From positions 1-42,570 of the forward strand of contig PNLE01000009.1 of assembly GCA_013822855.1 (NCBI GenBank): a stretch of DNA of 42,570 nucleotides, in the 5' to 3' direction. Positions within the stretch are counted from its first letter, which is position 1; each line of letters starts with the position of its first letter. The position numbers were made by a program, and so were the translations under genes. The stretch is from Planctomyces sp. (GTDB lineage: Bacteria > Planctomycetota > Planctomycetia > Planctomycetales > Planctomycetaceae). The notes under the pieces were generated by a model. It worked only from the letters and a program-made list of their open reading frames with translations. It did not search any database and was not told the DNA's origin. Positions 1-42,570 of the stretch are shown here, one piece after another.

Positions 1-383
1 GAAATCGCGGTTTGCGGTCCCGCGATGGCTAGAAACGGCGATCCCACCAATCGCGAAGCAAGTCTCATCGAGTGCAAAGTGTCGGTGGACTCAAACCGAA
101 GACGTTCCAAAGACTCCCAGTTGACCGTCAGATAAAGCACTGCCAGCAAACAGAAGACGAGTGTCGTCGCTTCTGAGAACCACCCTGGAGCGATTGCCCA
201 TTGGAACCCGATGATCAACACAATCCAGATCATGTTCCAATAGAGCAGTGTGAGAAAACCGGCCACGAACAGCCCGAGAATCAGGCCACCACCCGCCCAG
301 AGCATCGCTTCGTGAAGCTGTCGATCCACCCAGGCATCGAGGGTGACTTTCTTGCGTTTCTTCCCGGCGGTGCCTGTTCCCAA
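1..383 (-). CDS. Membrane protein of unknown function (C-terminus beyond window)
   Basis: A minus-strand reading frame stays open from a TTG at 383 to the window edge, so the C-terminus is missing. The TTG follows a GAGAGGA ribosome-binding site at about 8 bases. An in-frame stop lies just upstream and there is no ATG before the conserved-looking part, which is why I chose this start. The visible 127 residues begin with a basic stretch (GKKRKK), followed by three likely membrane segments at about residues 27-45, 48-65 and 70-88, then a soluble part. I do not recognise the family. The amphipathic region and alternating hydrophobic segments make it more convincing than the shorter frames in the same stretch. 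It is transcribed divergently from the regulator at 919. Confidence 0.55.
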   Translation of the reverse strand, partial: MGTGTAGKKRKKVTLDAWVDRQLHEAMLWAGGGLILGLFVAGFLTLLYWNMIWIVLIIGFQWAIAPGWFSEATTLVFCLLAVLYLTVNWESLERLRFESTDTLHSMRLASRLVGSPFLAIAGPQTAI

Positions 384-918
384 AGAGATGTCCTCTCGAA
401 TTCGTCAATGCGGCAAGAACTCAAGGTGCCGGTATCGCCGACAAAGACGGCTTGAGTTGGCGAACTGCGGCCCTATACGCAGGATCGCTCCCCATGGATC
501 AGATTTCCTGTTTCAAAGACGGGAAAAGGCCGCCCGGAGAGGCCACTCCATCCGGCGAAAAAGGGCCGAATCTGCTGAAACAATGCCAATGCCGCAAACC
601 GCTTGAGCATGGCAAACTTCCCAAGCCAACACACGTTGACCAATGACAGAGAATGGTTACAATCGGCCATGTCGGCAGGATCGGTAAGTTAATCACAATC
701 GTGAGACTCCGGAAAGCCGCTGCATTTTGACCATTGTCGCGCACCTTGGGGTTTTCGGCAGGTCTGGGGTTTACCGTGGCCCGCGCAGTTCGCGCTGGCG
801 GCGGCAATCGGCAGGGAATCGCCACCTCTTCGACTACGGAGAGCGAAGAGGTCACAGTCCAGTGTTCCGCCATCTGCCTGGCAGATGACGGGGCCGCTTC
901 AAAGGATGGACGTTCGTC
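384..918. other. Intergenic region between divergent genes
   Basis: About 535 bp separate the membrane protein (minus) from the HTH-receiver gene (plus). I see no convincing gene; the short frames here have no family features and mostly continue as antisense frames. The region holds a sigma70-like promoter at 636-663 pointing to the regulator, which would give it an untranslated leader of about 250 nt. The last 20 bases before 919 include an AAAGGATGG ribosome-binding site. Confidence 0.6.
636..663 (+). promoter_or_regulatory. Sigma70-like promoter for the HTH-receiver/kinase pair
   Basis: TTGACC at 636-641 and TACAAT at 658-663 are separated by 16 bases. Each hexamer matches five of six consensus positions. 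It lies about 255 bp upstream of the regulator start, implying a long leader. Inferred from consensus only. Confidence 0.4.
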
Positions 919-1497
919 ATGAAAACGGTGTTCACAACAGGCGAGGCGGCGAAGATCTGCAAGGTCAGCCAACAGACCATCATTCGCTGTTTCGATTCGG
1001 GCCAGCTCAAAGGTTTTCGAGTTCCCGGATCGCGTTTCCGCCGCATTCCGCGGGATATCCTCTTCCGCTTCATGAAGGAAAACGGCATCCCCACCGATGC
1101 CCTGGAGAGCGGCCGCCGCAAGGCGCTGGTCGTGGACGACGATGTCGAACTCGTGGAACTGATCCGCGATGCCCTCGAGGCGGACGGACGGTTTGAAGTC
1201 CGCGTCGCCAACAACGGCTTCGACGCCGGCATGATGGTCAAGGAGTATCGTCCGGACATCATCGTCCTCGACGTGATGCTGCCGGATATCAACGGCAAGG
1301 AAGTCTGCCAGCGAGTCCGCAACGACCCGGCCCTGGACGATGTGCGGATCATCTGCATCAGCGGGATGGTCGAAGCCGACAAGATCGAAGATCTGCGAAA
1401 ATCGGGTGCCAACGAGTTCCTGCAGAAGCCGTTCGAAGTCGAAACACTCGTCGACCGGATGTGCCGGCTGCTCGATGTCGAACCGGTCGGTTCCTGA
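919..1497 (+). CDS. Response regulator with N-terminal HTH and C-terminal receiver domain
   Basis: This 192-residue protein joins a small excisionase/MerR-type helix-turn-helix (about residues 5-52, TTGEAAKICKVSQQTI then basic GSRFRRIPR) to a CheY-like receiver domain (about 68-186). The receiver keeps its key residues: acidic pocket D73-D75, phospho-acceptor D118 in VLDVMLPD, the Ser148 switch position and Lys170. The order is opposite to ordinary response regulators, where the receiver comes first. The start follows an AAAGGATGG ribosome-binding site. The histidine kinase begins shortly after its stop, so the two probably form a two-component pair that controls transcription; targets are unknown. 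The HTH type is judged from pattern and could belong to a related winged-helix group. Confidence 0.9.
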   Translation: MKTVFTTGEAAKICKVSQQTIIRCFDSGQLKGFRVPGSRFRRIPRDILFRFMKENGIPTDALESGRRKALVVDDDVELVELIRDALEADGRFEVRVANNGFDAGMMVKEYRPDIIVLDVMLPDINGKEVCQRVRNDPALDDVRIICISGMVEADKIEDLRKSGANEFLQKPFEVETLVDRMCRLLDVEPVGS

Positions 1498-1529
1498 CAA
1501 GCCATGGCTTGAGGTCTTGTCCGAAAGTG

Positions 1530-1570
1530 GCATGCTTGCAGCCGCATTAACAAAACCTGGGCAAGCATGC
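1530..1570. repeat. 10-bp perfect inverted repeat
   Basis: GCATGCTTGC at 1530-1539 is the exact inverse of GCAAGCATGC at 1561-1570, with a 21-base spacer. It lies between the regulator and the kinase and covers the kinase's first possible ATG. It could be a weak terminator, an mRNA hairpin limiting kinase translation, or a dispersed palindromic repeat. There is no long T-run (only TTTGCATT follows). Confidence 0.6.
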
Positions 1571-2464
1571 TTTGCATTGATCAAATCACGGCTTTGTCGC
1601 CGAGATTGTGACGCAGCTGAGGAAGACCACGCCCTTCCGCAAAGCCTTCAGGGACGTGCCACCCAACTTCAGACCTCATTGTGTGTGACTGCCGAGTTCG
1701 TCGGGTGGAGACGGGTTGTGGATGATCTGGCGGGTGGTCTTGAGCCGTGGTCGCCGGATCCGGAACGAATGGAAGCCCTCGCCGAGTTCGCGGCGGGTGC
1801 CGGGCATGAGATCAACAATCCGCTCGCCACCATCCTCGGACGGGTGCAGCTGTTGCTGCCGGGGGAAGACAATCCCGAGCGGCGGCGGCATCTGGAAACG
1901 ATCATCGCCCAGACGCTCCGCATCCGGGACATGATCGGTGACCTGATGCTCTTCGCGCGGCCCCCCGCGCCGCAGAAGTCGACCGTCGATCTCAGGAAAC
2001 TGGTTGAACAAGTCGCTCACAAGCAGCGAAGCGAAATCGAACTGGCGGGTTGCCTGGTCGATTTCCAGTTCGACCGCACCGAGTTTCTTGACAGCGACGA
2101 CGACGAGGCCCGCGGCTACCAGGCCGATATCGACCGGCACCAGATCTCGATCGTAGTGGCCGAACTGCTGCGAAATGCCCGCCAAGCCATGAAAGAGCAC
2201 GGTGGGACGATCCACGTCCATCTCTCGCGGCTGGAGGAATCACCACCGCGTTTCCAACTGACAGTGACCGACCCCGGCCGAGGCTTCTCCGCCGCCGACC
2301 AAAAGCACGCCTTCGATCCGTTCTACTCAGGCAGGCAGGCAGGCCGCGGCATCGGCTTCGGCCTCTGCAAAGCGTGGCAGATCGTCCGCCAGCATGCGGG
2401 AACGATCGACATCACCTCCACCCCCGGCGGCCCCACCAGCATTCGTGTGACGCTGCCCGCGTAG
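1532..2464 (+). CDS. Sensor histidine kinase without a recognisable input domain
   Basis: A 310-residue kinase with a short N-terminus and no membrane segment or PAS domain. The core is clear: H-box with phospho-acceptor His92 in AGHEINNPLATI, N-box around Asn215 (ELLRNARQAM), G1 box around Asp247 (TDPGRGFS) and G2 box GRGIGFGL. It resembles NtrB-like soluble kinases and probably phosphorylates the receiver encoded just upstream. The start is uncertain. The ATG at 1532 has no good ribosome-binding site and lies inside the 1530-1570 inverted repeat; TTG 1679 or GTG 1685 would remove about 50 poorly structured residues and still keep the whole kinase. The frame stays open further upstream, inside the regulator gene, but that is out-of-frame shadow. 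The signal sensed is not evident. Confidence 0.85.
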   Translation: MLAAALTKPGQACFALIKSRLCRRDCDAAEEDHALPQSLQGRATQLQTSLCVTAEFVGWRRVVDDLAGGLEPWSPDPERMEALAEFAAGAGHEINNPLATILGRVQLLLPGEDNPERRRHLETIIAQTLRIRDMIGDLMLFARPPAPQKSTVDLRKLVEQVAHKQRSEIELAGCLVDFQFDRTEFLDSDDDEARGYQADIDRHQISIVVAELLRNARQAMKEHGGTIHVHLSRLEESPPRFQLTVTDPGRGFSAADQKHAFDPFYSGRQAGRGIGFGLCKAWQIVRQHAGTIDITSTPGGPTSIRVTLPA

Positions 2465-2487
2465 CGAGTCTATCTCGATGCGACCGG

Positions 2488-2503
2488 AGCCAACTGACTG
2501 GCT
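2488..2503 (+). terminator. Weak hairpin after the kinase gene
   Basis: AGCCA (2488-2492) pairs with TGGCT (2499-2503) around a 6-base loop and is followed by TTTC. It lies in the short gap between convergent genes. Five base pairs is little; a possible terminator only. Confidence 0.25.
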
Positions 2504-2510
2504 TTCGACA

Positions 2511-2957
2511 TCACTTGGTCGTTAACGCGAAGTCGAAAGTGTTGCTCCCGGCCTTCACCTCCGCCGAGAGAGCGCCAGGCTTGAGGTACTTCGCCGGGAC
2601 TCGTTCGGGCTGGGCGGGAATCACCTGACCTTCCTTGCCGTCGGGAGTCGGTGGTTCGGAACGGGCGTCGGCACGCGTCGAGATCGACACATCGTGCGTC
2701 CCGAGCTTCGCACCGTAATTCTGGTTGTCAAAACGCAGGGAATATCGCCCCCCGGCATCCGTCCGCCCCTCGGAAGCCCGGCCATCGGGTGGCTGGAACT
2801 TCACCAGCGCATTTTCCAACGGTTGCCCTTCGAGCGTGACGACTCCGGTCACCTGACCCAGTTTTGGCATGTCACTGGGGCCACCGCCACAACCGGCGGT
2901 CAAGATGACCGCCGTTGACAGCAAAACACCTTGAGCCCACCACTTTGATGCGTTCAC
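2511..2957 (-). CDS. Lipoprotein with carboxypeptidase-regulatory-like fold, paired with a DUF1559 gene
   Basis: A 148-residue exported lipoprotein. The N-terminus has a basic start, a hydrophobic core and a lipobox ending LTAGC, followed by a Gly-rich spacer. The rest resembles a single transthyretin/CarboxypepD_reg-like beta-sandwich: GVVTLEGQPLENALVKFQP, then a GRYSL strand and a C-terminal strand NTFDFAL. I start it at GTG 2957 because GGAGGTG, a near-perfect anti-Shine-Dalgarno match, lies 5 bases upstream; an in-frame ATG at 2972 would place that site inside the gene. It follows the DUF1559 gene ending at 3027 on the same strand and is probably co-transcribed. Such lipoproteins commonly accompany DUF1559 proteins in planctomycetes; their role is unknown. 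Confidence 0.85.
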   Translation of the reverse strand: MNASKWWAQGVLLSTAVILTAGCGGGPSDMPKLGQVTGVVTLEGQPLENALVKFQPPDGRASEGRTDAGGRYSLRFDNQNYGAKLGTHDVSISTRADARSEPPTPDGKEGQVIPAQPERVPAKYLKPGALSAEVKAGSNTFDFALTTK

Positions 2958-2960
2958 AAA

Positions 2961-2970
2961 CACCTCCCTC
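2961..2970 (-). promoter_or_regulatory. Strong ribosome-binding site that decides the GTG 2957 start
   Basis: GAGGGAGGTG on the minus strand contains GGAGGTG, complementary to the 16S tail, ending 5 bases before GTG 2957. It argues against the in-frame ATG at 2972, which overlaps it. Confidence 0.65.
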
Positions 2971-3026
2971 ATGGACGAAACCAATGTAGACGGACAGGCG
3001 GCACAAGTATTCAAGCGGGAGATGTG

Positions 3027-4022
3027 CTAGTACTCGCCCGCGATGAATCCGTCGCCGATCCCCGCGAGGGCTTCAAAGGTGCTGTTGATCGTCGCGGGAG
3101 GTGTCGTCTCGCCGATGTTGAAGATGTTCTGGCTAAGGAACCGAACCGCGCCATCGCCCATCAGGAAGTGGGCGCCGCCGGTGTGCTGGCTGCTGTAGCT
3201 GGCACAGTTTTCGGTGTTCACTGCGGGAAGTACGGGGTTGATCCCCCACTTGGTGGTACCGGCGATCGTCATCAGCCCCTGGTTCCAGACGACACCCGTA
3301 GTATCTTGGGCGAATGGTCCAAGGGTATTGCCGTCGCGTGCGGCGAACAGCGTTCCCGCACTCATACGCGTCGCACCGGAAAGCCAGGCCCGTTCCCCGA
3401 TCAGGATCGTGTTGCTGCTGCCATCGGTAAGGGCCGAGAAGTTGATGCGGCTGTTGCGGTAGAACGCACCGCTCGCCGCCTGCGAACCATCGGTTCCGGC
3501 CCGCCCCGCCTGACGAACTGCCGACGTGTTGTTGGAGACCACATAGTTTGAGAGCGGCAGGCCACGATTGTTGGTGCCGTTGTCCTCGATCGCATAGCCG
3601 GGGTCGACGGCTGTGTCATGCACCTGCGGGCCGTTGTCCGAAGGGCAATCAAATCCGGCGAGGAAAGTTTGCATGGCCCGTTGATTGGCCTGCATGGCCG
3701 CACTGGGAAGCTGGCCATTCACATTGAGGGTGTTGAACAGAGGCGTCTGGTCGATATACGGAAGCAGGAAAGCCGACCACGCCCAGTGTCCCTTGTTGTC
3801 CGCCACACTGGCCTGCACATAGGCGGGGGGAAGCGTGTTGAAGACATCGTGGTAGTTGTGCATCGCAATGCCCAATTGCTTGAGATTGTTCCGGCACTGG
3901 GTGCGACGGGCCGCTTCTCGGGCCTGTTGGACAGCGGGGAGCAGGAGGGCGATCAGGATGGCGATGATGGCGATCACCACCAACAGTTCGATGAGCGTGA
4001 ACGCGGCACGTGGTCGAGACAT
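3027..4022 (-). CDS. DUF1559 pilin-like protein
   Basis: A 331-residue planctomycete DUF1559 protein. It begins with a type IV prepilin signal: short basic leader, then the [20 protein letters not shown] helix with Glu at the +5 position, then [21 protein letters not shown]. The C-terminus carries the H-X9-DG motif in [12 protein letters not shown] and ends IAGEY. By analogy it is cleaved and N-methylated by a prepilin peptidase and placed in the envelope; its real function is unknown. The ATG at 4022 has a GGAG site about 7 bases upstream, and the frame before it has no signal-like content. It is followed by a lipoprotein gene on the same strand, one of three such pairs in the first 11 kb. 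Confidence 0.93.
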   Translation of the reverse strand: MSRPRAAFTLIELLVVIAIIAILIALLLPAVQQAREAARRTQCRNNLKQLGIAMHNYHDVFNTLPPAYVQASVADNKGHWAWSAFLLPYIDQTPLFNTLNVNGQLPSAAMQANQRAMQTFLAGFDCPSDNGPQVHDTAVDPGYAIEDNGTNNRGLPLSNYVVSNNTSAVRQAGRAGTDGSQAASGAFYRNSRINFSALTDGSSNTILIGERAWLSGATRMSAGTLFAARDGNTLGPFAQDTTGVVWNQGLMTIAGTTKWGINPVLPAVNTENCASYSSQHTGGAHFLMGDGAVRFLSQNIFNIGETTPPATINSTFEALAGIGDGFIAGEY

Positions 4023-4328
4023 GACAGGACTCCAGGAAGATGGGAATGAGACGGGATGGCGAAAAAGCACAGAAAGTGCGGAAGAAAAGACGAATATCGA
4101 GTGATGTGACTTCTGCGGCCGACAGAACAGGTGTCGAGAGGGCAACAGAAGACCAATCTGGGCGGACATCCAGATATTGATCATTCGCCCCAGATCACGC
4201 AAGTATTCTTCGATCTGTTGATGGGTATTCCTGCTTGGATCAACCCACTAACATGGCGAATCACAGGCGGTGGCTCGACTTCCGTCGACGGCAATCAGCT
4301 CCCGCAGGACAGCAAGGATCAACGTTCC
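4023..4328. other. Intergenic region between divergent genes
   Basis: A gap of 306 bp between the first DUF1559 gene (minus) and the aldolase (plus). It must hold promoters for both, but I could not pick a convincing -35/-10 pair on either strand. The open frame leading into the aldolase from 4131 has no conserved content. Confidence 0.5.
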
Positions 4329-5429
4329 ATGGCAACACCCGCCCCGCCGGCATCCACCAAACTTCGCGGCATCCTCACCCCCAACATCGTCCCCCTGGAT
4401 GACCAGGGGCGGATCAACGAGGGGGAACTGCGGCGGTATGTCGACTGGCTGATCGCCAAAGGCGTCCACGGGCTCTACCCCAACGGCTCGACGGGGGAGT
4501 TCCTGCGGTTCACGGTCGATGAACGCCGCGAGATCATGCGGATCATCCTCGACCAGGTGCGGGGCCGGGTGCCGGTGCTGGCGGGAGCGGCGGAAGCCAA
4601 CACCCGCGAAACAATCCGCGCCTGCGAGGCCTATTACGACATGGGGGCCACCGCCGTCGCCATCGTCGCCCCCTTCTACTACAAGCTCAGCCCGCGAGCC
4701 GTCTACGCCTACTTCAAAGAGATCGCCGATAACACGCCGATCGACGTGACGCTCTACAACATCCCCCTCTTCGCCAGCCCGATCGACGTCCCCACCGTCC
4801 AGAAACTGGCCCTCGATTGCCCCAAAGTGGTCGGCATCAAGGATTCCTCCGGCGATCTCCCCCACATGATCCGCATGATCCAGGCGATCCGCCCGCATCG
4901 GCCCGAGTTCAGCTTCCTCACCGGCTGGGATGCGGCCCTCATGCCGATGCTCCTCCTGGGCTGCGACGGCGGCACCAACGCCAGCTCGGGCGTCGTGCCG
5001 GAAGTGACCCGTAAGCTGTTCGATCTGTGCGAAGCGGGCCAGATTGCCGCCGCCCGCGATGTGCAATACGAACTCGTCACCCTCTTCGACACGATGATCC
5101 AGTCGGCCGAATTCCCCGACGGTTTCCGTTTGGGGGTGAAACTCCGCGGCTTCGAGACCGGCAGCGGCCGCCAGCCCATCACATCCGAGCAACAGGGCGA
5201 ATTGACCAAACTCGCCGACACGCTGCAATGCCTGCTCGCCCGCCACGGGTTTACAGACTCCCCACACTCCGGTTGCGATCCCGCCGCCCGGCCCACGGCC
5301 CATTCCCTGCTGACAACATTGGCAGCACCCGTGTCAGTGGCACCGCGCGCTGCCAACGTCGCCCTGAGCGAAGACCAGTTGACCCACATCGTGCAGAGCG
5401 TGCTGACGGAACTTGGCCAGCGACGCTGA
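4329..5429 (+). CDS. DapA/NanA-family Schiff-base aldolase with C-terminal targeting-like tail
   Basis: A 366-residue protein. Residues 1-308 form a TIM-barrel aldolase of the dihydrodipicolinate synthase/N-acetylneuraminate lyase family: substrate-carboxylate loop GSTGE (53-57), catalytic Tyr143 in LYNIP and Schiff-base Lys171 in [13 protein letters not shown] rather than GTTGE fits the NanA-like side of the family, so lysine biosynthesis is not the safest guess; the substrate is unknown. Residues 309-345 are a Pro/Ala/Ser/His linker and 346-366 ([21 protein letters not shown] without its last residue is the core) form an amphipathic helix resembling bacterial microcompartment encapsulation peptides. 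The ATG at 4329 follows an AAGGA site. The gene stands alone, divergent from the DUF1559 gene and convergent with the next gene. Confidence 0.9.
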
Positions 5430-5474
5430 TTGTCCCAGCCATGTTCAGAACCGAGCTGGGTTCACCCAAACGAG

Positions 5475-6101
5475 TTAATGCGAGCGGGCGTGCGATTCCA
5501 GGCATTCGTTCAATCGCCGGTGAACCTCGGCCAAACGATCACGAAGCTCGGCTTCGCGCACCACCAGCACCTCCGGCCCGAGGGAAACATCCCCTGCTGG
5601 CCCCTGCCCCATGAACTCGAACGCGATCCGCAGTTCCGGCTTCGATGGCGGCCCCGCCAACTGGATTTTCTTGACGAAGCGCCAAGGGATGTGGATCTCC
5701 TCGTAGTCAGGCTGCGTGTCGATCCAGCGGGCTTCCACCGGCTCGCCCAGATGGCTGATCGCCTTGGCGACATCGTTCGACAGAGCATGGCCGTACTGCC
5801 GGACGACCAACTCCTTTTCGTCGGCCACCACCTGTGGTTCCCGCATCAGCTTCGCCAGTCGAAAGAGACGCCTGGCCGAACTACGCCAGCGATAAACAGC
5901 CAGCAGCAGCAAGGCTCCCGCGCCGATCCAGATCACCGGCCGGTTCGAATCCCAGAAGATTTCGTAGAGCATCAACATCAGGCTGCACACCACCGGCGGC
6001 GCGACCCTCAGCCAGCCTCTGAGCGACGTGATAATACGGCGACTCTGAAATTCAACAGGAATGGTCGACTCCCCGGAACACGCGTTTGGACAGCCCAGCA
6101 C
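5475..6101 (-). CDS. Membrane-anchored protein of unknown function
   Basis: A 208-residue protein, unrecognised. After a short polar N-terminus it has two likely membrane helices at about residues 33-47 and 55-71 (VIWIGAGALLLLAVYRW), then a soluble domain of about 135 residues with alternating strands and charged helices (for example QPDYEEIHIPWRFVKKIQL and a C-terminal coiled-coil-like AELRDRLAEVHRRLNE). The GTG at 6101 is the first start after an in-frame stop; no clear ribosome-binding site supports it, and a later GTG pair near residue 36 is possible. It converges on the aldolase, with only a short gap containing an imperfect CCCAGC/GCTGGG stem. Confidence 0.7.
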   Translation of the reverse strand: MLGCPNACSGESTIPVEFQSRRIITSLRGWLRVAPPVVCSLMLMLYEIFWDSNRPVIWIGAGALLLLAVYRWRSSARRLFRLAKLMREPQVVADEKELVVRQYGHALSNDVAKAISHLGEPVEARWIDTQPDYEEIHIPWRFVKKIQLAGPPSKPELRIAFEFMGQGPAGDVSLGPEVLVVREAELRDRLAEVHRRLNECLESHARSH

Positions 6102-6452
6102 CCGCCATCATAGCCATGAAACGCAACGAAGCACCGCACAACGGATCAAGAAGGCCGCAATCGAGGAAATGTGGAAACAAACGATTGATTGCAAACTACT
6201 TGTGACAAGCCAGTTACAGCACACAGACAATCAATCGAGAAGTCACGACCAATAGACCAGTTTGAAGAAATTGCAGAATTTCTGGCTTTTCACATCAATA
6301 AATATCGATATCTTAAGTGTTCACCATACCATCTCTGTACGCTTCCCCTCATTGCCCTTCTTTCAGTGAGTTCGGCAGCCGAAGGGTTGGTTGTCCCTGT
6401 CGCCGGTTCTCCGCCACCGTCCCAAACCACTTCCACCCAGTTGAGCCAGAGA
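6102..6452. other. AT-rich divergent intergenic region
   Basis: About 350 bp between the membrane protein (minus) and a lipoprotein (plus). The part from about 6230 to 6330 is clearly AT-richer than its surroundings and includes a small inverted repeat, AAATT-GCAG-AATTT. It probably holds the promoter of the lipoprotein/DUF1559 pair. Several -35/-10 combinations are possible and none stands out. The frame is open upstream of the lipoprotein start but has no conserved content. Confidence 0.45.
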
Positions 6453-6896
6453 ATGCCTTCTTACATTTCTCAGCTTTCCGTCCGCTCACACCCGACCTTA
6501 CTGCGACGCCTTGGGTTGTGGCTGATGATCTCTGGAGTAGTGCTGGGCCCACTCATGACGGGCTGTGCGGACAACAGCCACCAAAAGTCCACCGCAAGTG
6601 TGAAAGGCACTGTGTCTGCAAATGGCCAACCAGTCACGTTTGGTGAAATCATCTTTTCACCGATTGCCACTGGAGCCGAAGGTGGAAAATCGGCCATCGG
6701 CACCATCCGGGAAGATGGAACGTTCACGCTGGCAACATACATCTCAGGTGATGGCGCCATTATCGGCCAACATCGAATCTCCATCTCTCCTGTCGATCCG
6801 ACCAAGAAGCTTCCTGGAAAACTCCCGAAGGACTTTCAACTCGAAGTCAAACCTGGATCAAACACCTTTGAGATCAAACTTGAACCGTTGAAATAG
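6453..6896 (+). CDS. Lipoprotein with carboxypeptidase-regulatory-like fold, paired with a DUF1559 gene
   Basis: A 147-residue lipoprotein: basic N-terminus (LLRRLG), hydrophobic stretch, lipobox PLMTGC, then a beta-rich domain starting ASVKGTVSANGQPVTFGEI and ending with strand NTFEIKLE. The central ISGDGAIIGQHRISI segment closely resembles GDGAIVGEHVV of the lipoprotein at 10404, so the two are paralogues. The ATG at 6453 is preferred because it gives a normal-length signal peptide; the purine run before it is a weak ribosome-binding site. The DUF1559 gene follows after 114 bp on the same strand, so the order here is lipoprotein first. Function unknown. Confidence 0.85.
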   Translation: MPSYISQLSVRSHPTLLRRLGLWLMISGVVLGPLMTGCADNSHQKSTASVKGTVSANGQPVTFGEIIFSPIATGAEGGKSAIGTIREDGTFTLATYISGDGAIIGQHRISISPVDPTKKLPGKLPKDFQLEVKPGSNTFEIKLEPLK

Positions 6897-7010
6897 TGAA
6901 TCTTTTCGTTCTTCATACTACTCCTGAAATCGCACCGACTTCACTTCACTTCGCCAGATCAGGCGGCTTTTGTCGATCCTTTCTTTATCCTCGGCTCCAG
7001 GAGCTTCATC

Positions 7011-7973
7011 ATGTCTCGAACAGGAATGCCTCGCGCCAAAACGACACCTCGTTTCAAGGGATTCACACTCATTGAATTGCTGGTGGTGATCGCGATCATC
7101 GCCATTCTGATTGCACTGTTGCTGCCCGCCGTTCAACAGGCCCGTGAATCCGCCCGTCGCACCCAATGCCGCAACAACTTGAAGCAGATCGGCCTCGCAC
7201 TTCATAACTATCTCGATACACACCGTGTCTTCCCCGCCGCCTGCTACAAGACATTGAACCAGGATACCGGTGCCACGACGGAAAACCGCCGCGCGACCCA
7301 CTGGACGGCCATGCTCCTCCCCTTCATCGATCAGGGCCCGCTCTACAACACCATCACCTTCGGCGAAAATGCCGGTTGGAACACCGGCAACAACCTGACC
7401 GCACGTCGTGCCCAACTGGCGGGATTTCAGTGCCCCTCCGCCCCGGATCGACGAACCTACGACTATGATTCCACGACCGGACTGGCCACTTATAACTATG
7501 GCGTCGTCATGTCCGGATCCATTGGAAATCCGGTTTCACGATCGGGCGAGAACAAGCACTACATGGATGACAACTACCCTGGCGATTCAGTGCGTCACAA
7601 TGGCGCGTTCAACCAGAACACGGCCTTCAGCACAAGGGATCTCTCGGACGGCACCAGCAACACGGTTGGTGTGGGCGAGCGATATCGCAGTGCGGCCACC
7701 GACGCCGACAACAATACCTACCGCCGCTACGGCGGAATCGGCACGGAGAACGCCCAGGACGAACATGCCCAGTTTTCCGGATCGATTGGCACGACGATCA
7801 ACTCCACCAGCGGCACCCAATACGGCTATGCGGGATTTTCCAGCAAGCACACCGGCGGGGCCCACTTCCTCCTCATGGATGGAGCCGTCCGTTTCCTGTC
7901 GGAGAATATCGCCAACGAAGTCCGCTCGGCCCTCGGCAGCCGAGGCAGCAACGATATCGCCGGTGAATTCTAA
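7011..7973 (+). CDS. DUF1559 pilin-like protein
   Basis: A 320-residue DUF1559 protein. A 17-residue basic leader precedes [20 protein letters not shown], so the prepilin peptidase site is present. A shared block ([18 protein letters not shown]) follows, and the C-terminus has H-X9-DG in [12 protein letters not shown] and ends IAGEF. The ATG at 7011 follows CCAGGAG at a normal distance. It lies downstream of the paralogous lipoprotein gene and is closed by a strong hairpin at 8010-8047. It is predicted to sit in the envelope anchored by the N-terminal helix; whether it assembles into a filament cannot be told. Confidence 0.93.
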
Positions 7974-8009
7974 TACTCCTATCTAAATATCAGATTCAGT
8001 AAACAACAG

Positions 8010-8047
8010 ACGAGTGTCGCGGAAAGTAGTCTTCCCGCGACACTCGT
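8010..8047. terminator. Intrinsic terminator between convergent genes
   Basis: A perfect 13-bp stem (ACGAGTGTCGCGG at 8010-8022 with its inverse at 8035-8047) has a 12-base loop and runs into TTTTC on the plus strand. It ends the lipoprotein/DUF1559 unit and may also serve the phosphodiesterase gene from the other side. Confidence 0.85.
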
Positions 8048-8084
8048 TTTCATTGAATTCGATCGCGACCATTCTCAAAGCCAG

Positions 8085-9047
8085 CTATTTCTCGACAACT
8101 CTGGTAATTTCCAGCACCGACTTTCCGTCAAGCTTCCATGTGTCGTCCAGTTTGATGCCCAGGTAGGCCATGGCCGTTGCCACGACATCCACCTGATAGG
8201 TCGGTTCGGATGTCTTGCCGGGTTTCACCAACGGGCCGCTGGCGATGAGGAACACCTGCCGGATCTCGGGCTTCTCCCGCCCACCGCCGTGATTGGTGCC
8301 CGAACCGCCATGATCGGTGCAAACCAGGATGAGCCACTCCTCGCCCGCACTCTTTTGCCGCTCGTCGACGGCCTCCAACAGCCGCGCGATGTAGCCGTCG
8401 ACCCGCTCGATCGACTCGACGTACTTCTTAACCGTGGGATGAAACCCGTGGGCGTGTCCCGTTTCATCCACCTGGCCGAAGTAGCAGACGACGACATCCG
8501 TGGCCCCCTCGCGAATCGATTTCGCGGCGGCGACGGAAAGCTCGTCATCGGCCTTCAGATAGTCGGAGGCGTGGAGTGCCTTGGCGTTCACGCTCGTATC
8601 CGCCGCCGAAACGATCTTCTCGGCGATCGGCGGCCAGCTGCTGAACGAAGCCGTCTTCAGCTCCGGACGGGCCTCCTTCACGCGGGCGAAGAAGTGCGGG
8701 AAGTCCTGGTAGTTCGATCCCTTGAACGAATTATCGACCACGCCGTGCTTGTCGGGCCAGACACCCGTCAGCAGGTTCGACCAGCCGGGGCCGCTGACGG
8801 TATCCCCCTTGGTCCCACGAGCCGCGAGGATGTCGGTGTTCTCGCAATACAGGCCCTGCTTGATCAGACGATCGATATTGGGCGTCTCAGCCGCTTCCAG
8901 CGCATCGGGACGGCAACCATCGATCCCGACGACGAGCACCTTCCGGACAGATTTGAGGTCAGAGGCGACCGCATGCGGAGTCCCACTCACTCCCGCCAAA
9001 ATCACCCACCCCAAAATGAAGACAAAAGATAGCGGTTTCAATGACAT
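8085..9047 (-). CDS. Exported alkaline phosphatase-superfamily phosphodiesterase
   Basis: A 320-residue protein with a Sec signal peptide (about 1-29, ending HAVAS) and a single type I phosphodiesterase/nucleotide pyrophosphatase-like domain. Two-metal ligands are visible: Asp43 in GIDGCRPD, Asp194 and His198 in VDETGHAHG, Asp245-His246 in CTDHGGSG and His253. By alignment with nucleotide pyrophosphatases, Ser85 in VSGPGWS takes the place of the nucleophilic Thr, which would be a conservative change. It probably hydrolyses phosphate esters or diesters outside the cytoplasm; the substrate is unknown. The ATG at 9047 follows GGGAGGGG. It lies between two DUF1559 units but points the other way, so it is a separate transcript. 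Confidence 0.9.
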   Translation of the reverse strand: MSLKPLSFVFILGWVILAGVSGTPHAVASDLKSVRKVLVVGIDGCRPDALEAAETPNIDRLIKQGLYCENTDILAARGTKGDTVSGPGWSNLLTGVWPDKHGVVDNSFKGSNYQDFPHFFARVKEARPELKTASFSSWPPIAEKIVSAADTSVNAKALHASDYLKADDELSVAAAKSIREGATDVVVCYFGQVDETGHAHGFHPTVKKYVESIERVDGYIARLLEAVDERQKSAGEEWLILVCTDHGGSGTNHGGGREKPEIRQVFLIASGPLVKPGKTSEPTYQVDVVATAMAYLGIKLDDTWKLDGKSVLEITRVVEK

Positions 9048-9382
9048 TACCCCTCCCTTAATCGATCCATCAGGACCAACACGCTTCACGCACCAATCAG
9101 TTCAGCAGTCCAATTTCCAAAACTAACCTCCACCCACATGCTCGTCATTGATCAATCCAACTGATGAAAACCACACCTACATCACACACAAGGCAGAAAA
9201 CGACATATCTCATTTCAAATCAACAACTTACATTCACCCACAAAAACAACCCATGAGCACACAGAAAAGAGTCAAAACGTAATCATCTTTTGCATTATCA
9301 ATTGTCATGAGACATAATTGATTTGTCTGATGTTTTGCTTGGCATTCTTGCCCAAACAACTTGTTCTGTTTTGGAAACCACG
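9048..9382. other. AT-rich divergent intergenic region
   Basis: A 335-bp gap between the phosphodiesterase (minus) and the third DUF1559 gene (plus). It is strikingly poor in G on the plus strand from about 9120 to 9290 (long runs rich in A and C). I see no gene in it. A good promoter at 9290-9318 faces the DUF1559 gene. Confidence 0.55.
9290..9318 (+). promoter_or_regulatory. Sigma70-like promoter for the third DUF1559/lipoprotein pair
   Basis: TTGCAT (9290-9295) and CATAAT (9313-9318) are spaced by 17 bases, about 65 bp upstream of the ATG at 9383. It lies at the end of an AT-rich region. Inferred from consensus and position. Confidence 0.45.
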
Positions 9383-10324
9383 ATGCGCCGTCCCGGATTT
9401 ACTCTCATCGAGCTTCTTGTCGTCATTGCGATCATCGCGATCCTGATTGCCCTGCTTCTGCCTGCTGTTCAGCAGGCCCGTGAAGCCGCACGCCGTACCC
9501 AATGTCGAAACAACCTGAAACAGCTCGGTCTGGCCCTTCACAATTACCATGACAATTTCAACCAGTTTCCGATCAGCGGTGGTGTTTCCACCACAACCCC
9601 AGCCAACATCGCACGGGCTTGGGTCGCCGGTGACCACCGGAAGGGAAGCGTCTTGGTAAAACTTCTCCCCTTCATTGATCAGGCCCCTCTTTACGGAAAA
9701 ATCGATTTCAATCTTGATGTTCACACGGGAAACAATCTGACCATTGTCCAAAAGACCATGATGCCGGCCTTCGTTTGCCCGTCTGAATCATCTGGTGGTC
9801 GTAATCCCAACGATGGAGTCGCCCTGAGCTGCTATTCCCCAAGTGTCGGCGCTCAAAGAATGATCAACTGTGCCGCATATCCTGGAAACACCTTTGGTTG
9901 GGCGGGAGGGGAACCATTCACCAATTCTGGTTCAGCAGTCTCCGGCCTATTCGCAATGGAAGCCTGGGCGGCTTCGATTCGCGACATCACAGACGGTACG
10001 AGCAACACGATCGCGGTTGGAGAGATCCGACCGATGTGCTCGGATCACACAAATCGTGGATGGTGGGATACCGCAGCTCTTTGGGCAGCAACGACAGGCC
10101 CGATCAATTTCAAAACTTGCGATAAAACCGGTGATCAGGCGGAACCCGCCTGTGATGGGCAAGGCGACCGAGCAACGGCGATCGCTTTCAAATCGCAACA
10201 TACTGGCGGTGCCCACTTCCTACTCGCCGATGGCTCAGTGCGATTCATCAGCGAAAACATCGATTATCTGTCGTACCAAAAGCTCGGTGACCGGCGTGAC
10301 GGCCAGCCAGTCGGTGAGTTCTAA
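9383..10324 (+). CDS. DUF1559 pilin-like protein
   Basis: A 313-residue DUF1559 protein with a very short leader (MRRPG) before [20 protein letters not shown], the shared [22 protein letters not shown] block, a C-terminal H-X9-DG ([12 protein letters not shown]) and a final GEF. The ATG at 9383 gives the standard short prepilin leader; an upstream in-frame start would add about 20 residues with no function. A GGAAA stretch precedes it. The lipoprotein gene follows after about 80 bp, so the order here is DUF1559 first, the reverse of the 6453-7973 pair. Confidence 0.93.
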   Translation: MRRPGFTLIELLVVIAIIAILIALLLPAVQQAREAARRTQCRNNLKQLGLALHNYHDNFNQFPISGGVSTTTPANIARAWVAGDHRKGSVLVKLLPFIDQAPLYGKIDFNLDVHTGNNLTIVQKTMMPAFVCPSESSGGRNPNDGVALSCYSPSVGAQRMINCAAYPGNTFGWAGGEPFTNSGSAVSGLFAMEAWAASIRDITDGTSNTIAVGEIRPMCSDHTNRGWWDTAALWAATTGPINFKTCDKTGDQAEPACDGQGDRATAIAFKSQHTGGAHFLLADGSVRFISENIDYLSYQKLGDRRDGQPVGEF

Positions 10325-10403
10325 TCTCCATAGACTACGGTTCCAATCATCCTCGCTCTAAACCGTATTGAGTTCGTCACCTAGCTATTTACAAAGTCGC
10401 CGC

Positions 10404-10883
10404 ATGCCATTGAACATCCTCGGTTTTCCGCTCTCGTCCCTGTCAACTGCCACATTGTCCTTGACTTGCCTGACTTTTATCGGCTGTTCGTCCGGAGAGG
10501 AGGGACGCCCGCAAACAGTGCCTGTGAAAGGCGTCCTCAAGTACAAGAATCAACTCGTGGAAGGTGCCACCGTCAGCTTCCTGGCTCCGGGTACGCCCAG
10601 ATCAGCTTCAGGAATCACCAATCCTCAAGGCGAGTTCATCCTCTCCACTTTCAACCCCGATGATGGGGCGATTGTGGGGGAGCATGTGGTCACAGTCATC
10701 AAGATCGATCCTGATCTCAAACAAAAACCTGATGAACCTGCCGATGCCTACACGACACGGATGTTGGGGAAAGACCCTTCCAAGTCTCTGCTTCCACAGA
10801 AGTACGCTTTGCCGCAAAAAACTCCGTTGCGACGTTCGGTCAAGGCCGAAGGAGCGAATGATATCCTGATCGAACTGGAATGA
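10404..10883 (+). CDS. Lipoprotein with carboxypeptidase-regulatory-like fold, paired with a DUF1559 gene
   Basis: A 159-residue lipoprotein: hydrophobic signal and lipobox TFIGC, a Ser/Gly/Glu spacer, then a beta-sandwich starting VPVKGVLKYKNQLVEGATVSF and a conserved NPDDGAIVGEHVVTV segment. It has a longer charged insert than its two paralogues (DPDLKQKPDEPADAY). The C-terminal strand NDILIELE matches those of the other two. The ATG at 10404 is chosen for the signal peptide; no strong ribosome-binding site is visible, so translation may be coupled to the upstream DUF1559 gene. A strong terminator at 10919-10956 closes the unit. Confidence 0.85.
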   Translation: MPLNILGFPLSSLSTATLSLTCLTFIGCSSGEEGRPQTVPVKGVLKYKNQLVEGATVSFLAPGTPRSASGITNPQGEFILSTFNPDDGAIVGEHVVTVIKIDPDLKQKPDEPADAYTTRMLGKDPSKSLLPQKYALPQKTPLRRSVKAEGANDILIELE

Positions 10884-10918
10884 AATTCCCTCACGGGTAT
10901 GAGATCTAGATATGACGA

Positions 10919-10956
10919 AGAGGGGGGAGATCGTGGCAATTCGATCTCCCCCCTCT
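10919..10956. terminator. Strong bidirectional intrinsic terminator
   Basis: A perfect 15-bp stem (AGAGGGGGGAGATCG at 10919-10933, inverse at 10942-10956) with an 8-base loop lies between the convergent lipoprotein and alaS genes. It probably ends both transcripts, including the long minus-strand gene run. Confidence 0.85.
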
Positions 10957-10989
10957 CTATTCAATCATCAGTTTTCGTCCGACAAACCA

Positions 10990-13602
<2,613 letters not shown>

Positions 13603-13712
13603 GGTCGATCGGCTGCCGTGCCTGCAAGGCAAATGAGGAAGATTCGCGGCATGTGCTGTCATGCCCTGTCCGGAGAAGTTATCACAATCGGCAAAACCGG
13701 TGCATCCTCAGC

Positions 13713-13730
13713 TGCGGGAATTGTCCCGCA
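13713..13730. repeat. Hairpin between the HtrA-like gene and alaS
   Basis: TGCGGGA (13713-13719) and its inverse TCCCGCA (13724-13730) form a perfect 7-bp stem with a 4-base loop. There is no T-run on the minus strand, so it is more likely an mRNA structure than a terminator. Confidence 0.35.
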
Positions 13731-13760
13731 ACCCCTGCCGATTCCCGCGCCGCACGCCAT

Positions 13761-15365
13761 CTAATCGACCGCGATACTGACCGGTCGACCGTCGCCCAGC
13801 ATCAGCCGGACGGCCCCCGTCGCCTCGGCCACCACGGCGGCGAATTCAGTGGGGGAAGCGATCGCGCGATCGTTCACCTGCACGATGAACTCGCCCGGCG
13901 TCAGGCCCGCCTTGGCCGCCGCACTCTCCGGAACAACTTGCGACACCATCACCCCCGGCGAGAACCGCACGGGTTGCGGCATGAGCTTCCATCTCCCGGT
14001 CGGGTAATCGATCGTCAAACCCCGCCACGCAGCACGCTTCGGCTTCGAGGCGACGATCTGTTCCTCCCAATCGACGGGCCACTTCCCCAGACGAACGGGC
14101 AGCTGCAACTCCTGCTGATCCCGCAGAACTGTGAACAACACCGATGTTCCCGGAGCCCGCAATCCCACCTCGCGCATCAGATCGTCGCCCTGCAAAATCG
14201 GCACGCCACCGATCTCCAGCACGATGTCACCCGTCTCGATCCGTCCGTTCCAGGCTGGCGAGTAGGGATAGGCCATCTCGACCTGGGTTCCGTAGACGAC
14301 TCGCGGAAATCCCTCCAGCGGCTTGGGGAAGACGACCGGTGCCCGGTTGAGGCTGACCCCCAGAAAGCCGTACTCGACCTCCTCCCCCCGCACGAGCGTT
14401 TCCACGACACGCCGGATTCCCGCATCGAACGGCACCGAGAATCCGCCCGATTTCTCGTAGCCGTCCAAAGCCGCCAGCGAGCTGCCGATCCCCACCAACT
14501 CCCCCTTGAGATTGAGGACGGCGGCCCCACTCATCCCCAGCGACAAGCGGGCATCCAACTGCCACAGCGTGCCGAAGTAATGGATCGTCGGCTTGGCCTT
14601 GCGGGCATCCTCCTTCGCGGCCAGGGGATCGGGGGGCGGACGACGCGCGATGTTCGAGATCATGCCCCAACTGGCACTCGCCGAGCCGTCCCGGGCGATC
14701 GCATAGGCGTTCCCCAGCAGCACGACGAACTGCCCCTTGGCCATCCCCTCCGCCTGGCCGATCTCCAGCGGCACCGGTGCGAAATCTCCCGCGCGGAGTG
14801 CGGCACCATCCAACGACAGGATCGCCAGATCGCTTCTCGGGTCGGCTGCGAAGACCGTGGCCCAGCAGCCTTTTCGCCCGGGAAAAGTGACGAAGAGCCG
14901 CGACTGATCCCCCCGCATCGGTTGCCCAAACCGCTGCCCGTTCTTGACGGCGTGATAGGTCGTCAGCACCACGGGTTCCAGCGGATTCGATCCACGGATT
15001 ACGATCCCCGCCGCGAATTCGTTCGGGACGAAATCGGGATCCATGGGATCCAGCCGAGTTGCCCGGTTGTCGGGGCCGATCACGAGTTCGGTGGCCGACT
15101 GCCGGATTCGGGCGATACTGACGACCGATCCCTCCGCCTTCGCGATCGCGGACCGCACAGCCGCTTCCATCGCGAACGCGGGGGCCGTCGCAGAATCCTG
15201 AGCGACACCCGCCTGGGGCCAGAAGAAAATCATCAGACTGATCGGGAGAGTCACCAACAGCCCGCATTTCGGCGGTGATTGAATCAACAGGCCCTGGGAC
15301 GATGGCCCAATTTGCGAACAAGTCTGTGGGAAGGGAAGGCTTCGCAAACTATGCCGAATCGCCAT
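13761..15365 (-). CDS. HtrA/DegP-like serine protease with two PDZ-like domains
   Basis: A 534-residue exported protein. A long N-region precedes a hydrophobic segment (about 36-50) and a cleavage-like AGVAQ, so it is periplasmic or membrane-tethered. The trypsin-like domain keeps a full triad: His138 (TTYHAV), Asp179 (DPRSDLAIL) and Ser279 (GMSGAAV). The oxyanion region is GMSGAA rather than the usual GNSGGA, so activity is likely but not certain. Two PDZ-like regions follow, near 305-405 (with a GDIVLEIGG core) and 425-534 (AAAKAGLTPGEFIVQVN). The expected job is quality control or regulated proteolysis in the envelope. The ATG at 15365 follows GGGAGGAAGG. It lies 77 bp after recA on the same strand. 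Confidence 0.9.
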   Translation of the reverse strand: MAIRHSLRSLPFPQTCSQIGPSSQGLLIQSPPKCGLLVTLPISLMIFFWPQAGVAQDSATAPAFAMEAAVRSAIAKAEGSVVSIARIRQSATELVIGPDNRATRLDPMDPDFVPNEFAAGIVIRGSNPLEPVVLTTYHAVKNGQRFGQPMRGDQSRLFVTFPGRKGCWATVFAADPRSDLAILSLDGAALRAGDFAPVPLEIGQAEGMAKGQFVVLLGNAYAIARDGSASASWGMISNIARRPPPDPLAAKEDARKAKPTIHYFGTLWQLDARLSLGMSGAAVLNLKGELVGIGSSLAALDGYEKSGGFSVPFDAGIRRVVETLVRGEEVEYGFLGVSLNRAPVVFPKPLEGFPRVVYGTQVEMAYPYSPAWNGRIETGDIVLEIGGVPILQGDDLMREVGLRAPGTSVLFTVLRDQQELQLPVRLGKWPVDWEEQIVASKPKRAAWRGLTIDYPTGRWKLMPQPVRFSPGVMVSQVVPESAAAKAGLTPGEFIVQVNDRAIASPTEFAAVVAEATGAVRLMLGDGRPVSIAVD

Positions 15366-15442
15366 GTGCCTTCCTCCCACCCCTGAAAACTCTCGCTGCA
15401 AAATCCCGCGGTGCCCTGCCAACCGACACCAACGCAGACCAA

Positions 15443-16501
15443 TCACTCTCCCTTGGACGATGTCGAGATGTGCTGGCCCCCCGCATGCAGTTCCAACACC
15501 CGGGTCTTGATCTCGGCCATGACCTCGGGGTGTTCTTCCAGATAAACGCGGGCCTTGTCGCGGCCCTGCCCCAGCTTGATCTCGCCGTACGTGAACCAGC
15601 TCCCGCTACGATCCACGACACGGGCCGCGACGCCCAGATCGAGCAGATCCCCCGCATAGCTGATGCCGTGTGTGCTGAGCATGTCGAACTCGGCGACCCG
15701 GAAGGGGGGCGCGACCTTGTTCTTGACGATCTTGGCCTTCATCCGCATGCCGATGGTCACCTCGCCCTCCTTGAGTGTCGCCAGTCGGCGGACATCCACC
15801 CGCACCGAGCAGTAGAACTTCAAGGCCCGTCCGCCGGGAGTCGTCTCCGGGCTGCCGAACATGACGCCGATCTTCTCGCGGATCTGGTTGATAAAGATCA
15901 CCACCGTCTTCGCCTTCGAGATGACACCAGTCAGCTTCCGCATCGCCTGGCTCATCATGCGGGCCTGCAGGCCGACGTGGGAATCGCCGATCTCGCCTTC
16001 GAGTTCCGCCCGGGGAACAAGGGCCGCGACCGAATCGACCACCACCACATCGACCGCGTTCGATTTGATCAGCATCTCGGCGATCTGCAGCGCCTCCTCA
16101 CCCGTGGAGGGCTGGCTGACCAGCAACTCCTCGAGGTTCACCCCCAGCTTCTTGGCCCAGGCGGGATCGAGCGCATGCTCGGCGTCGATGAACGCGGCGA
16201 TACCCCCCTCCCTCTGCGAGTTGGCGATGCAGTGCAGCGCCAACGTCGTCTTGCCGCTCGACTCCGGACCGAAGACTTCCACAATGCGGCCGCGCGGGAA
16301 ACCTTTGCCTCCCAGCGCCAGATCCAGCGACAACGCCCCGGAACCAATGCCGTCGACATCCATCCCGGCGTCGGTCAGTTTCATGATCGAGCCGCGCCCG
16401 AAGGCCTTCTCAATCTGGCCCAGGGTGTTGTCGAGCAGCTTCACGTGCTCGCGTTCGGTCTCGGCAGCGGTCTTCTTCTCGGGCTTGGCCTTCGGCGACA
16501 T
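15443..16501 (-). CDS. recA: RecA recombinase
   Basis: A 352-residue RecA, the ATP-dependent strand-exchange protein and SOS co-protease. The Walker A is GPESSGKTT (78-86), the Walker B strand is [14 protein letters not shown], and loop L2 ([22 protein letters not shown]) is intact. The C-terminus lacks a pronounced acidic tail. The ATG at 16501 is preceded by GGAAGGATG. A promoter and an adjoining palindrome at 16574-16617 lie in the upstream gap, so recA probably has its own start of transcription besides any readthrough from yebC. Confidence 0.98.
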
Positions 16502-16573
16502 CCTGCGTCATCCTTCCAGAGCAATCGCAACGCGTGCTCATCAACTTCGACCGAACAAAAACGACCCATCAAA

Positions 16574-16588
16574 CATGTAGTGTACAAG
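16574..16588. promoter_or_regulatory. Operator-like palindrome at the recA promoter
   Basis: CATGTAGTGTACAAG is an imperfect palindrome, C(A/T)TGTA-N3-TACA(A/T)G, sitting directly downstream of the -10 box at the expected transcription start. It differs from the E. coli (CTGT-N8-ACAG) and Bacillus (GAAC-N4-GTTC) LexA boxes. It could bind LexA or another repressor; this is inference from position and symmetry. Confidence 0.4.
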
Positions 16589-16617
16589 AAAATACAACAG
16601 CGCGCATGAACAGTCAA
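16589..16617 (-). promoter_or_regulatory. Sigma70-like promoter of recA
   Basis: On the minus strand TTGACT (16612-16617) and TATTTT (16589-16594) are spaced by 17 bases. It lies about 90-115 bp upstream of the recA ATG, in the gap after yebC. Confidence 0.55.
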
Positions 16618-16649
16618 GTGGCGACCACGTCAGCCATCTTGGTAATTGT

Positions 16650-17396
16650 CTATTTCGAGAGTTCGGCCATCACTTCGTCCGAGACACTGAAATTCGACAT
16701 CACGTTCTGGATGTCGTCGTTGTCTTCCAGTTCCTCAATGAGTGTCAGCACTGCCCGCCCCATTTCCAGATCCAACTCAACCAGATTCTGGGGAATCATC
16801 GTGATCTCGGCCGATTCCGTCGGAATGCGGGCCTGCTCCAGGGCCTCACCCACCGCAGTGAAAGTATCGGGGGTGCAAACCACTTCAAAGCCGTTGGCCC
16901 GCTGGGCAACATCCAAGGCCCCCGCCTCCAGGGCCACATCCATCAGCGACTCTTCGGTCGTCGCTTCGGATTTGATGACGTAGACGCCGCGCCGGTCGAA
17001 CATGTACGCCACACATCCCGTGCTGCCGAGGTTGCCGCCGTTGACCTCGAAAATCTTGCGAACATCGCCCGCCGTGCGATTGCGGTTCTCGGTGAGGATG
17101 TCGCACAGGATGGCGACGCCGCCGGGGCCGTAACCTTCGTAGAGGATCTGTTCGTAGTTGTCCGCCTGGAGCTCGCCGGTCCCCTTCTTGATGGCACGTT
17201 CGATCGTCTCGGCCGGCATGCTGGACTTCTTGGCCCGGTCGATCGCATAGCGGAGAGCGAGGTTCGCCGCCGGATCGCCACCCCGCTGTGCCGCCACGAT
17301 GATCGCCCGAGAAAGCTTGCCGAAGAGCTTGCCCCGCTTCTTGTCGAATCTCCCTTTTTTATGGGCGATGTTCGCCCAATGGGAATGACCTGCCAT
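16650..17396 (-). CDS. YebC/PmpR-family regulator (DUF28)
   Basis: A 248-residue YebC/TACO1-family protein. The hallmark N-terminus MAGHSHWANIAHKKGRFDKK aligns with the usual MAGHSKWANI; next come AIDRAKKSSMPAETIERAIKKGTGE and the YEGYGPGGVAILCDILTENRNRT signature. The family is described as DNA-binding regulators and, more recently, as factors helping ribosomes through difficult sequences such as proline runs. The start at 17396 is fixed by the conserved N-terminus. It is located 148 bp before recA on the same strand; yebC next to Holliday-junction or recombination genes is common in bacteria. Confidence 0.95.
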   Translation of the reverse strand: MAGHSHWANIAHKKGRFDKKRGKLFGKLSRAIIVAAQRGGDPAANLALRYAIDRAKKSSMPAETIERAIKKGTGELQADNYEQILYEGYGPGGVAILCDILTENRNRTAGDVRKIFEVNGGNLGSTGCVAYMFDRRGVYVIKSEATTEESLMDVALEAGALDVAQRANGFEVVCTPDTFTAVGEALEQARIPTESAEITMIPQNLVELDLEMGRAVLTLIEELEDNDDIQNVMSNFSVSDEVMAELSK

Positions 17397-17537
17397 GCTG
17401 CCCATCTCTTCTGTTGAACTGGAACACCGCGACTGAAGGCGCTGCGTCAAAGAAACGCCACAGCCACTCTTGATCTACTGATCTACACCAGCCAGCTACA
17501 TCCATGACACCTGGCTTCATAAAGCTGCAGCCAAACG

Positions 17538-19949
17538 TCACGAGGCCGGAGCCGCCTGCGAGACCGGTGTGGCCTGGGGCTTGTCGTTCGAGCCGAGCTT
17601 GCTTTCGAGCCGCTTCAAAAGTTTCTCATCGGGAAAGCGTTCGACCTTCGTCTTCTCCAAGGCCGTGGCCCAAGCTTTGGCGGCGTCGGCGGCACGTCCC
17701 AACTTCTCGTAAACATCGCCCAGATGCTCATAGATCGTGCCGTCGCCACCCGATCGAAGTTCGACCGCCTTCTCCAGCGGAGCGATCGCTTCCTGGTACT
17801 TGCCCAGCTTGAACAGCACCCAACCCAGACTGTCGAGATACGCCGCGTTGTCGGGTTCGGCCGCGACCGCCTTGCGGATCATTTTCTCGGCCTTATCCAG
17901 GTTCTTTCCCTGGTCGGCATAGAGGTAACCCAGATCGTTGTTGACTGAAATATCCTCGGGGTCTTCCTCCAGCACCTTCTCCAGAATCGCCTCGCCACGA
18001 GGCAGATCACCCTGCAAAACATAGATGTTCGACAGGCTGAACTGGCACTGGCGGACAACGCGCGTCTCGTCGGGAAAATCACGAATGACCGATTCGAACT
18101 GCGTGACGGCCTTCTCGAAGTTCCGGCTGTGGTAATAGACCCAACCCTTCTGGAACTGGAGGACCGCCGCCTGCGGAATCAGCCGAATGGCCTGATCGAT
18201 GGCTTCCAGCGCCCCCTCGGTGTTGCCGCTCATTTCACGGGCCTGCGACAACTGGAAGAGCAAATTGGGTTTGCGATCCGCGAGTGACGGTTCACCGATC
18301 GCCTCTTCCAGCGCCACGATCGCATCGGCGTAGCGATCGGCCTTCAGCAGGGTTTCGGCCAGATCCGACAAGATGATCCCGGCCCGCTCGGGTGAAATCT
18401 CCTTGGCTTTGCGGAAGAACTCCACAGCCGCATCGATGTTCTCAGCCTGAGCGGCGAGCTTGGCGACCAAATAAGCCTCCTCGAACGTCAACTCGCGCGG
18501 CTCGGCGGCGGACTGCTTGCGGCCCGCTTCGATCACACTGGCGACCAGTTCCTTGTCCTTCGATACCGAATCGAACTCGGCTTCGATCTCGTCGACACTG
18601 TCGGGGGGAGCCTGCGAAAGCCCCCGCCCCAGGATGTCCAGCAGTTTGTCGGCCACCTTCTGTTTGCGATACAGCCTTGAGAGTCCCAGATAGCCCTTGA
18701 GATCGCGCGACCCCTTGAGCGAAGCCTCGTAGATCTTTTCCGCCTTCTCGTACTCGGCCTTGTCGGTCAGTTTCTCGGCCAGGAAGAACTGCAGCGTCGA
18801 ATTCCGCTGATCCTTCTCGGCGATGACCGTCAGTCGATCGATCAACTCTCCCTCGAGGCCGCTTTTGGTGAGGATCTGAGCCAACAGTTCATAGGCTTCC
18901 CGACCCTTCGACTGCCGCTGGGCATCGATGTATTTCTGCAGTTCCACGAGAGCTTCAGCCGGCTTCCCTTCGAGCAGCAACAGCTTGGATTGATAAAAGT
19001 TGACGTTGCCGCGACTCGCCTTGCCGGTCTTGATGGCCAATTCGAGCGCTTCGCGTGCTGGCTGAACCCGTTCGGCGTCGAGCATCACCTGGGCCACGCG
19101 CTCGGCACCGGTTCGCGGATCATTCATCAACTCGGTGCGAAAGCGGGGATCGAGCTTGAACTCGTCCGGTTGCTTGAAGACCTTCAACAGCAGTTCATAC
19201 TTGTCTGCCGCCTTGGGGATGTTGCCGGTGGCCAGATAGAGAATGGCCAGATCACGGTTAAGCCGGATGGCCCAGTTGGATTGAGCTTCGAGCGAAGGAG
19301 AAGCGGCCGCCTGCTCCAGAAACTTGATGGCATCGGCCCCACGCTGCTGCGCCGCCATACCGGCGGCCAGCGTGTGCAACACTTCGAAGTCGGTGGGATC
19401 GAGATCAACGACCTTCATGGCCCAAGCCATCGCCTGGATCGGTTGCTCCTGGATCAGCGCGATCTGCATCAGCTTGCGAAAGGTGTCGGGCGACTTGGGA
19501 TCGAGTTCGGCTGCTCGTTGAAACGCCGCATAGGCCCGCTTCCATTCCAGCCGCGATTCGAACAGCGAACCCGACATGTACCACGCAAGAGCTTCCGCCC
19601 TCTTGTCTTCCGCCGGAGTCGCGGGAACCTTGGGCTGCAGCGGTGTCGCTGGCTCATCGAGCGGTTGCATCTGAATCGTGGGAACGGGGGGCACAGGCGA
19701 CGACTCGGTGCCCAGCGGGCTCTTCGCGGGAGGAGTTTCACCCGGTTTGACAGCCCCCTCCTTACCGCCACCCTCTTTCCCCGAGCCTTCGGCCGAGACT
19801 GGAGGAGCGGCTGCCGGCGAGTCAGGTTCCGCCGCCTGGGGCGGGGGCTGAACGGCGGGTTGGGCGCTGACCTCTGCCTGCTCAAGACCTGAGATCAATA
19901 ACAGACTGGACAACACCAGCGTGTGAACCCGATTCCAAACTCGTTCCAT
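17538..19949 (-). CDS. Large exported TPR protein
   Basis: An 803-residue protein: signal peptide (about 1-29, ending VSAQ), a Pro/Ala/Glu-rich low-complexity segment (30-105), then TPR-like repeats over most of the remainder (clear ones include EWKRAYAAFQRAAELDPKSP and the C-terminal KYQEAIAPLEKAVELRSGGD). The last repeats resemble those of outer-membrane assembly and PEP-CTERM system TPR lipoproteins, but no lipobox is present. It probably scaffolds a protein complex in the periplasm. The ATG at 19949 follows GGGAGTCAGGTG, which favours it over a longer start. It is located 141 bp upstream of yebC. No specific role can be assigned. Confidence 0.88.
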   Translation of the reverse strand: MERVWNRVHTLVLSSLLLISGLEQAEVSAQPAVQPPPQAAEPDSPAAAPPVSAEGSGKEGGGKEGAVKPGETPPAKSPLGTESSPVPPVPTIQMQPLDEPATPLQPKVPATPAEDKRAEALAWYMSGSLFESRLEWKRAYAAFQRAAELDPKSPDTFRKLMQIALIQEQPIQAMAWAMKVVDLDPTDFEVLHTLAAGMAAQQRGADAIKFLEQAAASPSLEAQSNWAIRLNRDLAILYLATGNIPKAADKYELLLKVFKQPDEFKLDPRFRTELMNDPRTGAERVAQVMLDAERVQPAREALELAIKTGKASRGNVNFYQSKLLLLEGKPAEALVELQKYIDAQRQSKGREAYELLAQILTKSGLEGELIDRLTVIAEKDQRNSTLQFFLAEKLTDKAEYEKAEKIYEASLKGSRDLKGYLGLSRLYRKQKVADKLLDILGRGLSQAPPDSVDEIEAEFDSVSKDKELVASVIEAGRKQSAAEPRELTFEEAYLVAKLAAQAENIDAAVEFFRKAKEISPERAGIILSDLAETLLKADRYADAIVALEEAIGEPSLADRKPNLLFQLSQAREMSGNTEGALEAIDQAIRLIPQAAVLQFQKGWVYYHSRNFEKAVTQFESVIRDFPDETRVVRQCQFSLSNIYVLQGDLPRGEAILEKVLEEDPEDISVNNDLGYLYADQGKNLDKAEKMIRKAVAAEPDNAAYLDSLGWVLFKLGKYQEAIAPLEKAVELRSGGDGTIYEHLGDVYEKLGRAADAAKAWATALEKTKVERFPDEKLLKRLESKLGSNDKPQATPVSQAAPAS

Positions 19950-20140
19950 CACCTGACTCCCACGCTCATCCTCGGGCAGATCCCTGCGGAAGTTCCCAGC
20001 CATTGGGTGCCGGGAACTTTCAGCAGCGTGGATTGTAGCCCGATTTCGCGCCAAGCGGCAAATCGAAGTTAGGCCGAAGTGAAGATCATCACAGCAATCG
20101 TGGAATTCACTCGCCAGCGGTGCCCCTGATTGATGGAGAT

Positions 20141-21277
20141 CTACTTCTTCTTGGTGGCCTTTTTGGCCGGAGCAGCCGACTTGGCCTTGGCCGAGGTCGT
20201 TTTCGCCGGCGCGGGTTTGCTGGCTGCGGGCTTTGTGGACGCCGACTTGCCCGGTGTGGTTTTGGCCGATGCCGACTTCGCGGGAGCGGACTGAGATGAG
20301 ACCGATTTCACGGGTGCCGTTTTTGGTGCGGCGGTCTTGCCTGAAGACTTGGCCGCTTTGTCTGCCTTGTCGGCCGTCGCCTTAGACACCTTAGCGGCCT
20401 TTTCAGCCTTTTCGGCGGCGATCTTCGCGGCGGCCTTTTCGTTGGCCTTGTCAACAGCGGCCTGCTTCTTGTCCGCTTCCTTCTTGTCCTTGTCCTTCTG
20501 CTTCGCTTCGGCGGCATCCACGGCAGCCTGCTGTTTTCGCAGACGTTCCAGATAAGCGGCGGAACCGACCTTCATCAACTCGGCGAGACGATCCATCGCG
20601 GTGGCCGCATCGTAGCCCTCTTCGGGAACCGGGACGGCCTTGAGGTTGAACGCGTCGCGCAGCGTGGGATCCGTTCCCAAAGCACGGATCATCGTGCTGA
20701 ACTGATCGACCTCCGCCTTCTTGATGGCCGCTTTCAGCGATTCGGCGACCTCTTCCTGCCCTTGACCCGGATTCGCCAATCCCAACCAGACCAGAACGTT
20801 CATCGAACGCTCGTCCAGCGGCATGAGATGGGCGCCAAGCACCGCGTGCAGGGTGAACGTCCGCACGAACGGCGTGGCGGATTTGATCTTCGCCAGCTGC
20901 TTCTGGGCCAGTTCCAGGGTCCGCTTCTTCAGGCCCTCGAACTCGAACGTGTAGTTCTTGTCGAAGACATGCTGCAGCACGCCCTTGTAGCGATAGGCTT
21001 TCCACTCGGCGTTCTCGATGGGACCGAGAGCCTCCTGGAGTTCGGTCACCGAACTCACACGGGCCTCGTTGAGATCCTCGAAGGAAGCCCGCAGCCGTTC
21101 ATAACCCGCCAGCCCGTCCTCGATCGACGAGTCTTCCAGGCAGACCGCGAAGAGCATGGTTTCCAAAACAGGAAACTCGGGAATGGGAGGGAGCTTGTGG
21201 AGCTTCTTGACGACGGGATGAAGTTTCTTGAGCAATGCCTGCTTGTCGGCGGTTTTCGTTCGTACGGCAGAGGCCAT
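20141..21277 (-). CDS. HhH-GPD glycosylase-like protein with histone H1-like Lys/Ala tail
   Basis: A 378-residue protein in two parts. Residues about 12-175 look like the endonuclease III/HhH-GPD fold: PEFPVLETMLFAVCLEDSSIEDGLAGYERL matches the first helices, and HLMPLDERSM aligns with the catalytic Asp region (Asp155). The hairpin that normally reads GVGRKTA is replaced by ATPFVRTFT, so the catalytic Lys is missing, and there is no iron-sulfur cluster Cys set. Residues about 245-378 are almost entirely Lys, Ala, Ser, Thr and Pro (AKP/AAKK repeats), like histone H1 or the C-terminal tails of bacterial H1-like proteins. It may be a non-catalytic DNA-binding protein. It lies between rbfA and the TPR gene. 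The ATG at 21277 is the first start. Confidence 0.8.
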   Translation of the reverse strand: MASAVRTKTADKQALLKKLHPVVKKLHKLPPIPEFPVLETMLFAVCLEDSSIEDGLAGYERLRASFEDLNEARVSSVTELQEALGPIENAEWKAYRYKGVLQHVFDKNYTFEFEGLKKRTLELAQKQLAKIKSATPFVRTFTLHAVLGAHLMPLDERSMNVLVWLGLANPGQGQEEVAESLKAAIKKAEVDQFSTMIRALGTDPTLRDAFNLKAVPVPEEGYDAATAMDRLAELMKVGSAAYLERLRKQQAAVDAAEAKQKDKDKKEADKKQAAVDKANEKAAAKIAAEKAEKAAKVSKATADKADKAAKSSGKTAAPKTAPVKSVSSQSAPAKSASAKTTPGKSASTKPAASKPAPAKTTSAKAKSAAPAKKATKKK

Positions 21278-21410
21278 CGTATGTTTCTTCCGCAGTCAGG
21301 TTCCAGGAAATGCAACCGAGTCATCGCTTCGGCGGGCCCCGTCAGTCCACTGTTGCCAGCATCCGTCGTTCGAGACCCGCAGTGAAAAACCAAGGCGTCC
21401 ATCGCTCAAG

Positions 21411-21941
21411 TCATGCGGACGGCTTTCCAGCATCGCCATCCAACCCCACTCCACCTTCGGATCCACTCAACTCTTCTTCGTCGCCCCCATCGCCATCTTC
21501 ATCCTCCTCGAATTCGCTGTCATCGAATTCGCCGTCAGCCGATTCAGCGCCTTCCAAATCCAAGTCGTCAGCCCCCTCGGATGTCTCTTCCGAAGTCTCG
21601 CCGGGGATGATCTCTCGCAGCGCCCGCGAGGTCTCGACGCTCAACTTGACCCCCTGATCGAGGACGAATGTCAGCACCGGGGTGTAGCGGGTCTCCAGGC
21701 GATCGGCGATCTTCGACTGGATGAAGCCCTTGGCGGATTCCAGCCCGTACATGCACAGCGACTGTTCCTTGGCGGTACCCATCACCGAGACCCGCACCCG
21801 TGCGGTGCGCATGTCGGGAGCGACTTCGGCCGCCAGAACGGTGACGTTCTTGACGCGGGGATCACGGATGTGACGCATCAGGGTCAGGCTGACGGTTTCG
21901 AGAACAGCTTGGGAGGCTTTCGCCAATCGACGGGACATCAT
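21411..21941 (-). CDS. rbfA: Ribosome-binding factor A with long acidic tail
   Basis: A 176-residue RbfA. The KH-like domain spans about 1-118: MMSRRLAKASQAVLETVSLTL, the DPRVKNVTVLAAEVAPDMRTARVRVSV strand pair and the YTPVLTFVLDQGVKLS region. RbfA binds the 30S subunit and aids 16S 5' maturation and cold adaptation. Residues about 120-176 are an extra acidic tail of Asp, Glu and Gly. Two adjacent ATGs (21941 and 21938) are possible; CAGGAG lies 10 bases before the first. It follows infB, as in the common nusA-infB-rbfA order, with a hairpin in the 153-bp gap. Confidence 0.93.
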   Translation of the reverse strand: MMSRRLAKASQAVLETVSLTLMRHIRDPRVKNVTVLAAEVAPDMRTARVRVSVMGTAKEQSLCMYGLESAKGFIQSKIADRLETRYTPVLTFVLDQGVKLSVETSRALREIIPGETSEETSEGADDLDLEGAESADGEFDDSEFEEDEDGDGGDEEELSGSEGGVGLDGDAGKPSA

Positions 21942-22054
21942 GAGGGAACAACTCCTGAGCCGGCACCGGACGGCGCACACTCGGTCGCCCGGCTCAAGCT
22001 CCAATCACCGAGAATCGATTCTCTGGAAGCACCCATCACTCACGAACCCCGCAG

Positions 22055-22081
22055 ACCGACCTGTGCCGAACACAGGCCGGT
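22055..22081. repeat. Stable hairpin between infB and rbfA
   Basis: On the minus strand ACCGGCCTGTG and CACAGGTCGGT form an 11-bp stem with one G-T pair and a 5-base loop, starting about 14 nt after the infB stop. No T-run follows, so it may stabilise the infB 3' end or lower downstream expression rather than terminate. Confidence 0.5.
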
Positions 22082-22094
22082 TCTTTCCACTCAC

Positions 22095-25046
22095 TTACGA
22101 CTCGAATGTCCGCTTCACTTCCTCGATCTTGTAGGCTTCGAGGAGGTCGCCCTCCTTCACATCGTTGAAGCCTTCCAGCCGGATGCCGCACTCCATCCCT
22201 TCACGAACGTCGCGGGCATCGTCCTTTTCCCGACGCAGAGATGCAATAGCGTAGGAATTGAGCACCTTCTGATCGCGGATCACATGGATCCGGTTGCTGC
22301 GATCGATCGTACCGTTGAGCACACGGCAACCGGCGATCGTACCGAACCGGCTGATGCTGAAGGTCTGCAGCACAATCGCCCGGCCCAGCGTGACTTCCTT
22401 CTTCGCCGGCTTGAGCATCCCCTCGAGGGTCTGCTTAATTTCGTCCACCACCTCATAGATGATGTTGTACCGGCGGATCTCGACATCCTCCTGCATCGCC
22501 AAGGAGGCTGCGCGATCGTCGGGGATCACATGGAAGGCGATGATGATCGCCGACGAGGCACTGGCCAGGTAGACATCGCTCTCGTTCACCCCCCCCACAC
22601 CTTCATGCAGGATGCGGACGCGAACTTCGGGATGTTCGAACTTGCCGATCTCGCTGCGGAGTGCTTCCAGCGACCCAGGCGTATCGGCCTTGATGATGAC
22701 TCCCAGATCCTGCACCTCCCCGTCGCGGGCGGCGTTGAGGATATCTTCCAATGTCCGCTTCCCACCCCGTGCGGCGAGAGACGTCTGTCGTCCCGACATC
22801 CGGCGGCGTTCGGCGATGTCGCGAGCCAGGTCGAGGTCGTTGAGCACCACGAACTTGTCGCCGGGAGCCGGCACGATATCCAGACCCGCCAGCATTACCG
22901 GCGTGGAAGGAGGTGCTTCATCGATCTCCTGATCCTTCTCGTTGAAGATGGCCCGCACCTTGCCGTAGGCCTGACCGCACAGGACAACATCCCCCTTGCG
23001 GAGGGTTCCCTTCTGCACGATGAGCCAGGCCAAAGGACCGCGGCCTTCATCTCGGAAGGCTTCCAGACAGGCACCCGTCGCGGGACGCTCGGGGTTGGCC
23101 TTGAATTCGTTCAGTTCGGCGGTCAACAGCAGTGTTTCCAGCAGGGTGTCGAGGCCTTCGCCCGACAGACCCGATGTCCGCACCACTTCGGTGTCGCCAC
23201 CCCACTCGGCGGCCAGCACGTTCTGTGCGGCCAGTTCCTGGAGGACGCGCTGCTCGTTCCGATCCGGGAGATCGACCTTGTTCAGCGCGACCACCAGCGG
23301 CACACCCGCCGCCTTGGCGTGGGCGATGCATTCGACCGTCTGCGGCATCACACCGTCGTTCGCCGCCACGACCAGCACGATGATATCCGTGACGTTCGCA
23401 CCGCGGGCACGCATTTCGCCGAACGCCGCGTGACCGGGCGTATCGACGAACGTGAGCTTCTGACCATTCTTCACCACCTGGTAGGCGGCGATGTGCTGGG
23501 TGATCCCCCCATGCTCCGAAGCGGCCACGTTGGCGGAACGCAACTTGTCGACCAGCGTGGTTTTGCCATGATCGACGTGGCCCAGGATCGTGATGATCGG
23601 AGCGCGATCGACCAGCGTCTCGGGAGCGTCGGGCAGGTCGATGTATTCCTGAAGTTCGTCTTCGACATCCTTCGGCTTGATGATCCGCAGATCGACGCCC
23701 AATTCCAGGGCGAGTTCGACGGCGGTGTCTTCATGCAGCAGGCTGTTGATCGTCAGCATCTCTCCACGCTTGAAGAGAATGCCCAGAATCTGCTTGGCAG
23801 GTCGCCCCATCGCTTCCGACAGCGACCGGACATTGAGTGGCGGCTCGATTTCGGCGAAGGTCTTGAGCTGCGCGCTCTGCTTCTGGCCAGGCCGGCGAAT
23901 CATCTTGCGGAGGGCCTTGCGCTGGCCGGCTTCCTCCTCTTCGCTGCCACGAACATCCTTGGTTCGTTTGACACGGCGTGCCTCGCGGATCTCCTCCATC
24001 CCCGCGCCGACGGGATTCTTGTCACCCCGCTTGCCGCCACGGGTATCGATCGAATCGCCTGGCCCGCCGATCTTGATCTTGTCGTCAACACCACGACGAC
24101 CACCACCCGCCATGTGACCACCCAGAGGGGTCGCCGCGACGAGTTTGCCGTCCTTGTTGATCCGAATTTCGGGAGCTTGCGGCTTTGCTTCTTCCTTGCG
24201 GGTCACGGGAGGACCGCTGAACGTTCCCAGATTCGCGACGCCGGGAACATTGCCCCGGGGACGCACTGGAGGTTCGGCATTGCCGCGACCGGCGACCGGT
24301 GGAGTCGCCGCTCCGCCGCCCTGCCCCTGGTCTCCGCGGGAAGGTGTGCCGCGACTGCTCATCCCCATGTCACGCATGGGCCGGCTGCCCACTGCCCGCA
24401 TCTGCCCAGCTGGCATTCGCGAGGGCATCGCAGGGCGTTCCGGCGCGCCGGGAACGCGTGGCGGTGCCACGGGTGCTGCTGTCGTGGAGGCACCACTCGC
24501 CTTGGCTTCGACAACGGGAGCCGCTGGGGCGGGATCGGCAGTTGGCGATTCCGCAGTCGGCTCATCTCCTGCGGGAGACTGTATTTCGTCATCAACAGGA
24601 TCTGTTTCGGCAACAGCGACAACCTCGGCGACTTCGTCCTCCGTGTCGCTGAAATCCTCGTCGCCGGAAACGACCTCATCTTCGCCTTCATTCGATTCCT
24701 GAATGAAGGCGGGGGCGGGTTCTTGACCCGCACCTGTTGTGGTCACCGCGCCGGATCGTTGAATCGGGGACTTGGCGATCATGTCGCGCAGCTTGCGAAC
24801 CGCGCCGGCCAGTTCGCGGGCCTGCTCTTCGCGCTGGGGCAATCGGGCCGCTTCGGGGCCGGTCGCCGTCATCACCGCCGTTGAACCAGTCCCCCGGATG
24901 ATGGCGAGAACGCGATCCCGCTCTTCAGGCGAGATACTCGCCAGAGCCGAATTCTTGACCATGATGCCCGCCTTCGCGCAATGCTCGATCAACAGTCGGC
25001 TGTCCATATCGAGCTCTTTGGCGAGAGCAAAAATTCGAATCTTCAA
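22095..25046 (-). CDS. infB: Translation initiation factor IF-2
   Basis: A 983-residue IF-2, the GTPase that brings initiator tRNA to the 30S subunit. The N-terminal IF2_N domain (1-52) is followed by a long linker of about 320 residues, first acidic, then rich in Pro, Gly and Arg. The G domain has GHVDHGKTT near residue 486, DTPGHAAF and NKVDL. The C-terminal tRNA-binding domains are complete. I take TTG 25046 as the start: AGAGGA lies 8 bases upstream and MKIRIFALAKEL matches the family N-terminus. An out-of-frame ATG-AGC-GTT-TGA overlaps the start. It follows nusA after 205 bp. Confidence 0.97.
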   Translation of the reverse strand: MKIRIFALAKELDMDSRLLIEHCAKAGIMVKNSALASISPEERDRVLAIIRGTGSTAVMTATGPEAARLPQREEQARELAGAVRKLRDMIAKSPIQRSGAVTTTGAGQEPAPAFIQESNEGEDEVVSGDEDFSDTEDEVAEVVAVAETDPVDDEIQSPAGDEPTAESPTADPAPAAPVVEAKASGASTTAAPVAPPRVPGAPERPAMPSRMPAGQMRAVGSRPMRDMGMSSRGTPSRGDQGQGGGAATPPVAGRGNAEPPVRPRGNVPGVANLGTFSGPPVTRKEEAKPQAPEIRINKDGKLVAATPLGGHMAGGGRRGVDDKIKIGGPGDSIDTRGGKRGDKNPVGAGMEEIREARRVKRTKDVRGSEEEEAGQRKALRKMIRRPGQKQSAQLKTFAEIEPPLNVRSLSEAMGRPAKQILGILFKRGEMLTINSLLHEDTAVELALELGVDLRIIKPKDVEDELQEYIDLPDAPETLVDRAPIITILGHVDHGKTTLVDKLRSANVAASEHGGITQHIAAYQVVKNGQKLTFVDTPGHAAFGEMRARGANVTDIIVLVVAANDGVMPQTVECIAHAKAAGVPLVVALNKVDLPDRNEQRVLQELAAQNVLAAEWGGDTEVVRTSGLSGEGLDTLLETLLLTAELNEFKANPERPATGACLEAFRDEGRGPLAWLIVQKGTLRKGDVVLCGQAYGKVRAIFNEKDQEIDEAPPSTPVMLAGLDIVPAPGDKFVVLNDLDLARDIAERRRMSGRQTSLAARGGKRTLEDILNAARDGEVQDLGVIIKADTPGSLEALRSEIGKFEHPEVRVRILHEGVGGVNESDVYLASASSAIIIAFHVIPDDRAASLAMQEDVEIRRYNIIYEVVDEIKQTLEGMLKPAKKEVTLGRAIVLQTFSISRFGTIAGCRVLNGTIDRSNRIHVIRDQKVLNSYAIASLRREKDDARDVREGMECGIRLEGFNDVKEGDLLEAYKIEEVKRTFES

Positions 25047-25054
25047 ACGCTCAT

Positions 25055-25060
25055 TCCTCT
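25055..25060 (-). promoter_or_regulatory. Ribosome-binding site deciding the TTG start of infB
   Basis: AGAGGA lies 8 bases before TTG 25046. The only ATG nearby (25054) opens a three-codon frame ending at the TGA that overlaps the TTG, so TTG is the real start of IF-2. Confidence 0.6.
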
Positions 25061-25251
25061 GTTCAGAATCGAGGGTTGTCGTGCCCCGTGGCAGGAACTT
25101 GAAACCCTATGAACCAGACAGATTCCCAATTCCGAGGGAGCCATCTGGATAAAAATCGCCGTCCATTCACTTCATATTTTGGTCATCCACTTCATCAGGC
25201 CCGAAGTTCGATCACTCGCCCCCAAGCCTGCTGTCGTCAGGGTGATAGTAT

Positions 25252-26631
25252 TCAGTTGCCGGCAGTCCCCTCGGCTTCAACCTTGACAGTGGCAACAGCC
25301 TCCGTCTTGGACTCTTCAGGAACCTCGGAAGCTTCCACGGCCTCTTCAGCAACGACAGTGACAACTGCCGGCTTCGGGCCAGCCAGGCGGGCCAGTTCGT
25401 CCAATCGCCGCTGCTCGCGCTCCTGCGATTGCCGCTCGGCCTTTTCGGTCGCGCGGCGGACATCCTGCTCCTTCTCGATCCGTTCGCTTTCCTTCTCGGC
25501 ATACTCGACGATCACGTCGGCCTGCTCCTGGGTCAGCGAACCCATTTCCATGAGCTGATCGGGCTCAATGACCGACAGATCCTCGAAGCTCAGGAAGCCC
25601 TGCGAGACCAAACCCTCCGCCAGTTCCTCGGTGACACCGGGGATCTGCGAGTAGGCGACCACCGCGAGATCGAGCTGCTGATCGAGTTCTTCGCGGGTCA
25701 TCACGTCGATATCCCAACCGACGAGCTTCGAAGCCAGGCGCACGTTCTGGCCCCGCTTGCCGATCGCCAGCGAGAGCTGATCGTCACGCACCAGCACCAG
25801 AACACGACCCAGCATCGGACAGAGGATCACGTCCTCCACTTCCGCCGGCTGCATCGCATTGGGAACCAGAACCTGCAACGAATCATTCCAGCGAACAACT
25901 TCAATCCGCTCGCCACCGAGCTCTTCGCCCACATTGCGGATGCGGGCACCACGCACACCCACACAGGCACCGACAGGGTCAATGTTGCTGTCGATGCACG
26001 AGACCGCCACCTTCGTGCGGTAACCCGCCTCACGCGCCAGCGACCGGATCTCGATGATCCGCTCGCTCACTTCGGGGATTTCCAGCTCCAGGAGCCGACG
26101 GACAAAGTCCGGATGGGCCCGCGACAGAACCACGCGAACTCGTGGCCCCATCTTCTTCACTTCCAGGATCACCGCCCGGACGCGTTCATTGGGCCGGTGC
26201 GATTCGCCGGGAATCATTTCGCTGCGGGGCAAAATCGCCTCCGCTTTGCCGATATTGACAGTGATCGCACTCCCCTCGTTCCGGGTAATGGTTCCCGAAA
26301 CGATCTGGCTGCGCATCTGGGCGAATTCATCGAACAGCGTGTCGCGTTCGGCTTCGCGGATCTTCTGGATCATGACCTGCTTGGCAGTCTGGGCCGAGAT
26401 GCGACCCAGGATGTCGCCCAATTCATCGCGGTCGATCTCGCGGCCGTTGGTCGTCACCTGAGGCTGACCGCTGGCACGGTCGATGCGGACGTCGATCAAC
26501 TCTTCCTCACCAAAATGCTTGCGCGCGGCCGAAAGAATGGCTTGCTCCACCCCTTCGAAGACAATTTCCTTGTCGATGCTCTTATCGCGATGGATCGAAT
26601 CCACGATCCGCAGCACTTCGTTGCCGTTCAT
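25252..26631 (-). CDS. nusA: Transcription termination/antitermination factor NusA
   Basis: A 459-residue NusA. It shows the N-terminal RNA-polymerase-binding domain (1-125), an S1 domain (about 130-200, [25 protein letters not shown] minus flanks), KH domains with [21 protein letters not shown] and [16 protein letters not shown], and a helix-hairpin-helix domain (about 350-410, [17 protein letters not shown]). The C-terminal 55 residues are rich in Glu, Arg, Ala and Val and are not conserved. It binds elongating polymerase and rRNA antitermination complexes. The ATG at 26631 follows GAGGATAGTA. rimP, often the gene before nusA, is not seen here; instead about 1 kb without a clear gene lies upstream. 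Confidence 0.97.
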
Positions 26632-26881
26632 TACTATCCTCTTCTGAACTCATCACTTGCCGCAAGCTTCAAGGCTGTCCCACCCCGATGACACCGCACA
26701 TGGCAGGCACCCGTCGGACATCCACCCCACCCAACCACCGACATCGGCACGACCCGAGCCGTCAGGGCCACATCGGAAGTGAAGACATCACCGCCGAAGA
26801 AACCACCGAACAACTCAAGCACTTCAATGACTGAGACTGGAACTTGCTGAAAAGCAATGACCTCCGCACTCACCCAAAAAC

Positions 26882-26907
26882 AAAAAAAGCAGGGAATGCC
26901 CTACTTT
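26882..26907 (-). terminator. Intrinsic terminator upstream of nusA
   Basis: On the minus strand AAAGTAGGG-CATT-CCCTGCTTT forms a 9-bp stem (one G-T pair) with a 4-base loop, continuing as a T-run. Location is about 250 nt before the nusA start, so it either ends a separate small transcript or is an attenuator in the nusA leader. Confidence 0.75.
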
Positions 26908-27156
26908 CTGCGGCAGCACCCGCTGCATTGGGTTCAAAAATCGCGTGCCGCTCTTTCCGCAGCCCGCGCAGAGCGAGAGCATCAGAAGAAAGAGACAGGC
27001 AGCACGGCGAACGCCAGCGATGGAAAGCCGAAACTCACCATCGATGTACACCAACACCAGCCATGATCGCCTCCGCAGAATGTCGCCAAACCACTCACAT
27101 GAACAGAGCTTCCCCTGCACACACGAATAGCCTGAAAAACACAGAACATCCTTCTC
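26882..27156 (-). ncRNA. Candidate structured small RNA or nusA leader
   Basis: A promoter at 27163-27191 and the terminator at 26882-26907 would bound a minus-strand RNA of about 275 nt. Inside are several stems: CGATGG with CCATCG (around a 14-base loop), GGCG-TTC-GCC, and an outer CTGCG/CGCAG stem enclosing GCGGCAC/GTGCTGC just before the terminator. Only tiny frames exist in it, one with a GGAGG site that encodes eight residues. I do not recognise it as tmRNA, 6S, SRP or RNase P RNA. It could equally be an attenuated leader of nusA. Confidence 0.35.
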
Positions 27157-27162
27157 TCACTC

Positions 27163-27191
27163 AAAGTACAAGTGGAGTCGCAGGGTGTCAA
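27163..27191 (-). promoter_or_regulatory. Sigma70-like promoter facing the candidate RNA
   Basis: A consensus -35 TTGACA (27186-27191) and TACTTT (27163-27168) are separated by 17 bases on the minus strand. It begins right at the stop codon of the weak frame 27188-27352. Confidence 0.55.
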
Positions 27192-27352
27192 GCAGCAGCG
27201 GCGGCGGGGACGCCTTGATTCAGCCAATCTCCAATGACGATTTCGCCTTCCCGGCTCGTTCGTATCGTGACATGCCATACCTCTCCGGCCAGCCATGAAT
27301 GGTGGGCCAAAACAGTACTGTCGCCACTCTTTACGATCGACTCGCAAGACAA
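27188..27352 (-). CDS. Possible 54-residue protein or gene remnant
   Basis: A minus-strand frame from TTG 27352 to TGA 27190 encodes a plausible beta-rich peptide (HHSWLAGEVWHVTIRTSR, then GEIVIGDWLNQG and five Ala). It has no good ribosome-binding site. The same frame continues upstream through one TGA (27389-27391) into another open stretch, so this may be the end of a decayed gene. No family is recognised. Confidence 0.2.
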   Translation of the reverse strand: MSCESIVKSGDSTVLAHHSWLAGEVWHVTIRTSREGEIVIGDWLNQGVPAAAAA

Positions 27353-27671
27353 GTCATCTGCGAGGTTTGCGGATTTTAAATCGACTTTTCACCTTTGATT
27401 TGTCCAAAACCTGTTCGGGTCCATGGGAAATATCAAAGTTTCCGTTACGAATGAGATGTTCCTGCTAAGCTCTCCCATTGACTGATAATGGATGAAATGG
27501 CAAGGATTTAAGGCTGAACTATTCAACGTTCGCCACCACTGAACAGCCAGTGGATTGTGCCGCGGTATCACGCTCATTATGTGATGCCCTCAACACACCA
27601 TTCGACGTCCATTGTCCAAGCCCCGGTAAGCCATGATGGCCATTCCCGATCCAGCAGGAGCGACTCCCCTT

Positions 27672-29300
27672 ATGACCACCCCACGTCACGCCCACGAGGC
27701 CTCAGGCCATTCAATTTGCCGCCTTCTTGGCAAATTCGGCCCGGTCGCATTGCTTAAGTCTTCCCCAAAGTTGGCATTGCTCGCCTTGGCCTGCTTCAGT
27801 GATGCAGGGCTTGGAAACGCCTTCCTCGGATGGGAAGACACCTGCGGTTCGCATACCGCCCAGGCCCAGCTTTTCCGCCCCTCCACTCGACCTCCCACCA
27901 ACCCCAATTCCCCTCAATACCCGCCGGGTGCTGGCGGCACCAACGCGATTGCGTCCCCCTCCGACCCACTGCAGGCCGAAACTGAAGCGGCCTATCAGCG
28001 GGGCGATTTCGCCAAGGCCCTGCAACTGGCCGAAAGCATGATGGCCCGCAATCCCAACAACGACATCGCCGTCTACCTCCGGGGATCGGCCCGCGTCGAA
28101 CTGGGAATCCAGCAGGGCGACCTCGAACTGATCCGCAGCGGGATCGAAGATTCCCGTACGGCGCTCAAGATCGGTGGCACCGACAAGATCAACTATTACC
28201 TGCCCTACCTCTACGGCATGACCTCGCTGGCCAATCTGGAGAACAAAAAAGAGCATGCCGAAGTCGTCGTGAAGTTCGCGGACAGCATTCTCGCCCGCCC
28301 CGGTCTGAAACCCGAAGAACGGGCGAACCTCCAATATCAAAAGGGTGGCGCACAGGTTTATCTCAAGAACACCGAGCAGGCGATCTCCGCCTATCTCGCC
28401 GCGATCCAGTCGAGTCCCCAGCACTTGGGGGCCCATGTGGCACTTGCCGGCGCCTATGCGACAGCTAACAAGCTCTCGGAGGCGGAAGCCGCGTTCTCGA
28501 ACACCACGCGGGTCTTCCCGAACAATCCCCTCGTCTTCAACAATCGTGGCATGTACTACCAGCAGCAGCATCGCCCCAAGGAAGCCATCGCCGATTTCAC
28601 CCGGGCCTTGCAGATTGAACCCAAGTTCTACGTGGCCTACACCAATCGCGGCTTCACGAATCTCAACGATGGCGAGAACCCCACGGCGGCCATCGCCGAT
28701 TTCAACGAATCGCTGCGGTTGAACCCGCAGCAGCCGGGCATTTACAGCCTTCGCGGTGCCGCCAAATTGCAGCAGGGCAAGCTCGCCGAGGCTCTCGTGG
28801 ACTACAACGAGGCCCTGAAGCTCGACCCCGAGAATCCCATCGCGATGGCCGATATCGGCTTCACGAAGTTCTTCGGCAAGGATTATCCGGGAGCTCTGTC
28901 CTCTTTCAACAATGCTGTTCTCGAAGACCCCGATCTCCGCTATCTGAATCCTTGGCGCTACCTCTCCATGGCTTTTGCGGGTCAGGAAGGTGCGGCGGCC
29001 GCCACGTTCTCCGACAGCCTCACACGACCGGTGGAGAAACGGGATTGGATGGATCAACTCGTTCTCTTCCTCGCCGGGAAGATCAGTGAGCAGGATCTCT
29101 TCAATGCGGCTGAACGCAACGATCTGAACCTGCGAAACCTGCAGTTCTGCGAGGCCTACTATTTCATCGGCCAGCAACGACTGCGGGCCGGCAACACGGC
29201 CGGTGCGAATCAGTTCTTCGAGCAGGCGCTGGCGACCAAAGCTCGCAACCTTTCCGCCTATCGCGGAGCCGCCTTCATGCTCGGCAAGTTCACCCAATAG
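27672..29300 (+). CDS. Exported TPR protein
   Basis: A 542-residue protein. A hydrophobic segment near residues 30-45 (PKLALLALACFSDAG) acts as a signal or anchor, followed by a Pro/Asn-rich stretch (PPTNPNSPQYPPG) and TPR repeats from about 95 to 400; clear ones are RPKEAIADFTRALQIEPKFY, AIADFNESLRLNPQQP and KLAEALVDYNEALKLDPENP. The C-terminal 130 residues are helical but less repeat-like. The protein is a likely envelope scaffold; partners are unknown. I prefer the ATG at 27672, which has AGGAG 11 bases upstream; ATG 27633 would add 13 residues and has no ribosome-binding site. A strong terminator follows at 29332. Confidence 0.85.
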   Translation: MTTPRHAHEASGHSICRLLGKFGPVALLKSSPKLALLALACFSDAGLGNAFLGWEDTCGSHTAQAQLFRPSTRPPTNPNSPQYPPGAGGTNAIASPSDPLQAETEAAYQRGDFAKALQLAESMMARNPNNDIAVYLRGSARVELGIQQGDLELIRSGIEDSRTALKIGGTDKINYYLPYLYGMTSLANLENKKEHAEVVVKFADSILARPGLKPEERANLQYQKGGAQVYLKNTEQAISAYLAAIQSSPQHLGAHVALAGAYATANKLSEAEAAFSNTTRVFPNNPLVFNNRGMYYQQQHRPKEAIADFTRALQIEPKFYVAYTNRGFTNLNDGENPTAAIADFNESLRLNPQQPGIYSLRGAAKLQQGKLAEALVDYNEALKLDPENPIAMADIGFTKFFGKDYPGALSSFNNAVLEDPDLRYLNPWRYLSMAFAGQEGAAAATFSDSLTRPVEKRDWMDQLVLFLAGKISEQDLFNAAERNDLNLRNLQFCEAYYFIGQQRLRAGNTAGANQFFEQALATKARNLSAYRGAAFMLGKFTQ

Positions 29301-29331
29301 TCAATTATCGAACTTCACGATTGCATAAAGC

Positions 29332-29366
29332 AAGAGCCTGGCGAAGTCATCCTTCGCCAGGCTCTT
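29332..29366. terminator. Bidirectional intrinsic terminator
   Basis: A perfect 14-bp stem (AAGAGCCTGGCGAA at 29332-29345, inverse at 29353-29366) with a 7-base loop is followed by T residues on the plus strand and preceded by A residues (T on the minus strand transcript). It separates the convergent TPR and ketosynthase-like genes. Confidence 0.85.
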
Positions 29367-29392
29367 TTCCTACATGTTTCCAGTGACGACGT

Positions 29393-30700
29393 TTATTCGA
29401 CTTCCACCACCACCACGGCGGCCTGCCCCTTGCGGGTCACGTTCATCGAAGCGAACGTCTTCTTCGTCGGGACAACACCTGAATCGGTGACGACGGCGAC
29501 ATCACAACTTGGGTCGGGCGTGTCGTAATTGAGTGTTTTGGGGACAAACCCAGCGCGAAGGGCCGCCAGTGAGGTGACGAGTTCCACCATGCCTGATCCG
29601 GCCGACGAATTCCCCAGAAAGCTCTTCGGGGCCGTCACCGGAATCCGATAGTCGCCGAAGATCTTGTTGACCGCCTGGGCCTCGACCGTGTCGACTTCAC
29701 CCACACCGGCGGCGTGGGCATTGTAGTGGCCGATGTCGGTCGGTTCGAGATTTCCGTTCCGCAAGGCGGCCTTCATCGCCCCCTCGAAAGCGGCTCCATA
29801 ATTCGGCACACCCGACGTATCGACACAGGTCGACGATCCCGTCGCCAGGATGCGACCGTAGATCCTCGCGCCGCGAGCTTCGGCATGGGCCCGTGTCTCG
29901 AGAATGAGTGTTCCCGCCCCTTCGGCGACCACGAAGCCGCTGCGATCTCGATCAAAGGGCCGCGATCGCTTTTCCGGAGCTTCCGGAGTGGTCGCGAGCA
30001 GAGACTCCAGCAATGCCAGATGGAGTGCCCGCAGGGGATGCGAATACGAGCCCGTCGCACCCGTGATCATGATGTCCGCCGCACCGCGCTGCATGATCCG
30101 CACGGCTTCGCCGATCACCACATTGCCGGAGGCTTCGTCCAAAGTCAGGGAGTTGCTGGGACCGCGGGCATCCGAAGCGATGCTGATGTGGCAGGCTGGC
30201 ATGTTGGGAAGATACCGAAGCAGCCACAGCGGCTCCATCTTTCCGTAACCGGCGGCACCCCAGCCTTCGAATTCGATTTCGCCGGTGACATCGCGCATCG
30301 CGACGGCGGGAGGAGCCAATGTCTCCGGCTCGCTGAGCATCAGGTTGGCACCGAACTCGACACCCATGCGATCATGGTCGATCTTTTCCAGATCGAGCTG
30401 GGAATCGGTGAGTGCCATCAGGGCGCTCGCCACTCCCAACTGGATGTCGCGGCACATCAATTTGATGCTGCGGCGGACTTCCTTCAGATAAAGCTTTTTC
30501 GCGGTTTCCTCATTGAAGTCTTCCACTTCGCCGGTCACCGAATCCGGACTGGCGAATCCGGGAAAGAACTTGGATTTGGCTATCCCGTTGGCACCGGCCC
30601 TCAACTGCTCGGTGAAGCGTTCCAATCCAATGCCGATGGGACTGATGATCCCCACGCCCGTGATGACAATATCTTCCGCACTCTTGCTACTTAAGGCCAT
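29393..30700 (-). CDS. Ketosynthase-like protein with altered active site (chain-length-factor-like)
   Basis: A 435-residue thiolase-fold protein homologous to FabF. Aligned with the FabF in this window, the nucleophilic Cys is Glu189 (GPSNSLTLDEASG against GPSSAVATACASA). His329 (YNAHAAG) is kept, but the second His is Asn364 (KSFLGNSSAG against KSQLGHLLGA). The C-terminal GFGG loop is also lost. So it should not carry out normal condensation; it could act like a polyketide chain-length factor, a decarboxylase, or a partner subunit. It lies downstream of rpmF-plsX-fabD-acpP-fabF and the glycine-zipper lipoprotein on the same strand. The ATG at 30700 has only a distant GGAG; ATG 30715 would overlap that site. 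Confidence 0.85.
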   Translation of the reverse strand: MALSSKSAEDIVITGVGIISPIGIGLERFTEQLRAGANGIAKSKFFPGFASPDSVTGEVEDFNEETAKKLYLKEVRRSIKLMCRDIQLGVASALMALTDSQLDLEKIDHDRMGVEFGANLMLSEPETLAPPAVAMRDVTGEIEFEGWGAAGYGKMEPLWLLRYLPNMPACHISIASDARGPSNSLTLDEASGNVVIGEAVRIMQRGAADIMITGATGSYSHPLRALHLALLESLLATTPEAPEKRSRPFDRDRSGFVVAEGAGTLILETRAHAEARGARIYGRILATGSSTCVDTSGVPNYGAAFEGAMKAALRNGNLEPTDIGHYNAHAAGVGEVDTVEAQAVNKIFGDYRIPVTAPKSFLGNSSAGSGMVELVTSLAALRAGFVPKTLNYDTPDPSCDVAVVTDSGVVPTKKTFASMNVTRKGQAAVVVVEVE

Positions 30701-30894
30701 GGCGTGTCGTCTCATCTCCGTCTGACAGGGCCTGGTGAACCGACGACGGCAGCCCAGGAAAAGACAGTGTCACGGTTCGCCTCGAGGCTTCCCCGCTGGC
30801 TGTTTCGGTTGGTCGAATCAGGAAAGAGAGTCGATTCACCGTTGTTTTGCAAGCCAATCCACCAGTGAGGGCCGAATATCCGGCACAACTCAGG

Positions 30895-31446
30895 CTACCG
30901 CCACAAATTGTATCGCTGCATCGCCTGGATCACACGGTCGGAGACTCCCCGGTTTCGCAATTCGATCACCGCATCGGGAGGCAGCCGGAATCGGCCCCCC
31001 CGATCGGCCAGCGTACTGATGACCAGGTCGTCGCTGATTCCCGAATGAATCATGCGAAGGACATCGTGCTCGTTCATCGAACGGCCGTAAATCTGCTGCA
31101 CGGCCTGCTGATTGGCGGCGGCTTCCAGCTCGACTTCCCGAGCGAAGGTCACATCATCCGCATGACCCATCGAAGCACCAAGCGCAGTGCCGAGAGCTGT
31201 TCCGACCACCAAGCCGGTCTTCGGATTTCCCGTGGCGGCACCCACCAGAGTCCCAGCCACCGCTCCAAACGTCCCACCGGCCACTGCACCGTGGCGGGTT
31301 CCATTCATGTGCGTACACCCAGGCAACATTAAGATCGCCACGGCGAGTGCCAGACATCCGGCGAACCGGCGGAAGCACCTATTCAGTGGCCAGGCCAGCA
31401 CCGTGCGAGGCGAGCGTGACCATACTGAAATCTGCGGAAAGTTCAT
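30895..31446 (-). CDS. Glycine-zipper lipoprotein
   Basis: A 183-residue lipoprotein. A basic N-region and hydrophobic core end in the lipobox LMLPGC (Cys44). A glycine-zipper segment (about 52-92: GAVAGGTFGAVAGTLVGAATG and a second GTALGTALGASMG) follows, as in outer-membrane-associated or pore-like lipoproteins of the YMGG/SlyB type. The C-terminal 80 residues are soluble and helical, with EHDVLRMIHSGISDDLVISTL, a pattern seen in short repeat domains of planctomycete lipoproteins. Its place between the two ketosynthase genes suggests an envelope role linked to lipid supply, but this is only context. The ATG at 31446 gives a normal signal peptide. Confidence 0.8.
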   Translation of the reverse strand: MNFPQISVWSRSPRTVLAWPLNRCFRRFAGCLALAVAILMLPGCTHMNGTRHGAVAGGTFGAVAGTLVGAATGNPKTGLVVGTALGTALGASMGHADDVTFAREVELEAAANQQAVQQIYGRSMNEHDVLRMIHSGISDDLVISTLADRGGRFRLPPDAVIELRNRGVSDRVIQAMQRYNLWR

Positions 31447-31623
31447 CCATGAACCTTTCACAACAAAAAACCGGCTGGTTCGGACAGATTTCAGCCAACG
31501 AATTGCCAGCCTGTTGCCACCCGCAGATCGCTCTGGAGGAATTGGGGGAGACTGCGCCGGATAGGCCAAAGTTTGCGACCACCATCACAGTGGCTCACCA
31601 AAACAGCGGCCATCATGGCTGGC

Positions 31624-32862
31624 TTACAATCGCCCCAGCACCAGACATGCGTTGTGGCCGCCAAAACCGAAGCTGTTCGAGAGCATGCACTTCACGGGCA
31701 TCTCACGAGCCACGTTGGGTACATAATCCAGCTTGCAGTCGGGATCCTGGTTGTCGAGGTTGATTGTGGGGGGAACCACACTGTGCAGGCAGGCCATCAC
31801 ACCCACGACGAATTCCACACCCCCACTGGCACCCAGAAGGTGACCCAGCTGGCTCTTGGTGCTGGAAACGCAGACCGTTTTCGAGTCTTCCCCGAAGACG
31901 GTCATGATCGCGTTGGATTCCGCCTTGTCGCCCAAGGGCGTACTCGTGCCGTGGGCGTTGATGTACTGAATTCCCGAGGGATTCAGTTTGGCGTCCCGGA
32001 GCGAGTTGGCCATGGCACGTGCGGCACCCGCACCCTCGGGGTCGGGGGCCGTCATATGGTTGCCATCGGATGACATCCCATAGCCCAGAACCTCGGCCAG
32101 GATCTCGGCACCGCGAGCCTTGGCATGCTCATATTCTTCGAGAACCACGACGCCCGCTCCCTCGGAGAGGACAAAGCCGTCACGATCACGGTCGAATGGC
32201 CGGCTGGCGCATTCGGGGGAATCGAGCCGTGTCGAGAGGGCACCCATGCGGGCGAAGCCCGACAGGCCCATCGGAGTGATGGCCGCTTCGCTGCCACCGG
32301 CGATCATGACATCCGCCATGTCCGATTGGATCATGCGGAAGGCATCGCCGATCGCGTTGGAAGCAGACGCACAGGCGGTCGCCACGGCACTACTGGGGCC
32401 TTTGAGGCCATAGTAGACCGACAGGTTTCCACTGGCGGCGTTCACCATCAGCTTTGGAATCATGAACGGCGAGACACGCGACGGCCCACGGTCGAAGAGC
32501 CGCGCATGCTGCTCCTCAATCTCGTTCAGCCCGCCGATGCCACTGCCGACGATGACGCCACAGCGGTAAGGATCGGTATAGGACTTGAAGTCAATCCCCG
32601 ACTGACGGATCGCCTTGTCTGCAGCCGCCATGGCGAACTGGCAAAAGCGATCCAAACGCTTCATCTCCTTCCCGTCGAAGTGATCTTCAGCGTGGAAATC
32701 CTTGATTTCCCCACCAAAGTTCACTTTGAACTCCGAAGGATCGAAACGCTCCAGTCGAGACACACCGCTCTTGCCGCTGCAGATATTATCCCAGAACTCA
32801 CTGAGTTCGCAGCCCAAGGCGGTGACGACTGACATCCCTGTCACGACGACTCGTCTAGCCAT
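31624..32862 (-). CDS. fabF: 3-oxoacyl-ACP synthase II
   Basis: A 412-residue FabF, which extends acyl-ACP by condensation with malonyl-ACP. The catalytic triad is complete: Cys164 (ATACASA), His304 (NAHGTST) and His341 (LGHLLGA), with the Lys336 in KSQLGH and the GFGG loop near the C-terminus. The ATG at 32862 lies 3 bases after the acpP stop, so the two are translationally linked; this pairing is typical of bacterial fatty-acid operons. Confidence 0.97.
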   Translation of the reverse strand: MARRVVVTGMSVVTALGCELSEFWDNICSGKSGVSRLERFDPSEFKVNFGGEIKDFHAEDHFDGKEMKRLDRFCQFAMAAADKAIRQSGIDFKSYTDPYRCGVIVGSGIGGLNEIEEQHARLFDRGPSRVSPFMIPKLMVNAASGNLSVYYGLKGPSSAVATACASASNAIGDAFRMIQSDMADVMIAGGSEAAITPMGLSGFARMGALSTRLDSPECASRPFDRDRDGFVLSEGAGVVVLEEYEHAKARGAEILAEVLGYGMSSDGNHMTAPDPEGAGAARAMANSLRDAKLNPSGIQYINAHGTSTPLGDKAESNAIMTVFGEDSKTVCVSSTKSQLGHLLGASGGVEFVVGVMACLHSVVPPTINLDNQDPDCKLDYVPNVAREMPVKCMLSNSFGFGGHNACLVLGRL

Positions 32863-32865
32863 CCG

Positions 32866-33102
32866 TCACTGCTTCTCTGAAATGTACTTAACTGCGTCAC
32901 CAACCGTCTTGATCTTTTCGTAGTCTTCGTCGGGAATCTGGATACCAAATTCGTCTTCGAATTCCATGACGAGCTCGACGACGTCCAAGGAATCAGCCTT
33001 CAAGTCGTCGATAAACGAACTCTCTAGCTTCACGTCTTCCTTGGCGATGCTGAGTTGCTCGCTGACAATCGCGATTACTTTTTCTTCTACCGACGACGAC
33101 AC
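32866..33102 (-). CDS. acpP: Acyl carrier protein
   Basis: A 78-residue acidic acyl carrier protein with the phosphopantetheine attachment Ser38 in ADSLD. It carries the growing acyl chain for FabD, FabF and PlsX. The start is GTG 33102, supported by GAGGAGA 5 bases upstream; no ATG is available in frame before the conserved region. Length and sequence ([32 protein letters not shown]) are typical. Confidence 0.97.
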
Positions 33103-33300
33103 GCCAATCTCCTCAAGCCGCTTGAACCGTTGAACGCCTTTCGGCTCCTCGCCGGATCAACTCGGTGGTTGACCCTGCTTGGAGGCGAGAGCCTAACGGC
33201 TTTTCCACATCGTGTAAACCACAACAATCACCCGTTTTGCGAGATTCGCCCGGCGAAACCAGAAAGCGTTTTTTCAGGCTGTTTCCGCTCCAAACCCGCC

Positions 33301-34215
33301 TTAAGCCACGCTGTCGTTCACTGTTTCACAGGAGGCCTTCCGATCAATTCGTTTCAAAAGCCCCTTAAGCACCTTACCCGGTCCGATCTCATAAAACGAA
33401 TCCACCCCGTCGGCGAGTAAATTTCTTACCGACTTTTCCCACATCACCGGCTCCGTCACCTGCTGGATTAACAGTCTCATCAGCTCGGCTGGATCGGAAT
33501 GGGACATCGCATCGACATTCGACAACACGGGAATCCTCGGAGCCTTGAGCTCCACCGAGTTCAGGACTTCCGCCAACTGCTCGCAGGCCGATGCCATGAG
33601 CGGTGTATGAAACGCTCCGGCCACCGACAAGGGAATCGGCCGCCCGCCAGCGGCTTCGATCCGCTCTGCCGCCTTCGCACAGGCGGTCTTCTCACCGGAA
33701 AGAACCGTGTTTCCCGGGCAAAGATAATTGGCGATCCAGATCCGGCCCGTGTCTTGCGACTCCGCGACCACGGTCTCGACTTGCGCTGGCTCCAACAGCA
33801 GCGCACTGACCATACCCGAAGGGATCGCATCGGCGGCAGCCTGCATCGCCCGTCCGCGAACAGCGACAACCCTCAAGCCATCTTCAAACGACATCGCCCC
33901 CGCAAAGACTAGGGCCGTGTACTCCCCGAGGCTCAAACCGGCACATGCCTCGCATGACTCCAGGAGTGCGGGATTGTCGGTCTTGAGCGACTCTAATGCC
34001 GCCAGACTGGCCACAAACAAAGCCGGTTGGCTGACAATTGTGCTGTCCAACCGCTCCTGCGGCCCGCTCTCGCAAACCACCAGCAAGTCAAAGCCCAGAA
34101 TCTCGCTGGCCCGATCAAATAGCGCCCGAGCCGCTGGATACTTCGCGCAGAGGCCGACACCCATGCCGAGATGCTGGGCTCCCTGCCCCGGAAATAAGAA
34201 TGCGACTTTCGCCAA
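33301..34215 (-). CDS. fabD: Malonyl-CoA:ACP transacylase
   Basis: A 304-residue FabD, transferring malonyl from CoA to ACP. The nucleophile is Ser95 in GLSLGEY, with Arg120 in AVRGRAMQ and His203 in AGAFHT completing the active site; the oxyanion Gln11 lies in FPGQGAQ. The start is TTG 34215 (MAKVAFLFPGQG); GAGGGAAGG lies about 10 bases upstream. Gaps of 221 bp before and 198 bp after are longer than usual in this operon and hold no gene; fabG normally sits between fabD and acpP. Confidence 0.96.
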   Translation of the reverse strand: MAKVAFLFPGQGAQHLGMGVGLCAKYPAARALFDRASEILGFDLLVVCESGPQERLDSTIVSQPALFVASLAALESLKTDNPALLESCEACAGLSLGEYTALVFAGAMSFEDGLRVVAVRGRAMQAAADAIPSGMVSALLLEPAQVETVVAESQDTGRIWIANYLCPGNTVLSGEKTACAKAAERIEAAGGRPIPLSVAGAFHTPLMASACEQLAEVLNSVELKAPRIPVLSNVDAMSHSDPAELMRLLIQQVTEPVMWEKSVRNLLADGVDSFYEIGPGKVLKGLLKRIDRKASCETVNDSVA

Positions 34216-34436
34216 CGCGGGCCTGCCTTCCCTCGATGATGATCAATATTGCGAAGATGGTGACTGCGAGCCTGAATCCGCTCTCTGGGGGCAGATTCTC
34301 AACTCAAAGTGAAAATCGCAAGCCAACCATGCATGTTCGGCGGAACGGAATGGCTAACCACACAGCCTCGCCAAAGCGAGAGCAAAGGAGGAGCCAAGAC
34401 ATGTCGTCCGCCCAAAGGCCTTCCGGCTCGAATCGC

Positions 34437-35459
34437 TTACGCGGAACCGACGAGTTGGAGATCGGCCTCGAGCTCATCACAGATCTGCCCGTTGATGCCC
34501 CGAGCCTGCAAGTCGGAAGCGAGCTTGAGCGCATTGAAGATCGAATGGCCGTTGCTCGAACCGTGGCAGATGATGCAGTTGCCATCGACACCCAACAGCG
34601 GAGCTCCGCCCGACTCATGGTAGACGTACTTGCGTTCCAGAGCCTGTAGGGCTTCAATCGCTTTCCCCCGCTCGGCATCCAAAGCGGAAACCACAGCTTT
34701 GCCCACGGTCTTGAACAACATGTCGACGATCCCCTCGCTCGATTTGAGGATCACGTTGCCGACAAAGCCCTCGCAGATCACGACGTCCGTGCGGCCTTCG
34801 TATAGGTCGCGGCCTTCAACATTGCCGACATAGTTGTAGTTGAGAATCGCCCGGCTCTTGGCGTACAGCTCCTGGGCCTCGCGAACCAAATCGTTCCCCT
34901 TGCCGTCCTCGCTCCCGATGTTCATCAGGCCGACGGAAGGCCTCTCGACTCCCAGCATGTTGCGGGCGTAGATCGCCCCCATGATACCGTACTGGAGAAG
35001 GTGCTCGGGCCGGGCGGCGGGATTGGCTCCCACATCCATCAGCACGCAACGGCCGCGCATGGTGGGAAGCACCACGGCGATGCCAGGCCGGCGGACATTC
35101 TTCAAAAAGAGGCGGGTCCGCAGACCTGCGGCCACAACAGCACCGGTATGACCGGCACTGACGACCGCATCGACACTCTTGGCAGCCATGAGCTGCCAGC
35201 AGACCGAGAGCGAGCAATTCGGCTTTTTACGCAGAGCCTCGGTCGGCTTTTCATCCATCCCGACATAACCATCGGCCGCATGGACAGTGAGACGGCGACC
35301 GAATTCGGGATGAGATTGCACCTCGCTTGCCAGCAAAGGTGCGTCACCAACCAGCACCACCTCAATGCCGGGAAGAGCCTCGATCGCCTTGATCGCTCCC
35401 TCGACGTTGGGTCCGGGAAACACGTCCCCACCCATCGCGTCCAATGCGACTCTCGCCAC
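34437..35459 (-). CDS. plsX: Phosphate acyltransferase PlsX
   Basis: A 340-residue PlsX, making acyl-phosphate from acyl-ACP for phospholipid synthesis. Typical landmarks are ALDAMGGDVFPGPNVEGA at the N-terminus, VSAGHTGAVVAAG, VLMDVGANPAARPEHLLQYG, GLMNIGSEDGKGN and DVVICEGFVGNVILKSSEG. The start is GTG 35459, with AAGGAT 6 bases upstream. It follows rpmF after 62 bp, the classic rpmF-plsX arrangement. Confidence 0.97.
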   Translation of the reverse strand: MARVALDAMGGDVFPGPNVEGAIKAIEALPGIEVVLVGDAPLLASEVQSHPEFGRRLTVHAADGYVGMDEKPTEALRKKPNCSLSVCWQLMAAKSVDAVVSAGHTGAVVAAGLRTRLFLKNVRRPGIAVVLPTMRGRCVLMDVGANPAARPEHLLQYGIMGAIYARNMLGVERPSVGLMNIGSEDGKGNDLVREAQELYAKSRAILNYNYVGNVEGRDLYEGRTDVVICEGFVGNVILKSSEGIVDMLFKTVGKAVVSALDAERGKAIEALQALERKYVYHESGGAPLLGVDGNCIICHGSSNGHSIFNALKLASDLQARGINGQICDELEADLQLVGSA

Positions 35460-35521
35460 AGGTTGATCCTTACTGGTTGATTCCAGACTGGTTCAATAAC
35501 AACCAGCGAGACCTAGGCCAC

Positions 35522-35710
35522 CTATTCTTCCGTCTTTTCGTCCGCAACCAAAGTGCGGCCCTGATAATAACCACAAGTCGGGCAAACGACGTGCGTGGGC
35601 ACCAGTGTCGTGCATTGTGGGCAACTGGCGAGTTGCAGCGGAGTCAGAAAGTCGTGACTGCGGCGACGGCGCGAACGCCCCTTCGACTGCCGCCTTTTGG
35701 GAACTGCCAT
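35522..35710 (-). CDS. rpmF: 50S ribosomal protein bL32
   Basis: A 62-residue bL32. The N-terminus MAVPKRRQSKGRSRRRRSHD is diagnostic. A zinc-ribbon quartet is intact: Cys30 and Cys33 (CPQC), Cys43 and Cys46 (CPTC). A GGAAGTGA site precedes the ATG at 35710. It is first in the fatty-acid operon and has a promoter about 120 bp upstream. Confidence 0.97.
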   Translation of the reverse strand: MAVPKRRQSKGRSRRRRSHDFLTPLQLASCPQCTTLVPTHVVCPTCGYYQGRTLVADEKTEE

Positions 35711-35828
35711 GGCTCACTTCCGATCGACGTAAATTGCATTATGGAAAACAGTTGCGCCCGTCGCGATCCCGCTTTCGCAAGATTCACCGTAACTGCCGGT
35801 GCCGTCGGGATTTGTTTTGGAAAGGGAA

Positions 35829-35858
35829 ATGGTATTCCTTTCGGGAAACAACTGTCAA
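35829..35858 (-). promoter_or_regulatory. Sigma70-like promoter of the rpmF-plsX-fab cluster
   Basis: On the minus strand a consensus TTGACA (35853-35858) and TACCAT (35829-35834) are 18 bases apart, about 120 bp upstream of the rpmF ATG. Position in the divergent gap supports it. Confidence 0.5.
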
Positions 35859-35996
35859 GCAACGCGGTTTTGAAGCTCTTTGCCACCACTATCACAGTCC
35901 ATAAGGACACTTACCTGCGACGACAATCGGTATAAATTCCCAGGGCATTCCGCGTCGAAAATTTGCGAACCCATTTTTCTAACGAACGTTCCCACC

Positions 35997-38900
35997 ATGA
36001 CATTGCGGCCAACACAGACTTCAGACATTGCCCCAGAGCCGGGCATTCCGAGTGCGGCAAACGATTCGAGTACTGCCCGGTGGCAATTCTGGATCGATGT
36101 GGGAGGCACCTTCGCGGACGTCATCGCCCAGTCGCCGACGTGTCAGCGGCATTTCGCAAAAACGCTCAGTTCCGGGAGAGTGAAGGGCTTTCGCGATGCC
36201 GTCGAAACGATCCCATCGAACACCACTTCCCAAGGTCAATGGTGCGATCACTCCCTGGGCGAATATCCCACCGGCTTTTTCGTCAACTACACCTGCCTGT
36301 TTCATGACGCCAAGGGCCAGCTTCAAGAGGCTCTGATCACCTCCCACGAACAAGTCACCTCTCCCGCCCCTGCCGAGTCGAATTCCAGCCACACGCACTT
36401 CGCACGCTTCACCATCTGCGAGACTGATCGTTCGATCGATCCCGGAAAACTCAGGGTTCCCCTTGCAGGAAAATCGTATGAACTGACTGCTCACGAGGAA
36501 GCCGCCTTTCTCGGCGTGCGACAAATTCTGGGGCTTCCCTTATCGCAGCCCATTCCGGAAATCTCCTTGTCGCTCGGCACGACACGTGGCACCAACGCTC
36601 TCCTCACCCGCACGGGGGCAAGAACGGCCCTGCTCACCACCCTTGGCTTTGGCGACTTACCACGGATCGGATCCCAGGAACGGCCCCACCTGTTCGCGCT
36701 CCAGATCCATAAGCCCCAGCCACTCTTTTGCGAAGTGGTCGAAATCGACGAACGACTCTCGGCTCAGGGAGTGGCTCTCCGCATGCCGGATCCCGTGGCA
36801 ATCCGCCGACAGTTGGAAAATCTGCGAGATCGGGGGATCGAAGCGATCGCTGTCTCGTTCCTCCATGCTTGGAAACATCCCCAACACGAACAATTCGTTG
36901 CCCAGATCGCGAAGGAGGTCGGTTTCAAGGAAGTCTGCACCTCCCATGAGACGGCTCCCACTCCCCGGTTGGTTCCCCGCACCGAAACCACCGTGCTCGA
37001 TGCCTTCCTCACCCCCGTGCTCCGATCCTATCTGGACAGCCTCACCAACACTGTCGGCAGTACCCATGTCCGCCTGATGACCAGTGCCGGCACCTTGGTC
37101 AAAGCCACCGATTTTCGGGGCAGTGACAGCGTACTCAGCGGACCGGCGGGGGGGGTGATCGGCTTCGCCCGCGCGGCCGAGGCGGCGGGGTTCTCGAAAG
37201 CCATCGGCCTCGACATGGGTGGAACCAGCACCGATGTCGCCCATTACGCGGGCCAGTTCATGCACGAATTCGAAGGTCAGAAGGCGGGCGTCAAACTGAT
37301 CGGTGATCGCCTCGCCATCGAGACCGTCGCGGCGGGGGGCGGCAGCATTTGCGATGTGGTTGGCAGACAGTTGGTCGTCGGACCCAAGAGTGCCGGGGCC
37401 ACCCCCGGCCCCGCCTGTTATGGCCAGGGCGGCCCCCTCACCATCACGGATTGCAATGTCCGGTTGGGCCGGATCGACGCGGATCGTTTCCCCTTCCCAC
37501 TGGATCACGAAGCCATCGAGCGGCGGCTGAACGAGGCCTTCCTCACATTCCAAAAATCCGTCGGCTCAGCATCCAGCGGCCTGCGGGCCATCACCTCGAT
37601 CGAGGAACTGGCCGCCGGCTTCATCGAGATCGCCAACGCCACCATGGCCCGCGCGATCCGCAAGATCTCCATCCAGAAGGGGCTTGTTCCGGAAGACTAT
37701 CTGCTGGTCGCCTTCGGTGGGGCCGCCGCCCAACACGCCTGCGGCATCGCGCGGCTGCTCGACATCCCCCGGATCCTCATCCATCCCCTTGCCGCCCTGC
37801 TCTGCGCCTACGGACTCAGCCAGGCGGATCTTGTCAAACGGGGCGAAAAGTCGATCTATCGGCTACTCGATGCGAACGGAAACACCTCGAACGATCGAGG
37901 GTCCGCTGCCGCTGCCGAATCCATCACCATGCAAGAACTCACCGGGATTGTCTCGAACCTGTCCAACGAATTGAGGGAACAGATCGAGCAGGAACGCAGT
38001 GCCGACCAGATGCCAGGCACGCCCCGCTTCGACGTTGCCCTGAGGTACTTCGGTTCGGAATCGGTGCTGGACGTCCCCTGGAATTCAAGCCAGGAACATG
38101 ACTCGGCGGAGGAACTGGCCCAGCAGTTTCGACAACTGCATCAATCACGATACGGCTACGATCGGGCCAACGCACCGCTGGAAGTCGTCGCTGTCCGAGG
38201 CGAACTCTCCGCTGTGCACAAGCGGCCTCAAGCAGCTCAAGAGACAGCCCCATCATCCCCTACTCAACAAACCGTCACGGCCGACGAAATATCCCGGCAG
38301 TGGCGTAACAACAAGTGGGGAGTCGCACCGCGATATCGCCGCGATCAGCTCTCGGTGGGCGACACCATCTCCGGCCCGGCCCTCATCTCCGATCCGACGA
38401 CCACCACCGTTGTCGACGCCGACTTCACCGCCCAACTTCTTCCCGGCGGCGAACTCCTGCTCACCAGGAAGAAGGGCACAACATGTGTCGATCCTTACGC
38501 GGAAGAGCCCCACTCCAGTAATGATCCCACGAAGACCTTGCTGTCGCCGGTCGAGATCGAGGTCTTCCACCAGCGTCTGGCCTCGATCGCCGATGAAATG
38601 GGGATCAAGCTCCAGCAGACGGCCCAGTCGACCAACGTCAAGGAGCGTCTCGACTACAGCTGCGCCATCTTTTCCCGTGCGGGCGAACTCGTGGTCAATG
38701 CTCCGCATGTTCCCGTCCATCTGGGAGCGATGAGCGAGTCGATCAAGTCGATCCTCGCGGCTTATCCTCAGATGGAGCCGGGGGATGTCTTCCTCACCAA
38801 CGACCCCTTCAGCGGTGGCTCCCATCTACCCGATCTCACGGTCGTCAGTCCGGTCTTCATCGAGGACAACGACCCGGGGCGTTCGCCGAGACTTTGCGCG

Positions 38901-40157
38901 TTTGTGGCGAATCGCGCCCACCACGCCGAGATTGGCGGCATCGTTCCCGGCAGCATGCCCCCCTTCTCGAAGCGGCTGGCGGATGAAGGGATCCTGCTCA
39001 AAAATCTGCGAATCGTGCACCACGGCCTCTTCGACGAAGCGGGCCTGCGCGCGAAGTTCACAGCCCCTCCCCACCCTTCCCGCATGCCCGATCAGAACAT
39101 CGCCGACCTGATCGCCCAGATGGCCTCGAACACCCGGGGAGCGGAGCTGGTGGCCGCATTCGTTCGCGAGCAGTCGCCGACCCGGTTCGAAGCCTGTCTC
39201 GATCAGTTGAAGCAAATCGCCGCCACGATGATCCGCCACATGCTCTCCACCTTTCCAGAGAGCGAACATTCGTTCGTCGATCACCTCGACGATGGCTCCC
39301 CCATTCGAGTCACCTCCCGCATCGTTCATGAACCGGCCACAAGCGAAGGCCCGCCGCTCATCCGCTGCCAGCTCGACTTCACCGGAACGGCTCCAGTTCT
39401 GGCGACCAACCTTAACGCGAATCGCGCGATCGTTACCGCCTGTGTGATGTATGTCCTCCGGTCACTGCTGGAGTGGCACAACCCCGACCATTCCCATACC
39501 CACTTCCCGCTCAACAGTGGTGTCCTCGATCCCATCGATCTCCTCCTCCCCGAATGTCTGCTCAATCCACCCGCATACGCCGATCCGCTGCAATCGGCGG
39601 CTGTCGTCGGGGGGAATGTGGAAACCTCTCAGCGGGTGGTCGATGTGCTGCTGGGACTGTTCGGCGTGGCGGCCGCCAGCCAAGGGACGATGAACAACCT
39701 TACCTTCGGCAACAAGCGGTTCGGCTACTACGAGACGATCTGCGGTGGCGTGGGGGCCACCTCCCGCGGCCCCGGTGCCGACGCTGTCCATTCCCACATG
39801 ACGAACACCCGGCTCACCGACCCGGAGATCCTCGAGCAGCGCTATCCCCTCCGCGTCCGGCGTTTCGAGATTCGAGAGGGATCCGGCGGTGAAGGTCAAC
39901 ATCGCGGCGGGCATGGCGTTTCGCGCGAGATCGAATTCTTGGAGACGCTTTCACTCTCGATCCTCTCCGAACGTCGCGGTTCCTACCGGCCCTACGGCGT
40001 AGCGGGTGGCGGTGCGGGAGCCACCGGCCAGAACCTGCTGACCAAAGCGGCGACGGGGGAAGTGATCGATCTGGGGGGCAAGGCTTCGATCCACGTCCAG
40101 CCGGGCGACATCGTCACCATCCATACCCCCGGCGGCGGTGGATGGGGCGCAGTCTGA
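35997..40157 (+). CDS. 5-oxoprolinase-type HyuA-HyuB fusion protein
   Basis: A 1386-residue protein joining the two halves of the hydantoinase/oxoprolinase family. The HyuA-like part (about 20-830) starts [11 protein letters not shown] and has [47 protein letters not shown] and AVAAGGGSI-type motifs. The HyuB-like part (about 850-1386) has the [31 protein letters not shown] and GGGGWG-type endings. Full fusion is the layout of ATP-dependent 5-oxoprolinase (5-oxoproline to glutamate), but related hydantoinases or acetophenone carboxylases cannot be excluded. About 90 residues near 80-170 separate the first two HyuA motifs. ATG 35997 has no good ribosome-binding site; a TATAAA at 35931-35936 may be its -10 box. 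It stands as a single gene. Confidence 0.9.
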
Positions 40158-40358
40158 GCCACCCCTCCCGCACAGGCGGCACAATCCGTTCATTCACCGC
40201 CGGTTGAGTTCCGGACGATGGCTGGTGGCAAATTCTGCCACTTCCCGGGCCTTAGGCGGTCGATGTCAGAAGCGAAGAGGTCTATCGGCGCGCTTTGTAC
40301 GCCTTCGTTTCTGGTTGGCTCGCCTCGTGGAACGCCACGCCCAGCGGAACTCAACGGC

Positions 40359-41222
40359 ATGCTTGTGATTCTCGGTTTCATCGTCGTGACGGGCTGCGTC
40401 CTGGGTGGCTTCACCTGGGCCGGCGGCAATGTCGGCGCGTTGCTCCACCCCTCGGAAGTACTCACCATCGGTGGAGCCTCCCTGGGGGCCATGCTCGTCA
40501 TGGGGAGCCCGAAAATCATCAAGGATCTGATCAAGTCGATCATCCAGACGCTGAAAGGGAGCCCCTTCAACAAGAAGGCTTACGCGGATCTCTTCAAACT
40601 CACCTACGACCTGCTGAAGACCGCGAGAAAAGACGGCCTGCTCGCGCTCGAACCGCATCTCAACGATCCGCATGAAAGCAAGATCTTCGCGAAGTATCCC
40701 AGGCTCCAAAAGGATCACCACTTCACGACGTTCCTCTGCGACGGCCTCTCTTCGGTCGTCGAAGCCAGCATGACCCAGGAACAACTGCACGATCTGCTGC
40801 AGAAACAGATCGCCGTCATGGAGGAGGAGCATCACCAGGCGGTGGGGATCCTGGCCAAGAGTGCCGACGCCATGCCCGGCTTCGGGATCGTGGCCGCCGT
40901 GCTGGGGATCGTGATCACGATGGGTGCCATCGACGGCCCCGTCGAGGAGATCGGCCACAAGGTGGGTGCCGCCCTCGTGGGGACGTTCCTCGGGATTCTC
41001 GCCTCGTACGGCTTCATGGGCCCGCTCGCCGCCCGCATGGATCTCCTGGGGAAAGCCGAGATGGACTTCTACCGCACGACGGCCGCCATCATCGAGGGTG
41101 CCATTGGCGGTGCCGCTCCCAAGCAGATCATCGAACAGGCGCGCCGGGTGGTTGGCAGCGAAGCCCGGCCGGAACGTGTCGAGATGGAAAAGCTTCTCAA
41201 GGAAGCTGACGCCGCCGCCTAG
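40359..41222 (+). CDS. motA: Motor stator protein MotA
   Basis: A 287-residue MotA: membrane helices at about 1-20 and 30-50 (LTIGGASLGAMLVMG), a large cytoplasmic loop with charged residues, and the third and fourth helices at about 165-185 and 200-220 (MPGFGIVAAVLGIVITMG, ALVGTFLGILASYGFMGPLA). With MotB it forms the ion channel that drives flagellar rotation, or a related stator. The ATG at 40359 begins MLVILGFIVV, matching the family; the frame upstream is not conserved. motB follows 39 bp later. No other flagellar gene is in view. Confidence 0.93.
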   Translation: MLVILGFIVVTGCVLGGFTWAGGNVGALLHPSEVLTIGGASLGAMLVMGSPKIIKDLIKSIIQTLKGSPFNKKAYADLFKLTYDLLKTARKDGLLALEPHLNDPHESKIFAKYPRLQKDHHFTTFLCDGLSSVVEASMTQEQLHDLLQKQIAVMEEEHHQAVGILAKSADAMPGFGIVAAVLGIVITMGAIDGPVEEIGHKVGAALVGTFLGILASYGFMGPLAARMDLLGKAEMDFYRTTAAIIEGAIGGAAPKQIIEQARRVVGSEARPERVEMEKLLKEADAAA

Positions 41223-41261
41223 ACCGTATGGCTCAACGAACCGACCGGGGAGATCGAGAAC

Positions 41262-42155
41262 ATGGCTGCAGGTGGCGGAGGTGCGTGGAAAGTCGCCTAT
41301 GCGGATTTCGTCACCGCCATGATGGCCTTCTTCCTCGTGATGTGGATCACCGGCCAGAGCAAGGAAGTCAAGACGGCCATCGCCCACTATTTCCAGCCGC
41401 CCCCCGGCGCTGCGGCCTCCGAACTGGATCCCGATGCCGAGCCATCGCTTTTCCCTCCCCGGGCCGAATTGAAGATCTTCCACGATCTGGAAAAGACGCG
41501 GAACATCGGCACGATGGTTTTGTTCGCCGAGAAGATCTACGAGCTGGATGAAGAGGCCAAGAACCAGTTGGAGGCCCTCCTGCCGGATCTTTGGGGGAAA
41601 CCCAACAAGATCGAAGTCCGCGGCCACGCCTCTCGTCGCGAACGGGCCGACTCGCAGTCCAAGGAAGATCCCTGGCAACTCTCATGGTTCCGCAGCCAGG
41701 CGGTGAAGGATTACCTCGTCACCCGGGGCGTGGAACTGAGCCGCATCCGCTTGAGCCAGGACGGGGCCGAGGAGCCTTACAGCGCCAAGAAGCTGGACGC
41801 CGAACATCAGGCGCAGAACGCACGGGTGGAAGTCTTCCTCATTGGCGAGCTCGCCCGGAAATACCGCGAAAGCCCTGAAGAGCCAGGCGGCTATTTCGGT
41901 AAGGCAGACCCCACCCAGGTGCCCCCAGGCCAAAGCTTGAAGCCAAAACCCAAAGACGACGGTCATGGCGAGGAACCGGAAGCCGGGCACGGGCCATCTG
42001 GACACGGCACCTCCGGACACGGGTCATCCAGCGGACATGGTGCCAAGAAGGAAGCCACCTCCGGCCACGGATCTTCAGGCCACGGTTCCACTGGTCACGG
42101 AGCCAAAGCAGACCCCAAAAAGGCCGAACCCAAGAAATCATCAGGCCATCATTAA
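41262..42155 (+). CDS. motB: Motor stator protein MotB with Gly/His-rich tail
   Basis: A 297-residue MotB. The N-terminus GGGGAWKVAYADFVTAMMAFFLVMWI contains the ion-conducting Asp15 within a single membrane helix. An OmpA-like peptidoglycan-binding domain spans about 85-195 (KIEVRGHAS, LSQDGAEEPY, NARVEVFL). The last 65 residues are an unusual Lys/Pro then Gly-His-Ser tail with eight GHG units and a terminal GHH. The ATG at 41262 follows GGGGAGATCGAGAAC. It is co-transcribed with motA. Confidence 0.93.
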   Translation: MAAGGGGAWKVAYADFVTAMMAFFLVMWITGQSKEVKTAIAHYFQPPPGAAASELDPDAEPSLFPPRAELKIFHDLEKTRNIGTMVLFAEKIYELDEEAKNQLEALLPDLWGKPNKIEVRGHASRRERADSQSKEDPWQLSWFRSQAVKDYLVTRGVELSRIRLSQDGAEEPYSAKKLDAEHQAQNARVEVFLIGELARKYRESPEEPGGYFGKADPTQVPPGQSLKPKPKDDGHGEEPEAGHGPSGHGTSGHGSSSGHGAKKEATSGHGSSGHGSTGHGAKADPKKAEPKKSSGHH

Positions 42156-42570
42156 GCAGGATCACATCAATCAACCGCTCTGCGAGTGCCAAGCGTGCCA
42201 CTGCTGGCTCGCCAGCAGTGCTCCTCCCGCCCGCCAAAAAGCTCATCCCAACTCCCAACTCCCAACTTCCAAACACCAAACCCCGAAAAAACAACCCGGC
42301 AGCCACTGTCACCAGCAACCACCGGGCCGTTCTTCAATCATTCCACGACCGATCAGGGCCGCGCGGAGAGTCGCCATCGCCAGGTTTCCCTCGCGTGGAC
42401 ATCACCCGCAGTCTTCAGCACCTCTTCGCCGGTTTCGCGTCTCTTCTGAAAGTCACTGGCTGCAATAATCATCGCAACCAATTGAGAGTCTCAGAAGACA
42501 GCCTGCCTTTCCAAGCGGTCACCCGGCGGCCAGGAACAAATCCCCGCCACCTGTCAGCCATCGTCGAACA
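42156..42570. other. Region after motB with palindrome, no clear gene
   Basis: Apart from the palindrome at 42199-42220, I see nothing firm in the last 415 bp. A C-rich, G-poor run lies at about 42240-42300. A minus-strand frame entering from the right edge could end at 42519-42521 (VRRWLTGGGDLFLAAG before the stop), but only 16 residues are in view. Confidence 0.45.
42199..42220. repeat. Palindromic repeat after motB
   Basis: CACTGCTGGC-TC-GCCAGCAGTG is a perfect 10-bp palindrome around 2 bases, 43 bp after the motB stop. There is no T-run. Its sequence looks like a dispersed intergenic repeat of the REP type rather than a dedicated terminator. Confidence 0.5.

Follow-up and report, generated by a model that had tools for sequence, protein, structure and literature searches.

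The described proteins closest to gene X, the planctomycete gene analyzed here, share the HhH-GPD fold of DNA glycosylases, with or without the corresponding activity. The plant enzymes ROS1 and DEMETER are active bifunctional glycosylases that use both a Lys and an Asp and sit within a large multidomain protein; S. pombe Mag2, of the AlkA type, is a glycosylase homologue without glycosylase activity; and in many monofunctional HhH-GPD enzymes there is no Lys and the Asp works alone. A second group of factors enters the comparison through gene position, as rimM follows rpsP in many bacteria, and the folds of RimM and RimP are unrelated to that of X. The systems most similar to X are EndoIII-1 (DR2438 type, NCBIfam NF053634) and EndoIII-3 of Deinococcus radiodurans. 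According to the available part of one report, variants of the two proteins contain, in their crystal structures, a [4Fe-4S] cluster, the role of which is called still unclear, and EndoIII-3 has no detectable activity with an active site that, unlike that of X, keeps Lys and Asp (PMC9268735). RimM acts on the head of the small ribosomal subunit, as stated in the accessible text of another (PMC10582724).

Gene X occupies positions 20141 to 21277 on the minus strand of the window, a Planctomyces sp. stretch of 42,570 nucleotides. The initial annotation had correctly marked a real open reading frame here and its strand is now corrected: the plus strand is interrupted by stops, and the minus-strand frame is intact and encodes a 378-aa pseudo-glycosylase with a basic tail. 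A homologue is present in 54 of 59 related genomes, at a single place in nearly all of them, and inner stops are absent among the matches listed, which supports its coding status. Directly upstream lies rbfA (21411 to 22004, minus; PF02033), whose C-terminus is acidic (net −26), preceded by infB (22095 to 25046, minus), named from its translation and conserved in order among relatives, and nusA (25252 to 26631, minus; Pfam NusA_N and KH_5). The gap between rbfA and X is about 130 bases, and a simple scan of the minus strand found no terminator-like site within it. Directly downstream are a TPR-repeat protein (17538 to 20054, minus), found at the same place in many relatives, and yebC of the TACO1 family (16650 to 17450, minus; PF01709). 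Neighbor scans thus bear out the placement first proposed, with X between nusA-infB-rbfA and the TPR gene, yebC, and recA.

The protein is elusive to single-sequence searches. On its own, the window X protein has no Pfam or NCBIfam match at E up to 1, its residues 1–250 have no PDB sequence match at E up to 10, and plasmids gave no match; only profiles built from relatives succeeded. We assembled 117 members, all counts being within Planctomycetota genomes: 57 from the window's class, which include near-copies (L002/L003; the window's genus), and 60 from outside it, taken mostly from the better-scoring of 213 matching genomes. Profile A1 comprises 52 aligned class members and A2 comprises 32 rows from outside the class; L008 was dropped as a duplicate, and eight near-duplicates were removed before tree building. 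For comparison, 23 canonical glycosylase rows from the same phylum were kept out of 32 candidates (L059, L060, L061, L180–L208). Their selection required a GxG-like step together with an Asp-Thr/Val-His/Asn step (L059 was chosen by hand), so that only the Lys, the motif positions, and other columns serve as free tests. A1 matches 250 of 292 phylum genomes, possibly including some canonical matches. A third profile, A3, matches all 292, but canonical Nth and relatives respond to it too, and we draw no count of X from it.

The core, residues 1–245 (20543 to 21277, minus), adopts an EndoIII-like HhH-GPD fold as judged by AlphaFold2, Foldseek, VIA-align, and a profile match to D. radiodurans EndoIII-1, in keeping with the first assignment of this half of the protein. 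The model of residues 1–250 reached a pLDDT of 96.0 and a pTM of 0.91. EndoIII proteins of D. radiodurans headed the results of both Foldseek (8a5f, E 8.9e-6) and VIA-align (4uob, Z 17.2 over 222 residues at 4.5 A). The same proteins were reached by sequence with the A1 profile (8a5f, E 4.4e-11), and NF053634, at a threshold of E 0.1, matched 37 of the 52 A1 members, the best of them at 8.5e-11; PF00730 at that threshold matched only 4 of 52 class rows, and window X is not among them. A member from outside the class (A2 set; pLDDT 92.9) superposes on 8a5g over 208 residues (Z 19.2, 3.5 A), and the A2 profile matches 8a5c (E 3.7e-20). The A2 profile also matches the ROS1/DEMETER glycosylase domain (E 1.6e-14), to which both the class model and the outside model are similar in fold (Z 16–17). 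Mag2, which binds DNA, appears among the fold matches more weakly. The agreement of fold and profile matches for both A1 and A2 leaves little doubt that the ancestry of X is an EndoIII-type HhH-GPD DNA glycosylase, and the two-domain all-helical fold is predicted to be kept across the family.

Taken on sequence, the class members and those outside constitute one family. A1 and A2 align by hhalign at E 1.2e-45, and in a tree of 132 rows the X family forms one side of a branch against the canonical glycosylases (SH-aLRT 99), with the window's class as one group (SH-aLRT 82). Canonical HhH-GPD proteins are also present in 30 of 30 relatives, which argues against X as a substitute for repair enzymes. 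In the window's own genome (G000, 88.9% complete), canonical Nth was not found, and only frames of 391 and 493 aa carry PF00730; three congeners have a further frame of 333 aa, and G000 probably has an assembly gap.

What sets the family apart is its active site. The former hairpin and catalytic-Lys site (residues 133–139, SATPFVR; 20861 to 20881, minus) has Phe137 in place of the Lys, and the GxG hairpin is absent from window X, as the initial annotation had recognized, and from all 117 members; EndoIII-1 in the A1 profile alignment carries GVGVKT at this site. The catalytic Lys occurs in none of the 57 class members and in one of the 60 outside (L171, a doubtful alignment), as opposed to 23 of 23 canonical rows, so that, apart from this one ambiguous row in 117, no orthologue that retains the Lys turned up. 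Also altered is the wedge Gln, the intercalating residue of EndoIII; in 55 of 57 class rows its place is taken by Asp, Asn, or Gly. In turn, the family has a motif of its own, D68-L-N70-E71-A-R73-V74 in window X (21056 to 21076, minus), which is absent from D. radiodurans EndoIII-1 and EndoIII-3. Arg stands at position 73 in 117 of 117 members and Ala in 23 of 23 canonical rows; Asn70 is found in 116 of 117 and Asp68 in 112 of 117, giving D-x-N-[ED]-x-R overall. The near-invariance of Arg73 and Asn70 points to selection for something other than base excision.

The iron–sulfur cysteines follow a less uniform course. The signature C-x6-C-x2-C-x5-C is lacking in window X, and their reported absence therefore holds for this protein but not for the family, since 36 of 117 members (11 of 57 class, 25 of 60 outside) keep it perfectly; none of the 117 has the first three cysteines alone. 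Presence of the [4Fe-4S] cluster requires 12 changes on the 132-row tree, a count that cannot separate gain from loss, with loss of an ancestral cluster as the natural reading. The alignments thus show a family from which the catalytic Lys and the GxG step are gone and, in many lineages, the catalytic-type Asp and the cluster cysteines as well. Separate from the X family is an HhH-GPD group with GIGPET, in which Glu-Thr stands at the canonical Lys-Thr; it occurs in family f45 and other deep lineages (L226, L228, L232, L235, L238, L240, L222, L223, L231).

The strongest clue to the role of X is its gene context. In the window's class, rbfA lies directly upstream of X at 52 of 53 loci, the exception being L089, where infB is present and rbfA was not found. 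Outside the class, rbfA is directly upstream at 25 of 60 loci. Of the other 35, sorted by eye from the neighbor table, 22 have rpsP, encoding ribosomal protein S16, directly upstream of X or within about 1.1 kb (L152, L175), mostly with ffh before it, and 11 of the remainder have yebC downstream or close by. Thus rbfA, ffh-rpsP, or yebC is found near X at 58 of the 60 loci, leaving L123 and L149 without any of them. Pfam scans of picked neighbors confirmed Ffh, S16, YebC, a peptide-chain release factor, and Maf. L128 and L159 carry an ffh-rpsP-X-maf operon with the release factor gene further downstream. Parsimony places at least seven changes of context on the tree, all between translation neighbors except for the two loci without any. 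A nusA operon may include housekeeping genes that have nothing to do with one another, and recombination genes can also have yebC nearby. YebC itself is described, in the text available, as an RNA-binding factor that aids translation of proline-rich stretches (PMC12234827).

X switches operons yet lands among translation genes nearly each time, and this is the main reason for a ribosomal reading, to which we give about half of our confidence: X would be a protein of glycosylase fold that has no catalytic role and serves ribosome assembly or translation. It would no longer excise bases; instead, it would bind nucleic acid during ribosome biogenesis or early translation, with the small subunit as its most likely site of action, and would be made together with NusA, IF2, and RbfA and, in other lineages, with Ffh and S16. 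The D-x-N-E-x-R network would have reshaped the cleft that separates its two helical domains, and this cleft may hold a segment of rRNA or a partner on the ribosome. A disordered, Lys-rich tail, in the members that have one, would lend extra, unspecific RNA affinity or serve as a general grip on RNA or DNA. We infer this role from gene company, which is no proof of function, and some points run against it: X was not found in f45 and other deep lineages, the tail charges of X and RbfA do not vary together, and the Asp that nearly all class members keep would also fit a glycosylase.

The basic tail suggested a different role at the outset. Residues 246–378 (20144 to 20542, minus) are, as first noted, nearly pure in Lys, Ala, Ser, Thr, and Pro (A40 K34 S14 T9 P8 in 133 residues), with a net charge of +23 compared to −2 for the core, and no comparable basic end was found among the 20 window ORFs compared. 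The description as histone H1-like stands as a likeness of composition, and no Pfam family, histone or other, matches at E up to 1 when the whole protein with its low-complexity tail is searched. Tails that reach 50 residues or more and carry a net charge of +10 or higher are found in 44 of 57 class members and in 18 of 60 outside, where 23 members have fewer than 10 residues past the core as its boundary was cut here; the net tail charge is negative in 2 of 117. Its form ranges from KKTAKK repeats through Arg/Glu-rich stretches to none. Thus the tail, usual in the class and patchy beyond it, is by sequence a common but dispensable add-on, and since members with practically no tail exist outside the class, it is not the defining part of the family.

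An inactive glycosylase that can still locate or bend DNA and is held there by an H1-like tail, that is, the nucleoid or lesion-binding protein originally envisaged, would fit a fold whose relatives bind DNA and a tail of this charge. We nevertheless regard it as unlikely: the parts that grip DNA, namely, the HhH hairpin and the wedge residue, are lost, the motif persists in some members that have next to no tail, and the conserved neighbors are ribosome and translation genes rather than nucleoid or repair genes. Within the class, RbfA has a strongly acidic C-terminus (median net −12.5, n = 52). A pairing of the X tail with the acidic RbfA tail by charge was considered and rejected, as their sizes are uncorrelated (rho −0.07, n = 52). 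In L063, the RbfA tail is a run of SDEAD repeats.

The retained Asp raises the question of whether X is an active monofunctional glycosylase or another enzyme with a rebuilt site. The Asp segment likened initially to LPLDER is indeed present, as MPLDER (residues 152–157), within H-L-M-P-L-D (residues 150–155; 20813 to 20830, minus). A catalytic-type Asp, Asp155 in the window, is kept in 56 of 57 class rows beside the near-invariant His150 and Pro153; the invariant polar motif is new; and the GIGPET-type relatives show that proteins without the Lys occur in the same phylum. However, the Asp is missing in 34 of the 60 members outside the class (26 keep it) and in 20 of the 22 rpsP-linked ones, and the GxG step survives in no member, which makes an active enzyme distinctly improbable. 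NusA is tied to transcription-coupled repair, and a lesion sensor coupled through it to RNA polymerase would suit the nusA-infB-rbfA-X order of the class, with recA further down in the window's genus, but is very improbable given that nusA was not found at the 22 of 60 outside loci with rpsP, mostly joined by ffh, and that recA lies close to X at only two loci of the genus besides the window.

The ribosomal reading gains a wider setting from the assembly factors of the phylum. RimM was detected in 1 of 292 Planctomycetota genomes by TIGR02273 and in 0 of 99 by PF01782, and RimP (PF02576) in 13 of 99. RbfA is found in 98 of 99 genomes drawn the same way, and both RimM and RimP were detected in all 10 bacterial control genomes, so that their scarcity is not due to poor assembly. 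The lone RimM match (G140:C21:452-736; L209) is partial, lies close to a contig end, and may be a contaminant. Small-subunit assembly in a phylum that keeps RbfA without RimM and mostly without RimP must therefore be wired differently. In the limited literature searched, partly available to us, we found no published statement that RimM is absent from Planctomycetota.

Where X follows rpsP, it holds the position taken elsewhere by rimM. Among the 14 genomes missed by A1, one (G095) has the motif and 13 have only canonical, GIGPET-type, or unclear relatives. Family f45 is among these 13 and is also without RimM (G101, G120, G134, G149). A one-for-one replacement of RimM by X is thereby weakened: f45 lacks both, and RimM can thus be lost without X being there. 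In part of the phylum X may make up for the missing RimM, or the two may have nothing to do with each other.

The literature searched, which leaves out most subscription papers, yielded no published work on the X family, and the available text of a TraDIS paper on Planctopirus limnophila mentions neither rbfA nor infB (PMC10632474). The PVC signature protein (CT421.2) likewise occurs across Planctomycetota with no assigned function and was ruled out as X on length, being 53 to over 80 aa in the text accessible to us (PMC3444138).

A possible history, which we offer tentatively, is that a glycosylase fold became a ribosome assembly factor early in Planctomycetota, losing its chemistry stepwise, with the hairpin and Lys going first and the [4Fe-4S] cluster and Asp following in some lines, gaining D-x-N-E-x-R, and moving between rbfA and rpsP operons in a phylum without RimM and mostly without RimP; members that keep the cluster might tie ribosome production to redox state. 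Those members, having no catalytic Lys, would provide a handle on the role of the cluster where base excision is hardly served. If the ribosomal reading is true, the X family, conserved over much of the phylum, would be a plain example of a DNA-repair fold put to new use in making ribosomes, and X would be a candidate for how Planctomycetota build their small subunits without RimM.

Follow-up and report, generated by a model that had tools for sequence, protein, structure and literature searches.

A ketosynthase-like protein with Glu in place of the catalytic Cys in Planctomyces, a candidate chain-length-factor-like subunit

The 42,570 nucleotides of Planctomyces sp. contig PNLE01000009.1 analyzed here (the window) include a fatty acid synthesis cluster with two ketosynthase-like genes, one of which codes for a protein without the nucleophilic Cys. 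This protein, E-KS1, raises the question of what such a ketosynthase does and with which partner, if any. The features relevant to this question are as follows:

25252–26631, minus strand: NusA; its gene and infB repeatedly flank E-KS1 in two families
29393–30700, minus strand: E-KS1, Cys-less ketosynthase-like protein of 435 aa (Glu189, His329, Lys359, Asn364, Glu373)
30895–31569, minus strand: glycine-zipper lipoprotein-like protein, between fabF and E-KS1
31624–32862, minus strand: FabF, a normal Cys-His-His ketosynthase and candidate partner (NCBIfam fabF, 616 bits; cut-off 494)
32866–33102, minus strand: AcpP, acyl carrier protein (PF00550)
33301–34215, minus strand: FabD, malonyl transacylase (PF00698)
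34437–35459, minus strand: PlsX (PF02504)

The E-KS1 reading frame is open to 30715 (29393–30715, minus strand, 440 aa) and an internal Met at 30700 gives the 435 aa product. The nearest Cys ketosynthase gene in this genome is that of FabF, with one gene between them. The product of that intervening gene, which has 62% identity in Planctopirus limnophila, is probably a mere neighbour outside the system. The gene is fast-evolving, and similar genes are present in some family members only. At positions 35880–40157 there is also a 1425-aa open reading frame that by eye resembles a fusion of hydantoinase/5-oxoprolinase A and B.

Active-site residues of E-KS1 and their conservation

E-KS1 is 32% identical to the FabF of the window, and PF00109 (7e-29) and PF02801 (2e-19) together span its full length. 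Alignments with the window FabF, E. coli FabF and a set of more than 100 sequences match Glu189 to E. coli FabF Cys163, His329 to His303, Lys359 to Lys335, Asn364 to His340 and Glu373 to Glu349. Where FabF has NSFGFGGHNA, E-KS1 has MNVTRKGQAA, and the GFGG gate, which belongs to loop 1 of FabF (PMC7138838), is gone. With neither the Cys-His-His triad nor this gate, and with an NCBIfam fabF score of 256 bits where the cut-off is 494, E-KS1 does not qualify as a FabF / KAS II enzyme. An AlphaFold2 model built on an alignment of 43 relatives (mean pLDDT 93.1, pTM 0.92) has a complete ketosynthase fold, and as a single chain it superimposes on FabF (1j3n; Z 58.9, 1.7 Å over 400 residues) about equally well as on the actinorhodin chain-length factor (CLF; 1tqy_B; Z 57.2, 1.8 Å). 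The first-pass annotation had described Glu for the Cys, Asn for the second His, loss of the GFGG loop and retention of the overall fold, and the alignments, Pfam matches and model all agree with it.

The acidic residue is widely conserved. Position 189 is acidic in all 30 orthologues first read from 4-kb loci of the closest genomes (25 Glu, 5 Asp), which excludes a local mutation or sequencing error as the cause of Glu189; one orthologue added later has Gly. In the class-wide alignment (A2, n = 43) there are 29 Glu, 12 Asp, 1 Gly and 1 Ser (acidic in 41), and across the larger clade to which E-KS1 belongs (the E-KS clade, n = 53) 34 Glu, 14 Asp, 2 Asn, 2 Ser and 1 Gly (acidic in 48). Cys is present at this position in none of the 53, and a normal Cys-His-His triad in none of the orthologous group. 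On the tree the site has undergone at least 12 changes among Cys, Glu, Asp and other residues and only 4 among the classes Cys, acid and other, and therefore Glu and Asp have exchanged with the charge retained; judged by the alignment, Asp is as acceptable here as Glu. A Cys codon cannot become one for Glu or Asp in a single step, which would disfavour simple drift. Two families depart from the usual set. In family f9 (L122–L124) the Glu stays at the Cys site and the Lys and the second His are gone, and in family f37 (L116, L118, L119) Asn or Ser is at the Cys site.

The remainder of the active site drifts. His329, which had been described as retained, is present in E-KS1 itself and is not kept throughout: it is His in 42 of the 53 clade members, and Asn in 5 of the 30 orthologues first read. 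Lys359 is conserved in 44 of 53, and the second His position, occupied by N, H, S, Q, T or E, is His in only 12. The gene as a whole evolves faster than its neighbour fabF (77% versus 96% identity within the genus), with far fewer amino acid than silent changes (pN 0.15, pS 0.72); dN is 0.167 and dS, at about 2.5, is saturated, which precludes a clean dN/dS ratio.

Distribution, phylogeny and a second fab-like operon

Searches for relatives covered Planctomycetota genomes. E-KS1 orthologues are present in 34 of the 37 listed genomes of the window's family and as a fragment at a contig edge in one more; the two without one are 79–86% complete. In the tree, two other families also hold members of the orthologous E-KS1 clade. 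A search of genome contigs gave a single locus, 77% identical, in a Planctomyces metagenome-assembled genome, and tblastn of plasmid records found no close relative, the matches listed being only FabF-type with about 35% identity or less. The linkage with fabD-acpP-fabF that had been taken to be conserved holds in only part of the family: among the roughly 23 genomes with sufficient flanking sequence, 15 have fabF next to E-KS1 on the same strand and seven have no fabF nearby. The other recurrent flank is nusA/infB, including in family f5. E-KS1 is one member of a family spread across the phylum, and the window genome has a second Cys-less ketosynthase of this family, E-KS2 (G000:C205:2198-3460; L041), which has the Glu together with both His residues (44% identity). 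E-KS2 adjoins the flagellar gene fliD in three genomes (L041, L042, L045), for no obvious reason.

The phylogeny (IQ-TREE, quick search, 109 proteins, SH-aLRT support) places the 53 E-KS sequences in one clade (99) whose sister is a small clade that keeps Cys-His-His (97). Together these are sister to KS3 (98–99), a Cys-His-His ketosynthase present in 58 of 59 relatives and encoded on another contig of the window genome (G000:C116), and FabF is separate (99). On this phylogeny, E-KS1 is not a FabF offshoot. A comparison with KS-alpha, KS-beta/CLF and FabF had been suggested, and E-KS1 falls beside KS3 and apart from FabF and from the actinorhodin KS-alpha and CLF, both of which are outside the E-KS clade; the place of the latter, the sole CLF included, is unsure because of its long branch.

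KS3 is encoded in an operon with the order FabZ-FabG-ACP-FabZ-EKS-KS3-alpha/beta hydrolase-GH3, assigned from Pfam and synteny (e.g. L058:3119-11239; matching loci L056, L057, L059, L060 and L081), to which a DUF1571 gene is sometimes added. Six genomes at class level, and other families in the phylum as well, have the acid-type gene immediately upstream of KS3. The window's family retains the operon without this gene (L065, L067, L068, L070–L073), and the two acid-type copies are elsewhere, although some genomes of the family have an additional E-KS/KS3-like pair (L158, L159). In family f20 (L112–L114, L161) a loop-bearing E-KS-like gene lies beside a KS3-like gene with Cys-His-His in both, an apparent evolutionary intermediate.

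There is information on the requirement for these genes in P. limnophila (G001). A TraDIS screen reports a five-member ketosynthase paralogue group in which all are essential, with a grouping that demands a length ratio of at least 60% and a bit-score ratio of 0.1 (PMC10632474); at that length ratio megasynthases would drop out of the group. The stand-alone ketosynthases of P. limnophila also number exactly five, namely FabF, KS3, the E-KS1 orthologue (G001:C1:3333189-3334493), E-KS2 and a further one, and by our recomputation all pass the 0.1 bit-score ratio with each other. Since the counts match, E-KS1 is probably a member of that group and thus probably essential. The phylum-wide operon represents a second type II system for fatty acids or polyketides, so far uncharacterised and, via KS3, probably essential in P. 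limnophila. Because the operon is universal in the class and essentiality is probable, we suggest that the product of E-KS1 and KS3 would be a lipid with a structural role and not a dispensable metabolite.

The interface loop and the function of E-KS1

The best-kept stretch of the E-KS proteins is not their own active site. It is P157–H171, PLWLL(K/R)YLPNM..H, in which P157, L164, P165, N166, M167 and H171 are each present in all 53 and W159 in 52. In ketosynthase dimers the equivalent loop crosses the two-fold axis toward the acyl channel of the partner, and W159 aligns with FabF Phe133, which we take to extend into the acyl pocket of the partner subunit. KS3 (n = 24) has the catalytic Cys, His, Lys, His and Glu in all 24 sequences and an acidic loop, with Glu at position 160 in 21, at 162 in 19 and at 164 in 21. 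Column counts show the FabF loop, unlike that of KS3, to be fully FabF-like with no reciprocal change. The reciprocal pattern of E-KS and KS3 fits an obligate heterodimer in which a silent subunit would lend its loop. The Cys-keeping sister clade already bears the E-KS-type loop, and therefore the loop was specialised first and the Cys lost later.

We think it somewhat probable that E-KS1 is a non-condensing KS-beta (chain-length-factor-like) subunit that pairs with a Cys ketosynthase. The Cys subunit of the pair would do the condensation, and E-KS1 would lend its hydrophobic PLWLL-YLPNM loop across the dimer interface, where it may shape or limit the acyl channel of the partner, and would present a surface for ACP docking. 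With a carboxylate where the Cys once was, acyl transfer to E-KS1 would be precluded; this carboxylate would be held by selection, perhaps because it neutralises Lys359 or excludes substrate. As the partner in this presumed heterodimer, KS3 is most likely and the neighbouring FabF is less likely.

That FabF would be the specific partner, with E-KS1 adjusting which chain lengths the housekeeping enzyme makes or which ACP it uses, is close to what the first-pass annotation proposed. Its general part, that E-KS1 partners a Cys ketosynthase, is plausible, although KS3 is at least as good a candidate as FabF because of the place of E-KS1 beside KS3 in the tree. The same-strand adjacency in 15 family genomes favours FabF, as does the highest partial tree-distance correlation of E-KS1 (17 genomes; 0.37 with FabF, 0.16 with KS3), although the ranges of these values are wide and overlapping, and the correlations therefore point to no one partner. 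Given the seven family genomes in which fabF is not nearby, the FabF loop without reciprocal change and the sister relationship to KS3, we regard this pairing as unlikely. A homodimeric E-KS1 without a ketosynthase partner, binding acyl-ACP or serving a regulatory role, such as that of an acyl-ACP sensor near nusA-infB and the fab genes, is very unlikely; it would accommodate the stand-alone gene and two divergent copies in the window's family, the fast evolution relative to FabF and the recurrent position beside nusA-infB, but in other families the gene is fixed next to that of a Cys ketosynthase within a biosynthetic operon, and conservation is strongest in the interface loop.

The strict retention of the carboxylate could equally reflect a catalytic task. 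KSQ malonyl-ACP decarboxylases have Gln at the Cys position and keep both His residues, and E-KS1, in contrast, has Glu189 and Asn364. E-KS1 might nonetheless convert malonyl-ACP to an acetyl-ACP primer, with Glu in the role of the KSQ Gln and His329 and Asn364 acting like the His-Asn of FabH. In favour of this are the retention of His329 and Lys359 in most members, the position of the gene next to fabD-acpP-fabF and the persistence of an acid at the Cys site through its many residue changes; the Asn also recalls the Cys-His-Asn triad of priming ketosynthases (PMC12664062). However, a catalytic pair would hardly be expected to lose His329 in 11 of 53 members and to vary so much at the second position, the malonyl carboxylate should be repelled by another carboxylate, and a true FabH is present in the window genome and, over its cut-off, in 56 of 59 relatives, so that priming has no need of E-KS1. 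We consider decarboxylation quite unlikely, and replacement of FabH was rejected as a main idea because FabH is present.

Relationship to known systems and implications

As a chain-length-factor-like subunit E-KS1 can be compared with several described proteins. It shares with FabF / KAS II the fold, the His/Lys/Glu scaffold and a nearby ACP gene, and differs in the absence of the Cys, the second His and the gate. The actinorhodin CLF (KS-beta, 1tqy chain B) is likewise a ketosynthase fold without Cys that keeps the Lys aligned with K359, and in other families the genes of E-KS members, like those of CLFs, adjoin one for a Cys ketosynthase and are accompanied by ACP and FabG-like genes. The differences are that the CLF has Gln161 rather than Glu or Asp, a contrast with actinobacterial CLFs that was correctly anticipated, Asp for the first His and Arg at the second, and that it is separate in the tree; E-KS1, moreover, is not encoded beside its probable partner and is probably essential. 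The ApeO-ApeC aryl polyene KS-CLF likewise combines a ketosynthase with an inactive subunit, encoded in a cluster with FabG, FabZ and ACP (PMC8358021), although ApeC is about half the size, with one thiolase fold, whereas E-KS1 is full length with both halves.

KS-CLF-like pairs in Planctomycetes have been catalogued in bulk, and many non-actinobacterial pairs typed as FAS-FAS (PMC10132072), so that such pairing in Planctomycetes is not new. In passages of that paper we found no acid-at-Cys subfamily, stand-alone copies or essentiality, and we found neither Glu/Asp-type CLFs nor a planctomycete account of the second fab-like operon in the open-access literature, the coverage of which is incomplete and leaves supplements aside. 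Relative to the literature found, what is new here is the acid-at-Cys subfamily, its separate origin, the escape from the operon and the probable essentiality. Tentatively, and with some doubt, the planctomycete pair may be independent of the actinobacterial KS-CLF, with the loop arising first and the change from Cys to carboxylate following, and in one family the silent subunit may have been duplicated and left the operon to give two separate, essential and exchangeable subunits, which would work with either one or two Cys ketosynthases and control an essential lipid.

We note as a caution that the annotation 3-oxoacyl-ACP synthase 2 may be attached to non-condensing proteins. The evolution of silent partners has so far been studied mainly in actinobacterial CLFs, and the intermediates here (Cys kept with the loop specialised; Asn or Asp at the site) would provide a stepwise record of a subunit turning into a silent partner. 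An apparently essential nucleophile-less ketosynthase in a genetically tractable planctomycete would point to an uncharacterised lipid or polyketide pathway that is required for life in the class.
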